A stretch of 64,000 nt of DNA from Streptacidiphilus albus JL83 (GTDB taxonomy: Bacteria; Actinomycetota; Actinomycetes; Streptomycetales; Streptomycetaceae). Location: contig NZ_JQML01000001.1 in NCBI RefSeq assembly GCF_000744705.1, forward strand, positions 2,542,001 through 2,606,000. Reading direction: 5' to 3'. Shown here piece by piece: positions 1-64,000 of this stretch. The notes beneath the pieces are model-generated. The model ran no database searches. It worked only from the letters and a program-made list of their open reading frames with translations, and was not told the origin of the DNA. Numbering within the stretch: position 1 is the stretch's first letter; the number at the start of each line of letters is the position of its first letter. Made by a program: the position numbers and the translations under genes.

Positions 1-188
1 GCGGTCGGGGCATTCCGAGCCGACTGTGCCGTTCCGCTCTGCTCATCCGCTCGGTCGTCATTGCCCGGCGCGGCGACCGGCTGCGCGGTGGCGTGCCGTA
101 CCGAGGGATGATCCGCGAGGACCAGCAGCCGAAGGAACCGCCGCCGGAGGAGACACCCGGCAGCTCCGGGGAAGCATCTGGCACGTAA
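1..188 (+). pseudogene. Decayed 3' end of a tyrosine integrase (left copy)
   Basis: The frame ending at the TAA at 186-188 reads MIREDQQPKE...SGEASGT. It matches the end of the integrase remnant at 4576-4920 without gaps, at a constant offset of 4,732 bp. Upstream of position 108 the similarity decays: remnants of the ALIYQHM box region are barely recognisable, and the rest lies outside the window. Because its 3' end points at the tRNA fragment at 304-347, it most likely belonged to a second integrative element lying to the left. Nothing suggests it is functional. Confidence 0.55.
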
Positions 189-275
189 GTGGCACGGCGG
201 TGATCAGTACCGCTGCCACCCTCGGAAACGATCAAGGCCCAGTTCTCGGGATCATCCCCGCTGAGCTGGGCCTCG

Positions 276-347
276 GTCGTACTGTGCGATCACTCGCAGG
301 CTGTGGGCACAGACGGTTTCGAACCGCCGACATCTGCTTTGTAAGAG
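276..347. repeat. Attachment-site repeat: tRNA-Val 3' end (left copy)
   Basis: These 72 bp are identical to 5008-5079. The part 304-347 duplicates the 3' half of the tRNA-Val gene: acceptor 3' strand, T arm, variable loop and anticodon arm through the anticodon. After 347 the sequence leaves the tRNA. This is the layout left when a tyrosine recombinase integrates an element into the 3' end of a tRNA gene. Confidence 0.8.
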
Positions 348-570
348 TATGCAGATGATCAGGCCACTGAGCTGCGGCTGCCCCGGGCGGGCACTCGAAC
401 ACTTCCGGTGTCCGCCGGTGACCGCCGTTGACCGGTGATCGCTCCCCGATCTGGCACGGATCTGGCACGGCGGCGGCGCCCCGGCGCTCATCGTGGATCA
501 CCTCGGCCGAGGGCCGCCAACTCCTTGATAGCACTCCCCTCGTGGACACACACCGGCCCGGTGATCGGGG

Positions 571-582
571 TAGCTTCAAGTC
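571..582 (+). promoter_or_regulatory. Candidate leaderless promoter of the APH-like gene
   Basis: A -10-like TAGCTT (571-576) ends 6 nt before the ATG at 583, and no Shine-Dalgarno sequence is visible. This spacing is typical of leaderless transcripts in actinobacteria. The only -35-like sequence, TGGACA at 543-548, is rather far away (22 bp). Confidence 0.4.
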
Positions 583-1494
583 ATGAGCGCTGCCGGAGAG
601 AGTGGACCCTTCACCGTCGAGAGCGCGGGACGTGCGCTCGCCGATGCCTGCCGGACGGCGGCGCTCGACGCTTCGGACGCCGTGTTGCTGCGGCTCGGCT
701 CGAATGCTGTCTACAGCCTCCCGTCCGAGCGGGTGATCGTCCGCATCGGGCCGAGTGCCGCAAAGTTGAAGGGTGTCGAGCGACTGGTTCGGGTCGCCCG
801 GTGGCTGGAGGCCGAGGACTTCCCGGCGACGCGTCTCGTGACGGGCCTGCGTCAGCCCGTGGTGGTCGACGGCCGGACGGCAACGTTCTGGGTCAATGCG
901 CAGGATCGTGAGGAGTACGCGAGCATCCCGGAGTTCGCGGACTTGATCCGACAGCTCCACTGGCTGACGGAACCGGAGTCGCTGGGTCTGTCGACGCACG
1001 ACCCGCTCGGCGCTTGGGACGCCAGGCTGGCCAGACTCACGGCGGTGCCGGCGGATGACGTTGAGTTCCTGAGCCAGCGGTTCGAGGAACTGCGCAAGCT
1101 GTACGGTCGGCTGGACTTCGTGCTGCCGTACGGGATCATCCACGGGGACGCCAACGTCGGCAACGCGCTCCGCGACCGCGCCGGCCGCGCGATCCTGATC
1201 GACCTGGACGACGTCGCCCTCGGAGAGCGTGAGTGGGACCTCGTGCTGACCGCCATGTACTACGAGCGGTACGGCTGGCACACCCGGGAAGAGTACGAGT
1301 CGTTCGTCTTCCACTACGGCTTCGACGTGATGAACTGGCCCGGCTACCCGGTCCTCGCCGACCTGCGAGAGCTGCTGATGGTCGCCTGGCTGGGCGGAAA
1401 GGTCGACGGCGAGCCGGAGGCGTACGCCGAGTTCGCCAAGCGCATGCAGGCAGTGCGAACTGACGGAAGCCGCCGCGACTGGCGTCCGCTGTGA
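583..1494 (+). CDS. Aminoglycoside phosphotransferase-family kinase
   Basis: The 303-residue protein has the APH/choline-kinase-like fold signature. The catalytic loop HGDANVGN has H187, D189 and N194, and a metal-binding D207 follows in ILIDLDD. The N-terminal lobe (about 30-110) would bind ATP. Members phosphorylate hydroxyls on small molecules, and many in Streptomyces have no known substrate. The start is the ATG at 583, probably leaderless. The gene is cargo of the tRNA-Val element and stands alone, converging on the regulator encoded opposite. It could be a resistance kinase, but the sequence does not name the substrate. Confidence 0.8.
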   Translation: MSAAGESGPFTVESAGRALADACRTAALDASDAVLLRLGSNAVYSLPSERVIVRIGPSAAKLKGVERLVRVARWLEAEDFPATRLVTGLRQPVVVDGRTATFWVNAQDREEYASIPEFADLIRQLHWLTEPESLGLSTHDPLGAWDARLARLTAVPADDVEFLSQRFEELRKLYGRLDFVLPYGIIHGDANVGNALRDRAGRAILIDLDDVALGEREWDLVLTAMYYERYGWHTREEYESFVFHYGFDVMNWPGYPVLADLRELLMVAWLGGKVDGEPEAYAEFAKRMQAVRTDGSRRDWRPL

Positions 1495-1506
1495 TCTGTC
1501 CGATCG

Positions 1507-2943
1507 TCAGCCGGATCGGTTCCACTGGCGGTATTCGGCGGCCTGGCCGGTGAGGTCCTGCACGGCTGCGGTGTCGGCGAAGCGGAGCAGGTGCTTGCGG
1601 AAGTCCCGGACGTAGGTCACTGCGCGGGCGGACTTGAGCTGCTCCCCGAGGTCGAGCGCGTCCAACGCCGTGGCGCAGGCAGCTTCGAGGTCTCCGGCGC
1701 CGAGGTGGGCATCGGCCAGCACCATGGTCGCGAAGAAGTCACTCCGGACGTGCCCGCTGGCGGCGCCCTGGGCGTGGACGACTGCCTGCTTGGCCTTGGC
1801 CAGATCGCGGAAGCAGTGCCCGGCTTCGGCGGCGAGCTCGGCCGCGTCGAAGTAGGTGATCCACTCGGGCTCGTCCTCCAGCCGTTGGGTCTCCAGCGCG
1901 CGAGCGGACTTGGCGAGGGCGGCTTCGGCTTCGCGCACGTCTCCGGCCCCGGCCAGTCCCCGGGCCTCCATCGCGTGGAACTGCGCCCGCAGGGTGGGGG
2001 TCGTCACCCGCGAGATCCCCATCTGCGCGGCGCGCGCGAGCCGAGTCGCCTCGCGGAAGCGCCCGAGGAACGTCGCCTGATGGCTCATCGCGGACAGGAT
2101 GCTGCCGGCCAGACGCCGGTCCTCGCCGTCCTGGGCCAGGCGCAGGGCCTGGACGAAGTACCGCTGGGCGATGCCGTGGTGCGCGGTGTCGTAGGACATC
2201 CACGCGGCGAGAAGCGTCGCCTCAGAGACCGCGCTGAACAGCGCACGACCGACAGCCTCGGTATAGCGGCCGGTGAGTAGCCCGGCGACTTCGCTGTTCA
2301 GGTACTGCATCAGCATCGGCCGGGCATGACCGCCTCCGTAGGAGTCGTCCATGGCAGCGAACATGTCCGTCGTGGCCTTGACCCGCTGCACGTCCCGCAG
2401 CCCCACCCGGATGCCGGTGGCATGCTCGGGCATGGATGCTGACGCGGGGGCTACGAGCCACTCCATGGACGCGGCGTCCGAGGCACCGTCTTCCGGCTGG
2501 GCAGTGAGCAGGGCTCCGGCCTGGTCGAGATCCGCGCGCCACAGGCGGGCCACAGTGGTCAGCGCCTCTTCGGGCGTCTCGGGATAGCTCGCCCCGGGGA
2601 GCTCCGCTGCGGGGACCTGGGCCTCGGGTAGAGCAAGCGCCGCCGGGGACTTGCCGTACGCGCGACACAGTAACCGCGTGTACAGCTCGTCCGGCTCCGC
2701 GCCCTCGTTCTCCCACATCGCAATCCGGCGCGAGACGCTGGCATCAGTGGGAAGGGTGACGCCCTCCTCGGCGGCTGCGCTGCGCAGGGCGTGGATGAGC
2801 TGCGCCTTCGACCATTTGCGAACGGCGCGCTCGTGCTTGAGCCGTTCGCTTCTGCGCTGCTGCTCGGCGTTCGTCTGCGTCGCCTCCCCAGGCCGTCCCG
2901 GGCGCACGCGCTCGGGACCGGTGTCCATGATGGCTCTGCTCAC
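1507..2943 (-). CDS. XRE-type transcriptional regulator with TPR-like C-terminal region
   Basis: The 478-residue protein begins with a basic tail and a helix-turn-helix at about residues 40-95 (WSKAQLIHALR ... ASVSRRIAMWENEG). A long alanine- and leucine-rich helical region with tetratricopeptide-like periodicity follows from about 130 to 460. This layout is common among Streptomyces regulators that sit on genomic islands. The start could be the ATG at 2943 or an in-frame ATG five codons later (2928). It is divergent from the three small genes starting at 3157 across a 213-bp gap, so it may control them. The ligand is unknown. Confidence 0.75.
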   Translation of the reverse strand: MSRAIMDTGPERVRPGRPGEATQTNAEQQRRSERLKHERAVRKWSKAQLIHALRSAAAEEGVTLPTDASVSRRIAMWENEGAEPDELYTRLLCRAYGKSPAALALPEAQVPAAELPGASYPETPEEALTTVARLWRADLDQAGALLTAQPEDGASDAASMEWLVAPASASMPEHATGIRVGLRDVQRVKATTDMFAAMDDSYGGGHARPMLMQYLNSEVAGLLTGRYTEAVGRALFSAVSEATLLAAWMSYDTAHHGIAQRYFVQALRLAQDGEDRRLAGSILSAMSHQATFLGRFREATRLARAAQMGISRVTTPTLRAQFHAMEARGLAGAGDVREAEAALAKSARALETQRLEDEPEWITYFDAAELAAEAGHCFRDLAKAKQAVVHAQGAASGHVRSDFFATMVLADAHLGAGDLEAACATALDALDLGEQLKSARAVTYVRDFRKHLLRFADTAAVQDLTGQAAEYRQWNRSG

Positions 2944-3156
2944 GATGGGGAGTCAAAGGACTCCAAAGCGTCTATCTTCGTCGGCAGTTGGCCGGCGTCG
3001 CCTCCCCGGGTGACCAAGACGGCCGGACGGGCGTCAGGGGATGTCATCCCGCGTCACCCCTCGTCATCTGCCTACGATCGATTCCGGGGCGGAAGCTGCT
3101 TGTAGGGCGGCTGACCAGCCGTCATACCTGACTTCCGAAATGGGTCGTGGTGGAAG

Positions 3157-3750
3157 ATGACGTTCAGGCGTGGCATAGGGTGGCTGATCGACTCGGCGGA
3201 GAATCCGGCGGACTGCCGCCGGGCATGGGGCAACGAACCGCGCAACCCGTACCTGATCCCCACAGGTGAGACCTTCGACCTGATCTCGGTGGACCTCCGA
3301 CTCGGCCTGAAGACAGCCGACCTGCTGCGCAGACGACGGCTTCCGCTGGGACCGGTGGCGCTGGACTACAGCGCCCGTCGCGCCGGCTTCCTCCTCCCGC
3401 CGGGATCGCGGGACACCTTCGAGCGACTGGTCTTCCTGGAGACGCTGCGCGCACCGCAGTACCGCTACCTGGACGAAGGCTCGTTCGCCGTGCTCCCCGG
3501 CCCTGTGGCACTGGCGGCGGACTGCCACCAATGGCTGATCTCTCCCCCGTACCGGCCGACACCCGAACTGCGGCAGGCCACGGCGCTGGCGCTCATGCTC
3601 GTCGCGGCGGCCGAGCTGCTCAGACGAGCGGACCGCTTCGGCGATACGCCTCCTCCCTCGGCTCCGACGGCGGACCAGACCGACAGCGCCGACTTCATGG
3701 ACGCCGTGGACACAGCCCTCAAGCGGATGGCAATGAACAGTGCCCACTGA
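3157..3750 (+). CDS. Island protein of unknown function, distantly primase/polymerase N-domain-like
   Basis: The 197-residue soluble protein has conserved-looking segments: WLIDSAENPADCRRAW near the start, YLIPTGETFDLI around 38-50, RRLPLGPVALDY around 65-77 and FAVLPGPVALAADCHQWL around 112-130. The order (small cysteine-containing motif, PTG..FD, LPLGPV, then a GPV..W motif) resembles short Streptomyces proteins annotated after the bifunctional primase/polymerase N-terminal domain. I am not sure of this. No catalytic acidic triad is evident. It overlaps the next gene by 11 bp, implying translational coupling. Confidence 0.6.
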   Translation: MTFRRGIGWLIDSAENPADCRRAWGNEPRNPYLIPTGETFDLISVDLRLGLKTADLLRRRRLPLGPVALDYSARRAGFLLPPGSRDTFERLVFLETLRAPQYRYLDEGSFAVLPGPVALAADCHQWLISPPYRPTPELRQATALALMLVAAAELLRRADRFGDTPPPSAPTADQTDSADFMDAVDTALKRMAMNSAH

Positions 3751-4042
3751 CGAGACACACGGCCACGGCCCGGACGCAGCACGCTGGGAACCCATCGGCT
3801 CGGCGGCCTGGTACGAGGCACGAAACGCTGCGGCGGCACTGCGGGACGTCCTGATCGCGGCAGGACTGGCGGAGCACTTCCCCTTCCTGCGCGCCGAGTT
3901 GAACGCCTTCGGCCACGGCATCGTCGACCTCGGCCGCACAACCCCCGAAGCCGCCGCCCGAATCGCCGAACTCCTGAACCTAGGCATCGAGATGACCAAG
4001 AACCCTGGACAGCGCGGGCCGCACCGTACGGAACGGGGCTGA
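3740..4042 (+). CDS. Small hypothetical protein, coupled to the preceding gene
   Basis: This is a 100-residue protein with a GTG start at 3740 inside the end of the preceding gene, preceded by a GGATGG-like ribosome site. Residues about 46-85 (FPFLRAELNAFGHGIVDLG...AAARIAELLNLG) form an amphipathic helix - beta - helix pattern. It matches the 65-residue protein at 4176-4373 position by position at L, R, A, acidic, G, G, V, L, G, then A, A, L, L. The two look like diverged tandem duplicates. The function is unknown, but similar short proteins accompany XRE regulators on Streptomyces islands. Confidence 0.55.
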   Translation: MPTDETHGHGPDAARWEPIGSAAWYEARNAAAALRDVLIAAGLAEHFPFLRAELNAFGHGIVDLGRTTPEAAARIAELLNLGIEMTKNPGQRGPHRTERG

Positions 4043-4175
4043 CGGACCATGGGAACGAGGTCGGCATCCATGCGCAAGTACCCCGGCGAACGGACGGCGT
4101 GCGCCCCTCGCGCCGAGATCCTCCAAGAAGGGATTCCCTACAGCGGGCTGGTCGGCCGCGCAACGCTTCACGAAT

Positions 4176-4373
4176 ATGCTCGCAGAGAGCCTCCTCTATG
4201 CCGACCTGACGGAGGGTTTCGGCGCGCTCCGCGCGGACGTTAGCGTCCACGGGCAGGGCCTCGTCTGCCTGGGCGCCCTCCCCTCCGCCGTGGCCGAAGA
4301 ACTCGCCCGACTGCTCGCAGCCGGGCTATGCGCCGAACTGGACGGCACTGACGGCAACCAGGCTGCCGCATGA
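4176..4373 (+). CDS. Small hypothetical protein, shorter paralogue of the 3740-4042 product
   Basis: This 65-residue protein aligns with the core of the preceding small protein (FGALRADVSVHGQGLVCLG...AEELARLLAAG). It lacks the N-terminal 40 residues and the charged tail of that protein. No convincing ribosome site precedes the ATG, and the upstream 130 bp carry no alternative frame that fits better, so the start and even expression are uncertain. The coding-type codon bias and the paralogy are the main support. Confidence 0.45.
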   Translation: MLAESLLYADLTEGFGALRADVSVHGQGLVCLGALPSAVAEELARLLAAGLCAELDGTDGNQAAA

Positions 4374-4575
4374 CGTGTGCTGCCGGGCCACTACGCCCTT
4401 GGTTGGGTGGAGCCGTTTAGCTAATAGCCCTCGATCATCTCGGCGCGGTTGATGGGATGCCACATATCAGAGAAGTGCCTCAAGTCGTGACGTATACGAT
4501 TGTGTCCACAATTCAGAGAAATCACATGTAGCCAAACACGTACGAGCCGCCATGGCCTCGACCCCCTTGACATGA

Positions 4576-4920
4576 ACTGGCGCGCTAGGGCCGCGCAAGG
4601 GACTGCTCCGGCGCAGCAATTTCCGGGACGACTGGGTCAAGGCCAAGAAGGACGCTGGGATCTCCGCCGATGTGCACTTCCACGATCTCCGGCGCACGGG
4701 CAACACCCTCGCTTCGAACGCCGGGGCGAGCACCCGGGAGCCGATGACCAGGATGGGCCACAGCAGCACTCGGGCCGCGCTGATCTATCAGCACATGACC
4801 GCCGGCCGGGACCGCGCCATCGCCGACAAGCTCGGCGAGATGATCCGCAAGGACCATCAGCCGAAGGAACAGCCGCCGGAAGAGCCGTCCGGCAGCTCTG
4901 GGGAGGCATCTGGCACGTAA
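4576..4920 (+). pseudogene. Tyrosine integrase, C-terminal fragment only
   Basis: The open stretch, with no start codon and a TGA just upstream at 4573-4575, encodes the C-terminal part of a phage-type integrase. It has LLRRSNFRDDW, the catalytic-box segment HDLRRTGNTLA and the GHSSTRAALIYQHM box, followed by a charged tail ending in SGEASGT. The N-terminal and core-binding domains and the first catalytic Arg are absent, so it is a remnant. Its stop lies 115 bp from the tRNA-Val 3' end, the position expected for the integrase gene of a tRNA-integrated element. Confidence 0.75.
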
Positions 4921-5007
4921 GTGGCACGGCGGTGATCAGTACCGCCGCCGCTCCCGGAAACGATCAAGGCCCAGGTCGCGGGAACGTCCCCGCTGAACTG
5001 GGCCTTC

Positions 5008-5079
5008 GTCGTACTGTGCGATCACTCGCAGGCTGTGGGCACAGACGGTTTCGAACCGCCGACATCTGCTTTGTAAGAG
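5008..5079. repeat. Attachment-site repeat inside the intact tRNA-Val (right copy)
   Basis: Exact 72-bp copy of 276-347. It runs from 28 bp downstream of the tRNA through the T arm to the anticodon arm of the intact gene. Gap-free similarity continues leftward to about 4840, through the ends of both integrase remnants, with roughly one difference every ten bases. Confidence 0.8.
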
Positions 5080-5107
5080 CAGCGCTCTACCACTGAGCTA
5101 TGCGCCC
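5036..5107 (-). tRNA. tRNA-Val (anticodon TAC)
   Basis: The 72-nt cloverleaf folds cleanly. The acceptor GGGCGCA pairs with TGTGCCC, the D arm is GCTC/GAGC, the anticodon stem CTGCT/AGCAG closes loop CTTACAA (anticodon TAC), and the T arm is GGCGG/CCGTC around TTCGAAA. The discriminator is A and CCA is not encoded. Its 3' half is the integration site of the element to the left. Confidence 0.95.
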
Positions 5108-5244
5108 CTGGGCGAGGCACAAGGATACCCGCTCCCCGGGGTGGTCCGTGTCGGGCTGGATGCGCGGGGCGTGGGGCGGGTGCGAGGATAAGGGCACGGG
5201 GGTCGGCGCGGCCCGGTGGTGCGGGTCGGTGAGCGGGAGACGAC

Positions 5245-6489
5245 GTGGCGGGCGGATCGGCGCGGTGGCGGCGTGGCGAGGGTATGCGCGCGGACGCACA
5301 GGCCGCCAAGGATGCTGCTGCCCAGGCTTTCTACGACCTGGACATGGCCCAGCGCGACGTGCGGATCTCGGTGGAGGCGGTCACCGCCGCCGACAACTCC
5401 CCCGGCGCGCGGCGCGCGATCGCGGACTTCGCCGAGCTCGGCAACCGGATCGACCGGATCAGCTCGGACTACATCACCGCCCTCGACTCGATCGATCTGG
5501 ACGCCCAGGAGCTGGACGCCGGGGCCGTCGCCCGGGCCCGGCAGAGCCTCGAACAGTCGCGGCAGCAACTGCTCGGCGCCAAGGCCGAGCTGGAGCGCTT
5601 CTCCGGCTTCCTGCAGCCGCTGCTGGACGCCGCCGAGACCCAGTTGGCGCAGGTCGTGCCAGCCGTGGAGCGGGCCAAGCAGGGGTGGCTGGCGGCGAGC
5701 AACGCGCTGGACGCCGTCCGCGCGGCGCGGCTGAACGCGGACGATCTCGCCCGTCGGCTGGCGGCGCTGTCGCCGCAGCTGACGCTGCTGACCGAGGGCG
5801 CGGGCAAGCACGGCGTCCAGGCGGTGCTGCGGACGGCGGCGGAGGTGCAGCGGAGCGCCGAGGCGGTGCGGGCCGAGGCCGAGCGGCTGCCGGAGCAGGC
5901 GCGCGAGATCGACCAGCGGTTGGCCTCGCTCCGCACCCGGACCGACGCGCTGGAGACCAGGGCCGCCGGGGTCGACCCGACCCTGAGCGAGCTGCGCCGA
6001 CGCTTCAGCGCGGCCTGCTGGGAGGACCTCCAGCAGGTTCCGCAGCAGTCGGTGGAGGCCGTCCGCAACGCCCGGACCCGGCTGGTGGAGGCCGAGAAGG
6101 CCCGGGACGAGCAGCGCTGGGCCGACGCCGGCAACGTCCTGGCGACCGTGCGGACGCTGCTGGCGACGGCGGACGGCGCACTGTCGACCGTCAACGAGCG
6201 GCTGCACTCGCTGAACGAGGCGCAGCGCGCGCCGCAGGCCGAGATCGAGCGGACCCGGTTCGCGCTGCGCGACGCCCAGCGGCTGGCGATGACCGGTCGC
6301 AGCGCGCCCGACCCCCGGCACGCCGCGCCGCTGGACGCCGCGCTGCTCCGGCTGGACCGCGCGGCCGAGGCGCTGACCGGCCGGCACCCCGACTACTGGC
6401 AGTTCCTGACCGAGATGGCGGCGGTCCGGGAGACGGCGGCGCAGGTGGTCCAGCTGATCCGCGAGGAGCGCGGGGCCGGCGCCCGCTGA
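5245..6489 (+). CDS. Coiled-coil protein of unknown function
   Basis: The 414-residue protein is almost entirely alpha-helical, rich in Ala, Arg, Glu, Gln and Leu, with long heptad-like stretches at about 60-140 and 190-330. There is no signal peptide or membrane segment. The GTG start at 5245 has GGGAG six bases upstream; an ATG at 5284 is an alternative. It sits directly upstream of the FmdB and Ter genes on the other strand. Its placement beside Ter genes suggests a scaffold or partner role, but no catalytic motif is visible. Confidence 0.65.
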   Translation: MAGGSARWRRGEGMRADAQAAKDAAAQAFYDLDMAQRDVRISVEAVTAADNSPGARRAIADFAELGNRIDRISSDYITALDSIDLDAQELDAGAVARARQSLEQSRQQLLGAKAELERFSGFLQPLLDAAETQLAQVVPAVERAKQGWLAASNALDAVRAARLNADDLARRLAALSPQLTLLTEGAGKHGVQAVLRTAAEVQRSAEAVRAEAERLPEQAREIDQRLASLRTRTDALETRAAGVDPTLSELRRRFSAACWEDLQQVPQQSVEAVRNARTRLVEAEKARDEQRWADAGNVLATVRTLLATADGALSTVNERLHSLNEAQRAPQAEIERTRFALRDAQRLAMTGRSAPDPRHAAPLDAALLRLDRAAEALTGRHPDYWQFLTEMAAVRETAAQVVQLIREERGAGAR

Positions 6490-6563
6490 GGAGCCATCTC
6501 ACGGACCAGGTCGGGGACGGCGGGGACGGCGACGGGGAGCGGCGGAGACCGTAAGCTTCGGCC

Positions 6564-6788
6564 ATGCCTCGTTATGACTACCGCTGCCGTTCCTGCGGAG
6601 CCACGTTCGAACTCCGCCGTCCGATGTCCCAGGCCAACGCCCCGGCGATGTGCCCGGCCGGGCACGAGGACGCCGTGAAGCTGATGTCCATGGTCGCCGT
6701 CACCGGCACCGCCGGCGCTGCCGCCGGCGCGCCGAGCGCCCCGAGCGGTGGCGGCGGGGGCTGCTGCGGCGGCGGCTGCTGCGGCTAG
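6564..6788 (+). CDS. FmdB-type zinc-ribbon protein
   Basis: The 74-residue protein begins with the FmdB signature RYDYRCRSCGATFE (a CxxC knuckle) and pairs it with a second cysteine at CPAGHED, where a histidine may replace the usual second Cys. The tail is low complexity and ends in two CCGG-type clusters (GGGCCGGGCCG-like residues), a common FmdB ending. The family was named as a regulator of formamidase and amidase genes, but most members have no established job. It is monocistronic, 74 bp after the coiled-coil gene. Confidence 0.8.
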   Translation: MPRYDYRCRSCGATFELRRPMSQANAPAMCPAGHEDAVKLMSMVAVTGTAGAAAGAPSAPSGGGGGCCGGGCCG

Positions 6789-6833
6789 TCCCACGCCGGG
6801 GAGACGGAAAGCGCTGGTAGAAGCGCGCCCCGG

Positions 6834-7673
6834 CTAGCCGACCGCCGCCGTCACCAGAACCCGGGCGAGCAGGCGGCGGACGATCTCCTCGCCCGCCGCG
6901 ACGCCGACCTCGGTCAGCGCGGTCACGCCCGGCGCGACCCAGCCGCTGTCGGCGAGCTCGCCGTGGCCGGGGCGATAGCCCGCGTCCGCCGCGAGCAGCA
7001 GCTCGGCGTCCAGCAGCGAGTCGCCGGCGGAGAGCACGGTGGAGGCGCCGGTGCGCCGTTCGACCTCGGCCAGCGCGGCCGACTTGGTGAGCGGCTGCGG
7101 CACCAGGTAGACCTTCCGTCCCTGCAGCGAGACGGTGTAGCCGCGGGTGTCGGCCCAGCCGGTCAGCTCCTCCACCCAGCCCGTCGGCAGCAGTTCGCGT
7201 TCGACCACCAGATAGGCGAAGAGGTCCTCGGCGACCCGGCGCTTCAGCGTCCACTCGGGGTCGGCCTCCAGCGCCAGGTGGTGGACGACCTCCTCCAGCG
7301 GGGCGCAGTTCTGCGCCAGCGCGGCGCTGACCTGGGCGGCCCAGTCCTGGTCGGGCTCGCCGTCCACCAGCAGGTGGCCGCCGTTGGCACAGACCGCGTA
7401 GCGCGGGGACCAGCCGGGGACCGGTCCGGGCAGGTGGACCCGCTGGTACTGGGCCCGGGTCCGGGTGGTGACCGGCACGAACTCGGCCGCGCCGATCAGC
7501 TCGACCAGCAGTTCGGCGCAGCGCTCGGTCATGAACGACAGCGGCTTGCCGTGGTGCACCTCGACCGCGATCAGCCGGGGCGCGTCCTCGTCGGACATGT
7601 CGAGCGCCAGGGCGCGCGGCGAGTAGATCAGCGTGCGGTCCAGGTCGCTGCCGATCAGGAAGCGGGTGTTCAT
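6834..7673 (-). CDS. HAD-superfamily phosphatase of the Ter cluster
   Basis: The 279-residue protein starts with the HAD motif I, LIGSDLDRTLIY (D10 nucleophile, D12 acid/base). It has a threonine-rich motif II (VPVTTRTRAQY), a Lys in LTKSAAL and the motif IV GDSLLDAELL. A small cap lies between about 80 and 180. In Ter-linked operons this enzyme is proposed to dephosphorylate an intermediate of a nucleoside-like metabolite. Its ATG overlaps the stop of the upstream PRTase/StiP gene (ATGA overlap), so the two are translationally coupled. Confidence 0.85.
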   Translation of the reverse strand: MNTRFLIGSDLDRTLIYSPRALALDMSDEDAPRLIAVEVHHGKPLSFMTERCAELLVELIGAAEFVPVTTRTRAQYQRVHLPGPVPGWSPRYAVCANGGHLLVDGEPDQDWAAQVSAALAQNCAPLEEVVHHLALEADPEWTLKRRVAEDLFAYLVVERELLPTGWVEELTGWADTRGYTVSLQGRKVYLVPQPLTKSAALAEVERRTGASTVLSAGDSLLDAELLLAADAGYRPGHGELADSGWVAPGVTALTEVGVAAGEEIVRRLLARVLVTAAVG

Positions 7674-10264
7674 ACGGCGGTGCCCTCGTCTCCGGTTGCC
7701 CCGCGGTTGTAGCGGGGGTGGATCAGTCCGACGCAGCTGTAGGGGAGGTCGTCGACGACCTCCACCGGAACCCCGCGCTGCTCGGCGAGCAGCCGGACGT
7801 GTCCGAGCTCGGCGTCCGCACCGCGCCGGACCAGGACCCGCCAGGGCACGCGCCGCAGCAGGACCCGGGTGGTCTCGCCCACGCCGGGCTTGACCAGGTT
7901 GACGCTGTGGATGCCGTACTCCTCGCTGATCCGCTCCATCGCGGCCCAGCCGGACCAGTCCGGTTCGCGCTCGGGCGCGTCGGCGGACATCGGCACGGCG
8001 GTCCCGGCGGCCCGGACGTCGGGGAAGCAGGCGGCGACGGCGTCCAGGAACTGCTCCGAGACGTCGCCGCCGGCCAGTTCGCGGTAGTACTTCGCGCCGT
8101 GGAAGTCGTCCGGGCCGATCAGTCCGGGCCGCAGCACGGTGCGCGAGACCAGGCCCGAGACGGTCGAGTTGAGGCAGGCCGAGGGGATCAGGAAGTCCTC
8201 GCGGGTGCCGAAGGTGCGGACGCAGCGGGCGGGGTCGGCCAGGACCGCCATCGCCGGGTCGAAGCCGGTGCCCTCCAGCGCCGCCGCCAGCTCCCGGGTG
8301 ATCGCGCCCTTGCCGGTCCAGCCGTCGACGAAGACCACGTCGGCCGGGTCGTGGTGGGCGCGGAGGTAGCGCAGCGCCACCGGGTCGATGCCCCGGCCCC
8401 GGACGATGGAGACGGCGTAGTGCGGCAGGTCCAGGCCGTGGGCGTACTGCGCCCAGCGGCGCATCAGGATGCCGACCGGCGTCCCGGCCCGGGCCAGCGA
8501 GGCGAGGACGGCGCCCCGGCCGCGCTCGGCCAGGAGGGTCTCGGTCACCACGGCGACGGCCTCGGCGATCCGGCCCGCCGAGTCCCGCAGCGCCGCGTGG
8601 AACAGCTGCTGGTAGGCGTCGGTGGGCTGGTACTCGATCGGCAGCGACTCCGCGTAGTGCGCGCCGCCCTGCTGGACGGCCTCCTCGCGCTCCTCGGTCG
8701 GCGCTTCGAGGGTGACCCCGGACAGGTCCTTCAGCAGCCAGGAGACCTCGTCCGCACGGTAGGAGGAGAAGGCCGGTCCATGGAGCGGGGTCGGCAGCAC
8801 CGCCACCGACGGCACCGGCGCGGAAGGCACCGCCACCGACGACACCAGCGCGGGCAGCGCCGCTGCCGACGGCACCGGCGCGGGGGCGGTCCGGCGCGGC
8901 CGGTGGGCGGGGACGGCGGCCAGCAGCACCAGGTCGGTGACGCCGCGCAGCCGTTCCAGCAGCCCCCGTCCCGGTGTGTGCAGCGGGGCGGCGTCGCCCT
9001 GCGAGTCGACCACCAGGACGATGGCGTCGAAGCGCCGCGCGGGGTCGACGCCGGGGTCGACGTTGTAGGCGTAGCGGGTGCCCTCGCCGTCGGCGGGCGC
9101 GTCGTGGGCGGGGAAGGCCAGTCGGGTGCGGATGGCGTAGCCGGGGTCGTCGACCGCCAGCACCGGCGAGCGGGTGGTGCTGGAGAAGAACACCGCGTCC
9201 TCCGGCTGCGGCAGCGCCTCCTGGAGCGCGGCGGCGAGGCGCAGCGGGGTGTACATCAGCTCCTCGGTGCCGAGCACCAGCACCCGGCGCGCGGAGCCGC
9301 CCTCCGCCGTGAGCGCCGAGGCCAGCCGCGCGGCCATGCCGGGCAGCGCCGAGGCCAGCCGCGCGGCCATGCCGGGCAGCGCCGCGTCCAACCGGGCCCG
9401 GTCGGCCGCGTCGTAGCCGTGCCGGCCGCCGTCGCGGAGGCCGGTCGGCCAGCCGAGGTCGACCCGGCGCAGCGGGGCGTGGCTGCCGTCGGTGAGGGTG
9501 CGGGCGGCGCAGGGGTTGCGGCCGTCCTCGGCCTCGACCAGGGCCGTGCCCCGAGCGAGCACGTCGGCCGGCAGGCCGACGGTGCCGCTGACGGTGGCCA
9601 CCACCTCGATCCGGGTGCCGAGGTCGGCGGCGGCCTTGGCCAGCCGGTCGCGGTCGCGGTCCGCGCGCAGGTCGACCATGGTGGCGACCACGTAGCGGGC
9701 CCGGGGGTGGCGGGCGTGCAGCGCGGTGATGGTGTTCACCAGTGTCTGCCCGGTGGAGAGTTCGTCGTCGACCAGGACCAGCGGGCCGGGTCCGGCCAGC
9801 AGGTCGGCGTCCTCCGGCAGCAGCAGGTGCGAGGTGGCGTGGGAGTGCTCCTCCTCGAAGCCGCCGACCGGCTCCACCCCGGCGACCGGCCGCCGGGTCG
9901 AGTGGAGGTAGCGGGCCGGGATGTCGCCGCCGAGGCCGTCCGCGACGCAGTGGCCGAGGCCGGTCGCGGTCTCGGCGTAGCCGAGGACGACCGCCGCCGA
10001 CGCCTCCGCGCCGAGCAGCTCGCGGACCGCCCGGCCGAGGTCGTGGCCGGCCCGGTAGACGGTCGCCGGCCGTTGCGGCACGTGCTTGCCGAGCACCTGG
10101 GAGACCAGCAGGTGCGCCCGCAGCGGATTGCGGCGCAGCGCCAGCCCCAGCAGCTCCCGCGCCGGGCCGGCCGGGAGCCGCACGCCGAGGCGGCGCTCGA
10201 CCCACTCCCCGGGCCAGACGTCGGCCGCTTCCACGGTTGCGGTGGGCTGCTGCTCAGCTTTCAT
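7670..10264 (-). CDS. Fused PRTase-TRSP-StiP-PELOTA protein of the Ter cluster
   Basis: This 864-residue protein joins functions usually carried by two genes. About 60-250 is an orotate-PRTase-like domain with the PRPP loop LVLVDDELSTGQT (162-174). About 270-455 is a TRSP-like domain (VLVLGTEELMYTP, FFSSTTRSPV). Residues 456-496 are a Pro/Ala/Val/Ser-rich linker. From about 497 it is StiP-like, with the conserved SACLNSTVSGL cysteine and DFHGAKYYREL histidine. The last 85 residues resemble the PELOTA RNA-binding domain. An 11-residue duplication (ALPGMAARLAS, twice) lies near 295-316. The ribosome site is AAGAAGG. The family is predicted to build or process a nucleoside-like compound; the chemistry is not proven. 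Confidence 0.88.
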   Translation of the reverse strand: MKAEQQPTATVEAADVWPGEWVERRLGVRLPAGPARELLGLALRRNPLRAHLLVSQVLGKHVPQRPATVYRAGHDLGRAVRELLGAEASAAVVLGYAETATGLGHCVADGLGGDIPARYLHSTRRPVAGVEPVGGFEEEHSHATSHLLLPEDADLLAGPGPLVLVDDELSTGQTLVNTITALHARHPRARYVVATMVDLRADRDRDRLAKAAADLGTRIEVVATVSGTVGLPADVLARGTALVEAEDGRNPCAARTLTDGSHAPLRRVDLGWPTGLRDGGRHGYDAADRARLDAALPGMAARLASALPGMAARLASALTAEGGSARRVLVLGTEELMYTPLRLAAALQEALPQPEDAVFFSSTTRSPVLAVDDPGYAIRTRLAFPAHDAPADGEGTRYAYNVDPGVDPARRFDAIVLVVDSQGDAAPLHTPGRGLLERLRGVTDLVLLAAVPAHRPRRTAPAPVPSAAALPALVSSVAVPSAPVPSVAVLPTPLHGPAFSSYRADEVSWLLKDLSGVTLEAPTEEREEAVQQGGAHYAESLPIEYQPTDAYQQLFHAALRDSAGRIAEAVAVVTETLLAERGRGAVLASLARAGTPVGILMRRWAQYAHGLDLPHYAVSIVRGRGIDPVALRYLRAHHDPADVVFVDGWTGKGAITRELAAALEGTGFDPAMAVLADPARCVRTFGTREDFLIPSACLNSTVSGLVSRTVLRPGLIGPDDFHGAKYYRELAGGDVSEQFLDAVAACFPDVRAAGTAVPMSADAPEREPDWSGWAAMERISEEYGIHSVNLVKPGVGETTRVLLRRVPWRVLVRRGADAELGHVRLLAEQRGVPVEVVDDLPYSCVGLIHPRYNRGATGDEGTAV
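9312..9377. repeat. 33-bp perfect tandem duplication inside the PRTase fusion gene
   Basis: Two exact 33-bp copies (9312-9344 and 9345-9377) encode ALPGMAARLAS twice in frame, between the PRTase and TRSP parts. The exact identity implies a recent duplication or ongoing slippage. Confidence 0.9.
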
Positions 10265-10376
10265 CAGGCTGCCTTCTTTGTTGCTCGTTCATGCTCAGCT
10301 CACCAGCCGCAGATGACGGCCGGGTGTCGTCCGGCCGACCGGAAGATGCAGGTCGGCCGTTACGGGGGGAGCCGCC

Positions 10377-11582
10377 TCAGCGGCACAGGCAGGCGGCCAG
10401 CAGCTCCGCGAAGGTGACGTCCTCACGGGCGACGCCGAAGACCGAGGCCCGCAGCATGACCCGCTGGGCCCAGGCCCGGTGCGGCTTCACCTCGTTCATC
10501 TTGTTGGTGTACGCCGAGCGCAGCACGCCGCCGCCGGAGCGGTCCTGGTGCAGGATGTCGGCGGCGTCCGACCACTCCTCGTGGGTGGCGACGGCGAGGG
10601 CGTGGACGGCCGGCACATGGCTGGGGTGGATGCAGGTCTTGCCGAGCAGCCCGTTGGCGCGGTCGAGCTCTATCTCGCGGATCAGCCCGTCCAGGTCGTG
10701 CTCGATCAGCCGGCGCCGGACGCCGTCGGTCGGCGGCTCGGTGCCGGAGAACGGCGACTGCCGCAGCTGGGGCTTGAACTTCCGTTCCTGGACCGGGAAG
10801 TACTCCCAGACCGGACCGGTGACGGTGAAGCCGCTGCCGTCGGCCCGGCCCAGCACATTGACCACGTCGCCGATCACCGAGGCCACCAACTGGACGTCGT
10901 AGGCCGTGAGTTCCGGCGGACGGCGGAGTCCGTAGGCGGAGCAGAGGTCGGTCACGCCGAGCCGGACGGCGAGGATCTGCTCGCGGTGCTTCTCCAGTGC
11001 CCGGGCGATGCCGGAGAGCGTCTCCCGACGGGTCTCCAGGTGCGCCAGCTCCGGCGACTCCAGCACCGGCATGGCGAACAGCCGCAGCCCGGTCGCCGCC
11101 CGGACCGAGGCCAGGGCCTCCAGGAACGGCAGCCCGGTCTCCTCGGTGAACTTCGGCAGGACGAAGCCGGAGAGCAGCCGCAGCGCCGGTCCGAGCCGGG
11201 CGGCCAGGTCGGTGATCTGCCCGGCGCGGCGGACCCGGACGAAGAGCAGCGGGACCGGTGCGGCGGAACCCGACGCCCCGTCCTCCGCCCGGAGCTCCTC
11301 CTCCTCGGCCAGCCGGGTCAACTGCCGGACCAGGTTGGCCTCGGCGTCGGCGACCTCGCGGTCGTCGATGGCGTCCTCCAGGCAGAGCACCATGGACACC
11401 ACGCCCTGCGCCGCCTGCTTGCGGATGTCGGCCAGCAGGTGCGGGCGGGTGGCGGGCGAGTAGAGGGTGGCGCCGAGGGCGGTCGAGAGCACGCCGGGGG
11501 CGCTGTCCCGGTCGAAGTGCGCGGGTTCGTGCAGAAAGAGCCGTTGCCGGGTCTCCGCATCCAGTTGGCTGAAATGGTGCAC
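10377..11582 (-). CDS. HpcH/HpaI aldolase / citrate-lyase-like protein of the Ter cluster
   Basis: The protein has the CitE/HpcH TIM-barrel signatures: MVLCLEDAIDD (metal-binding acidic residues), PLLFVRVRRAGQI (CoA/metal-region Arg) and GFVLPKF. It is about 400 residues, longer than plain CitE (about 290), as is usual for the Ter-linked branch, with a C-terminal extension after residue 300. I chose the GTG at 11582 (HHFSQLDAETRQRLF), because close relatives begin this way, and a G-run precedes it. An ATG at 11618 is possible. It lies upstream of the PRTase fusion on the same strand with a 112-bp gap. Confidence 0.8.
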   Translation of the reverse strand: MHHFSQLDAETRQRLFLHEPAHFDRDSAPGVLSTALGATLYSPATRPHLLADIRKQAAQGVVSMVLCLEDAIDDREVADAEANLVRQLTRLAEEEELRAEDGASGSAAPVPLLFVRVRRAGQITDLAARLGPALRLLSGFVLPKFTEETGLPFLEALASVRAATGLRLFAMPVLESPELAHLETRRETLSGIARALEKHREQILAVRLGVTDLCSAYGLRRPPELTAYDVQLVASVIGDVVNVLGRADGSGFTVTGPVWEYFPVQERKFKPQLRQSPFSGTEPPTDGVRRRLIEHDLDGLIREIELDRANGLLGKTCIHPSHVPAVHALAVATHEEWSDAADILHQDRSGGGVLRSAYTNKMNEVKPHRAWAQRVMLRASVFGVAREDVTFAELLAACLCR

Positions 11583-11817
11583 GGGCCCCCCAGAGTGTGG
11601 TGTGCCGAGGAAAGTCATGGGGCGTGGGGGCCTGCCGGGATCCACCGGGGCCGTTGGGTGATCATCGTACGTAAGAAGTCGCCATAATCCAGCCAGGAAA
11701 CATGACGTTTTCGGAAGCGTGGCCACCGGTTAACACACCGGTCTCATCTGCCGACTCGTCCGGGCGCCGGAGGGCCCCGCATTGTCCTGGGCCTCCGCCG
11801 GACGGCAGGATGAGCCC

Positions 11818-12666
11818 ATGACCCGGGTGATGCCCAAAGGCTCGAACACTCCCCTGTCCGCCGTCGACGCGGTACGCGCCGTGCTGCGCTGGCGCGTCGC
11901 CCCCGGTGGACCGGACATCGACGTCGTCGCGCTGCTGCTGGGCACCGACGGGCGGGTGCGCAGCGACGAGGACTTCGTCTTCTACAACCAGCCCCGGCAC
12001 CCCTCGGGCCGGGTGCGGCACCGCTCCAAGACCCGGCGCGGCGAGGACCTCACCGACATCCTGGACATCGACCTGGCCCAGCTTCCGGCCGAGGTGGAGC
12101 GGGTGGTGGTCGGCGGAGCCGCCGAGGGCGGGAACTTCGCCCAGGTCACCGGGCTGTGCATCCAGCTCTACGACATCGCCCGGGGGCCGGACGCCGAGCC
12201 GCTGGCCCGCTTCGACATCGCCGACGCGAACCAGGTGACCGCGATGCTCTGCGGGGAGATCTACCGCCGCTCCGGCGGCTGGAAGTTCCGCGCGATCGGG
12301 CAGGGCTACGCCTCCGGGCTGGTCGGGCTGGCCACGGACTTCGGCGTCACCGTGGACGAGGACGAGGAGGAGGCCGGCGCGTCGGCCCCGGTGACGGTGC
12401 CCGCCCAGCAGTCCGTCCCGGACGGGACCGCGCCGGACCAGGGGTACGGCTACCCGCAGCTGCTGTCCGCCCCGCCGATGCCGGAGACGGCGCCGGAGGT
12501 ACCGCCGCAAGCGCCCCTCACGGCGCCGGAGGTACCGCCGCAAGCGCCCCTCACGGCGCCGGAGATGCCGACCCAGCCCGCGCCGTTCCCGATGCCGCCG
12601 CTGCTGCCGGAGCCGGAGGGCTTCGCCCTGCCGCCCCAGGGCCCGCAGTTCCTGTCGGTCGGCTGA
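11818..12666 (+). CDS. TerD-family protein with proline-rich tail
   Basis: The 282-residue protein has one TerD domain (about 5-185). It includes the [10 protein letters not shown] segment, a [11 protein letters not shown] stretch and the C-terminal [16 protein letters not shown] signature. TerD domains bind Ca2+ and mediate stress-linked membrane or complex functions. The N-terminal strand is atypical (MPKGSNTPL rather than LxKGGNxxL). Beyond 185 is a disordered Pro/Ala/Gln-rich tail with the 11-residue repeat [11 protein letters not shown] twice. The ATG at 11818 has AGGATGA upstream. It is divergent from the aldolase gene. Confidence 0.85.
12490..12555. repeat. 33-bp perfect tandem duplication in the TerD tail
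   Basis: Two exact 33-bp copies (12490-12522, 12523-12555) encode [11 protein letters not shown] twice. A third, partial copy (APEMP) follows. The repeat is in frame and only lengthens the disordered tail. Confidence 0.9.
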
Positions 12667-12780
12667 GGCCGAGGCTGAAGCTGAGGCACGGGCCCCGGAC
12701 CGGGAGCCGGGCCCGGCCCCGGGTCGGACCCGGCCGAAGCCGGGCCCGCCTCAGCTCACCTCAGCTCACCTCAGCTCAGC

Positions 12781-13509
12781 TCAGCTCACCGGCTTGTAGC
12801 CCCGCTGCCACTGGAGGCCCCAGCCGTACAGCCGGTCGAGTTCCGCCTGGAACCCGTACACGTACTTGGCCTCGCGGCGGACCTTCAGCACCCCGTCCCG
12901 GTTCTCGATCAGCGCCACGGCACAGGAGCGCGCCTGCGCGGCCTGCTGGTCGAGCTTGACCTCGATCGGCTTCCCGCCCGGGGGGAAGAGGGTCACCAGG
13001 GCGTGGGTGCGGTCGAAGGCCGGGGTCTCGTCGTAGATGTAGACGAAGATGAGCAGCCGCCGGAAGGAGTCCTTCTTCGACAGGTCGATGTACATCGTCT
13101 CGCCCGAGGGCGCACCGGAGCGGTCGTCGCGGCTGAGCTTGATGAACGGCGAATGCTGGAGGTCCCCGTACAGCTCGCCCAGCGGCTGGATCACCCCCTT
13201 GGTGCCGTCGGTCAGTTCGTACAGGCAGCCGAGGTCCAGGTCGACCGCGGTCGGCTGCGCCGAGGCCACCGGCAGCGGCATCGGCTTGAACAGCGTCGGG
13301 CGCAGCAGCCCCCGCCAGACCTCGCCGGAGCTGCGCCGGGCCGGGCCCTCCTCCCGGTTGGTCCAGTGCAGGTTGACCTGCATCGTCCCGGCGACCACGC
13401 CCTTCTCGGTCAGCGCCACCTCGGGTGAGCCCTTGCTGAGCGTCACCCGGTCCACACCGGCGTCGAAGCTCGCCTCGGCCCGGCGCAGGAAGTCCTTCAG
13501 TCCAGCCAT
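12781..13509 (-). CDS. TerA-like tellurium/stress protein
   Basis: The 242-residue protein resembles the Streptomyces tellurium-resistance protein that begins MAGLKDFLRRAEASFDAGVDRVTLSKG. It carries VDLDLGCLYELTDG (calcium-type acidic loop), LLIFVYIYDETPAF and the C-terminal YGFQAELDRLYGWGLQW. These features place it in the TerD-related TerA-like group. The ATG at 13509 is preceded by GGGGGTGG. It converges on the TerD gene (stop 12666) and is transcribed away from the DUF2637 gene across a 534-bp gap. Confidence 0.8.
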   Translation of the reverse strand: MAGLKDFLRRAEASFDAGVDRVTLSKGSPEVALTEKGVVAGTMQVNLHWTNREEGPARRSSGEVWRGLLRPTLFKPMPLPVASAQPTAVDLDLGCLYELTDGTKGVIQPLGELYGDLQHSPFIKLSRDDRSGAPSGETMYIDLSKKDSFRRLLIFVYIYDETPAFDRTHALVTLFPPGGKPIEVKLDQQAAQARSCAVALIENRDGVLKVRREAKYVYGFQAELDRLYGWGLQWQRGYKPVS

Positions 13510-14043
13510 CGTCCACCCCCCAATCCGGGCCAGGCCGCCACCGCGCCTGACAGCCAGTCATCACCATCGAACTACCCAGCGAAGACCCGTCGCGCACCAC
13601 TCTTCCGCAACGGCCGGGGCCCGGTCGGGGCGCCGTCGGCGCAGGGCCGGAACCGGAGCCAAACCGTCCGAAAGCCGACGGCCCGACGGACCTGCGGCAC
13701 CGCCGGAATCCCGCGCAATCCCCGGCGCGGCAGCCTACTTGACGCCGACCCAGCCGTGCTCGTCCATCCATCCCGGCAACGGCCGGCACATCCCGCCGAG
13801 CCACGAACAACCGCTCGTACGGAGTGCCCGCGCACCACCGAGGAACACCCCTCCCCCGGGGGACAACCGCCCCGCGCGTACGATGTGCAACCCTGCAACG
13901 CGATATCGTCTCCCCGCACGCGTGTCGCGGCGTCAGTTCCGCCGCATCTGGGGGACACGGCAGTCGCACCCGGTGCCGTCAGGCGCCACCCCGGTTACTG
14001 TCCCGTCCCCTGCCGCCCGACCCCGAAGCCGAGGCCCTACCGC
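13510..14043. other. Long divergent intergenic region without a gene
   Basis: 534 bp separate the TerA-like gene from the DUF2637 gene. Some frames stay open here, as is usual at this GC content, but none has a start, ribosome site or recognisable product. It must hold the two divergent promoters; I see no clear -10/-35 pair or long dyad. Confidence 0.5.
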
Positions 14044-15063
14044 ATGAACCTTTCCTCCATACAGCTGGTGTGGCTGGTCATCGCCTGCGCGACCGCACTC
14101 GCCGTCGCTGTGATCATGGGCCTGCTGCGTTCCAAGAAGCCCAAGCACGCCGCGCCCGCCGGTGGCGGTGACGACTCCTGGGAGCGCAGCGAGGCCCGCC
14201 GCCGCCGCAAGGAGGCCCTCTACGGCAGCGCCTCCTACGTGCTGCTGTTCGCCTGCGCCTCGGTCGCCGCCGCGCTCTCCTTCCACGGGCTGGTCGGCTT
14301 CGGCCGGGAGAACCTGAACCTGTCCGGCGGCTGGGAGTACCTGGTGCCGTTCGGCCTCGACGGGGCGGCGATGTTCTGCTCCGTGCTGGCCGTCCGCGAG
14401 GCCAGCCACGGCGACGCGGCCTTCGGCTCGCGCATGCTGGTGTGGCTGTTCGCCGGCGCCTCCGCCTGGTTCAACTGGGTGCACGCCCCCCGTGGCGGCA
14501 TGCACAACGGCGCACCGCAGTTCTTCGCCGGCATGTCCCTCTCCGCCGCCGTCCTGTTCGACCGCGCACTGAAGCAGACCCGGCGCGCGGCGCTGCGCGA
14601 GCAGGGGCTGGTCCCGCGCCCGCTGCCGCAGATCCGAATGGTGCGCTGGCTGCGCGCCCCCATCGAGACCTACCGCGCCTGGTCGCTGATGCTGCTGGAG
14701 AACGTCCGCACCCTGGACGAGGCCGTCGACGAGGTCCGCGAGGAGAAGCGCGACCGCGAGGCCGCCGCGCAGCGCCAGCGCAGCGAGAACCGGCGCGAGC
14801 GCGCCGAGTTGAAGGCCCTGTCGCGCTCCGCCCCGCTGCGCGAGCTGACCACCCTGGACGCCTCCGGCGGCAGCGAGCAGGCCGCCGCGCTGGAGCCCGT
14901 CTCCCCGCGGGGTCTGCTGCCGCACCGCCGGCGCCGCGAGGTGCTGGAGCCGGTCGGCACCCAGACCGGCTCCGAGGTCCAGGGCGACGAGGAGGTGGAC
15001 GCGATCCCGCGTCTGGACTCCCTGGAGAAGAAGCTCAAGGACCTGGAACAGCAGTTTGGCTGA
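14044..15063 (+). CDS. DUF2637 membrane protein
   Basis: The 339-residue protein has an N-terminal membrane helix (about 5-24) and a basic cytoplasmic stretch. Three further helices lie at about 60-80 (SYVLLFACASVAAALSF), 100-118 and 128-150, followed by MSLSAAVLFDRALKQTRR. This is the DUF2637 core found in Streptomyces, often on plasmids and integrative elements. The C-terminal 130 residues are charged, with coiled-coil stretches (DEVREEKRDREAAAQRQR and the final SLEKKLKDLEQQ). The chromosomal form stands alone here. Function unknown. Confidence 0.8.
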   Translation: MNLSSIQLVWLVIACATALAVAVIMGLLRSKKPKHAAPAGGGDDSWERSEARRRRKEALYGSASYVLLFACASVAAALSFHGLVGFGRENLNLSGGWEYLVPFGLDGAAMFCSVLAVREASHGDAAFGSRMLVWLFAGASAWFNWVHAPRGGMHNGAPQFFAGMSLSAAVLFDRALKQTRRAALREQGLVPRPLPQIRMVRWLRAPIETYRAWSLMLLENVRTLDEAVDEVREEKRDREAAAQRQRSENRRERAELKALSRSAPLRELTTLDASGGSEQAAALEPVSPRGLLPHRRRREVLEPVGTQTGSEVQGDEEVDAIPRLDSLEKKLKDLEQQFG

Positions 15064-15096
15064 GTCCGGCACAGGTGACCCCCGTACAGTGTCACC

Positions 15097-16275
15097 ATGA
15101 TTGCCAGGCCTGCGACCTCCTCCACGTTGAAGGAGATCAACCTCCGTACCGTCCTCGATGTCATCCGTACCGCGCCGCCGGTCTCCCGGGCGGAGATCGC
15201 GCGGCGGACGGGCATCTCCAAGCCGACCGTCTCGGCGCTGCTCCAGGACCTCCTGGAGATGGGCCTGGTGTCCGAGACGGTCCGCGAGGAGCTGGGACCG
15301 ACCTACGGCGCACTCTTCTTCGCCCCGCGCCCCGAAGCCGCCCACGTCCTCGCACTGGACGTCGGCGCCCGCCGGCTGCGCGGCGCCGTCGCCGACCTCG
15401 AAGGGGCCGTCCACATCCGCCGTGACGTCCCGGTGGAGGGCATGGACGCGCACCAGGTGGTCGGCACCGCCGCCGCCCTCGCCGAGGAGCTCTGCGCCGA
15501 GGCCGGGATCAACCGCTCCGCCCTCCAGCACGCCGCGATCGGCGTCCCCGGCGTGGTGGACCGCCGCGACGGCCGGATCTGGCAGGCCACCAATGTGCCG
15601 GCGCTCGACGGCTTCCTGGCCCGGGACGCGTTCGAGAAGGCACTCGCGCTGCCGGTCACCGTGGAGAACGACATCCACCTGGCCGCCCTGGGCGAGCAGC
15701 GGCACGGCACCGGCGGCAGCACCGGGACGGACGCCGAGAGCTTCGTCTTCCTCTCCGTCGGCACCGGGGTGGGGGCCGGGCTGATCCTCCACGGCGAGCT
15801 GCACCGGGGCTTCGCGGGCGCGGCCGGCGAGCTGGACTGCGCGCTGGAGCCGGAGACCTTCGACGACAACGACCCCTGTGCGGTCGCGATCCTGCAGTTC
15901 GCGGCGCGACGGCTGCCGGGCCATCCGGACCTGAGCACCGAGCAGGTCTTCGAGCTGGCCCGCGCGGGCGACGAGGACGCCTGCGCGGTGGTCGACGAGG
16001 AGGCCCGGCGGATCTCCGGCTACCTCTCGACCGTCGCCGCGGTGGTCGACGTGGAGCTGGTCGTCCTCGGCGGCGGCATCGGCCTCAACGGCGACCTGCT
16101 GCTGCCCCGGATCCGTCGGCGGCTGGAGGAACGGCTGCCCTATCCCCCGGTGGTGGGGATCTCCGCGCTCGGCGACGCCGCCGTGCTCACCGGCGCGGTG
16201 GCCGTGGCCACCCGCGCGGCGCTGGAGCAGATCCTCAGCCTCCGCTTCGGCGCGCCCGGACGCCGCCGGGGCTGA
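15097..16275 (+). CDS. ROK-family transcriptional regulator
   Basis: The 392-residue protein joins an N-terminal winged helix-turn-helix (about 15-75; SRAEIARRTGISKPTVSALL) to a ROK sugar-kinase-like domain (LALDVGARRLRGAV, GVPGVVD, ENDIHLAALGE, SVGTGVGAGLILHGELHRG). The GCxGCxE zinc motif and surrounding kinase residues found in true ROK glucokinases are missing (the segment reads GELDCALEP), so it should be a regulator that senses a sugar or sugar phosphate. It starts 33 bp after the DUF2637 gene. Confidence 0.85.
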   Translation: MIARPATSSTLKEINLRTVLDVIRTAPPVSRAEIARRTGISKPTVSALLQDLLEMGLVSETVREELGPTYGALFFAPRPEAAHVLALDVGARRLRGAVADLEGAVHIRRDVPVEGMDAHQVVGTAAALAEELCAEAGINRSALQHAAIGVPGVVDRRDGRIWQATNVPALDGFLARDAFEKALALPVTVENDIHLAALGEQRHGTGGSTGTDAESFVFLSVGTGVGAGLILHGELHRGFAGAAGELDCALEPETFDDNDPCAVAILQFAARRLPGHPDLSTEQVFELARAGDEDACAVVDEEARRISGYLSTVAAVVDVELVVLGGGIGLNGDLLLPRIRRRLEERLPYPPVVGISALGDAAVLTGAVAVATRAALEQILSLRFGAPGRRRG

Positions 16276-16295
16276 CCCGCCCGGTACCGACGGCA

Positions 16296-16332
16296 GAGCG
16301 GCGGTGGGCCCGGTCCGGGCCCACCGCCGCTC
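16296..16332. terminator. Bidirectional hairpin between ROK and TerC-like genes
   Basis: A perfect 16-bp GC-rich inverted repeat with a 5-nt loop lies between the converging genes ending at 16275 and 16349. No T-run follows, as is common in Streptomyces. Confidence 0.8.
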
Positions 16333-16348
16333 CGTGGTTCCACCGCTG

Positions 16349-17449
16349 CTAGGCCGGGCCGGGGGGCGTTCCGGCCTCCAGTGCGATCCGGCGGTTCCGC
16401 AGCATCGAGGAGAGCAGCGCCAGGCCGATGAAGGCGACGCCGATCAACCCGGTGACGATCTCCGGGATCTCGTACTCGATGGAGACCATCAGGATGACCG
16501 CCAGCGCGCCGATGGCGTAGTGGGCACCGTGCTCCAGGTAGACGTAGTCGTCCAGGGTGCCCTGGCGGACCAGGTAGACCGTCAGCGAGCGGATGTACAT
16601 GGCGCCGATGCCCAGGCCCAGGGTGATCTGGAAGATGTCCTGGCTGATGGCGAAGGCCCCGACGACGCCGTCGAAGGAGAAGGAGGCGTCGAGCACCTCC
16701 AGGTAGAGGAAGAGGAAGAACGCGGCCTTGCCCGCGACCAGCACGGCGGACTTGCCGCCGGGCTTGGCCACAGCGCCCTCCTCCGCCTCCTCGCCGTCCT
16801 CGTCCTCGCCCGCGCCCTCGAAGAGGTCGGACAGGCCGCTGACCGCCAGATAGGTGGTGAGTCCGGCGACACCGGCCAGCAGTACCGTTTCAGCACGGTC
16901 CCCGGCGAAGAACCGGGCCGAGAGCATCAGCACCACCATCGACACCACGACCGAGAGCTGGTTGAGCTTGCCGACCTTCTCCAGCGGGGCCTCGACCCAG
17001 TGCAGCCAGCGGACCTCCTTCTCACCGAGGATGAAGTCCAGGAAGATCATGAGCAGGAACATCCCGCCGAAGGCGGCGATGGCCGGGTGGGCGGCGTTCA
17101 GGTGCTGGGCGTAGGTGAGGCCCTGGTAGGTCTTGCCGGAGTCGAGGGCCAGCTCGACCACGGTCTGCGGGCCGATGTGCGCGGTGAGCGCGACCACCAG
17201 CAGCGGGAAGACCAGCCGCATGCCGAAGACGGCGATCAGCACGCCGACGGTAAGAAAGATCTTCTGCCAGAACGGGGTCATCCGCTTGAGGATGGTGGCG
17301 TTGATGACCGCGTTGTCGAAGGAGAGCGAGATCTCCAGGACGGAGAGGATCAGCACGACACCGAAGCCGTCCGCCCCCCAGAAGTAGGCGGCCGCCGCCA
17401 GCCCTAGCGCGGTGATCCCGAAGGACCAGCCGAAGGTACGGAGTAGCAC
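16349..17449 (-). CDS. TerC/DUF475-family integral membrane protein
   Basis: The 366-residue protein has about nine membrane helices. It carries two half-repeats with acidic motifs within membrane segments: SVLEISLSFDNAVINA and YLEVLDASFSFDGVVGAF. These are the hallmark of TerC/DUF475 metal-ion transport-like proteins. A charged, Glu-rich cytoplasmic loop lies at about 225-250. The GTG at 17449 fits the family start (LLRTFGWSFGITALG) and has AAAGGGA upstream; a longer frame from 17500 is less likely. It is followed upstream by two TerD genes on the same strand, a typical Ter grouping. Confidence 0.88.
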   Translation of the reverse strand: MLLRTFGWSFGITALGLAAAAYFWGADGFGVVLILSVLEISLSFDNAVINATILKRMTPFWQKIFLTVGVLIAVFGMRLVFPLLVVALTAHIGPQTVVELALDSGKTYQGLTYAQHLNAAHPAIAAFGGMFLLMIFLDFILGEKEVRWLHWVEAPLEKVGKLNQLSVVVSMVVLMLSARFFAGDRAETVLLAGVAGLTTYLAVSGLSDLFEGAGEDEDGEEAEEGAVAKPGGKSAVLVAGKAAFFLFLYLEVLDASFSFDGVVGAFAISQDIFQITLGLGIGAMYIRSLTVYLVRQGTLDDYVYLEHGAHYAIGALAVILMVSIEYEIPEIVTGLIGVAFIGLALLSSMLRNRRIALEAGTPPGPA

Positions 17450-17555
17450 AGGGGTCAGTCCCTTTCGGTAGCGTGCGGCAACAGCGGCGACGGGGGCCAC
17501 CGTTCGACCGGTTCGCCGCGGTCCGGACGACCCCCGTACCCTGCCGCACGTTCTC

Positions 17556-18134
17556 TTACTGAACGTTAACCCCGAAGTCTAGGGCGATGCCCCTGAGCCC
17601 CGACGCGTACCCCTGCCCCACGGCGCGGAACTTCCACTCGTTGTTGTAGCGGTACAGCTCGCCGAAGATCATCGCGGTCTCGCTGGAGGCGTCCTCGGTG
17701 AGGTCGTAGCGCGCCAGCTCCTGGCCGTCCGCCTGGTTCAGCACCCGGATGTAGGCGTTGCGGACCTGGCCGAAGCTCTGCAGCCGGGACTCCGCGTCGT
17801 AGATCGAGACCGGGAAGACGATCTTGTCCACCTGTGGCGGGACCATCGTCAGATTGACCTTCACCACCTCGTCGTCATCGGCCCCGGTGCCGCCGACCAG
17901 GTCGTCGCCCATGTGCTCGACCGAACCCTCGGGGCTCTTGAGGTTGTTGTAGAAGACGAAGTACTCGTCGCCGAGCACCCGGCCGGCCGAGCAGAGCAGG
18001 GCGCTGGCGTCCAGGTCGAAGTCGGCCCCCGTGGTCGCCCGCGCCTGCCAGCCGAGACCGATCTGCACGGCCGTCAGATTGGGTGCGGCCTTGGACAGTG
18101 AGACGTTGCCGCCCTTGGCGAGCGTGACACCCAT
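17556..18134 (-). CDS. terD: TerD-family calcium-binding stress protein
   Basis: This 192-residue protein is a canonical single-domain TerD: LAKGGNVSLSK start, [10 protein letters not shown] and acidic Ca-binding stretch [39 protein letters not shown] and [15 protein letters not shown] end. The ribosome site GGAAGGGGAG precedes the ATG. It is about 70% identical by eye to the next protein upstream (18328-18903), so the pair is a tandem duplication. It is likely involved with the TerC-like membrane protein next to it. Confidence 0.93.
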   Translation of the reverse strand: MGVTLAKGGNVSLSKAAPNLTAVQIGLGWQARATTGADFDLDASALLCSAGRVLGDEYFVFYNNLKSPEGSVEHMGDDLVGGTGADDDEVVKVNLTMVPPQVDKIVFPVSIYDAESRLQSFGQVRNAYIRVLNQADGQELARYDLTEDASSETAMIFGELYRYNNEWKFRAVGQGYASGLRGIALDFGVNVQ

Positions 18135-18260
18135 CCGTTCTCCCCTTCCTGGAACAGCCCGGCCACCGACCCGGACCAGGCTCTGCGCGAAGTCTAAGCT
18201 CCTCCGTCCGCCCGGGGACCGCAACGCCCCCGTCCCGGCCTCCGGTGCCCGCCACGACGC

Positions 18261-18295
18261 CGCGAGGGCCGACCCGATCCGGGCCGGCCCTCGCG
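18261..18295. terminator. Hairpin between the two terD genes
   Basis: An 11-bp GC-rich stem with an internal mini-stem lies 33 bp downstream of the upstream terD (18328-18903, minus strand). It probably separates transcription of the two copies. Confidence 0.65.
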
Positions 18296-18327
18296 GAAGG
18301 CACCGCTGTGCGGCCGGGAGGCCGGGG

Positions 18328-18903
18328 TCAGACGTTGACGCCGAAGTCCTGGGCGATCCCGCGCAGGCCGGAGGCGTAGCCCTGGCCGATGGCGCGGAAC
18401 TTCCACTCGGCGCCGTTCCGGTAGAGCTCGCCGAAGACCATCGCGGTCTCGGTCGAGGCGTCCTCGGTGAGGTCGTAGCGCGCGATCTCCTGGCCGGTGG
18501 CCTGGTTGACGATCCGGATGTACGCGTTGCGGACCTGGCCGAAGCTCTGCAGCCGGGACTCCGCCTCGTAGATCGAGACCGGAAACACGATCTTCGCCAC
18601 GCCGGCCGGCACGCCCGCCAGGTTGACCTTGATGACCTCGTCGTCGCCCTCGCCCTCACCGGTGAGGTTGTCGCCGGTGTGCTCGACCGAGCCGTCGGCG
18701 GACTTGAGGTTGTTGTAGAAGACGAAGTCCTTGTCCGAGACGACCTTGCCGGCCTCGGAGGTGAGGATCGCGCTGGCGTCGAGGTCGAAGTCGGCGCCCG
18801 TGGTCGTACGGGCTTCCCAGCCCAGACCCACGAGAACGGCCGTCAGGCCCGGCGCCTCTTTGGTGAGCGAGACATTGCCACCCTTGCTGAGGCTGACACC
18901 CAC
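18328..18903 (-). CDS. terD: TerD-family calcium-binding stress protein
   Basis: This 191-residue protein has all TerD signatures: [35 protein letters not shown], the acidic [13 protein letters not shown] stretch, [12 protein letters not shown] and [15 protein letters not shown]. The ATG at 18903 has a GGAGG-like site (CTGGAGGACTCGTGGG). Family members bind Ca2+ with high affinity and are linked to tellurite, phage and osmotic or oxidative stress. It precedes the second terD and follows the divergently placed peroxiredoxin region on the same strand. Confidence 0.93.
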
Positions 18904-19052
18904 GAGTCCTCCAGTTGCAGGGGGAGCACATCGCCGTGCCCCCGTCAGTGCGGTTCGGTTACTGTCCAGCCAACGGCTCGATCGTAGTGTCGGGTTCCCC
19001 GACTACGCAGCCGCACCGCACCAACGGGTGCCGGGCGTGTCCGCCCGCGCCG

Positions 19053-19511
19053 TCAGAGCGCGGCGAGCGCGGCCAGGTATTCCTTCTGGTCACGGGCGTC
19101 CGGCAGGCCGTTGACGACGCTCCAGCGGACGATGCCCTCCTTGTCGACGACGAAGGTCCCGCGCACCGCGCAGCCCTTCTCCTCGTCGAAGACGCCGTAG
19201 GCGCGGGAGGCCGCACCGTGCGGCCAGAAGTCCGACAGCAGCGGGTACTCCAGGCCCTCGCGCTCGGCGAAGACCCGCAGGGTGAACGGCGAGTCGTTGG
19301 AGACCGCGAGGATCTGCACGTCGTCGTTCTGGAAGTGCGGCAGCTCCTTCTCCAGGCTGCACAGCTCGCCGGTGCAGACGCCGGTGAAGGCGAACGGGTA
19401 GAAGACCACGACGACGTTCTTCTCGCCGCGGAAGTCGGAGAGCTTGACCAGCTCGCCGTGCTGATTCTTCAGCTCGAAGTCCGGAGCCTCGGTGCCGAGC
19501 TCGATAGCCAT
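19053..19511 (-). CDS. AhpE-type peroxiredoxin
   Basis: This 152-residue protein has the peroxiredoxin active-site motif PFAFTGVC (P39, T43, C46 peroxidatic) and another Cys at C51. Its start (ELGTEAPDFELKNQHGE) and GTFVVDKEGIVRW segment match the actinobacterial AhpE/bacterioferritin-comigratory type. It reduces hydroperoxides with a thiol partner. The ATG at 19511 has GAGGGG upstream. The order peroxiredoxin, DUF3052, aceE is chromosomal in Streptomyces; here a frameshifted gene lies in between. Confidence 0.9.
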   Translation of the reverse strand: MAIELGTEAPDFELKNQHGELVKLSDFRGEKNVVVVFYPFAFTGVCTGELCSLEKELPHFQNDDVQILAVSNDSPFTLRVFAEREGLEYPLLSDFWPHGAASRAYGVFDEEKGCAVRGTFVVDKEGIVRWSVVNGLPDARDQKEYLAALAAL

Positions 19512-19633
19512 GTGAAAACCCCTCAAGTGCTCGTGGGCCCCGCGCGCGTCGTGCGTGCGGGCAGCCCTGACCGGTCGTCGTGCCCGGCCCCATCCTGCCA
19601 CCCCGTGATCGGGCGCCCGGCTCCGGTGCCCGC

Positions 19634-20550
19634 TCAGCGCATCCCGGGCAGCCGTCCGAGCAGTCCGACCACGCCGACGGCCCGGCGCAGCAGCGCGCCG
19701 CCGGGCAGTCCCGGCACCTGCTCCACCAGGGGGGCGAGCGCCATCAGCCCGCCGATCCGGTGCAGCCTGAGCTCGCCGCGGGCGATCAGGGCGGGCACCG
19801 CGGCGCGCCCGGCCGGGACGGCCAGCACGGTGGCCGCCGCGCCCTCGATCCCGGGGACGTCGGGGCGCCGTCCGGCGGCAGCGCCGAGGTGGTCCAGCCG
19901 CCCGCGTCGGCGCGGAAGACCCAGCCCCGGGTGCCTGCGCCCCAGACCCCGGCGGCGACGCGCAGCCCCTGTCGGCGGGCCAGCGCCCCCACCACGTCCA
20001 CCAGGGCGGCCACGCCGGCGTCGGTGACCGGCTCGGGCACCGAAGCGCCGGGCAGCCGCAGCGCGGCGAGGGCGAGCTCGTGGCCCATCGCGTGGATCTG
20101 GGTGAGCAGCGGCAGCGGCCCGAGCGCGGAGTCGGGCTCGGCCAGGCCCAGGGCCGGCCGGGCGGCGGCCCGGTCCAGGGCGGTGGCGACCCGGTCCCTG
20201 GCCTCGGCGAGGGCCTCCAGGATCCGTCGGGGGTCGTCGCCCGAGTGGTCCCGCCTGTGCGGCTGGGAGCCCGCTGCGGGGCCCGCGCCGGAGCCGTCGG
20301 CGGCTCCGTCCCCGAGCAGGTCGAGGGCCTGGGCCAGCAGCCGGGCCAGCACCGGCCGCTCCGGCCAGGAGCCGAGCTCCGCCAGCGGCCCGATCCCCTG
20401 CCCGGCCGCCTCCCGTGCCGCGGCGAGCGTCAGCAGCGCGTCCCAGCCGCCGAGGACCCGCTCGCGCAGTTCCTGGGCCGGCCAGCCGGCCGCACCCCGC
20501 CGCAGGTCCGGTCGGGGGTCCGGTCGGAGGGTCCCGCCGCGATCGTCCAT
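19634..20550 (-). pseudogene. Frameshifted maleylpyruvate-isomerase-like (DinB-type helical) protein
   Basis: Two frames together make one protein of about 305 residues. The first, from ATG 20550, runs through helical segments (LRERVLGGWDALLTLAA, PLLTQIHAMGHELALAALRL) to GGWTTSALPPDGAP. The second resumes at DVPGIEGAAATVLAVPAGR and ends LGRLPGMR at 19634. Restoring one C in the run at 19862-19865 (four G on the plus strand) joins them perfectly. The family resembles Streptomyces maleylpyruvate isomerase N-terminal-like proteins, with HAMGHELA fitting a metal-binding helix, but I am not certain. The ATG at 20550 is favoured over 20643 because a strong hairpin occupies 20593-20633. Confidence 0.7.
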
Positions 20551-20592
20551 AGGGGCATTCTGCCCATCCTCCGGGGCCGGGGCAGCACGGAA

Positions 20593-20633
20593 CGGCCCCC
20601 CGTGCACGCTCTTCGCGGGTGCACGGGGGGCCG
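20593..20633. terminator. Strong hairpin downstream of the DUF3052 gene
   Basis: A 15-bp perfect GC-rich stem (left arm 20593-20607, right arm 20619-20633) with an 11-nt loop lies 42 bp past the DUF3052 stop, on the minus strand. It probably ends that transcript. Confidence 0.75.
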
Positions 20634-20674
20634 GTTCCGTCACGGTGAGGTAGCTCCGTCAGCCAGTCGGCCCG

Positions 20675-21121
20675 TCAGCGCTTGCCTGCCTTGGCGGCCT
20701 TGGGGGTAGCCAGTCGAACAGCCGACCAGTCCTTGCTGACGGCCACGGTGCTGGTCTGGGAGAGGCCCGCGGTCTGTGCCGCGTCAGCGATCTCGCTGGC
20801 CTCCACATGCCCGGTACGCCCGGTCTTGGGGGTGAGCAGCCAGACGAGGCCGCCCTCCACCAGGTACTCCTGGGCGTCGACGAGGGCGTCGGTGAGATCG
20901 CCGTCCTCGCTGTCCTCGCGGAACCACATCAGCACGGCGTCTGCGACGTCGTCGTAGTCCTCGTCGACGAGCTCGGTGCCGGTGAGGTCCTCCACGGCCT
21001 CACGCAGATCCTGGTCGACGTCGTCGTCGTAGCCGAGCTCCTGGACCACCTGTCCGGGCTGGAAACCCAACCGGTTTGCCGGGTTGGACCTGTCCTCCGC
21101 GGGGTCCGCGGTCGCGCTCAC
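20675..21121 (-). CDS. DUF3052 family protein
   Basis: This 148-residue acidic protein starts at GTG 21121 with an ideal AGGAGG ribosome site. It carries LGFQPGQVVQELGYDDDVD, a hallmark of the actinobacterial DUF3052 family, and MWFREDSEDGDLTDALVDA. It ends in a Lys/Ala tail. It has no membrane segment and no known enzymatic motif. It is divergent from aceE, a conserved pairing in Streptomyces. Function unknown. Confidence 0.88.
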   Translation of the reverse strand: MSATADPAEDRSNPANRLGFQPGQVVQELGYDDDVDQDLREAVEDLTGTELVDEDYDDVADAVLMWFREDSEDGDLTDALVDAQEYLVEGGLVWLLTPKTGRTGHVEASEIADAAQTAGLSQTSTVAVSKDWSAVRLATPKAAKAGKR

Positions 21122-21727
21122 GGGAATTGCCTCCTATATCCGACCCTGTCTCCTGAAGTCAGGGCTGTGGCGGTAGTCCACACGGGCGGGACGCTCAGCG
21201 CAAGTACCCGACGTCCGATCCCGCCCGTTCGATGATGTCCCACAACGCGACACGCCGCGCGACGTGACGCAGATCACTACTGTTTGCCCCAGTATCACCG
21301 ACTATGACGATCGGCGCTGCGGATTTGCCGACTCCCCGCCCGGACACCCCCGACGGTCACCCTCCGCGTCCGCCGTCGACCCGTCGGTGACCGGCCCCGA
21401 ACAGGGAGCAAGAGCATGGTCACAGCGGGCGTAGAGTTCCTGTTCGGCCCTCCCAGCTCCACCCGTGATGGAAGGTGCTTCGCACCCCCAATCGCCACAA
21501 CGTGGTGGCGAGCGTCGGGTCACCTCGTCGTCGCACGGATCCGAACACCCCGGAGGTCCGCGCCGCAGGACGGAGCCGGTTTCACCCGAAAGGGAGACCG
21601 ATGTACCGAAATGTCATCGGGCACGAACCGGTTACCCATGGGTAGAGATGACGTTTCTCGACCTGCGGTCCACGATGGAGGCGGCGCGACACCACCTCAT
21701 AGTGACGACCGACAGTGAAGGAACAGC
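21122..21727. other. Long divergent promoter region between DUF3052 gene and aceE
   Basis: 606 bp with no supported gene. A small dyad CCGATG...CATCGG (21599-21621) lies about 110 bp before aceE. Neither a clear -35/-10 pair nor a known operator stands out. The length suggests regulated transcription or a long leader for aceE. Confidence 0.5.
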
Positions 21728-24478
<2,751 letters not shown>

Positions 24479-24502
24479 GTACGTGAGTAACAGTTAGGCG
24501 GT

Positions 24503-24535
24503 CCCCGCCCGGTGACGAAAGGTCACCGGGCGGGG
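24503..24535 (+). terminator. Terminator of aceE
   Basis: A perfect 14-bp stem (24503-24516 with 24522-24535) around a GAAAG loop is followed by ATTTT. It is a classic intrinsic terminator 25 bp after the aceE stop. Confidence 0.92.
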
Positions 24536-24558
24536 ATTTTCCGTTGTGAAGGAGCCCC

Positions 24559-25326
24559 ATGCTGACCACGCGTTGCGCCACCGCCCTGTTCGCCCTGCTG
24601 CTCCCGCTGCTCACCGGAGCCGGAGCGGTCCCGACCGGGGCCGGGGCCGGGGCCGGACCCGCCGCCGGGCCGCTCCAGGAGCCGGCCGGCCGCCAGTCGG
24701 CGCGGAACGGCCGAATAGTCCAGGCGACCAGCTCCAACTGGTCCGGCTACGCCGTCAGCGGGGGCCGCTACAGCAGCGTCGCCGCCCACTGGGTGCAGCC
24801 CGCCGCCCACTGCACCCGCACCACCTCCTACGCCAGCTTCTGGATCGGCCTGGACGGCGACGGCAGCCACTCCGTCGAACAGACCGGCACCGAGACCGAC
24901 TGCTCCGGCGGCACCCCGATGTCCTACGCCTGGTACGAGATGTACCCGGCCTACCCGGTGGCCTTCACCCACCCGGTCCGCCCCGGCGACCGGATCAGCG
25001 CCTCGGTGACCGCTACCGCCGCCGGGGCCTTCACCCTGGTGCTCAGCGACGCCACCGGGCACTGGAGCGAGACCGTCCGCCGCAACCTCCCCGGCGCCAC
25101 CAGGGCCTCCGCCGAGGTCATCGCCGAGGCCCCCTCCGGCAACACCGGGGTGCTGCCGCTGACCGACTTCGGCACCGCCTCGTTCACCGGCGCCTCGGTG
25201 AACGGCCGTCCGCTGGCGGCGCTCGCCACCGAGCGGATCACCATGACCGCGGGCCCCGCCGTCCTCGCCACCACCTCCGCGCTGGCCGGCGGTGGGAACT
25301 TCGCGGTGACCTGGCGGCGCGGCTGA
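24559..25326 (+). CDS. Secreted G1-family glutamic endopeptidase
   Basis: This 255-residue protein has an N-terminal signal peptide (LFALLLPLLTGAGAV) and a propeptide-like stretch. The eqolisin fold follows: SSNWSGYAV (58-66), WIGLDGDGS, the catalytic Gln in SVEQTGT (Q108), YAWYEMYP and the catalytic Glu in EVIAEAP (E190). The G1 family hydrolyses proteins at acidic pH with a Gln/Glu dyad. The ATG at 24559 has GAAGGAG. The gene is alone after the aceE terminator. It suggests export of acid-active proteases, together with the sedolisins. Confidence 0.88.
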   Translation: MLTTRCATALFALLLPLLTGAGAVPTGAGAGAGPAAGPLQEPAGRQSARNGRIVQATSSNWSGYAVSGGRYSSVAAHWVQPAAHCTRTTSYASFWIGLDGDGSHSVEQTGTETDCSGGTPMSYAWYEMYPAYPVAFTHPVRPGDRISASVTATAAGAFTLVLSDATGHWSETVRRNLPGATRASAEVIAEAPSGNTGVLPLTDFGTASFTGASVNGRPLAALATERITMTAGPAVLATTSALAGGGNFAVTWRRG

Positions 25327-25442
25327 GGACGGGAGGCCCTCGCGCGGCACCCTCCCGAACCTGACGCACACCCGGTGCGCCTATGCTGTGGCCGGATTCC
25401 GTCGGCACCGGGTCGGCGGGGTTTCGGGAGGTATCACCACAG

Positions 25443-25625
25443 ATGGACAGCCAGATCATCCACAAGGCCGCGTTCCTGCTGCACGAGTGCCACGAGCCGG
25501 AGCAGACCGTGGTGGAGCGGCTCAAGGACTACTTCCCCGAGCTCACCCTGATCGAGCGCGAGCGGTACGTGTCGGAGGCGTGGGACCAGGTCCACGGCAA
25601 GCAGGCCGAGGACATCGAGGTCTGA
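25443..25625 (+). CDS. Small hypothetical protein
   Basis: This 60-residue acidic protein (MDSQIIHKAAFLLHECHEPEQ...) is helical, with one Cys. It is preceded by GGGAGG 11 nt before the ATG at 25443, a little far. Frames upstream of this ATG are open but lack a better start. It lies between the G1 peptidase and a hairpin. I do not recognise a family. Confidence 0.5.
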   Translation: MDSQIIHKAAFLLHECHEPEQTVVERLKDYFPELTLIERERYVSEAWDQVHGKQAEDIEV

Positions 25626-25644
25626 CCGCGGAGCGGTCGGTCCG

Positions 25645-25686
25645 GAGCCGGGGCAGTCGTCGTTCCCACGACGGCAGCCCCGGCTC
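25645..25686. terminator. Hairpin after the small hypothetical gene
   Basis: A 10-bp GC-rich stem, one A/A mismatch, then a further 5-bp stem and a 6-nt loop lie 20 bp past the stop at 25625. It is an intrinsic terminator of the GC-rich type. Confidence 0.75.
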
Positions 25687-26036
25687 GGTCGTTCCGGGCG
25701 CGGGCGCTCCGCGGCGCGGTCATGGCTCGGCGCGGCGCCTCCCGCGCCGGAACGCGCGCCGTGCGCGCCTTCCGCGCCGTCCGCACCGGGCCGCGCACCG
25801 CCGGACGGACGACCCGGCGCAGTCCGGCAGCCATCCGAATTCCATGAATTCGCCGGGAATCAAGGGTCGTTCCACCCGCCTTTGTGAGGCTTGTCGCATT
25901 ATGCGAATCGCCCGTACGTCGTACGCAGGCCTGCGGTGCGCTTACGCTTGCGCAGAACATCTCAGAATCATCTCGAAGCGAGACCCCCGGGCCCGGCCCG
26001 TGCGACGGTCGCCGTACCCCCCGAGGAGTCACGCGT
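25687..26036. other. Intergenic region upstream of the secreted hydrolase
   Basis: About 350 bp without a supported gene. The second half is relatively AT-rich for this genome and contains the palindromic CGTACGTCGTACG near 25914, a possible regulator site. The ribosome site GAGGAG lies just before the next ATG. Confidence 0.45.
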
Positions 26037-27242
26037 ATGCGGTTCAGGCGCACCTTGATTGCGGCCATGGTCTCCGTCACCATCCTCGCCGGAACCGGAG
26101 CCGCCGCAGCCGGCGCCGCCGTCTCCGACGAGCAGATCGCCATCACGACGCCGCCTGCGGGCAGCACCGCCTGGACCCACGACCACTCGCTGGGCCTGAC
26201 CATGCCGAACCCCGCCACCGCGAGCGCGACCGACGTCGCCCGCTTCTTCGCCGGGCTCTCCGCCGCCGAGCAGCAGCGGCTGGTGCGCAAGTACCCGCTG
26301 GTGGTGGGGAACTTCGACGGCGCCCCGCCAGCCCTGCGCTACCAGGCCAACGAGCAGGCGATGCAGCAGGAACTGGCCCACCAGCAGGCCAAGGTCGCGG
26401 ATTCGTCGACCGACTCCGCCGACCGGATCGCGGCGCAGAGCCGGATCGCCATGCTGCAGCGGCTGCTCACCCCCGGCCACCAGGTGCTGGCCTTCGACCC
26501 GCGCGGACGCGGACTGGTCGCCGAGGTCTTCGGTGACCTCTCCACCGCCGAGCGGGTCTCGGTCCTGGTCCCCGGCTCCGACATGGACCTGGAGCACTTC
26601 TACGGCACCACCGCCGCCCCGCTGAAGGGCACGGCCGGCATGGCCATGCAGCTGCGCTCCGAGGAGGACGCGGTCTCGCCCGGCACCAGCACGGCGGTCA
26701 TAGCGTGGTCCGGCTACGTCACCCCGGTCGGCCTCGGCGCGGACGCCGCCACCGCGCGGCTGGCGCAGGCCGCCGCGCCGCGCCTGGAGAGCCTGATGTC
26801 CGGGCTGGCGGTCACCGCCCACCCGGACGCCGCCCCCTCGCTGTTCTGCCACTCCTACGGCTCGGTGGTGTGCGGGATCGCCGCCCCGGACATCGCCGCC
26901 CCGCAGGGGGTCAGCGACATGGTGGTCTTCGGCAGCCCCGGCATGGACGTGCCGGACGCCGCCGCGCTGGGCGACGGCGTCCGGCTGTGGGCGACCGCCC
27001 GCAACCCCGGGGACTGGATCGGCGACGTCCCGTACCTGGAGGTGGCCGGCCTCGGCCACGGCGCCGACCCGACCAGCTCGGACTTCGGCTCCCGGGTGAT
27101 CTCCTCGACCGGCTCCTACGGCCACGCCGACTACCTGGACCCGGGCACCGCCAGCCTGCGCAACTTCGCCGACATCGGCCTCGGCCGCTACCCCGACGTC
27201 ACCTGCCGCACCACCGGCGACAGCTGCCTCAGCGGCCTCTAG
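26037..27242 (+). CDS. Secreted alpha/beta hydrolase (DUF1023-like)
   Basis: The 401-residue protein has a signal peptide (RRTLIAAMVSVTILAGTGAAAA). The N-terminal helical region (about 60-150) is followed by an alpha/beta hydrolase core. The nucleophile elbow is CHSYGSVVCG, and acid and His candidates are in DWIGDVPY and GHADYLDP. This is the layout of DUF1023 proteins in actinobacteria. The ATG at 26037 has GAGGAG eight bases upstream. Substrate unknown. Confidence 0.8.
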   Translation: MRFRRTLIAAMVSVTILAGTGAAAAGAAVSDEQIAITTPPAGSTAWTHDHSLGLTMPNPATASATDVARFFAGLSAAEQQRLVRKYPLVVGNFDGAPPALRYQANEQAMQQELAHQQAKVADSSTDSADRIAAQSRIAMLQRLLTPGHQVLAFDPRGRGLVAEVFGDLSTAERVSVLVPGSDMDLEHFYGTTAAPLKGTAGMAMQLRSEEDAVSPGTSTAVIAWSGYVTPVGLGADAATARLAQAAAPRLESLMSGLAVTAHPDAAPSLFCHSYGSVVCGIAAPDIAAPQGVSDMVVFGSPGMDVPDAAALGDGVRLWATARNPGDWIGDVPYLEVAGLGHGADPTSSDFGSRVISSTGSYGHADYLDPGTASLRNFADIGLGRYPDVTCRTTGDSCLSGL

Positions 27243-27267
27243 CCCGGGCCCCGCGCACCCCGGGCCG

Positions 27268-28284
27268 CTACTCCCGCGCGGCGGACGTGCTGCTCATGTC
27301 CGGGTAGCGGTCGCCGGCGACCTGCGCGGCGATCGGCTCCAGCAGGGCCAGCTCCTCGGCGCTCAGCCGCAGCGCCGTGGCGCCGGTGTTCTCCTCCAGC
27401 CGGGTGCGCCTGCGGGTGCCCGGGATCGGGACCACCGCCGTCAGCCCGTGCACCTCGGCCCGCTGCTGCACCCAGGCCAGGGCGACCTGGGCCGGGGTCG
27501 CGCCGTGGGCGGCGGCGATCTTCTGGACGGGGACCAGCAGCGCGGCGTTGCGGGCGGCGTTGTCCCCGGTGAAGCGCGGCTGGCTGTTCCGGAAGTCGCC
27601 CTGGCCCAGCTCCGACGCGTTGGCGAAGGAGCCGGTGAGGAAGCCCCGGCCGAGCGGCGAGTAGGGCACGACGGCGGTGCCGAGCTCGACCGCGGCCGGG
27701 ACCGCGCTCAGCTCGACGTCGCGGGAGAACAGCGACCACTCGGACTGGAGTGCGCTGATCGGGTGAACCGCGTGCGCCTCGCGCAGCTCCGCGCCGGTCA
27801 CCTCGGAGAGCCCGAGGTGACGGACCTTGCCGGCCGTGACCAGCTCGGCCATGGCGCCGACCGACTCCGCCAGCGGCACCTGCGGGTCGCGGCGGTGCAT
27901 GTAGTACAGGTCGATCACGTCCACGCCGAGGCGGCGCAGGCTGGCGTCGACGGCCTGCCGGATGTAGGCCGGGTCGTTCCGGACCGCCCGGTAGGTCGGG
28001 TCGTCGGCGCGGCGCTCGATGGCGAACTTGGTGGCGAGCACCACCTTGTCCCGGTTGGCCCGGACGAAGGGGCCGATCAGCTCCTCGTTGTGACCGCTGC
28101 CGTAGATGTCGGCGGTGTCGAACAGGGTGACCCCGAGCTCCAGCGCGCGCTCCAGCGTCGCCAGCGCCTCGGTGGTGTCGGTCTCACCGTAGAACTCGCT
28201 CATGCCCATGCAGCCGAGGCCCTGGACGCCCACCACCGGGCCGTCGGTGCCGAGGGTGGTGGTCGGAATGACGTTGCTGCTCAT
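27268..28284 (-). CDS. Aldo/keto reductase
   Basis: This 338-residue NADPH-dependent reductase shows the AKR signatures: LGCMGMSEFYG, FDTADIYGSGHNEELIG (catalytic D and Y), VVLATKF (catalytic K), the DLYYMHRRD segment (catalytic H) and VPIPGTRRRTRLEEN (cofactor binding). It begins 5 bp after the MerR gene on the same strand, so the two form an operon under autoregulation. Such MerR/AKR pairs usually respond to reactive electrophiles or redox-active compounds. The ligand here is unknown. Confidence 0.92.
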   Translation of the reverse strand: MSSNVIPTTTLGTDGPVVGVQGLGCMGMSEFYGETDTTEALATLERALELGVTLFDTADIYGSGHNEELIGPFVRANRDKVVLATKFAIERRADDPTYRAVRNDPAYIRQAVDASLRRLGVDVIDLYYMHRRDPQVPLAESVGAMAELVTAGKVRHLGLSEVTGAELREAHAVHPISALQSEWSLFSRDVELSAVPAAVELGTAVVPYSPLGRGFLTGSFANASELGQGDFRNSQPRFTGDNAARNAALLVPVQKIAAAHGATPAQVALAWVQQRAEVHGLTAVVPIPGTRRRTRLEENTGATALRLSAEELALLEPIAAQVAGDRYPDMSSTSAARE

Positions 28285-28289
28285 AGCTG

Positions 28290-28700
28290 TTACTGCCTCT
28301 CCGCGTATGCGTCGATCTTGCAGTCGATGATCAGAAGGGTGGCCTGGAGGTCGGCGATCCGCTGCCGGACCTCCTCGCGGTGCCGCACCAGCAGCTCGCG
28401 CCGGGCGGCGGCGGTGCACTCCCCCTCGCGGCGCAGCTCGGCGTAGCGGACCATGTCCGCCACCGGCATCGCGGTGAGCCGGAGCTTGCCCAGGAATTCC
28501 AGCCAGGCCAGGTCGCGGTCGCTGAAGCGCCGCTGGCCGGAGTGCGAGCGGGCCGGGTGCTCCAGCAAGCCGATCCGCTCGTACCAGCGCAGGGTGTGCG
28601 CGCTGAGTCCGGTGCGGCCGACGACCTGGCCGATGGTGTAGCGAGGGGTGTCGTCCTGGCTCCCCACCGGTTCCACGGGCAGTGCGACCGCGAGTGACAT
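28290..28700 (-). CDS. MerR-family transcriptional regulator
   Basis: The 136-residue protein has the MerR winged-helix (YTIGQVVGRTGLSAHTLRWYERIGLL, about 21-46), the second wing helix with RRFSDRDLAWLEFL, and a C-terminal dimerisation helix (90-130). One Cys (C95 region, GECTAAARR) and one near the end (IIDCKID) might sense, but they lack a metal-binding arrangement. The ATG at 28700 has GGAAGGAAG. It is first gene of a two-gene operon with the aldo/keto reductase. Confidence 0.9.
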   Translation of the reverse strand: MSLAVALPVEPVGSQDDTPRYTIGQVVGRTGLSAHTLRWYERIGLLEHPARSHSGQRRFSDRDLAWLEFLGKLRLTAMPVADMVRYAELRREGECTAAARRELLVRHREEVRQRIADLQATLLIIDCKIDAYAERQ

Positions 28701-28746
28701 CGCCGCTTCCTTCCGTCGTTCGTTCGTCTGACATCGAACCTACAGA

Positions 28747-28762
28747 GTTGGAGTGCACTCAA
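28747..28762. promoter_or_regulatory. Candidate MerR operator
   Basis: The perfect 10-bp palindrome GAGTGCACTC (28751-28760) with matching flanks lies 50 bp before the MerR start. It is a likely MerR-family operator in the spacer of the promoter. It sits between divergent genes, so it may also affect the hydrolase at 28813. Confidence 0.6.
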
Positions 28763-28812
28763 GGCAAGCGCTGCCGGAAGTCCGGCCGGGGGCGTTCGGT
28801 AGGTTGGGGGCC

Positions 28813-29640
28813 ATGGACAGCCTGCGGATGATCGATACATGGCCGGTGCCGACCGCTGCGGTCGCCGTGGTCCGGCGCGACGGCACCCTCGCCGGGAGCC
28901 ACGGACCGCAGCAGCACCCCTTCCCCCTCGCCTCGGTGACCAAGCCGCTCACCGCCTACGCGGTGCTGGTCGCGGTGGAGGAGGGCGCGCTGGAGCTGGA
29001 CGACCCGGCCGGCCCCGAGGGCTCGACCGTGCGCCACCTGCTGGCCCACACCTCCGGTCTCGCCTTCGACGAGAACCGCCCGATGGCCGCCCCCGGCACC
29101 CGCAGGCTCTACTCCAACGCCGGCTTCGACGTCCTCGCCGAGACCGTGGAGAAGGCCACCGGCATCCCGTTCCCCCAGTACGCCGCCGAGGCGGTGTTCG
29201 CCCCGCTCGGGATGGACGCCACCGTGCTCGACCCGGCCGCCAAGAGCCCGGCCGGCGCGGGCGGCCGGTCCACCGCCGCCGACCTGGCCCGCTTCGCCGC
29301 CGAGCTGCAGGCGCCGAGGGTGCTCGACCCGGCCACCCTGGCCGAGGCGACCGCCGTCGCCTTCCCCGGGCTGAGCGGCGTGCTGCCCGGCTTCGGCCAC
29401 CAGCGCCCCAACGACTGGGGCCTGGGCTTCGACCTGCGCGACCACAAGGCTCCGCACTGGATGGGCCTGGACAACTCCCCGACCGCCTTCGGCCACTTCG
29501 GCCAGAGCGGCACCTTCCTGTGGGTGGACCCGGAGGCCGGCGCGGCCTGCGTCGCGCTGACCGACCGCGACTTCGGCCCCTGGGCCGCCGAGCTCTGGCC
29601 TGCCTTCAGCGACGCCGTGCTGCGGGAGCTGCGGCACTGA
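28813..29640 (+). CDS. Serine hydrolase of the beta-lactamase/class C fold
   Basis: This 275-residue protein has the SVTK motif (nucleophile Ser, K), a YSN motif (TRRLYSNAGFD) and HFGQSGT in place of KTG. This fits the beta-lactamase-related serine hydrolase family (class C-like). There is no signal peptide, so it is probably cytoplasmic, an esterase or peptidase-like enzyme. It is divergent from the MerR gene across 112 bp. The ATG at 28813 is supported by alignment of the N-terminus with family starts. Confidence 0.85.
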   Translation: MDSLRMIDTWPVPTAAVAVVRRDGTLAGSHGPQQHPFPLASVTKPLTAYAVLVAVEEGALELDDPAGPEGSTVRHLLAHTSGLAFDENRPMAAPGTRRLYSNAGFDVLAETVEKATGIPFPQYAAEAVFAPLGMDATVLDPAAKSPAGAGGRSTAADLARFAAELQAPRVLDPATLAEATAVAFPGLSGVLPGFGHQRPNDWGLGFDLRDHKAPHWMGLDNSPTAFGHFGQSGTFLWVDPEAGAACVALTDRDFGPWAAELWPAFSDAVLRELRH

Positions 29641-29679
29641 GCCCGGCACCGGGGACGGCTGCTCCGGGCGGGCCGCCGC

Positions 29680-30435
29680 TCAGCCGTGGCGCAGACCCGA
29701 GTGCATCGCCCAGAGCAGCACCTCGACGCCGTCCGGACCGGCCACCGGACCGGCCGGAGCGGCCGCGCCGCTGATCCTGAGGCTGTCGCCGGGGCCCAGC
29801 TCCCGGCCGACCCCGCGCGGCCCGGGCTGCGTCCGGAAGCCGAAGCCGCCGCGGACCACGTGCAGGTAGCGGTAGGGCGCTTCCGGCAGCGCGGGCAGCG
29901 GACGGCCGGGCCCGGCCCGGAGCAGGTGCAGCGCCGCGTCGCCGCGCCGCAGCCGGGCGCCGGACACCAGCAGCGAGGCGTCCTCGTCGACGGCGCCCAG
30001 CGCATAGGCGGGCTCGGCGCCGAAGACCTCCGGCTGGAGCCAGAACTGCACGAACCGCACCGGCTCCGTCGCACCGGCGACATTCCTCTCGCTGTGGCTG
30101 ACCCCGCTGCCGGCGCTGAGGTACTGCAGCCGACCGGGTCGGACGATCGCGGCATGCCCCCGGTCGTCCCGGTGCGCCAGCGCGCCCTCGACCACCCAGG
30201 TCAGGATCTCGGTGTCGCGGTGCCGGTGCGGAGCGAAGCCGGCTCCGGGCGCCAGCAGCTCCTCGTTGCAGGCCAGCAGCGCCCCGAAGTGGGTGTTGGC
30301 CGGGTCGTAGTGCCCGGAGAAGGAGAACGCGTGCCGGGTCAGCACGCCGGGCTCCGGGGCGGAGGTGTGGCGCTCCTCGGCGCGGTGCACCGTCAACGCG
30401 GGCGCGGGCGGCTCTTCCGGGGTCCGTTCAGGCAT
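29680..30435 (-). CDS. Pirin-family cupin protein
   Basis: The 251-residue protein has the bicupin pirin pattern. HRAEER at the start is followed by SGHYDPANTHFG and the metal-binding FAPHRHRDTEILTWVVEG with His pairs and Glu. QYLSAGSGVSHSE then gives another His. Members act as quercetinases or Fe-dependent regulators. It stands alone and converges with the serine hydrolase gene. Confidence 0.85.
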   Translation of the reverse strand: MPERTPEEPPAPALTVHRAEERHTSAPEPGVLTRHAFSFSGHYDPANTHFGALLACNEELLAPGAGFAPHRHRDTEILTWVVEGALAHRDDRGHAAIVRPGRLQYLSAGSGVSHSERNVAGATEPVRFVQFWLQPEVFGAEPAYALGAVDEDASLLVSGARLRRGDAALHLLRAGPGRPLPALPEAPYRYLHVVRGGFGFRTQPGPRGVGRELGPGDSLRISGAAAPAGPVAGPDGVEVLLWAMHSGLRHG

Positions 30436-30575
30436 GCCCCGACGCTATCGTCCCGGCCGGGTGCACGGCCCGACGGCACGTCCGCCACCCGCACAGCCCC
30501 GCTGTGACCGTTGCCACGCGGCGCATCCGTGCTGCTCGGCGCTCGGACCGCCCCGCGTAGGGCAGGCTTGGACCC

Positions 30576-31997
30576 GTGCCTGCCGCCCCTGCGAAGAAGT
30601 CAACGCCGACGACCGATCCGGCCACCGACCCGAAGGCCACGTCGAGGCCCGCCTCGAAGACCTCCGCGAAGTCCCGGGCGAAGACGGTCCCCAAGGCTGC
30701 CGCCGACCGGCCCACCGCCGAGGACACCGCCGCCGAGGAGACCACCGCCGAGGAGGCCACCGCCGCTCCCCCGCACCGGGGCTCCCCGCGCGGGACGGCC
30801 ATAGAGCGCCGGACCGCCGCCGAACGGGCGGAACGGCACGCCGCCACCCTGAAGCGGCTGGAGCGCGCCGCCGGGAAGCTCTCCACCGCCGCCATCGCGC
30901 GGATGGACGAGAACCTCTCCTGGTACCGCAACATGCCGCCGGAGCACCGCTCCTGGATCGGCCTGGTCGCCCAGGCCGGCATCGCCGCCTTCACCGAGTG
31001 GTTCCGCCACCCGGAGGCCCCCCAGGCGATCAGCACGGACGTCTTCGGCACCGCGCCGCGCGAGCTGACCCGGGCGGTGACGCTGCGTCAGACCGTGGAG
31101 ATGATCCGGACCACCATCGAGGTGGTCGAGGAGGCCATCGACGAGGTCGCCTCCCCCGGCGGCGAGGACGGGCTGCGCGAGGCGGTCCTGGTCTACGCCC
31201 GGGAGATCGCCTTCGCCACCGCCCAGGTCTACGCCCAGGCGGCGGAGGCGCGCGGCGCCTGGGACGCCCGGCTGGAGGCCCTGGTCGTCAACTCGCTGCT
31301 CTCCGGCGACGCGGACGAGGGCGTGCTGTCCCGGGCCGCCGCGCTGGGCTGGGGCTCGCCGGACCGGGTCATGGTGGTGATGGGCAGCGCCCCGGCCGGG
31401 GACAGCGAGCTGGTGGTCGAGGCCATCCGCCGGGCCTCCCGGCACGCCAAGCTGCACGTGCTGACCGGGGTGCTGGGCTCGCGTCTGGTGGTCGTGGTCG
31501 GCGACGGCGGGCGCAAGCCGGAGCGGGTCTTCGACCCGGTCCCGGCCGCGCGGGCGCTGATCGGCCAGTTCGCGGCGGGTCCGGTGGTCATCGGCCCGAT
31601 CGTCGGCGACCTGCTGTCCGCGACCCGCTCGGCCCAGGCCGCCGCCGCCGGGCTGAAGGCCTGCGCGGCCTGGCCGGACGCCCCGCGCCCGGTGCTCGCC
31701 GACGACCTGCTGCCGGAACGGGCGCTGGCCGGCGACCCGGCGGCGCGGCGCCAACTGGTCGAGGAGATCTACACCCCGCTGGACGAGGCCGGATCGGCGC
31801 TGCTCGACACCCTCTCCGTCTACCTGGAGCAGGCGTCCTCGTTGGAGGGCGCGGCCCGGATGCTGTTCGTGCACCCGAACACCGTCCGCTACCGGCTGCG
31901 ACGTGTGACCGATGTCACCGGCTACGCTCCCTCCGACGTGCGTTCGGCCTTCACCCTGCGCATCGCCCTGGCGCTGGGGCGACTCCAAGCAGGGTGA
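30576..31997 (+). CDS. fasR: PucR/FasR-type regulator of fatty acid synthesis
   Basis: The 473-residue protein ends with the PucR-type helix-turn-helix (MLFVHPNTVRYRLRRVTDVTGY). Upstream it has a GGDEF-like domain and a long N-terminal domain (about 75-290) including ENLSWYRNMPPEHRSWIGLVAQAGI, known from FasR in Streptomyces. Its place directly before fabD matches the FasR position. The first 65 residues are a low-complexity Ala/Thr/Lys/Glu tail, probably disordered. The GTG at 30576 may be leaderless (a CAGGCT -10-like box lies 7 nt away). Confidence 0.88.
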   Translation: MPAAPAKKSTPTTDPATDPKATSRPASKTSAKSRAKTVPKAAADRPTAEDTAAEETTAEEATAAPPHRGSPRGTAIERRTAAERAERHAATLKRLERAAGKLSTAAIARMDENLSWYRNMPPEHRSWIGLVAQAGIAAFTEWFRHPEAPQAISTDVFGTAPRELTRAVTLRQTVEMIRTTIEVVEEAIDEVASPGGEDGLREAVLVYAREIAFATAQVYAQAAEARGAWDARLEALVVNSLLSGDADEGVLSRAAALGWGSPDRVMVVMGSAPAGDSELVVEAIRRASRHAKLHVLTGVLGSRLVVVVGDGGRKPERVFDPVPAARALIGQFAAGPVVIGPIVGDLLSATRSAQAAAAGLKACAAWPDAPRPVLADDLLPERALAGDPAARRQLVEEIYTPLDEAGSALLDTLSVYLEQASSLEGAARMLFVHPNTVRYRLRRVTDVTGYAPSDVRSAFTLRIALALGRLQAG

Positions 31998-32100
31998 GCT
32001 GCACAAATATGCTCCTGTAGGGAATCCACAACTGCGGCTGCGGTTCTTCGTGGCCGTCCCCACCCGCGCCCGGTGGCCCCGTCGAGAGAAGGTTGGTTCT
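31998..32100 (+). promoter_or_regulatory. fasR-fabD intergenic promoter region
   Basis: 103 bp between fasR and fabD carry an imperfect dyad TGTAGGGAATCCACA (32016-32030) and a GAAGG ribosome site at the end. FasR is known to act at the fab promoter in Streptomyces; this dyad is the best candidate site visible, but I cannot confirm it. Confidence 0.4.
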
Positions 32101-33045
32101 GTGCTCGTAATCGTTGCTCCCGGACAAGGCGCTCAGACGCCCGGATTCCTCGCCCCCTGGTTGGAGGTCGAGGGCGTGGCCGACCGCCTGCACTGGTGGT
32201 CCGCCGTGGCCGGGCTCGACCTGGTGCACTACGGCACCGAGGCGGACGCGGAGACCATCAAGGACACCGCCGTCGCCCAGCCGCTGCTGGTCGCGGCCGG
32301 ACTGGCCGCCGCGCACGCGCTGCTTCCCGGCGCCGCGCAGCTGGGGCGGGTCGGCGCGGTCGCCGGACACAGCGTCGGTGAGATCACCACCGCGGTGCTC
32401 TCCGGGGTGCTGTCCGCCGAGTCGGCGATGGCCTTCGTGCGCCAGCGCGGGCTGGCCATGGCCGGCGCCGCGGCCACCACCGCGACCGGGATGTGCGCCG
32501 TTCTCGGCGGCGACCCGGACGAGGTGACGGCCAAGCTCGCCGAGTACGGACTGACCGCTGCCAACAACAACGGCGGCGGCCAGATCGTCGCCGCCGGCAC
32601 GCTGGAGCAGTTGGCGGCCTTCAAGGCCGACCCCCCGGCCAAGGCCCGGCTGATCAGCCTGTCCGTGGCCGGCGCCTTCCACACCTCGCACATGGCCCCC
32701 GGCGTGGACCGGCTGGCCCGGATCGCCCCCGGCATCCCGGTCGCCGACCCGGCCGTGCCCTACGTGTCGAACGCCGACGGCAAGACCGTCGACGGTGGCA
32801 CGGAGGTGCTGGCGCGGCTGGTCTCGCAGGTCTCCAACCCGGTCCGCTGGGACCTCTGCATGGAGGCGCTGGAGCGCCTGGGCGCGACCGCGGTGATCGA
32901 GGTCCCACCTGCTGGGACGCTGACCAACCTGGTTAAGCGGAACCTGAAGGGGGTGGCTACCCTCGCCCTCAAGACTCCCGCCGACCTGGACCGGGCCCGT
33001 GAGTTGATCGCCGAGCACGCCATTCCCGAGGGGGACGCCGTATGA
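32101..33045 (+). CDS. fabD: Malonyl-CoA:ACP transacylase
   Basis: This 314-residue enzyme loads malonyl groups from CoA to ACP. The nucleophile is in AGHSVGE (S91), the N-terminal VAPGQGAQTPG forms the oxyanion region, and the catalytic His is in GAFHTSHM (H194). The GTG at 32101 has GAAGG upstream. The stop overlaps the fabH start by 4 bp (ATGA), so translation is coupled. Length and motif order are normal. Confidence 0.97.
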   Translation: MLVIVAPGQGAQTPGFLAPWLEVEGVADRLHWWSAVAGLDLVHYGTEADAETIKDTAVAQPLLVAAGLAAAHALLPGAAQLGRVGAVAGHSVGEITTAVLSGVLSAESAMAFVRQRGLAMAGAAATTATGMCAVLGGDPDEVTAKLAEYGLTAANNNGGGQIVAAGTLEQLAAFKADPPAKARLISLSVAGAFHTSHMAPGVDRLARIAPGIPVADPAVPYVSNADGKTVDGGTEVLARLVSQVSNPVRWDLCMEALERLGATAVIEVPPAGTLTNLVKRNLKGVATLALKTPADLDRARELIAEHAIPEGDAV

Positions 33046-34148
33046 CCGCACAGCCTTCCGACGCACAGCCGACCGGCGGTTCCTCGGACTCCGCCGAGTC
33101 CCCGAGCGTCCCGCAGATACAGGCCGGAACCGGTGCCGCGTTCGCCCGGATCATGGGCGTGGGCGGCTACCGCCCGGTCCGGGTGATCCCGAACTCCGAG
33201 GTGCTGGAGTGGATCGACTCCTCCGACGAGTGGATCCGCACCCGCAGCGGCATCACCGAGCGCCGCTGGGCCGGGCCCGAGGAGACCGTCGCGGAGATGT
33301 CCGTGCAGGCCGCCGGGAAGGCCATCGCCCAGGCCGGGATCGCCCCCGAGCAGATCGGCGCGGTGATCGTGGCCACCGTCTCGCACCTCAAGCAGACCCC
33401 GGCCATCGCCACCGAGATCGCCCTGCGGCTCGGCTGCGGCACCGCCCCCGCCTTCGACATCTCGGCCGCCTGCGCCGGCTTCGGCTACGGCCTCGGCATC
33501 GCCGACGGCCTGGTCCGCAGCGGCAGCGCCGAGTACGTCGTGGTGATCGGCGTCGAGCGGCTGTCCGACCTGACCGACGTCACCGACCGCTCCACCGCCT
33601 TCATCTTCGGCGACGGCGCGGGCGCGGCCGTGGTCGGCCCCTCGGACACCCCCGGCATCGGCAAGCTGGTCTGGGGCTCGGACGGCGCCCAGAAGGACGT
33701 CATCAGCCAGACCGAGGCCTGGGACACCGCCTTCGGCAAGGTCGACGCGGTGAACGGCCCGAGCGAGGCCCACGAGGAGGGCACCAGCAGCTGGCCGGCG
33801 CTGCGGATGGAGGGCCAGGCGGTCTTCCGCTGGGCCGTCTGGGACATGGCCAAGGCCGCGCAGAAGGCGCTGGACGCCGCCGGGATCACCGCCGACCAGT
33901 TGGGCGCGTTCATCCCGCACCAGGCCAACATGCGGATCATCGATGCCATGATCAAGGCGCTGAAGCTGCCGCCGAACATCCCGGTGGCCCGCGACATCGC
34001 GGAGACCGGGAACACCTCGGCCGCCTCGATCCCGCTGGCCATGGAGCGGATGCTGCAGACCGGTGAGGCCAAGAGCGGCGACCTGGCGCTGATCATCGGC
34101 TTCGGGGCGGGTCTGGTCTACGCCGCGACAGTCGTTACCCTCCCCTAG
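33042..34148 (+). CDS. fabH: Beta-ketoacyl-ACP synthase III
   Basis: This 368-residue initiation condensing enzyme joins acyl-CoA with malonyl-ACP. The triad is Cys (ISAACAGFGYG, C144), His (PHQANMRI, H294) and Asn (ETGNTS, N325). The family start (RIMGVGGYRPVRVIPN) begins only at about residue 36; the first 30 residues (Ser/Pro/Gln-rich) are an extension of the usual 330-340-residue FabH. In Streptomyces FabH tends to prefer branched acyl-CoA primers. Confidence 0.97.
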   Translation: MTAQPSDAQPTGGSSDSAESPSVPQIQAGTGAAFARIMGVGGYRPVRVIPNSEVLEWIDSSDEWIRTRSGITERRWAGPEETVAEMSVQAAGKAIAQAGIAPEQIGAVIVATVSHLKQTPAIATEIALRLGCGTAPAFDISAACAGFGYGLGIADGLVRSGSAEYVVVIGVERLSDLTDVTDRSTAFIFGDGAGAAVVGPSDTPGIGKLVWGSDGAQKDVISQTEAWDTAFGKVDAVNGPSEAHEEGTSSWPALRMEGQAVFRWAVWDMAKAAQKALDAAGITADQLGAFIPHQANMRIIDAMIKALKLPPNIPVARDIAETGNTSAASIPLAMERMLQTGEAKSGDLALIIGFGAGLVYAATVVTLP

Positions 34149-34228
34149 TACCACCCGCACCACCACCGACGACCGTGACCCGCACTCCCGCGGATCACGG
34201 GGAGCGCACAACAAGAAGGAGTGCCGAC

Positions 34229-34471
34229 ATGGCCACCAAGGACGAGGTCCTTTCCGGTCTCGCGGAGATCGTCAACGAGATCGCCGGGATCCCGGCCGAG
34301 GACGTCGAGCTGGACAAGTCGTTCACCGACGACCTGGACGTCGACTCGCTGTCCATGGTCGAGGTCGTCGTCGCCGCTGAAGAGCGCTTCGACGTCAAGA
34401 TCCCGGACGACGAGGTCAAGAACCTCAAGACCGTCGGCGACGCAGTGGACTACATCCTCAAGCACGCCTGA
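34229..34471 (+). CDS. acpP: Acyl carrier protein
   Basis: This 80-residue acidic four-helix carrier has the phosphopantetheine site at S40 in DVDSLSMVE. The ATG at 34229 has AAGAAGGAG nine bases upstream. It lies 80 bp after fabH and 133 bp before fabF, the standard Streptomyces type II fatty acid synthase order. A hairpin follows, which may set ACP expression higher than that of fabF. Confidence 0.98.
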   Translation: MATKDEVLSGLAEIVNEIAGIPAEDVELDKSFTDDLDVDSLSMVEVVVAAEERFDVKIPDDEVKNLKTVGDAVDYILKHA

Positions 34472-34502
34472 GTCCTGAGTCCGAGTCCGAACTCTGGATG
34501 AG

Positions 34503-34528
34503 GGGGCACCCCGTCCGCGGGGTGCCCC
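34503..34528. terminator. Hairpin between acpP and fabF (attenuator candidate)
   Basis: An 11-bp perfect stem (34503-34513 with 34518-34528) and a 4-nt loop lie 31 bp after acpP. There is no T-run. It may partially terminate transcription or stabilise the upstream message, allowing excess ACP over FabF. Confidence 0.65.
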
Positions 34529-34604
34529 ACCCCCCGTACCTCTCAACCCGACACAACCGGCCCTTCATGCCCTCCGGGCAGACGCAGACGTGGGAGAAAC
34601 AGCA

Positions 34605-35870
<1,266 letters not shown>

Positions 35871-35979
35871 CCGCCGCCTGACCGCCGCCGGGCCCGCCCG
35901 GCCGCCACGCTCCCGCGCCCCGCACGGACCACCCGTGCGGGGCGCGGCGCGTTCCGGAGCGGCGACCGTGACGCACGAA

Positions 35980-36016
35980 CCGGGGCCCGGTGGAGGATTC
36001 CTCCACCGGGCCCCGG
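35980..36016. terminator. Bidirectional terminator between fabF and the first sedolisin gene
   Basis: A perfect 17-bp inverted repeat with a 3-nt loop lies between converging genes. A very similar hairpin (38484-38520) follows the second sedolisin gene, so the pair appears to have been duplicated together with its terminator. Confidence 0.88.
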
Positions 36017-36064
36017 CGTCATGAGCGGTGCGGTACTGCGTGCTGCTGCACTACTGGCGAATCG

Positions 36065-38101
36065 TTACTTCTCGAACGACTCCAGGTAGGCCGCCGTCGG
36101 CGAGCCGACGCCGGTGGCGTCGTCGTAGCCGGGGGTGGCGGTCAGGCCGTAGTCACGACCGAAGGCGACCAGCTGGGCGCCGAGGCTCCCGTTGACCATG
36201 CCCGGGTCGAAGACCGCGCTCAGCGGCGGCTGGCCGTTCAGCGCCGTCTTGTTGACGACGTCGTAGAAGTCCTTGCTGCCGTAGCGCGAGTAGATCGCCG
36301 GGTTGGCGAAGCCGAAGGCGCGGTGCGCCGCCTGCATGGCGTCGGCCTGCACAGCGGTGAACTCCGGGGAGGAGACGCTGGTGCCGCCGTAGCCGCCCTC
36401 GCTGTACGGGCTGCCGTCGGAGAAGCCGACCAGGACCGAGGTGAACAGGTCGCCGTTCATCGCCACGTCCGGGGTGACCCGCTGCGCGGTGGTGCTGGCG
36501 GCACCGGTCATCAGGGTGTGCGACAGGCTGCTCGGCACGATGCCGACCTGGTAGAACGGCTGGGCGAAGTAGGCACTGGTGCCACCGCCGCCGCCGAAGA
36601 AGAACTGACCGGGCAGCGGGCTCCAGCCCTTGCCGTTGGCGGTCAGGTTCGACACCAGCGAGCCCATGTCGGTCTCGGACTTGAAGCCGCCCTTGGCGTT
36701 GGACACCTCGAGCGCCGCACCGCCGACATCGGTCACCCACGGGTCGGAGGACGGGTACTCCGCCTGCGCCTGGGTGGTGCTCGGGTCGCAGTTGACGCCG
36801 GTCGCCGCGGCGGCCGGGGAGTCGTTGCCGCAGTCGCCCGCGGAGAAGTCGAAGCCGATGCCCTCGGCCGCGCCCTCCTGGAAGATCTGCTCGTACGCGG
36901 CGATCGAGGTCGGGGACTCGCCGTCGCCCGCAGCGTTGGAGTACATGATGCCGGCCCACGAGTTGGACACGATGTCCGCGAGGTGGCCGTCGACGATCTT
37001 GGCCAGCGCGGCCGAGAGGTCGTTGTCGTTGCAGGAGTTGGCGCCGACGTAGACGACGTTGGCGTCCGGGGCGAGCCCGTGCGTCATCTCGACGTCCAGG
37101 GCCTCCTCGGGGGCCCAACCGGCGGCACCCTGGCAGGCGTCGAGGCTGTTCCAGTCCGCCGGGGTGACGTCCTCGGTGTACTGGCCCTTGCGGAACGCCT
37201 TGTCACCGTGGTTGGTGGCGTACTGGTTGGCGTCGGCGAGCATCGTCGAGGAGCCGTAGGCGTCCACGATGGCGACGGTGACACCCTTGCCGGTCAGCCC
37301 GGTCTTGGTGATCCCGTAGGCCTCGCGCAGCTGCGCCGGGTCGAGGGCGCACTGGTCGTAGTAGGTCGAGTCGGTGTAGCCGCGCGGGGCGCCGACCGCC
37401 TTCTTCGAGTCCCAGCTGGTGGAGCAGGTGGCCGTGGTCGCCAGCCCGCCCTTGGACGCCGAGGCGCCGGTGGCCCGCGCCAGGGCGCTGACCGGGACCG
37501 CCTGCGACTTCACGGTGGGGGTACCGGAGTTGAGGCCGGTCACGCCGAGCACGTAGGAGGCCACGGAGGCCGGGACGACCGCGTTGCTCGCCGGGGCGCG
37601 CAGGGTCTGGCCCTTGATGTCGTAGCTGTGCAGCGTGGTGCCGAAGGCCACCTTCATCTGCGCGGCGGTGCCGCTGACGTTGATGGCGTGCTCGGTGGGG
37701 GTACCGACGATGTGCAGGCCGGCCTTGGTCAGCCAGAGCCGGACGGCGGCGATCTGCTGCGGGGTGGCCAGGTACTCGGACTTGATCTGGGCGGCACTCA
37801 GGAAGTGGCCGTAGAGGGCGTTGCCCGGGGTGGAGGCGGCCGTGGCGTACGCGGCCAGACCGGCGGCGTTCGAGGCGGCCAGGTAGACCGTGGCAGTGCT
37901 CTGCGTCGCGGCCGGGACGGCGCCCTTGTCGGCGGCGGCGGTCGCCCACTGCGGGTGCGAACCCGGGAGCACCTTCGCCTGCGGAGCGGCGGCGGCGGGG
38001 GCCGCCTGCGAGGGCGAGGCCAGGGCCAGGGTGCCGGTCGCCAGGGCCAGCGAGGCCACGGCCACGGTGCCTATGCGGGTGCGCCGTCCACGGGAGGACA
38101 T
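36065..38101 (-). CDS. Secreted S53 sedolisin (kumamolisin-like), copy 1
   Basis: This 678-residue secreted protease has a signal peptide (RIGTVAVASLALATGTLALASPSQA), an activation prodomain (about 41-215) and a catalytic domain. The catalytic residues are E332/D336 (PEEALDVE), oxyanion D423 (SAGDCG) and S575 (GGTSVSSP). The C-terminal Ca site is DDATGVGSP. Sedolisins are acid-active subtilisin-fold enzymes. The ATG at 38101 is annotated, but its ribosome site is poor; ATT at 38113 has GGAG six bases upstream and is shared with the second copy. A neighbouring paralogue lies 430 bp away on the same strand. Confidence 0.93.
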   Translation of the reverse strand: MSSRGRRTRIGTVAVASLALATGTLALASPSQAAPAAAAPQAKVLPGSHPQWATAAADKGAVPAATQSTATVYLAASNAAGLAAYATAASTPGNALYGHFLSAAQIKSEYLATPQQIAAVRLWLTKAGLHIVGTPTEHAINVSGTAAQMKVAFGTTLHSYDIKGQTLRAPASNAVVPASVASYVLGVTGLNSGTPTVKSQAVPVSALARATGASASKGGLATTATCSTSWDSKKAVGAPRGYTDSTYYDQCALDPAQLREAYGITKTGLTGKGVTVAIVDAYGSSTMLADANQYATNHGDKAFRKGQYTEDVTPADWNSLDACQGAAGWAPEEALDVEMTHGLAPDANVVYVGANSCNDNDLSAALAKIVDGHLADIVSNSWAGIMYSNAAGDGESPTSIAAYEQIFQEGAAEGIGFDFSAGDCGNDSPAAAATGVNCDPSTTQAQAEYPSSDPWVTDVGGAALEVSNAKGGFKSETDMGSLVSNLTANGKGWSPLPGQFFFGGGGGTSAYFAQPFYQVGIVPSSLSHTLMTGAASTTAQRVTPDVAMNGDLFTSVLVGFSDGSPYSEGGYGGTSVSSPEFTAVQADAMQAAHRAFGFANPAIYSRYGSKDFYDVVNKTALNGQPPLSAVFDPGMVNGSLGAQLVAFGRDYGLTATPGYDDATGVGSPTAAYLESFEK

Positions 38102-38194
38102 GGTTTCGGAAATGACGACTCCAGGAGTGATGGTCCGTCAGGACATGGGGGGAGGTGCACCCCATGTGAACGCTCGTTCGGAGTGCTCAGGTGA

Positions 38195-38224
38195 TGTGTA
38201 CACGGGGTGAGAATTGAGGCGCAA
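38195..38224 (-). promoter_or_regulatory. Promoter of sedolisin copy 1
   Basis: On the minus strand TTGCGC (38219-38224) and TACACA (38195-38200) are spaced 18 bp. The same elements with the same spacing precede copy 2, where the -10 reads TACATA. The leader to the ATG is about 85-90 nt. Confidence 0.65.
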
Positions 38225-38483
38225 GAGGTTCACCCGAAGTACTGCCGAAACTGTCACCACGGCCAGTGGATGCAACATCCGGTTCACCTCCGCGATATAT
38301 GACGAGACAGCAGGTGGGAGGCCCTTCAGGGGTTCCGGCGCGCAGGAAAGGCGCTGTTTGTCGACTCTGTGACGAATGGTCGATTCGAGCGGAACGGTCC
38401 CCGGAGGAAATCCGTGGGAACTCCTCGTGGATATTCCGGACAGTCCGGCTATTTCGACGGGACGCCGACCCCGCCGGAACGCG
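38225..38483. other. Intergenic spacer between the two sedolisin units
   Basis: About 260 bp, less GC-rich than the surroundings, between the promoter of copy 1 and the terminator of copy 2. I see no gene or repeat in it. Confidence 0.45.
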
Positions 38484-38520
38484 CCGGGGCCCGGCGGAGG
38501 AGTTCTCCGCCGGGCCCCGG
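38484..38520. terminator. Terminator of sedolisin copy 2
   Basis: A perfect 16-bp GC-rich stem with a 5-nt loop lies 14 bp after the stop of copy 2 on the minus strand. Its arms (CCGGGGCCCGGyGGAG) match those of the hairpin at 35980-36016. Confidence 0.85.
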
Positions 38521-38533
38521 TCCTGCCGTCGGA

Positions 38534-40594
38534 CTACGACCAGTGGCCGAACCACGGCTTGAAGGAGTCCAGGTAGAGCAGGTTCGGCGAGCCGACGCCG
38601 GTGGCGTCGTCGTAGCCGGGGACCGCCTGGAGGCTGGTGTCCTCGCCGAAGGCGACCAGCCGCACCCGCAGCGAGCCGCTGATGACGCCGAAGTCGGCGA
38701 CCGCGCTGAGCGGCGTGCTGCTGTGCTCGGCCTGCCGGTTCACCACGTCGGTGAAGAGGTCGGCGCGGGCGTAGATCTCCGGGTTGGCGAAGCCGATCGC
38801 GTGGCCCTGGGCCTGGATGGCGTCGGCCTGGACCGCCGCGAACGACGGGGAGGAGACGCTGGTGCCGCCGTAGCCGGACTCGCTGTACGGGCTGCCGTCG
38901 GACATGCCGACCAGCACCGAGGTGTACAGGTCACCGTTGATCGCCACGTCCGGGGTCACCCGCTGCGCGGTCGCGCTGTGGGCGCCGGTCATCAGGGTGT
39001 GCGACAGCGAGTTGGGGACGACCCCGCGCTGGTACCAGGGCTGGGTGAAGTCCTGGCTGGTGCCACCGCCGCCGCCGAAGTAGAACGAGCCCGGGAGCGG
39101 CGTCCAGCTGCTGCCGTCGGTCGAGAGCGCCGAGCGCAGCGTGCCCATGTCGGTCTCGAAGCCGTAGACGCCGGACTTGGTCGCCAGGCCGAGCGCGGTG
39201 CCGCCGACCGAGGTCACCCACGGCGACGAGTCCGGCCAGTCGGCCTGCGCGTACGGGGTGTCCGCCTGGCAGTTGGCGCCGGTGGCGGCGGCCAGCGGCG
39301 AGGAGTCGCCGCAGTCGCCGGCCGAGAAGTTGATGCCGATGCCCTCGACCGCGGCCTGCTCGAAGACCTGGGTGAAGGCGGCGATCTCGGCGCTGCTGAT
39401 GTCCTGGTTGTCCGTGGTGTGCATGAGCTCACCCCACGAGTTGGAGATGACGTCCGCGAGGTGGTTGTCCACCACGTCGGATATCGCGCCCAACAGGTCG
39501 CTGTCGTTGCAGGAGTTGGCGCCGACGTAGACGACGTTGGCGTCCGGGGCGAGCCCGTGCACCATCTCCACGTCCAGCGACTCCTCCGGGGCCCAGCCGC
39601 TCGCCCCGCCGCAGGCGGCCTGGCTGTTCCAGTCGGCCTGGTTGACCACCTCGGTGTACTGGCCGGCCCGGAACGGCTTGTCGCCGTGGTTGGTGGCGAA
39701 CTGGTTGGCGTCGGCCAGCATGGTCGAGGAGGCGTAGGCGTCCACGATGGCCACCGTCGCGCCCTTGCCGGTCAGGTGCGAGGCGTTGATGCCGTACGCC
39801 TTGCGCTCCTGCGCGGGGTAGAGCGCGCACTGGTCGAAGGAGGTCGACTTGGTGTAGCCCGCGGGCGCCCCGGTGGCGGTCTTCTGGCCCCAGTAGTTCG
39901 AGCAGGTCGCCACGGTCGGCAGACCGTGGCCGCTCTTGCTGCCGGTCCCGGTGGCCGAGGCGTTGACCCGGACGTAGTCCGGCTTGGCGGCCGGCGCGTT
40001 GCCGGCCAGGCCGACCACGCCGAGGACGTCGGCGGAGACCCCGGCCGGGACGACCGCGTCCGCGACCGGAGCGTGGACCAGGGTGCCGTTCACCCGGTAC
40101 TGCTCGATCCGGGTGCCGAAGGCCTGGCTGATCTGCGCGGGCGTGCCGGAGACGGTCACCTCGTGCGCGTTGTTCGTGGTGATCCGGAGGTGGGCGCTCT
40201 CCAGCCAGCCCACCACGGCCGCGCGCTGGGCCGAGGACGGCAGGAACTCGGCGCCGGCCTGGGCGGCGCTCAGGAACCGGCCGTAGGCCGGGTTGGCCTT
40301 GCCGTCGACCGTCGGCTCGGAGGCCAGGGTGGCGTCCTGGGCCAGCAGCGCGGAGTTCTGGGCGGCCAGGTAGACAGTGGCGCTGACCTGGGTCCCGGCA
40401 GGGACCGCGCCGGCGTCGGCCGAGGCGGTGGCCCAGTCGGGATGGGTGCCGGTCAGCACCTTGGCCTGCGGGGCAGGAGTACCGGCCTGGGAGGGTTCGG
40501 CAAGCGCGAGCGAGGCGCCCGCCAGGGCGAACGAGGCGACCGCGACGGTGGCCGTCCGCGCCAGCCGTCCGCGTGAGGCGTGGTTCTGGGAAAT
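38534..40594 (-). CDS. Secreted S53 sedolisin, copy 2, with no canonical start codon before its signal peptide
   Basis: The protein is a full paralogue of copy 1: prodomain, PEESLDVEM acid pair, SAGDCGD, GGTSVSSP and DDATGVGSP. A clear signal peptide (RLARTATVAVASFALAGASLALAEPSQA) is in frame, but no ATG, GTG or TTG precedes it; an in-frame TGA lies further up. Where copy 1 has ATG, copy 2 has CAC. The first plausible initiation codon is ATT at 40594, preceded by GGAG in both copies; CTG at 40564 is an alternative. Starting at the GTG 40459 would lose the signal peptide. Either AUU initiation or loss of secretion is implied. Confidence 0.85.
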   Translation of the reverse strand: MSQNHASRGRLARTATVAVASFALAGASLALAEPSQAGTPAPQAKVLTGTHPDWATASADAGAVPAGTQVSATVYLAAQNSALLAQDATLASEPTVDGKANPAYGRFLSAAQAGAEFLPSSAQRAAVVGWLESAHLRITTNNAHEVTVSGTPAQISQAFGTRIEQYRVNGTLVHAPVADAVVPAGVSADVLGVVGLAGNAPAAKPDYVRVNASATGTGSKSGHGLPTVATCSNYWGQKTATGAPAGYTKSTSFDQCALYPAQERKAYGINASHLTGKGATVAIVDAYASSTMLADANQFATNHGDKPFRAGQYTEVVNQADWNSQAACGGASGWAPEESLDVEMVHGLAPDANVVYVGANSCNDSDLLGAISDVVDNHLADVISNSWGELMHTTDNQDISSAEIAAFTQVFEQAAVEGIGINFSAGDCGDSSPLAAATGANCQADTPYAQADWPDSSPWVTSVGGTALGLATKSGVYGFETDMGTLRSALSTDGSSWTPLPGSFYFGGGGGTSQDFTQPWYQRGVVPNSLSHTLMTGAHSATAQRVTPDVAINGDLYTSVLVGMSDGSPYSESGYGGTSVSSPSFAAVQADAIQAQGHAIGFANPEIYARADLFTDVVNRQAEHSSTPLSAVADFGVISGSLRVRLVAFGEDTSLQAVPGYDDATGVGSPNLLYLDSFKPWFGHWS

Positions 40595-40674
40595 GACGAC
40601 TCCAGGAGTGAAGGTCCATCAGTGCATGGACGCGGAGCGACCTGTGGGAACACGTGTGCTGGATGTTCCCGTGA

Positions 40675-40704
40675 TATGTACACGGGTAAGGATTTGGTGC
40701 GCAA
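40675..40704 (-). promoter_or_regulatory. Promoter of sedolisin copy 2
   Basis: Minus-strand TTGCGC (40699-40704) and TACATA (40675-40680) with an 18-bp spacer match the promoter of copy 1. The sequence around the -10 (ACCC.GTGTACAyATCAC) is nearly identical. Confidence 0.65.
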
Positions 40705-40801
40705 GGGAGTGGCGTGAACTGGTCGGCATCAGCCACCACAGCGGGTGGATGCAGCGCCGACTCACGCGGACACGGGCTGACGGCGAGTCAGCCGAAACGG
40801 C

Positions 40802-40843
40802 GGGGGCGGGGCGAGTGCCTCCACGGAGGCATACCCGCCCGCC
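40802..40843. terminator. Imperfect hairpin downstream of the DUF3145 gene
   Basis: GC-rich arms (GGGGCGGGGCG / ACCCGCCCGCC) enclose the tighter TGCCTCC-ACGG-AGGCA-type stem. It is about 90 bp past the DUF3145 stop on the minus strand and likely ends that transcript. Confidence 0.5.
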
Positions 40844-40935
40844 GGGCCCCGGGCAGCGCTCGGCCCGGCCGGAACGGGATCACGGTGAAGTCGGGGGGCG
40901 CGCAGGTGACGGCCGGGCGCGGCCCGGCGCGGGAC

Positions 40936-41433
40936 TCAGACGACCTGGTGCAGCCAGCGGACGGGTGCGCTCTCGCCGGCGTGCCGGAACGGCTCCAGTT
41001 CGTCGTCCCAGGGCTTGCCCAGCAGCCGGGTGATCTCGTCCTCCAGTGAGCAGTCGGCGCCCACCCGGGAGCGCAGCAGCGCCGAGCGCAGCCGGTCCTC
41101 GGGGATCAGGATGTCACCGTGGGCTCCGGTGACCGCGTGGAAGATGCCCAGCTCGGGAGTGCTGCTGTAGCGCTCGCCCTCGACGCCCGCACAGGGTTCC
41201 GCGGTGACCTCGAAGCGCAGCAGCTGCCAGCCGCGCAGCGCCGAGGCGAGCCGGGAGGCGGTGCCGGGGTCGCCCTGCCAGGAGTACTCGGCGCGCCAAC
41301 TGCCGGGCGCGACCGACTGGCGGGTCCAGTCGAGGCTGATCCGCAGGTCGAGCACGCCGCCGACGGCCCACTCGACGTGCGGGCAGAGCGCGCGCGGCGC
41401 TGAGTGCAGGTAGAGAACTCCACGAGTCGTCAC
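40936..41433 (-). CDS. DUF3145 family protein
   Basis: This 165-residue protein starts at GTG 41433 with a strong AGGAGG site. The start TTRGVLYLHSAPRALCPHVEWAVGG and RISLDWTRQ are characteristic of DUF3145, an actinobacterial family usually placed close to fabF. Longer upstream frames are open but lack a ribosome site. Its job is unknown; the conserved linkage with the fab genes hints at lipid metabolism. The two sedolisin genes now separate it from fabF. Confidence 0.88.
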   Translation of the reverse strand: MTTRGVLYLHSAPRALCPHVEWAVGGVLDLRISLDWTRQSVAPGSWRAEYSWQGDPGTASRLASALRGWQLLRFEVTAEPCAGVEGERYSSTPELGIFHAVTGAHGDILIPEDRLRSALLRSRVGADCSLEDEITRLLGKPWDDELEPFRHAGESAPVRWLHQVV

Positions 41434-41746
41434 CGGGACCTCCTGAGTGGTGCGAGGGGCGCCTTCCCCAGCGGCCTCGTGCCACCTGCGGCAGGCGTTG
41501 CCCGCAGTGACTTCGTGCAAACACTGTTCACTTCGGTTATCTCAACAGGGAGTAATCTCAACAGGAGACGTCGCAGCGGCGGATGACTGAGGAAACGGTA
41601 CCGTGCGAGGGGCCGCCGTGGGTGCCCGTCCAGCGGAACCACCCGAAAGCGCGCACCTGTCGCCCGTATGGGGGCGCGCACCACCCGTACCAGCCCATCA
41701 TCACACCCGCGCAGCACTCCTGTCGCCGCGTCAGCTCCGGTCCGGG
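41434..41746. promoter_or_regulatory. Region upstream of the DUF3145 gene, with a repeated 11-mer
   Basis: 313 bp with no gene. The direct repeat ATCTCAACAGG occurs at 41539-41549 and 41555-41565, 16 bp apart. It is a possible regulator-binding pair about 110 bp before DUF3145. Confidence 0.5.
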
Positions 41747-42799
41747 TCAGCTCCGGACCGCGGCCGTGCTGCGCCGCAGCACCAGTTCCGGGGCGACCAG
41801 CACCCGGTCCCGACCGCGGCTCCCGTGCTCCACCTCGGCGACCAGCAGTTCGAGTCCGCGCCGTCCCAGCTCGCCGAAGTCCTGACGGACAGTGGTCAGC
41901 GGCGGGGTGAAGTAGGAGGCCTCCGGGATGTCGTCGAAGCCGACCACGCTGACGGCGGCCGGGATCCCGCGCCCGGCCTCGTTGAGCGCCCGCAGCAGCC
42001 CGAGCGCCATGTGGTCGTTGGCACAGAAGACGGCGGTGACCTCGGGGTCGGCCAGCAGCCGCAGCCCGGCCTGGTAGCCCGAGCGGGCGCTCCAGTCCCC
42101 CGGCACCACCTCCGGCACCGGCGCGCCCGCCGACTCCAGCGCGGTCCGCCAGCCGGCCTGCCGCGCCTGGGCGTCCAGCCAGTTGGCGGGCCCGGCGACA
42201 TGGTGGACCGTGCGGTGGCCCAGCTCCAGCAGGTAGCGGGTGGCCGCCAGCGCGCCCGACTCGTTGTCCACGGCCGCACCGGAGATCCGGCCGTGGGCGC
42301 CCGAGCCCAGGGCCACCATCGGCACCGCGCTGCTGACCTGGGCCAGCGCCCCGACCGACGAGGTCTGCGGCGCTATCACCAGCACCCCCTCCACCGCCTG
42401 GTCCCGCAGCCGGTCGACCGCGTCCTGGACCGAGCGGGCGTCCAGCGAGCGGACGCTGGCGATGCTGACGAAGTACCCGGCGCTGCGGGCCGCCTGCTCG
42501 ATCCCGTAGAGCATGGAGGCGGGGCCGTAGAGGGTGGTGTCGAAGCTGACCACGCCCAGGGTCTTGGAGCGGCGGGTGACCAGCGCCCGGGCGGCCGAGT
42601 TCGGGTGGTAGTCGAGCTCCCGGATCGCGGCCAGCACCCGGTCCCGGGTCTGCTCCTTCACATGGGGGCTGTCGTTGAGCACCCGGGACACGGTCTGGTG
42701 CGACACTCCGGCCAGCCGGGCCACATCGGCCATCACGGGCTGTCGTCCGGTGTCGACGTTGCCGGCTGCCACGGCGTCCTCGTTTCCGCTCGGATTCAC
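41747..42799 (-). CDS. LacI-family transcriptional regulator
   Basis: This 350-residue repressor has the LacI helix-turn-helix (MADVARLAGVSHQTVSRVLN, about 23-42) and hinge helix (PNSAARALVTRRSKTLG). A periplasmic-binding-type sugar domain follows (GVVSFDTTLYGP, FCANDHMALGLLRAL, VVGFDDIPEASYFTPPLTTV). GTG 42799 is used. No sugar gene lies beside it, so its target is not apparent. Confidence 0.92.
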   Translation of the reverse strand: MNPSGNEDAVAAGNVDTGRQPVMADVARLAGVSHQTVSRVLNDSPHVKEQTRDRVLAAIRELDYHPNSAARALVTRRSKTLGVVSFDTTLYGPASMLYGIEQAARSAGYFVSIASVRSLDARSVQDAVDRLRDQAVEGVLVIAPQTSSVGALAQVSSAVPMVALGSGAHGRISGAAVDNESGALAATRYLLELGHRTVHHVAGPANWLDAQARQAGWRTALESAGAPVPEVVPGDWSARSGYQAGLRLLADPEVTAVFCANDHMALGLLRALNEAGRGIPAAVSVVGFDDIPEASYFTPPLTTVRQDFGELGRRGLELLVAEVEHGSRGRDRVLVAPELVLRRSTAAVRS

Positions 42800-42900
42800 G
42801 GGCTGTGCTCAGGTCCTGGGCTGTGCACGGACCTCGGGAGCTACGCTACGCGCTCCGCACCGGCCGCCGCCCCGTTCCGGGTGAACGCTCACACGGGGAC

Positions 42901-42948
42901 CCCGGAAGGCCCCGATCCCGGACCGCGCCGGGGTCGGGGCCTTCCGGG
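42901..42948. terminator. Long hairpin downstream of the NADP-dependent reductase gene
   Basis: A 21-bp stem with one G-T pair (42901-42921 with 42928-42948) and a 6-nt loop lies 9 bp past the reductase stop at 42957 on the minus strand. It also lies before the LacI gene, insulating the two. Confidence 0.88.
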
Positions 42949-42956
42949 AGGCGGCC

Positions 42957-43979
42957 TCAGCCGTCCACGCGCACCAGCATCTTGCCGGTGTTGGCGCCCC
43001 GCAGCAGGCCGAGGAACGCCTCCACCGTCCGGTCGAAGCCCTCGACCACGGTCTCCTCGAACACCAGCCGGCCCTCGGCCATCCAGCCGCCGACCTCGGC
43101 GACGAAGGCCGGCTGCAGCGCGTAGTGGTCGCCGACCAGCATGCCCTCCAGCCGCAGCCGCTTGCCGATGGCCAGTGCCAGGTTGCGCGGCCCGACCGGC
43201 GGCGTGGTGTCGTTGTACTGGGCGATGGCGCCGCAGAGCACCGCGCGGCCCTTCAGCCGCAGCGCGCCGATGGCCGCCTCCAGGTGCTCGCCGCCGACAT
43301 TGTCGAAGTAGACGTCGATCCCCTCGGGCGCGGCCTTCGCCAGCTGCTCGGCGACCGGCCCGTTCCGGTAGTTGAAGGCCACGTCGAAGCCCAGCTCCTC
43401 GGTCAGCATCCGGACCTTCTCGTCCGAGCCGGCGCTGCCGACGACCAGCGAGGCCCCGCGCAGCTTGGCGATCTGGCCGACCATGCTGCCCACCGCCCCG
43501 GCCGCGCCGGAGACGAAGACCGCCTCGCCCGGCTGGAAGCCGCCGACCTCCAGCAGCCCCGCATAGGCCGTCAGCCCGGTCATGCCGAGCACCCCGAGGT
43601 AGGACTGGAGCGGCAGCGCGTCGTCGACCCGGATCGCCTTGTCCGCGTCCAGGGTGGCGTACTCGCGCCAGCCGAGCCCGTGCAGCACCGCGTCGCCCAC
43701 GGCGAAGCCCTTGGCCGCCGAGGCGACGACCCGGCCGACCGCGCCGCCGTCCATGACCGCGCCGAGCCGGAACGGTGGCACATAGGACTTGACGTCGTTC
43801 ATCCGGCCGCGCATGTAGGGGTCCACCGAGAGGTACTCGTTGCGGACCAGGATCTGACCGGCGGCGGGGGCCTGCACCGGCGCCTCGACCAGCGCGAAGT
43901 CCTCGGGGACCGGCCAGCCCTGGGGCCGGGCCGCCAGGTGCCACTCACGACCGGTGCTCGGCAGCGTCTGCTCAGTCAT
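42957..43979 (-). CDS. NADP-dependent oxidoreductase (MDR, CurA/leukotriene-dehydrogenase type)
   Basis: This 340-residue zinc-free medium-chain reductase has LSVDPYMRGRMND near the N-terminus. The Rossmann motif is VFVSGAAGAVGSMVGQIAK (about 150-170) with GSAGSDEKVRML after it, and YFDNVGGEHLEAA and GAIAQYN follow. Related enzymes reduce conjugated alkenones or curcumin. The ATG at 43979 has GGATGATGG. It is divergent from a MarR gene which probably controls it. Confidence 0.92.
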   Translation of the reverse strand: MTEQTLPSTGREWHLAARPQGWPVPEDFALVEAPVQAPAAGQILVRNEYLSVDPYMRGRMNDVKSYVPPFRLGAVMDGGAVGRVVASAAKGFAVGDAVLHGLGWREYATLDADKAIRVDDALPLQSYLGVLGMTGLTAYAGLLEVGGFQPGEAVFVSGAAGAVGSMVGQIAKLRGASLVVGSAGSDEKVRMLTEELGFDVAFNYRNGPVAEQLAKAAPEGIDVYFDNVGGEHLEAAIGALRLKGRAVLCGAIAQYNDTTPPVGPRNLALAIGKRLRLEGMLVGDHYALQPAFVAEVGGWMAEGRLVFEETVVEGFDRTVEAFLGLLRGANTGKMLVRVDG

Positions 43980-44054
43980 TCCATCATCCTTTACGTCATA
44001 GTCCATTGACCAGCTCAAGCAACTGTGAGGGTGAAAGGTTCACCATGTCAAATA

Positions 44055-44069
44055 TTCAGGTAGACTGAA
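44055..44069. promoter_or_regulatory. MarR operator overlapping a leaderless -10 box
   Basis: The dyad TTCAG-GTAGA-CTGAA surrounds TAGACT (44061-44066), a -10 box six bases before the MarR ATG at 44073. Binding there would repress marR. A second dyad, GGTGAA-AGG-TTCACC (44031-44045), and TTGA..TCAA near 44006 lie closer to the reductase promoter. Confidence 0.6.
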
Positions 44070-44072
44070 GCC

Positions 44073-44543
44073 ATGCCGCAACCACAGGGACAGCAACTGG
44101 AGGAACAGCAACCGGAGGAGCAGGATCCGATCACCCTGGAGGTGGTCGACCTGATGGCCAACCTGGTCTCGCTGTTCCACAAGGACTACGAGGACGCCGC
44201 CGCGGCCCGCGCGCTGACCGGGGCCCAGGCCAAGGTGCTGGGGCTGCTGCGGCGCGGCCCGCTGCCGATGCGGCAGATCGCCCAGACGCTGAGCTGCGAG
44301 CCGTCCAACATCACCGGCATCGTCGACCGGCTGGAGGCCCGCGGCCTGGTCGAGCGCCAGCCCGACCCCGCCGACCGCCGGATCAAGCGGGTCCAGGCCA
44401 CCTCCACCGGCACCGCCGCCTACGCCGAGCTGCGCCAGTCGCTGGGCCTGGCCCGGGAGCCGCTGGCGGCCCTCGCCCCGGCGGAGCGGGCGGAGTTGCG
44501 CGACCTGCTGCGCCGGATCATCGAGGGCGCGCGCCGGGACTGA
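44073..44543 (+). CDS. MarR-family transcriptional regulator
   Basis: This 156-residue protein has the winged helix of MarR (LTGAQAKVLGLLRRGPLPMRQIAQTLSCEPSNITGIVDRLEARGLV) and the wing DPADRRIKRV. The first 20 residues are Gln/Glu-rich and specific to this protein. It is probably leaderless. Divergent pairing with the reductase and the operator-like dyads suggest that it represses both and responds to an electrophile or phenolic compound. Confidence 0.92.
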   Translation: MPQPQGQQLEEQQPEEQDPITLEVVDLMANLVSLFHKDYEDAAAARALTGAQAKVLGLLRRGPLPMRQIAQTLSCEPSNITGIVDRLEARGLVERQPDPADRRIKRVQATSTGTAAYAELRQSLGLAREPLAALAPAERAELRDLLRRIIEGARRD

Positions 44544-44660
44544 CCGGGCGTCCGGTCCGGGACGCGGAGCCGGGCGCGGTACCGACCGGGCCGAGCCGGG
44601 CAAAGATCCAGAAGATGGAACCCACCGCGCGAACGACGTGCCGCACCGGCTATGCTGCGG

Positions 44661-44686
44661 CGAGTGGCCCATCCGTGGGCCACTCG
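44661..44686. other. Hairpin upstream of tRNA-Met
   Basis: A perfect 11-bp stem with a TCCG loop lies between a -10-like TATGCT (44650-44655) and the tRNA gene at 44736. It is probably part of the tRNA precursor leader or a terminator of the marR transcript. Confidence 0.5.
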
Positions 44687-44735
44687 TGCTGATGTGCGAC
44701 GGAAGCCGACGGCGACCGGCGCGCTTCGAGAGCAC

Positions 44736-44809
<74 letters not shown>

Positions 44810-44850
44810 CTCGCAGGAAGTAGTGCCTGACCAGCACATACGTTAGAGCA

Positions 44851-44882
44851 ACGGCCTGTCGATACGTGTATCGACAGGCCGT
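44851..44882. terminator. Bidirectional terminator between tRNA-Met and the DUF4232 gene
   Basis: A perfect 15-bp inverted repeat with a tiny loop lies 42 bp after the tRNA and 55 bp before the stop of the converging lipoprotein gene. Confidence 0.88.
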
Positions 44883-44936
44883 AGTTCACTCGATTGGGGA
44901 TGTACTCGGGGCCGCGGCCCCGTTCCGGGGCCGTGC

Positions 44937-45689
44937 TCAGTCGTTCGCGCCGGGGACGCCCGCGAAGGGCTGCACCGTGAGCGCGTTGCCGCAGATGTTC
45001 AGCGTGTTCCCGTCGACGCCGCCGCCGGTGACCTTCACCTGGAGCACCGTGGTGGTGTCGGGCAGGATCACCTGCGCCTGGGAACCCTGTACTCCGCAGA
45101 CGTGCGTGGCCGAGGCCGTGCCCTGGGTGTTGACGTCGTTGTACTCAAGGTTGGCGTTGGCGAGCTGACCGGGCGCCAGGGTCACCGGGGTCGCCGGGAA
45201 GCCGGTGGCGCGGCCGGCCGTGACCGGGCTGCTCTTGCCCTGGTCGTCGGCGACCTTGACCCCCGGGTAGCCCTGCAGGGTGCAGCTGGACGCGGAGACG
45301 TTGACCACGTGGACGGCCGCGATGGCCGGCTGCTGGTCGCTCGCGTACCCGGAGGGGCCGAGGACGGTGACCCGGAGGTTCGCCGCAGTGCATTCGCTGC
45401 CCTTCGCGCTGCCCGAGCCGCCGCCGGAACCGCCCGTGGAGCCGGAGCCGCCGGTGGAGCCGGAGCCGCCCGTGCTGCCACCGGTGGAGCCGGTGGAGCC
45501 GCCCGTGCTGCCGCCGGTGGACGGGGCCGAGGTGGACGAGGCACCCGCGCTCGCACCGGCCGAGGCGGTCGCAGAAGCCCCGCCCGCGGCATTGGCCGAG
45601 GTGGAGCCGCCGGTGCTGCTGCACGCGGTCAGGGCCAGGCCTGTCGCCAGTACCGCCGAGGCCGCGAGAGCGATGCGCCGAGCACCCAT
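44937..45689 (-). CDS. DUF4232 lipoprotein with Ser/Gly/Thr linker
   Basis: This 250-residue lipoprotein has signal peptide and lipobox LTAC (C23). A long Ala/Ser/Gly/Thr repeat region (about 24-97, many GGSTGG and GSTGG units) serves as a flexible linker. The DUF4232 domain (about 98-250) has four Cys: ECTAANL, SSCTLQGYPG, HVCGVQG and NICGN, likely two disulfides. The gene stands alone beyond the terminator after the tRNA. Function unknown, exported and membrane-anchored. Confidence 0.88.
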   Translation of the reverse strand: MGARRIALAASAVLATGLALTACSSTGGSTSANAAGGASATASAGASAGASSTSAPSTGGSTGGSTGSTGGSTGGSGSTGGSGSTGGSGGGSGSAKGSECTAANLRVTVLGPSGYASDQQPAIAAVHVVNVSASSCTLQGYPGVKVADDQGKSSPVTAGRATGFPATPVTLAPGQLANANLEYNDVNTQGTASATHVCGVQGSQAQVILPDTTTVLQVKVTGGGVDGNTLNICGNALTVQPFAGVPGAND

Positions 45690-45917
45690 GAGAATCCCCC
45701 AAGGAAGATGTTGTCGGTCCGCGGCAGTTCCGCGGTCTCAAGATCCATTGTCGGGGACCGGAACCGGCGGAGTCACCCTCCGTGCCATCCGGTGACAGAG
45801 GCGTGACGATGTATCAAAACGGTCCCGGCGTCGGTCCACGCCTTGTCTTCTCCAGCGACGCACGCATGTCCGATGGCGTCCGCCCGTCCACTGCGGGGCG
45901 CTGATCCCGTTCCCGGG

Positions 45918-46367
45918 CTAGGCCCGGGCCCGGCGGACCCGGGCCCAGAGCTGCGGGTCCACGGGGCCGACCCGGCGGCGGAAGTCGGCGAGCGGCACCT
46001 CCCGCGACTCGTCCGCCTCCAGCCAGCTGGCCCGGTGCTCGCGGTCGTCGACCGTCCCCGGCGGCAGCGGGATCACGCCCGGCAGTTCGGCGTGGTGCTT
46101 GCTGGTGATCTTCAACACGGTGGCGCTGTGCGCGCCCCGGCGCAGCACCAGGCAGGGCCGGTCCTTGGCGCCGGTGCCGTCCTCGAACGGCACCGTGGCC
46201 CACCAGATCTCGCGCGGCTCCGGCAGCCGGGCGGGCGGACCGGCCGGCGTCCGCCCCGGGCCGGAGGGTACGGACCGCCTGCGGCCCCGGACCAGGCCCC
46301 AGCCGACGACCAGCACCACCACCAGGATGCCGACGACCACGATCGGCCCCGTGCTGCTCCCGTGCAT
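45918..46367 (-). CDS. Membrane-anchored PemK/MazF-like protein without visible antitoxin
   Basis: This 149-residue protein starts with a membrane helix (IVVVGILVVVLVVGWGLV, about 9-26), then an Arg/Pro-rich linker. A PemK/MazF-type fold follows (REIWWATVPFEDGTGAKDRPCLVLRR, about 52-77, and LPLPPGTVDDREHRASWLEADE). MazF family members are mRNA endonucleases, but no antitoxin gene is adjacent. The membrane anchor argues against a classical toxin. It lies upstream of a tandem tRNA-Asn pair. Confidence 0.75.
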   Translation of the reverse strand: MHGSSTGPIVVVGILVVVLVVGWGLVRGRRRSVPSGPGRTPAGPPARLPEPREIWWATVPFEDGTGAKDRPCLVLRRGAHSATVLKITSKHHAELPGVIPLPPGTVDDREHRASWLEADESREVPLADFRRRVGPVDPQLWARVRRARA

Positions 46368-46443
46368 TCCTGCCCCTCCCGGACCGCCGCACCCGCAGAA
46401 CAGCAGAGGCCCCGGCGACTGCCGGGGCCTCTGCGAAGGAAAG

Positions 46444-46516
46444 CTCCTCCAATTGGACTCGAACCAATAACCTGCCGATTAACAGTCGGCTGCTCTGCCA
46501 ATTGAGCTATGGAGGA
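46444..46516 (-). tRNA. tRNA-Asn (anticodon GTT), copy 1
   Basis: The 73-nt cloverleaf has acceptor TCCTCCA/TGGAGGA, anticodon stem GCCGA/TCGGC closing CTGTTAA (GTT), and T arm TTGG...CCAA with TTCGAGT. Discriminator G, CCA not encoded. It is the second gene of a tandem pair on this strand. Confidence 0.95.
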
Positions 46517-46544
46517 TCGAACAGGCCGAGGTCGCCCTCGGCAG

Positions 46545-46617
46545 CTCCCCCAATTGGACTCGAACCAATAACCTGCCGATTAACAGTCGGCTGCTCTGCC
46601 AATTGAGCTATGGGGGA
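46545..46617 (-). tRNA. tRNA-Asn (anticodon GTT), copy 2
   Basis: It is identical to copy 1 except for a compensated pair change in the acceptor stem (TCCCCCA/TGGGGGA instead of TCCTCCA/TGGAGGA). The two genes are 28 bp apart and surely cotranscribed. Confidence 0.95.
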
Positions 46618-46916
46618 AGGTGCTGCCGCCGCCGCTCCGAGCCCCGCCCCGTGGGACGCGGCGCCGGTGTCGGCTGCGGGACATACATTAGCGCACGTAG
46701 GGGGGTGCTCCGCCAATCGATTGGTGCGCGGCCCGTCCGTCCGGGGTTCGGTGCGGTGCGCCGGGGGTAGGCGCCCGGGAACGGCCGGGGCAGCGCGGCC
46801 CCGGGAGGAACGGCGCGGCAGGTTAGCGCGCCCCCGCAGGCCACCGTAGGCTCCCAACCAACGGCGGCGCGGGCGCGGGCAGCGCGCGGACGGCCGCACT
46901 CAGAGGTGGAGGCGAC

Positions 46917-47216
46917 ATGCGCAAGTTCACGTTCCTCGCGGGGCTGGCCCTGGGCTACGTGCTGGGGACGCGCGCCGGACGCGAGCGCTACGAGCAGCTC
47001 CGCAGGACCGCCAAGGACCTGTCGCAGACCTCGGCGGTCCAGTCGGCAACCCGGGGCGCCAAGCAGGCGGCCGGCACCGCCGCCTCGAAGGCGGCGGACG
47101 CCGTGGTCGGCCGGGTCGGCGACCGGCTGCCCGACTCGCTCACCGAGCGGGTCCCCTACCTGCGGGACCGGGCCGGTGTCGGGGCCGCCGACGACTGGGG
47201 CAGCAGCACCCGCTGA
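46917..47216 (+). CDS. YtxH-like small membrane-associated protein
   Basis: The 99-residue protein starts MRKFTFLAGLALGYVLGTRAGRERYEQL, a short membrane anchor with the glycine/GTRAGR motif of YtxH-type proteins. An alanine- and lysine-rich amphipathic helix (KDLSQTSAVQ ... KAADAVVGRV) and a polar tail follow. The ATG at 46917 has GGTGGAGG. Function unknown, perhaps envelope-associated stress. Confidence 0.7.
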   Translation: MRKFTFLAGLALGYVLGTRAGRERYEQLRRTAKDLSQTSAVQSATRGAKQAAGTAASKAADAVVGRVGDRLPDSLTERVPYLRDRAGVGAADDWGSSTR

Positions 47217-47266
47217 AGCGCCGCAAGAGGGCGCGCGAACCGGTCCGGATCAGGCATGATCTCGAC

Positions 47267-48697
47267 ATGGCGATATCGGCGGGTCTTGACTGCTCCACCC
47301 AGAACACCAAGATCGTTGTATGCGACAGCGACACCGGCGCGGTGCTGCGTGAGAGCCGCGCACCGCACCCCGGGATCGGCTCCGGCAGCAGCGTCACCGA
47401 GATCGACCCCCAGTCCTGGCTCCGCTCGCTCGGCGCCGCCGCCGACGGCGGCATGCTGGAGGGTGTCCGGGCCATCGGCGTCTCCGCCCAGCAGCAGGGC
47501 CTGATCGGTCTGGACGCCGGCGGCGTGCTGGTGCGCCCGGCGCTGCTCCGGGCCGACCCCCGGGCCGCCGGGGCCGCCGCCCAGCTGGTGGCCGCCCTGG
47601 GCGGCCCCGCCGCCTGGGCCGAGGCGGTCGGCGGCGTGCCGCACGCCGGCTCGACCGTGGCCAAGCTCCGTTGGCTGGCCGAGCACGAGCCGCAGAGCGC
47701 CAAGCGCATCGCCGAGGTGGTGCTCCCGCACGACTGGCTGGTGTGGCAGCTGCTGGGGCAGTCCGCCCGGCGCACCACCGACCGGGGCGACGCCTCCGGC
47801 ACCGGCTACTGGTCCCCGCAGACCGGACAGTACCGCCCCGACCTGGTGGAGCTGGCCCTCGGCCACGAGATCACCCTTCCGGACGTACTGGGCCCCGCCT
47901 CGGCGGCCGGCCACAGCCCCGAGGGCCTGCTGATCTCGGCCGGCACCGGCAGCACCATGGCCACCGCGCTGGGTCTGGGCCTGGGCCCGGGCGACGCCGT
48001 GGTCTCGGTCGGCACCAGCGGCACCGTCTACGCCGTCCACCAGGAGGCGCTGACCGACCCCAGCGGCACCATCACCTCGCTCGCCGACGCCACCGGACGG
48101 CATCTGCCGCAGGTCGGCACGCTGAACGCGGCCCGGGTGCTGCGGGCCACCGCCGAGCTGCTCGGCACCGACGCCGAGGGGCTGAGCGAGCTGGCGCTGC
48201 AGTCCACCCCCGGCTCCTACGGGCTGGTGCTGCTGCCCTACCTGGACGGCGAGCGGACGCCCCATCTGCCGCAGGCCGCCGGGACGCTGGCCGGGCTGCG
48301 GGTCGACTCGATGCGTCCGGAGCACCTGGCCCGGGCCGCCGTCGAGGGCATGCTCTGCGGACTCGCGGACGCGCTGGACCGGCTGCGGGAGCGCCAGGTG
48401 CCGGTCCGCCGGGTCTTCCTGACCGGCAGCGGCAGCCGGCTCGCGGCCGTCCGGGCCATCGCCCCGCTGATCTTCGGCGTCCCGGTGGTGGTGCCCGCCC
48501 CCGGCGACTACGCCGCCCTCGGCGCCGCCCGGCAGGCCGCCTGGGCGCTGGCCGGGACGCCGCAGCCGCCGCAGTGGGAGCTGCCCGAGGCGGTCACGGT
48601 CGACCCGGGCGAGGACGTCGCGGTCGGCGAGGCGATCCGGCAGCAGTACGCCGCGGTGCGCGAGCAGATGCACCCGGGCGCGGCGGCGGGGGCCTGA
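47267..48697 (+). CDS. xylB: FGGY-family sugar kinase (xylulokinase-like)
   Basis: The 476-residue ATP-dependent kinase has the FGGY start GLDCSTQNTKIVV and GVSAQQQGLIGLD. PHDWLVWQL, SAGTGSTMATALGLGLGPGDAVVSVGTSGTVY and LLPYLDGERTPH follow, and the C-terminal FLTGSGSRLAAVRAIAPLIFGVPV is the ATP-binding adenosine motif. These match actinobacterial xylulokinase, though substrate prediction from sequence is not firm. It lies 50 bp after the YtxH-like gene and converges on the sigma factor gene with 3 bp between stops. Confidence 0.85.
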   Translation: MAISAGLDCSTQNTKIVVCDSDTGAVLRESRAPHPGIGSGSSVTEIDPQSWLRSLGAAADGGMLEGVRAIGVSAQQQGLIGLDAGGVLVRPALLRADPRAAGAAAQLVAALGGPAAWAEAVGGVPHAGSTVAKLRWLAEHEPQSAKRIAEVVLPHDWLVWQLLGQSARRTTDRGDASGTGYWSPQTGQYRPDLVELALGHEITLPDVLGPASAAGHSPEGLLISAGTGSTMATALGLGLGPGDAVVSVGTSGTVYAVHQEALTDPSGTITSLADATGRHLPQVGTLNAARVLRATAELLGTDAEGLSELALQSTPGSYGLVLLPYLDGERTPHLPQAAGTLAGLRVDSMRPEHLARAAVEGMLCGLADALDRLRERQVPVRRVFLTGSGSRLAAVRAIAPLIFGVPVVVPAPGDYAALGAARQAAWALAGTPQPPQWELPEAVTVDPGEDVAVGEAIRQQYAAVREQMHPGAAAGA

Positions 48698-48700
48698 GCC

Positions 48701-49918
48701 TCAGTCGAGGTAGCCGCGCAGCTGGTCGGCGAAGGCGTGGTCGCGGAGCTTGTTGAGGGTCTTGGACTCGATCTGCCGGATCCGCTCCCGGGTCACCCCG
48801 AACAGCCGGCCGATCTCCTCCAGGGTGCGCGGACGGCCGTCCACCAGCCCGTAGCGGAGCTGGACCACCTTGCGCTCGCGCTCGCCCAGCGTCGACAGCA
48901 CCGCCTCCAGGTGCTCCCGGAGCAGCATGAACGCGGCCGACTCGACCGGGGAGGCGGCGTCACCGTCCTCGATCAGGTCGCCGAGGGCGACGTCGTCCTC
49001 CTCGCCGACCGGGGCGTGCAGCGAGACCGGCTCCTGGGCCAGCCGCAGCACCTCGGCGATCCGCTCGGGCGACAGCTCCAGCACCCGGGCCACCTCGGCC
49101 GGGGTCGGCTCGCAGCCGTGCTCCTGGAGCAGCCGGCGCTGGACCCGGACCACCCGGTTGATCAGCTCGACCACATGGACCGGCACCCGGATGGTCCGGG
49201 CCTGGTCGGCCAGGGCCCGGCTCATCGCCTGCCGGATCCACCAGGTGGCGTAGGTGGAGAACTTGTAGCCCCGGGCGTAGTCGAACTTCTCGACCGCCCG
49301 GATCAGCCCCAGATTGCCCTCCTGGACCAGGTCGAGCATGGTCAGTCCGCGTCCGACATAGCGCTTGGCGACCGAGACGACCAGCCGCAGGTTGGCCTCG
49401 ATCAGCCGGCGCTTGGCGATCCGGCCGAGCACCACCAGCTGGTCCAGCTCGTCGGCGAGCCGGTCGTCGTCCAGCGCGGGACGGGAGTTCAGGTACTCCT
49501 CGGCGAAGAGGCCGGCCTCGACCTGGCGGGCCAGCTCGACCTCCTCCACGGCGGTGAGCAGGGCGACCCGGCCGATCTCGCGCAGGTACTGGCGGAAGAG
49601 GTCGGCGGCGGGGCCCGAGCCCTCGTCCAGCGCGGGGGCCGACGGTTCGTCAGCGTCCTCGGCGGCGGTCAGGTCGGCGGCGGTCAGGTCGGCGGCGGTC
49701 AGGTCGGCGGCGGCCGCGTCCAGCTCCTCGGCCGGCGGATCCTGCGGCTCGGGCTCGGGCTCGGACCGCCCGTCGAGCGACGCCCCGTCCATCGGCTCCC
49801 CCTCCATCGGCTCCCCGTCCGCCGGAGCCTCGTCCGCCGGGGCTGTCCGGGCGGCCGCCCCCTCACGGGGCGCGCGGGCGGCCCGGGCGACGGGGCGGGG
49901 TGGCGTGACGAGGTCCAT
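48701..49918 (-). CDS. Principal-type sigma-70 factor (HrdA-like)
   Basis: The 405-residue sigma factor carries region 1.2 ([16 protein letters not shown]), an intact region 2 ([47 protein letters not shown] in order), region 3 ([15 protein letters not shown]) and region 4 with the helix-turn-helix [20 protein letters not shown]. The first 110 residues are acidic and low complexity, with the 5-residue unit TAADL repeated. Neighbours dnaG and dgt match the hrdA locus in Streptomyces, but I cannot prove orthology. The ATG at 49918 has GGAGGGG upstream. Confidence 0.9.
49668..49712. repeat. 15-bp tandem repeat in the sigma factor N-terminus
   Basis: Three perfect 15-bp units encode the TAADL repeat of the sigma factor's acidic N-terminal region. 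Confidence 0.9.
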
Positions 49919-50295
49919 GTCCGTCCCCTCCGACGCCGGGGCCCGGCCCCTCGGGGGCGGCGCCGACGCCTGCTGGCCGGGAATCCGACGGGGGTGGCCG
50001 CCGGGGTCGTCGGTGCCACGGGACCGTCGCGCGGAAGGGTGGGGCACCATCACACAGTGTGCTCCCCCACTGACGCTCAGGCAGAGACGCGTGCGTGCCC
50101 TTTTTCTGAGCAGGGCGGTCCACCGGCAGCGGGGTACCAGGCAGCGGGGTACCAGGCAGGGGGCGCACCGGGCAGAGGGACGCGCCAGTCGGCGGGGCGC
50201 ACGCCGGGGGTCGGCGGGGTCGGCGCGGGCTCGCACCGACGCGTGCTTCGCCGACGCGTGCTTCGCCGACACGTCAGCGGCCCGCCCGGGTCCGG
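49919..50295. other. Intergenic region between dnaG and the sigma factor gene
   Basis: 377 bp between two same-strand genes. It contains two exact pairs of 15-bp tandem repeats: 50125-50154 and 50236-50265. No gene or terminator hairpin is clear. It likely holds the sigma factor promoter. Confidence 0.6.
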
Positions 50296-52218
50296 CTAGA
50301 GCGCGGCGGCGCCCCGGTCGCGGAGGGCCTGCCGGTACTGCTGGAGCTGCCACAGCTCGTCGCGGACCGCCGCCAGCTGCTCCTCGCTCGCTCCGGCGCC
50401 GAGCCGCTGCATGTGGGCCCGGCAGTCGGCGATCCGGCGGTCCACCGCCTGCAGCCGCAGATTGACCAGGAACGTGCCCGCGTAGACGGCGTCGGCGGTC
50501 CTGCGGGTGCGCACCGGCTCCACCGTCAGCTCGGTGATCAGCCCGCGCACCGCGTCGTCCGGCGCGGCCTCGCGCACCCGGGGCGACCAGGCGTCCGGCG
50601 CGGCGGCGCCCGCCGCCACCCCGCCCGCCGCCGCGATGGCGCCGCGCACCAGCGCGTACGGCGGCGTGGGGAACTCCTCGGCGGCGTAGGCGTCGAAGGT
50701 CGGCGCGACCAGGGCCGGGAACTGGAGCGCCAGCTTCAACAGCTCGCGCTCGACGAACTGGGCCGGGTTGCGCGGGTCCAGCCGGAAGGCGGGGCGCGGC
50801 GGCGCGGCCGGGGCGGCGGCGTCGGCGGGCTGCGCCCTGCGGTCGCCGGGGCGCTGCGCCTGTGCCCGCTCGCGTTCGCGCTGCCGGCGCGCCAGCTGCG
50901 AGATCCGCCGGACGACGAACTGCTCGTCGCCGGTGAGGGTGCCGAGCATGCCGGCGAGTTGGATGGCGTAGTTGTGCTGGATCGACGGGTCCTTGATCGC
51001 GGCGACGATCGGCGCGGCCTGCTCCAGCGCGGCCGAACGACCCTCGGCGGTCTCCAGGTTGTGCTGGGCGACGGCCGACCTGATCGCGAAGAGGAACAGC
51101 GGGACCGGCTGCTCGATCAGGTTGCGGACGGCCTCGTCGCCCTGGGCCAGCCGCAGCTCGCAGGGGTCCATGCCGCCGGGGCTGACCGCGATCGAGGTCT
51201 TGGCGGCGAACTTCTGGTCGTCGGCGAAGGCCCGCAGCGCGGCCTTCTGCCCGGCGGCGTCGCCGTCGAAGGTGAAGACCACCTCGCCCCGGTAGGTCGA
51301 GGTGTCCATCAGCAGCCGACGGAGGATCTTGATGTGGTCCTCGGCGAAGGCGGTGCCGCAGGTCGCCACGGCGGTGGTGATCCCCGCCAGGTGGCAGGCC
51401 ATGACATCGGTGTAGCCCTCGACCACGACCGCCCGGCCGGTCTTGGCGATGTCCTTCTTGGCCAGGTCGATGCCGTAGAGGACGTGCGACTTCTTGTAGA
51501 GCGGGGTCTCCGGGGTGTTCAGGTACTTGGGGCCCTTGTCGTCCTCGCGCAGCTTCCGCGCGCCGAAGCCGACCACCTCGCCGGTGATCTCGCGGATCGG
51601 CCAGATCAGCCGGCCCCGGAACCGGTCCATCGGACCCCGGTTGCCCTCCGAGCAGATGCCGGAGACCAGCAGCTCGCGCTCGGTGAAGCCGCGTCCGCGC
51701 AGGAACCGGGTCAGGTTCTCGAATCCGCCGGGGGCGTAGCCCACGCCGAAGTGCGCGGCGGCCTCGGCCTCGAAGCCGCGCTCCTTGAGGAAGCGGCGGC
51801 CCACCTCGGCCTCGGGGCTGCCCAGCTGCTCGGTGAACCAGGTCGCGGCGATCCGGTTGAGCTCCAGCAGCCGGGTCCGCTCGCCCTGCTGACGCCCGGG
51901 CAGGTAGCTGCCGCCCTCGTAGTGGAGGGTGATCCCGACCTGCGCCGCCAGCCGCTCCACGGCCTCGACGAAGGACAGGTGCTCGATCTTCATCACGAAG
52001 CCGAGGGTGTCCCCGCCCTCCTGGCAGCCGAAGCAGCTGAAGACGCCCTTGCTGGGGCTGACGTAGAAGGACGCGGACTTCTCGTCGTGGAACGGGCACA
52101 GGCCCTTCAGCTGGCCGCCGCCGCCATTGGTGAGCTGGACGTACTCCCCCACGACAGCGTCGATCCGCGCTGCGGTCCTGACCGCCTCGATGTCCTCGTC
52201 CCTGATCCGCCCTGCCAC
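50296..52218 (-). CDS. dnaG: DNA primase
   Basis: The 640-residue protein has the CHC2 zinc finger (C41, H44 in CPFH, C62 and C65 in CFGC), the DnaG catalytic core with [12 protein letters not shown] and [21 protein letters not shown]. The TOPRIM segment has [10 protein letters not shown] and [17 protein letters not shown]. The C-terminal helicase-binding region (about 470-640) ends in a Gln/Leu-rich helix. The GTG at 52218 follows a TACACT -10 box by 7 nt, so the message is probably leaderless. Confidence 0.97.
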
Positions 52219-52225
52219 GTCGTGC

Positions 52226-52231
52226 AGTGTA
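52226..52231 (-). promoter_or_regulatory. Candidate leaderless -10 box of dnaG
   Basis: TACACT on the minus strand ends seven bases before the GTG at 52218, with no Shine-Dalgarno sequence. This fits leaderless transcription. Confidence 0.5.
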
Positions 52232-52264
52232 TGCCGGTGACGGGGCGGGCGGGGCCGGAGGCGG

Positions 52265-53524
52265 TCAGAGCTCGGCGAGGGGGATGCCGGGGTCGGCGAG
52301 GCGGTCGGGGTCGACCGGGCGGGCGGAGCGGACGAGCTGCTGGATGCTGTTGGCGACGTCCCAGGTGTTGACGTTCATCCCGGCCAGCACCCGGTTGTCC
52401 GGCCCCTGCCAGAAGGCGATGAACTCGCGCTTCCCGGCGTCCCCGCGCACCACCACGTGGTCGTAGGAGCCGGGGGCCGCGTGGCCGGAGTACTCCATTC
52501 CCAGGTCGTACTGGTCGGAGAAGAAGTACGGCACCCGGTCGTAGACGACCTCCTGGCCGAGCATGGCGCGGGCGGCGGCCGGGCCGCCGTTGAGGGCGTT
52601 GGCCCAGTGCTCGGTGCGCAGTCGGCGCCCGAACAGCGGGTGCAGCGCGGAGGCGACGTCCCCGGCGGCGAGGACCAGCGGGTCGGAGCTGCGCAGCGAG
52701 GCGTCCACGGCGATGCCGCCGCCGTCCTCCGGATCGGCGATCTCCAGACCGGCCGCCGCCGCCAGCGCGGTCTGCGGGGCCGCGCCGACGGCGACCAGCA
52801 CGGCGTGGGCGGGGTGCTCGTCGCCGTCGTCGGTGTGGGCCGCGAGCACCATGCCGTCCTCGCCCTCGATCGCGGTGACGCTCGCGCCGAAGTGGAACTG
52901 CACCCCCCGGTCCTCGTGCAGGTGCGCGAAGAAGCCGCCGAGCTCCGGGCCGAGCGCGTCGTGCAGCGGGGTGGACCGGCGTTCGACCACGGTCACCTCG
53001 GCGCCGTAGGTGCGGGCCGCCGCCGCGACTTCGAGGCCGATCCAGCCGGCGCCGACCACCAGCAGCCGGCCGTTCTCCCGGCCGAGGGTCTGCAGGGTCG
53101 CCCGGAGCCGTTCGGAGTCGGGGAGCCGGCGCAGGTAGTGCACGCCGCCGAGGTCGATGCCGGGCACCTCCAGCGGGCGCGGCGCGGAGCCGGTGGCCAG
53201 CAGCAGCCGGTCGTAGGGCAGCACGCTGCCGTCGGCCAGGGCGACCGTCCGCCCCGCCCGGTCCAGCGCGGTGGCCGGGGAGTCGAGCCGCAGCTCGATC
53301 TCGTGGGCGGCGTACCACGAGGAGTCGTGGACGAAGAGGTCCGCCCGCGGGGTGCTCCCGGCGAGGTAGTTCTTGGACAGACCGGGCCGCTCGTACGGGT
53401 GCTCCCGTTCCTCGCCGACCAGGATCACCCGGCCGGTGAACCCCTCGGTGCGGAGGGTCTCGGCGGCCTTCGCCCCGGCCAGCCCGGCCCCGACGATGAC
53501 ATGGGTCTCGTGTGCGTCCACCAC
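52265..53524 (-). CDS. FAD-dependent pyridine nucleotide oxidoreductase (ferredoxin/rubredoxin reductase type)
   Basis: The 419-residue protein has an N-terminal FAD motif (VIVGAGLAGAKAAETL), a second NAD(P) motif (LLVVGAGWIGLEVAAAA, about 155-171) and the GD box LAAGDVA. YERPGLSKNYL is typical of ferredoxin-NAD(P) reductases of the P450-partner type. GTG GTG at 53524 with CAGGAGAG upstream. It is encoded before dnaG on the same strand (46-bp gap). Confidence 0.9.
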   Translation of the reverse strand: MVDAHETHVIVGAGLAGAKAAETLRTEGFTGRVILVGEEREHPYERPGLSKNYLAGSTPRADLFVHDSSWYAAHEIELRLDSPATALDRAGRTVALADGSVLPYDRLLLATGSAPRPLEVPGIDLGGVHYLRRLPDSERLRATLQTLGRENGRLLVVGAGWIGLEVAAAARTYGAEVTVVERRSTPLHDALGPELGGFFAHLHEDRGVQFHFGASVTAIEGEDGMVLAAHTDDGDEHPAHAVLVAVGAAPQTALAAAAGLEIADPEDGGGIAVDASLRSSDPLVLAAGDVASALHPLFGRRLRTEHWANALNGGPAAARAMLGQEVVYDRVPYFFSDQYDLGMEYSGHAAPGSYDHVVVRGDAGKREFIAFWQGPDNRVLAGMNVNTWDVANSIQQLVRSARPVDPDRLADPGIPLAEL

Positions 53525-53639
53525 GTGCGCTCTCCTGACCGCTCTACGGCTGTGCGTCCAGCGTCCTGCAAGGGAGGGTAGCCGTGAAGACCGCCGGTCC
53601 CGGGGACCTCGCCACGACCCGGCCAGCGCCCGGCGTCGG

Positions 53640-54902
53640 TCAGCTTGCGGTGCCGGTCAGCACGCGGTGCCGGGCGGCGGCCGAGGCGTCGGTCAGGGTC
53701 GCGATCTGGTCGACGACCGCGCGCAGCCGGCCCGCGTCGTCCGCGGCCTCCTCGTAGAGCGCCCGGAAGACCGGGTCGAGCCCCTCCGGCGCGCTGCGGA
53801 CCAGCGCCTCGGCCAGTTCCGCGATGACGCTGCGCTGCCAGCCCCGGAGCCGCTCCTGGTCGTCGCGCTGCATCACATAGCGGTCGGCGACGGCCTTGAG
53901 CACGGCGCACTCCAGCCGGACGCCGCGCGGCACCACCAGACCGGCCCGGTAGCGGCTGAGCGGTCCGGGGCCGTGCTCGGCCCGGGTGGCCTGCTCGGCG
54001 GCGGTGCAGAAGCGGCCGATCAGCTGGCTGGTGGCGTCCTTGATCGCGGCCCGGGCCCGGGCCGAGCCGTCGTAACCGCGCGGCCACCACTCCTCGGCCT
54101 GCAGCCGGTCCAGGGCCTCCGCGAACTCGTCGGGCTCGGCGGTGGGCGCGTAGCGGGCGGCGACCCGGAACAGCTCGGCCCGCTCCTCCGGCGAGTGCAG
54201 CGCGGCCGGGACGACATGGCCGGCCTGGAGCCCGTCCTCGACGTCGTGGACGGAGTAGGCGACGTCGTCGGACCAGTCCATGACCTGGGCCTCGAAGCAG
54301 CGGTGGTGGTCGGGCGAGCCCTGCCGGAGCCAGCGGAAGACCGCCAGGTCGTCCTCGTACACGCCGAACTTGTGCGGGAGTTCGGGGTGGCTGCCGCGGG
54401 TCCAGGGGTACTTGGTGGCGGCGTCGAGGGCGGCCCGGGTGAGGTTGAGCCCGACGCTCCGCCCCGACGCGCGGTCGGCGAAGCGCTTCGGTTCGAGCCT
54501 GGTGAGAATGCGCAGGCTCTGGGCGTTCCCCTCGAAGCCGCCGCAGGCCGCCGCGGCGAGGTCCAGGGCCTCCTCACCGGTGTGGCCGAAGGGCGGGTGG
54601 CCGATGTCGTGGGACAGGCAGGCGGTCTCGACCAGGTCCGGGTCGCAGCCGAGCGCGGCGCCGAGCTCCCGGCCGACCTGGGCGCACTCCAGCGAGTGGG
54701 TCAGCCTGGTCCTGGGGAAGTCGGCGGCCAGCGGGGCGACCACCTGGGTGGTCCCGGCGAGTCGGCGCAGCGCCGCCGAGTGGAGCACCCGGGCGCGGTC
54801 GCGCTGGAAGGCGGTCCGGCCCGGCCGCTTGTCCGGCTCCTCCACCCAGCGAGCCTGTGCCGCGGCGCTGTACTGCGTGCTGACCAGTGAAGTGTCGTCC
54901 AT
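53640..54902 (-). CDS. dgt: dGTP triphosphohydrolase
   Basis: This 420-residue HD-domain enzyme removes triphosphate from dGTP (or other dNTPs). The metal ligands are H69 (RLTHS), H98-D99 ([18 protein letters not shown]) and a later Asp ([16 protein letters not shown]). The start [21 protein letters not shown] and [14 protein letters not shown] are diagnostic. The gene order dgt-FAD reductase-dnaG-sigma is conserved in Streptomyces. Confidence 0.95.
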
Positions 54903-54945
54903 GCCGAGCAGCCTAGGCGGGGGGTGCGACGATCGGGGGGCGGGC

Positions 54946-55833
54946 CTACGGCGTGGCGGTGGCCTGCTGGTAGAGGCTCTGCACCGCCGGGCCCAGCACC
55001 GACGCGTAGGAGATCGCGGCGGTGTACCCGCCCTCCTGGTAACCCCCTATGACCCCGACCAGTCTGCCCCGGCCGGTGGCCGGGTCGACGCCGACCAGCA
55101 GCGGTCCGCCGCTGCTGCCGTTGGTGAAGCCGGCGCAGTCGAACTCCGACTGGGTGGGCTGGTAGACCGTCAGGGTGTTGAGGCAGGCGATCGGCTTGTC
55201 GTCGCTGGAGGGGTAGCCGATCCCGCTGACCACGGCGGGCAGCCTGGCCGCGAAGGAGATGTGCTCGGAGCCGACCACATCGGCCAGCCTGGCCGCCGGG
55301 TGCCCGACCTCGCGCAGGACCGCGAAGGCGATGTCGTAGTCGGGGTTGCTGTTGGTCGCCCAGTGCGGGTCGACCAGCACCTTCACCGGCGTCCAGGTGC
55401 CGAAGGGCTCCTGGCCGTCGTGGTAGCCGGGGACGAAGACGAAGGGGGCGATCGTGGTGCTGCCGTTGGCCGGGTCCTCCAGGCAGTGCGCGGCGGTGGC
55501 GATCAGGTTGCCGCCCGGGCTGTCGATGACGCTGCCGGTGCAGAAGTGCTGGCCGGGGACGCCGGCCTGACCGGCCGTGAACAACGCGCCCACCATCGGC
55601 ATCCCGACGAAGGAGGTGCTGACCGGGGCCGGGGTGGCCGACTTTCCGCCGAGGATCGCCGGCACCTGGGCCGAGGCGGGTTCCGGCACCGAGAGCGGCG
55701 CGCCGGCCAGCCGCTGCTGGCCGCTGCTGCCGCTGCCGGCGGCCCGGTCGAGAACCAGGACGAAGCAGATCCCGAAGACCAGGATGCCGAGCGTCCGGGC
55801 GAGGACACGCACCTGCGACTGCGTCACGGCCAT
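54946..55833 (-). CDS. Secreted trypsin-like serine protease
   Basis: The 295-residue protein has an N-terminal membrane/signal segment ([16 protein letters not shown], about 14-29) and a chymotrypsin-fold domain. H116 (TAAHC), D167 (DYDIAF) and S241 (NGSSGGPL) are the catalytic residues; disulfide partners C98-C117 and C217-C233 are likely. No regulatory or PDZ domain. The ATG at 55833 has GGGGTGGGACG upstream. Confidence 0.88.
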
Positions 55834-56272
55834 GCGTCCCACCCCGTTCCATCGTTCGGCGAGGGAGGCCCTCCACCACTGACACCGTCGGATGATATGC
55901 GCGAGTAGCTGGTACGTACACTGCTCCGCGCCGTTCCGGCGCCGAGTACCGAGCGATTCCTCGTCCCCCTGGAGGGATTCGGCAAGAGCGGCCATTTCCC
56001 GGATTATGCCGCAAAAGATCCGAGAAATCCGGGTATGGCCAACGAGTCCGGCAGTGCGCAGGTCACGCGTCCCACACCTTCACGCGGTCGGCTCACACCG
56101 AGCGCCCCCGTCGGACCCCCGGGTAAGGGGCGACCGGGGCCGGGCCGGAAAAATGACCACGCAGCTCAGCTAAGGTGCTTAGTGGACATATCCACGCGGT
56201 AGGGAGGGTCGCCCGGGCAGAGCGGCCGTCCTGGCGACCGCCGCGACTGCGGAGAGCAGGAGACCGAAACCT

Positions 56273-57379
56273 GTGAGCCTGACCGGGAGCGCGTTCTTCT
56301 ACGTCCTCATCCTCGCCACCGTGCTGGCCGCGATCGGCACCCTGGCCCTGTGGGGGCGGGTCCGCGGGCCACGCCCGGTGCGCTGGCTCGGTCGGCTGGC
56401 GATGATCGTGATCTGCCAGCTCACCGCCATCGCCGTCGTCGCCACCTGGATCAACAACAGTTACGGACTGTACTCGTCCTGGAACGACCTGCTCGGCGAC
56501 GACAACGGCACGGCGACCGCCGCCATGCCCGGTCCGCCGGCCAACCGCGCCATGTTCACCCGCTCCAGCAACGGGATCCTGGAGACCTACTTCCGCGGCA
56601 AGTACTCCAAGCTCTCCGGCGAGGTGCTGGTGTGGACACCGCCGCAGTACGACCAGGCCCAGTACAAGGACTACAAGTTCCCGGTGATGATGCTGCTGCA
56701 CGGCGTCCCCGGCTCGCCCAGCTCCTGGATCGAGGGCGGCGGGATGCCGAACGCCCTCGCCGCGATGATGGCGGACGGCACCGTCAAGCCGGCCATCGTG
56801 GTGATCCCGGTGATCAACCCCGGCGGCATCGACACCGACTGCAGCGACACGCCGCTCCGGAAGAACGCCACCTGGCTGACCAGGGACGTACCCGAACTGA
56901 TCGACAACCAGTTCCGGGCGCTGAGCGAGCCCAAGGCCTGGGGCCTGCTCGGACTGTCCACCGGCGGACTGTGTGCGATCAAGCTGCCGATGCAGTACCC
57001 GAAGGTCTTCGGCTCCGGCGCGGCGATGGACGCCGACCCGTTCACCGGCGACACCTCGGTGCTGACCGACCCCGAACTGCGGCTGGTCAACAGCCCGATC
57101 TGGCTGGCCAAGCAGCGGCCGGACGTCTCGCTGTTCGCCGCGACCAGCGCCCAGGACCGGTTCAGCCCGCCGTCGAACATCACCGCGCTGCAGAAGGTGA
57201 TCCAGTGGCCGACCACCCTGGCCGAGCCGCTGATCCTGCCGGACGGCGGCCACAACTGGAACACCTGGCAGCGGATGTACCCGACCGTCTTCCCCTGGCT
57301 CAGCGAGCACCTGGACGACGCCCGGCTGGTCCCCAGGACCGTGCCCACACCGGCGAAGACCCCCAAGTCGGACCACTGA
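56273..57379 (+). CDS. Membrane-anchored alpha/beta hydrolase esterase (antigen 85-like)
   Basis: The 368-residue protein starts with two membrane helices (about 6-26 and 42-60), followed by an esterase D/antigen 85-like domain. The nucleophile is in GLLGLSTGGLC, with MMLLHGVPGSPSSWIEGG as oxyanion strand and the C-terminal His in LPDGGHNWNTW. The start is GTG 56273 (GGAG ten bases upstream). Predicted extracellular esterase; no cluster partner. Confidence 0.85.
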   Translation: MSLTGSAFFYVLILATVLAAIGTLALWGRVRGPRPVRWLGRLAMIVICQLTAIAVVATWINNSYGLYSSWNDLLGDDNGTATAAMPGPPANRAMFTRSSNGILETYFRGKYSKLSGEVLVWTPPQYDQAQYKDYKFPVMMLLHGVPGSPSSWIEGGGMPNALAAMMADGTVKPAIVVIPVINPGGIDTDCSDTPLRKNATWLTRDVPELIDNQFRALSEPKAWGLLGLSTGGLCAIKLPMQYPKVFGSGAAMDADPFTGDTSVLTDPELRLVNSPIWLAKQRPDVSLFAATSAQDRFSPPSNITALQKVIQWPTTLAEPLILPDGGHNWNTWQRMYPTVFPWLSEHLDDARLVPRTVPTPAKTPKSDH

Positions 57380-57395
57380 CGGCGGGCCGGCCGAG

Positions 57396-58355
57396 CTACT
57401 CGCCCTGGCCGTCGCCCTGCTCGGCCAGGAACTCCTCGAAGGCCCGGCCCAGCTCGTCGGCCGAGGGCAGGTCGGTCGGCTCGGCCAGCAGGTTCTCCCG
57501 GTCGGCCGCGCCGGCCACCGCGTCGTACTGCTGCTCCAGACCGGCCACGGCGCTGCGCAGCTCCCCGTCGCCCTCGGCGATCTGCTGGTCGATGTCGGTG
57601 CGCACCTCGGCCTGCCGGCTCCGGAGCGAGACGCCCGGCAGCACCAGCCCGGTGGAGCCCTGGATCGCCTCCAGCACCGCCACCGCGGCCTGCGGGTAGG
57701 GGGTCCGGGCCAGGTAGTGCGGGACGTGGGTGGCGAAGCCGATGACGTCGTGGCCGGCCTCGGCCAGCCGGAACTCCAGCAGCGCCGCGATGCTCGCCGG
57801 GACCTGCACCTTCTCGAACCAGCGCGGGTAGAGCCCGAGCAGGTCCTCGCGGTTGCCGTGCGGGGTCAGTCCGACCGGCCGGGTGTGCGGCACGCCCATC
57901 GGGATCCCGTGGAAGTTCACCGTCAGCCGCACCCCCAGCCGCTCCACCACCTGGAGCACGGCCGCGCCGAAGCGCTCCCACTCGACGTCCGGCTCCGATC
58001 CGCTGAGCAGCAGGAACGGCGCCCCGGTGGAGTCGTGCAGCAGGTGCAGGTCGATCGCCGGGGCCTCGTAGGAGGTCCACTTGTCCCGGTCGAAGACCAT
58101 GGCCGGGCGCCGGGCCCGGTAGTCCACCAGCCGGTCCGCGTCGAAGCGCGCCAGCAGCTGCCGGTCGTCGTCCTCCAACAGGTGCTCGACGACCTGCGCG
58201 CCGGCCTCCCCGGCGTCCATGAAGCCCTCGAAGAAGTGCAGCAGCACGGGACCGGAAGCCGCTCCGGCCGCCTCGCCGCCACGCGTGCCGAAGGCTGCCT
58301 CCACGGCGGCCAGGGCCTGCGGCTCGAATGCGTACAGCGCCTGCGGATCAAGCAC
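57396..58355 (-). CDS. PAC2 family protein
   Basis: The 319-residue protein has the PAC2 (proteasome-assembly chaperone-like) fold of actinobacteria: [64 protein letters not shown]. The Glu/Asp-rich C-terminus follows. I use GTG 58355 ([12 protein letters not shown]); a TTG two codons earlier is possible. It converges on the esterase gene. Confidence 0.88.
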
Positions 58356-58780
58356 GGTCAACCCAATCTTTCGAGGTCATCGGTAGAGGTCCGGACCCTG
58401 CGGCGGGCGGACGACACTCACTGGGACCAGCATCCCGGACCACGCGTTCATTCCCGAACCCGGGAGCCCCGCGACGCTCCTTCAAGTCTCCCGCGCGGCG
58501 CGGGATGACTTAACCCCGTGAGGCCGGTATGGTCCTCTCGCTGCCCGCATTGCTGCCGTCGGCAGACGTGGCAGAGTTCTACCTTCGCTCGACCCCCGCA
58601 TCGCACCTTGCCTTCACCTGGCCGCCCGCTGTCCTTCGCGCTCTCGTTCCTTCCTCGGCCATCTTTCGGACACACACTGTCCCCTCGCTCCCTGCGCCGC
58701 CACGGCTGACGCGCTCCGTCGCCGTACCCGGATCCCGGCAGGTTGCACCCCCCTGTCCCGACCGCTGAAGGATCAGGCCC
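58356..58780. other. Intergenic region between PAC2 and GNAT genes
   Basis: 425 bp without a supported gene. The middle, 58530-58700, is pyrimidine-rich on the plus strand and has two short open frames that look like chance. The ribosome site for the GNAT gene is weak. Confidence 0.5.
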
Positions 58781-59467
58781 GTGCCCGAATCCGTCTTCCT
58801 CCTCGGCCGTACCGTGCGGCTGGAGCCCCTCGCGGAGCGCCACATCGAGGCGCTTGCCGCAGCGTCCGCCGAGGATCGCAGCAGTTATGCCTTCACCCCC
58901 GTCCCCCACGGGGTGGAGGCCACCGCGCGCTACGTCGCGGACGCCCTGGCCGCCCAGCAGGCCGGTCACGCCCTGCCGTTCGCCACGCTCAGAGCCTCGG
59001 ACGGGCTGGTCGTCGGCTCGACCAGGTTCCTCAACCTCGACTACTGGCAGGGCCCGGTGATCTGGCCGCCGGCCCCGCGCGGGCCGGTCGGCGATCCGCT
59101 GTCGGCGATCCCGGACGCCGCCGAGATCGGCGCGACCTGGCTGTCCTCCCGGGCCCAGGGCACCGGGATCAACACCGAGGCCAAGCTGCTGATGCTCCGC
59201 CACGCCTTCGAGACCTGGGGCGTGCGCCGGGTCTCGATGCGCGCGGACGCCCGCAACGCCCGTTCCCGGGCCGCGATCGAACGGCTGGGCGCGGTCCTGG
59301 AGGGCGTCCACCGGGCCCACACCCGGGGCCTGGACGGCCTGGTCCGGGGCACCGCCTTCTACTCGATCCTGGACGAGGAGTGGCCCGGGGCCCGGGCCCA
59401 GCTGGAGCGCCGGGTCGAGGCCCCGCGGGTGGTCGCCGCCGAGACCCGCCCGCTGATCTCGGCCTGA
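58781..59467 (+). CDS. GNAT-family N-acetyltransferase
   Basis: This 228-residue protein is of the RimJ/RimL type. It opens with LGRTVRLEPLAERHIEAL. The acetyl-CoA loop is at TWLSSRAQGTGINTEAKLLMLRHAFE, followed by NARSRAAIERLGAVLEGVHR. The substrate cannot be named. The GTG start at 58781 follows CTGAAGGATCAGGCCC. A hairpin follows. Confidence 0.9.
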   Translation: MPESVFLLGRTVRLEPLAERHIEALAAASAEDRSSYAFTPVPHGVEATARYVADALAAQQAGHALPFATLRASDGLVVGSTRFLNLDYWQGPVIWPPAPRGPVGDPLSAIPDAAEIGATWLSSRAQGTGINTEAKLLMLRHAFETWGVRRVSMRADARNARSRAAIERLGAVLEGVHRAHTRGLDGLVRGTAFYSILDEEWPGARAQLERRVEAPRVVAAETRPLISA

Positions 59468-59506
59468 CCCGCTCCGGGGCACGCAAGGCTCCAGGAGCAC
59501 GAAAAA

Positions 59507-59549
59507 CCGGGGCGGTGGACGGACGCCATTGTCCGTACCACCGCCCCGG
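59507..59549. terminator. Bidirectional terminator between GNAT gene and ppdK
   Basis: An 18-bp stem with one bulged A and a 6-nt loop lies 40 bp after the GNAT stop. It also follows ppdK on the other strand. Confidence 0.88.
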
Positions 59550-59716
59550 CCTGGTACACGGCGGCTACTCTGCGCCGAGCTCCGCCGCGTCGGTCGCGGG
59601 CAGCGCCCCCTCCTGGTTCCTCATCCTTGGTCGGGGACGGGGCATGCGGAGGGGGGTTTCCCGCGCTGACACCGGGTGAGGGCCGCCCTTGAGGGAAGGG
59701 CCCCGGTGAGGGTGTG

Positions 59717-62425
<2,709 letters not shown>

Positions 62426-62917
62426 GGTTTCGGTCTCCTGCCGCACGGTTGCCCTGACGCCGGAGAACATACCCAGATCGAAGGCCGTTCAGCTCCCCCA
62501 TTGGGTCGACAGTGCCTTCTACCCGGGGGTAACCCGATAGATCGAAAGCACCGGATCAGCCTTCGCCTGCGAAAGTAAAATCGTCGGGGTGACGCTAGGC
62601 TGCGTTCGACTAGTGAACGCATGGACACCACAAGATCACACGATCATGACCTACCGCACCCGCTGGATGGCGAACGGGTTACCTTGGCTTGATCCCCTGT
62701 ACGCAATCCCCCGTTCATGACACGTGCACGTTCGAAAGCCGATCCGCCCCCCGCGCCACCTGCTGTTTTACGTCCAACTGACGCAAAGTGAGCGCCGATG
62801 TGGCCAGAGTCACGTCCTCCGGCGGGGCCCGCCTCAGCCCGCGTGCGTAGGGTTCCTCACCCTGGGAGTCCGGCCGCGTACCGTCCGCCGTGATCATTTG
62901 CCGAAGACAGGGCGCGC
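62426..62917. other. Intergenic region upstream of ppdK
   Basis: 492 bp with no supported gene. The stretch 62540-62720 is AT-richer than surroundings and probably carries the ppdK promoter and the end of the dusB transcript. No strong hairpin found. Confidence 0.5.
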
Positions 62918-64000
62918 TCAGCCGCCGGAGCTGTCCAGCTCGGCGTCGGCGCCGGGGACCGCACAGTCGTAGGGGTCGTCCAGCCAGCCCTCGGGCAGCA
63001 CCACCCGGTTCGCGCCGGAGGTACGGCCGCGCGGGCCGTCCGCGCTCTCCGGCCAGCTCTGCTCCTGGTCGACCTGGGCCAGCAGCTCCGCCAGCTCGTC
63101 CAGCGAGGAGGCCAGGCCGAGGCCCCGGCGCAGGTCGGAGCCGACCGAGAAGCCCTTGGTGTACCAGGCGACGTGCTTGCGGAAGTCCACCACGCCGTGC
63201 CGCTCGTCGCCGATCCACTCGCCCAGCAGCTGGGCGTGCCGGTGCATCACCTTGGCGACGTAGGTGAAGTCGGGGCGCGCATACTGCGTCTCGCCCTCGA
63301 AGACCGAGACCAGCTCCTTGAACAGCCACGGGCGGCCCAGGCAGCCGCGGCCCACCACCACGCCGTCGCAGCCGGTCTCGCGGACCATCCGCACCGCGTC
63401 GTCGGCCGACCAGATGTCGCCGTTGCCCAGCACCGGGACGTGCGCGGGCACCGCCTCGCGCAGCCGGGCGATCGAGGACCAGTCGGCGACGCCGCTGTAG
63501 TGCTGGATCGCGGTCCGGCCGTGCAGCGCGATCGCGGCCACGCCCTCCTCCGCGCCGATCCGGCCGGCGTCCAGGTAGGTCATGTGGTCGTCGTCGATGC
63601 CCTTGCGCATCTTCATGGTGACCGGCAGGCGCCCGGCCCCGGCGACCGCCTCGCGGAGGATCTGCCGCATCAGGTTGCGCTTGTACGGCAGCGCCGAGCC
63701 GCCGCCGCGGCGGGTGACCTTGGGCACCGGGCAGCCGAAGTTGAGGTCGATGTGGTCGGCCAGGTCCTCCTCGGCGATCATCCGGGCCGCGCGGCCGACG
63801 ATGGCCGGGTCCACCCCGTAGAGCTGGATGGAGCGGGGCTGCTCGGAGGCGTCGAAACGGATCAGCCGCATGGTCTTCTGGTCCCGCTCGACCAGCGCCC
63901 GGGTGGTGATCATCTCCGAGACGAACAGGCCCTTGCCGCCGCTCTGCTCCCGGCACAGGCTGCGGAACGGGGCGTTGGTGATGCCCGCCATCGGCGCGAG
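62918..64000 (-). CDS. dusB: tRNA-dihydrouridine synthase, 5' end outside the window
   Basis: The visible 360 residues begin inside the DusB start (LAPMAGITNAPFRSLCREQ) and contain HIDLNFGCPVPKVTRRGGGSAL (the flavin and catalytic Cys region) and VGRGCLGRPWLFKEL. The usual N-terminal 10-20 residues lie beyond 64000. It makes dihydrouridine in tRNA D loops. The C-terminal 50 residues are an acidic, proline-rich extension. Confidence 0.93.
   Translation of the reverse strand, partial: LAPMAGITNAPFRSLCREQSGGKGLFVSEMITTRALVERDQKTMRLIRFDASEQPRSIQLYGVDPAIVGRAARMIAEEDLADHIDLNFGCPVPKVTRRGGGSALPYKRNLMRQILREAVAGAGRLPVTMKMRKGIDDDHMTYLDAGRIGAEEGVAAIALHGRTAIQHYSGVADWSSIARLREAVPAHVPVLGNGDIWSADDAVRMVRETGCDGVVVGRGCLGRPWLFKELVSVFEGETQYARPDFTYVAKVMHRHAQLLGEWIGDERHGVVDFRKHVAWYTKGFSVGSDLRRGLGLASSLDELAELLAQVDQEQSWPESADGPRGRTSGANRVVLPEGWLDDPYDCAVPGADAELDSSGG

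Follow-up and report, generated by a model that had tools for sequence, protein, structure and literature searches.

The window analyzed here, a 64,000-nucleotide stretch of the Streptacidiphilus albus JL83 genome, carries a known Ter-linked biosynthetic module in a variant architecture, in which the PRTase_2 and TRSP domains are joined within a single 864-codon reading frame to the StiP and PELOTA_1 domains (Table 1). The single-frame fusion is confirmed as real and is the ordinary state of these genes within the window's own family, Streptomycetaceae. The balance of the evidence tilts towards reading the resulting protein as a PRPP-dependent enzyme of Ter-linked biosynthesis in which several modules are tethered together, namely, two probably catalytic PRTase folds, a pseudo-PRTase, and an L7Ae-like, putatively RNA-binding tail, and which would act alongside a HAD phosphatase and a CitE-like lyase.

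Table 1. Features of the fused gene and its neighborhood (positions within the window)
Feature	Position	Strand	Basis
Homologue of 346-399-aa hypothetical protein	5245..6489	+	Partial-length match, 36-37% identity
HAD phosphatase, 279 aa	6834..7673	-	ATGA overlap with fused gene; homologues
Fused gene PRTase_2-TRSP-linker-StiP-PELOTA_1, 864 aa	7670..10264	-	ORF, Pfam, codon use, AlphaFold2
PELOTA_1 (L7Ae-like) domain, residues 770-849	7718..7957	-	PF15608, 121 bits
StiP domain, residues 500-743	8036..8767	-	PF11202, 345 bits; predicted PRTase fold
Tandem repeat coding the disordered Pro/Ala/Val linker	8793..8884	-	Period 30 bp, 3.1 copies, 79% matches
TRSP domain, residues 278-428	8981..9433	-	Pfam PF12500, 121 bits; no PRPP loop
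PRTase_2 domain, residues 38-227	9584..10153	-	Pfam PF15609, 225 bits
C-C_Bond_Lyase (CitE/HpcH-like TIM barrel), 449 aa	10377..11726	-	PF15617, E 6.4e-120
TerD-domain gene	11818..12666	+	PF02342, E 2.7e-44
Homologue of Mycolicibacterium 'Tellurium resistance' protein	12781..13509	-	43% identity, tblastn; no Pfam hit
TerC-like DUF475 membrane protein	16349..17500	-	Pfam
TerD gene	18328..18903	-	PF02342, E 1.4e-85

The fused gene

The open frame starts with ATG, ends with TGA, and has a third-position GC of 0.97, the value of a real gene. An earlier note on this DNA had described the fusion and proposed an HMM search, which recovered all four domains above the curated Pfam cut-offs; the Pro/Ala/Val linker that it had placed between the two halves is there as well, at approximately residues 455-492, encoded by a 30-bp minisatellite. 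In the AlphaFold2 model of the whole protein (mean pLDDT 88), linker residues 462-486 fall below a pLDDT of 50 and are disordered; the full-length pTM is 0.75, with split rows unpaired in the alignment, and the interdomain packing was left unused. No NCBIfam model matches the fused protein at E <= 0.01, and a sequence search of the PDB gave no match for the entire 864-aa protein at E <= 1.

Free StiP could arise from an internal start at the junction. A start codon with a Shine-Dalgarno-like 4-mer lies near the junction in 24 of 92 same-frame genes, compared with 4 of 92 at a control position, but the window gene differs from these: neither in it nor in its nearest kin (L027, L031, L080) was such a start found at the junction. 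A covalent fusion makes it reasonable to propose that both halves work within one complex. In fused proteins, however, the spacing of the two profile matches ranges from 1 to 105 residues, so that the linker is a tether that imposes no fixed geometry.

Distribution of the fused form

That the two halves are usually separate genes, as the earlier note had it, holds in Bacillota (all 7 loci in the scan, which kept the best 80 of 592 relatives, and all 3 plasmids), in Pseudomonadota (all 3 plasmids), on the single Deinococcus plasmid inspected, and in Tsukamurella and Mycolicibacterium; it does not hold in the window's own family or in Nocardia. The survey of Streptomycetaceae that the note had called for turned up the fused form as the majority and not the exception: of the 140 family genomes with both PRTase_2 and StiP, 105 encode the two in a shared frame, a count that includes a same-genus genome with a broken StiP (G070). 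The 35 genomes scored as 'different frame' include two, G075 and G105, in which the two matches lie on separate contigs, and at the G075 locus (L033) TRSP and StiP share one frame; G003 has StiP without PRTase_2. At the scale of the phylum, just 9 of the 217 genomes sampled have the shared frame.

An independent scan, limited to the 80 best of 592 relatives and hence giving fused and split shares that are not frequencies, found TRSP and StiP in one frame at 63 of the 80 loci, with 16 split and 1 without PRTase. An alternative tally of 61, 18, and 1 arises because L126 and L128 are scored there as split; we assigned them by hand to the fused class because TRSP and StiP are in one frame, although their best PRTase match lies in another frame. 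In Nocardia, 10 of 12 loci from the same best 80 are fused, and so are a Nocardia farcinica record and a Curtobacterium record. The module parts are widespread, with matches to the 864-aa protein in 2567 plasmid records; among phages, 4 of 50,697 records match, none covering more than 80% of the query, and the 3 loci on viral contigs are all split. In a quick tree (LG+G4, SH-aLRT; 128 of 132 rows, with L036, L038, L039, and L040 left out as surplus same-family rows, and two rows lacking a fusion state), for which a warning of long branches that meet applies, the rows nearest to the window gene are same-genus genomes and Streptacidiphilus carbonis.

High-GC genomes do yield frameshifts, and G070 is an example of a damaged gene in the same genus, but given the recurrence of the same one-frame form across the family and the scan, neither a frameshift nor a missed stop is needed to account for the window gene. 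The linkers of the fused genes are unrelated to one another and codon use is gene-like, which leaves a negligible chance that the fusion stems from an error of sequencing or assembly or reflects trivial read-through.

PRTase_2 and TRSP

The PRPP motif of PRTase_2, LVDDELSTGQT from residue 164, is intact, and its D, D, E, and both T residues are present in 117 of 117 aligned rows; a profile search of the PDB gave weak PyrR/APRT matches (best E 0.0038). Alignment of the PRTase_2 and TRSP profiles with hhalign scored 37.6 over 117 columns, against 11.0 for a reversed control and a mean of 13.2 (sd 2.5, maximum 20.9) for shuffled controls, 0 of 100 of which reached 37.6. Judging from this profile similarity, TRSP looks like a degenerate PRTase_2 duplicate, a pseudo-PRTase that lacks the PRPP loop; a structure search with the full-length protein yielded matches taken up by the first domain. 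In PRPP synthetase, the second PRTase-fold half has a supporting or dimerizing role, and the degenerate TRSP copy would probably support or dimerize PRTase_2 in the same way. PRPP synthetase and its associated proteins PAP39/41 differ from PRTase_2, which retains the transferase-type DDE...TGxT motif.

StiP

The StiP match covers profile positions 1-244 of 245, with PELOTA_1 behind it. In a structure search with the predicted domain, the 50 matches listed were PRTase-type except for one hypothetical protein, and no cysteine-protease fold was among them. Two loops, S589xxRAG594 and D647GWTGKG653, carry PPi-loop and PRPP-loop residues that are near-invariant in 132 rows; the vicinal acidic pair of the PRPP motif is absent, and D647-G648 is found in 132 of 132 rows. 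With Foldseek alone, E-values for PyrR were modest (~3e-3), and the sole match below 1e-3 came from the ISC iron-sulfur complex, one chain of which was matched at a probability of 0.51 and a TM-score of 0.20; low-probability cysteine desulfurases followed just behind. Profile comparison revealed no significant similarity of StiP to PRTase_2 (probability 0.5%; 34 of 100 shuffles equally high) or to TRSP (7 of 100 shuffles equally high). The PRTase reading of StiP thus comes from the predicted structure, the motifs, and an older Pfam name (a published Pfam table lists the domain under PRTase_1), and not from profile homology. The likeness to the type I PRTases PyrR, HGPRT, and XGPRT lies in the predicted fold; StiP differs from them in the PRPP loop DGWTGKG and in a long C-terminal extension bearing the L7Ae-like domain. 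The CriT domain of Bcs3 CriT-CrpP, the Hib capsule polymerase (PDB 8a0c), has 8% identity to StiP, and its acidic pair, D680 and E818, comes from two loops, whereas in StiP D647 is followed by G. On the model, then, StiP looks like a second, non-canonical PRTase-fold module and not a protease.

Two other readings of StiP deserve consideration. The thiol-using step invoked in the earlier note goes back to a database name: the Pfam family is called 'Tellurite-like stress resistance cysteine protease StiP', and plasmid annotations read 'cysteine protease StiP family protein'. Were StiP a cysteine protease, the fusion would couple PRPP use to thiol-dependent proteolysis, and C681, C697, and C844 are each kept in 124 of 132 rows, the window protein included. 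However, none of the alignment columns is all-Cys in the 132 sequences; all three residues are missing from 6 of them, and individual ones are lost also among sequences of the Gram-positive type (S697 in L067, 697 and 844 missing in L066, and 681 missing in L047). In view also of the PRTase-type structural matches, and given that none of the papers listed in searches of the open-access literature concerned a protease activity of StiP, the protease was rejected as the leading reading and appears to us highly improbable. Alternatively, StiP could be a non-catalytic, PyrR-like sensor of the PRTase fold that regulates the tethered enzyme, binding RNA along with either the product or a nucleotide. 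The DG in place of the DD of the PRPP motif would suit such a binder, whereas the near-invariant loop residues exceed what a degenerate binder needs; PyrR itself, though, retains PPi-loop and PRPP-loop motifs, so that this conservation weighs little, and we regard the sensor as unlikely. Returning to StiP as a PRTase-fold module, with its PRTase-like predicted structure and without an invariant cysteine, the fusion would unite two PRPP-type modules.

The PELOTA_1 tail

All 132 rows carry the PELOTA_1 motif K792-P...E797-x-T799-R800 unchanged; in archaeal L7Ae, its counterpart in the alignment is the stretch KxGxNETTK. A structure search matched chain 2hvy_D of the H/ACA RNP with a probability of 1.00; by sequence, the top PDB match is the 40S ribosomal protein S12 (E 0.039), with L7Ae weak (best E 0.11).

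Such a tail raises the prospect that StiP-PELOTA is a PRPP-dependent RNA modifier, in which the L7Ae-like domain docks kinked RNA and the PRTase-fold domain adds a phosphoribosyl group, with PRTase_2-TRSP supplying a related nucleotide and the Ter operon altering RNA under stress. Apart from the invariant motif, CriT shows that a PRTase-like fold can transfer an O-linked ribose phosphate, and Rit1 puts the ribosyl phosphate of PRPP on position 64 of the initiator tRNA (PMC7694415). Against this, a modeled PELOTA_1 makes fewer hydrogen bonds to K-turn RNA than L7Ae does (PMC5571608), and the CitE-like lyase and the HAD phosphatase suit a small molecule better, so that we find it improbable that StiP-PELOTA modifies RNA. 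The more specific proposal of a stress-operon RNA phosphoribosyltransferase, in which StiP with an L7Ae-like guide adds ribose phosphate to structured RNA while tethered to the PRTase/pseudo-PRTase pair, seems quite improbable; if true, bacteria would have an equivalent of the Rit1 chemistry, encoded in an operon connected with resistance to tellurite and phages.

Neighboring genes and the ATP-grasp question

The coupling to a HAD phosphatase and the Ter linkage put forward in the earlier note both hold. The start of the HAD gene sits inside the stop codon of the fused gene (ATGA at 7673-7670). HAD enzymes share the motifs DxDxT, T/S, K, and GDxxxD, and the corresponding positions here (DLDxT; Thr; Lys; G....D), namely, D10, D12, T14, T69, K197, G217, and D222, are conserved in 8 of 8 homologues; the residue after G217 is Asp, but Asn in the Lactococcus homologue (8 aligned). 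None of the Pfam HAD models matched the window protein at E <= 5; its homologues L064 and L063 match Hydrolase_3/S6PP. The CitE-like lyase gene lies upstream of the fused gene in the same direction, and two TerD genes and a TerC/DUF475 gene are found in the window. In Mycobacteriales Ter operons, the 346-399-aa hypothetical protein adjoins the CitE-like gene. PADLOC gave nothing for seven of eight proteins and, for the protein encoded at 5245-6489, weak matches to the JetC and LmuB models only; PHROGs gave none for the three proteins tried.

No ATP-grasp gene was detected with Pfam in the operon or the neighboring genes; the earlier note had described such genes as missing from the window. A PF15632 profile run over the whole genome, the search for a partner that it had suggested, did yield a single match above the cut-off, 3.9 Mb distant (at 6.49 Mb) and among methyltransferase and AMP-binding genes; no Ter gene was recognized beside it in the ten ORFs scanned. 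It need not follow that the route is incomplete. ATP-grasp is not an obligate partner, because none is annotated within 8-10 kb in five Gram-positive operons (Tsukamurella, Mycolicibacterium, Brevibacillus, Lactococcus, and Alkaliphilus), and because a PF15632 match at E <= 1e-12 is lacking in 71 of the 141 family genomes with StiP. At this threshold, ATPgrasp_Ter is present in 70 of 150 family genomes, all 70 StiP-positive (hypergeometric p 0.003, uncorrected for kinship), so a loose association is possible.

Proposed function and relation to known systems

For catalysis, step order, product, and the role of RNA, we infer the following scheme. PRTase_2, with its intact PRPP motif, would probably join ribose 5-phosphate to a small acceptor that resembles a base; StiP would probably transfer another phosphoribosyl group or hold a phosphoribosylated intermediate; the PELOTA tail may bind RNA; the adjacent HAD phosphatase would strip the 5-phosphate(s); and the CitE-like lyase would cleave a C-C bond in a precursor or the product. 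The fusion may have arisen from two adjacent genes within the order CitE, PRTase, StiP, HAD, the linker probably serving merely to tether the modules.

A Ter-linked biosynthetic module was reportedly described by Anantharaman, Iyer and Aravind in 2012. PRTase_2/TRSP, StiP(PRTase_1)/PELOTA, HAD, the CitE-like lyase, and the TerD/TerC neighbors are reportedly common to it and the window, which differs in having PRTase and StiP as one protein and no ATP-grasp gene detected in the operon. The order in Deinococcus and Polaromonas is ATPgrasp-PRTase-HAD-StiP-CitE, as opposed to CitE-PRTase-StiP-HAD here; that on a Pseudomonas plasmid is nearly identical to theirs and unlike that of the window. Among the papers listed in searches of open-access text, none dealt with the chemistry behind the biosynthetic half of the Ter operon, and none described the PRTase-StiP fusion. 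Renaming StiP a 'second PRTase fold with RNA-binding tail' and TRSP a 'pseudo-PRTase' would make PRPP turnover and RNA binding, and not proteolysis, the assays of choice, for which the natural fusion is a handy single-polypeptide reagent. The fused proteins of Streptomycetaceae and Nocardia have the same domains in one frame as the window protein; the window copy differs in its linker, a 30-bp repeat of its own, and in an exact 33-bp duplication within TRSP.

The fused gene and its neighborhood

The observation of the fused gene stands: one ATG-to-TGA frame of 864 codons, gene-like in codon use, carries all four domains that the earlier note had read from the sequence, each found by Pfam far above the cut-off. 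The Pro/Ala/Val linker at the PRTase/StiP junction is encoded by a 30-bp tandem repeat, with residues 462-486 predicted to be disordered. Because the spacing of the two profile matches varies from 1 to 105 residues among the fused rows listed, the joint between the modules is a tether. The overlap with the HAD phosphatase gene is likewise present as described. The motif residues of this phosphatase are common to 8 of 8 aligned homologues, save one Asp in one homologue, and the protein is unmatched by Pfam HAD models. TerD, TerC/DUF475, and a second TerD lie within 9 kb of the fused gene.

Features of the fused gene, its protein, and the surrounding window
Feature	Position	Remarks
Fused gene	10264-7670	minus strand
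PRTase_2	residues 38-227
TRSP	residues 278-428
StiP	residues 500-743
PELOTA_1	residues 770-849
Linker repeat, 30 bp	8793-8884
TRSP repeat, 33 bp	9312-9384	exact, 2.2 copies
HAD phosphatase		279 residues; start overlaps fused-gene stop (ATGA, 7673-7670)
CitE-like C-C bond lyase	10377-11726	same strand as fused gene, upstream
Homologue of Mycobacteriales Ter neighbour	5245-6489
Homologue of Mycobacteriales Ter neighbour	12781-13509
tRNA-Leu (gag)	15432-15527	minus strand; ARAGORN
ROK-family ORF	15097-16275

The repeat in the TRSP-coding part adds an 11-residue repeat to the protein, and model confidence is lower in that stretch. The tRNA-Leu call lies inside the ROK-family ORF, and the two are probably not both genuine.

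Distribution of the fusion

The counts in the family, the phylum, and a separate scan, together with the changes on the StiP tree, show that the fusion is recurrent and is the majority state in Streptomycetaceae, yet is not universal in actinobacteria; as an architecture, it is a frequent variant of a module already known. In the sample of 150 family genomes, StiP is present in 141 and PRTase_2 in 140; for 105 of the 140, both matches fall in a single stop-free frame (the broken G070 counted in), and for 35 they occupy different frames or contigs (including G075 and G105, with matches on different contigs), so the claim that two genes are the usual arrangement does not hold in this family. Within the genus, 9 of 14 genomes, G070 included, are fused and 5 are without the system. 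In G070, StiP is broken over two frames (G070:C4:5022588-5023318); those 5 lack the distant ATPgrasp_Ter gene (E <= 1e-12) along with StiP and PRTase_2.

Nor does the fused form turn up in nearly every actinobacterium, the outcome that the earlier note had set against its own claim, because 207 of the 217 phylum genomes sampled lack StiP above the cut-off; of the 10 that have it, 9 are fused, 8 of these from Streptomycetaceae. A separate scan, of named genomes and covering the best 80 of 592 relatives, found TRSP and StiP in one frame in 63 and apart in 16, with 1 contig lacking PRTase. Among these 80, the same-frame form accounts for 49/50 Streptomyces, 10/12 Nocardia, 1/4 Rhodococcus, and one each of Streptacidiphilus, Actinacidiphila, and Propionibacterium, and the split form for Bacillota (7/7), Actinomadura (2/2), Williamsia (1), and Subtercola (1). 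A quick tree of StiP (128 rows) requires 10 changes of the fused/split state, of which well-supported branches force 5; with shuffled labels, the average is 31.6.

On a linear plasmid of Streptomyces, a StiP gene (L048:8295-9425) adjoins alcohol dehydrogenase and gluconokinase genes, with no PRTase gene in the 18 kb examined.

Gene orders and the junction

Two gene orders occur among the loci compared. The order CitE-PRTase-StiP is that of the Gram-positive loci (Tsukamurella, Mycolicibacterium, Brevibacillus, Lactococcus, and Alkaliphilus), with a HAD-type gene after StiP in 4 of the 5 and none annotated adjacent in Brevibacillus. Only in this order do the PRTase and StiP genes adjoin, with a 4-base overlap in several Actinobacteria. 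The order ATP-grasp-PRTase-HAD-StiP-CitE is found in Deinococcus and Polaromonas and, with one gene lying between ATP-grasp and PRTase, on a Pseudomonas plasmid; the product of this intervening gene (L046:7708-8847) joins a trypsin-like peptidase to a TerD-like stretch. On a Bradyrhizobium plasmid, PRTase is followed by a hypothetical gene and then StiP; ATP-grasp is not among the genes listed there.

The linker of many Streptomyces retains Met-Leu-Pro-Glu at its end, where separate StiP proteins have their start. Of 92 fused genes, 24 carry a start codon plus SD-like site at the junction and 4 carry one at a control position; none was found at the junction of the window's gene.

Proposed function and the ATP-grasp partner

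The useful outcome is that the identity of the second half of the fused protein, StiP being named a cysteine protease in databases, is corrected. We somewhat favor the reading of the fused protein as a tethered PRPP enzyme, with two predicted PRTase-fold modules, a pseudo-PRTase, and a putative RNA-binding tail, and with the HAD phosphatase and the CitE-like lyase as partners that would, respectively, take off 5-phosphates and shorten a carbon chain. Bcs3 employs a PRTase-like transferase and then a HAD-like phosphatase on PRPP-derived ribose (PMC10299916), which shows that such a pair of activities is able to make O-linked ribose. Three other readings compete with the tethered PRPP enzyme: a PyrR-like regulator, an RNA phosphoribosyltransferase, and a protease, the last in keeping with the database name.

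In line with the earlier note, no ATP-grasp gene was found in the operon of the fused gene. The ATPgrasp_Ter gene is present in 70 of the 150 family genomes, all StiP-positive, is missing from 71 of the 141 StiP-positive ones, and is equally frequent with the fused (52/105) and split (18/35) forms. An ATP-grasp-free route is therefore the simpler reading for the window's operon type, and the missing gene does not have to imply an incomplete route. The sole ATPgrasp_Ter match over the cut-off in the same genome lies 3.9 Mb off and is a protein of 393 aa (121 bits) that shares 33% identity with the operon-borne protein of Pseudomonas; its gene (L035:8310-9491) lies amid genes for SAM methyltransferase and AMP-binding/CoA-ligase proteins, a neighborhood that may be a small biosynthetic cluster in its own right.
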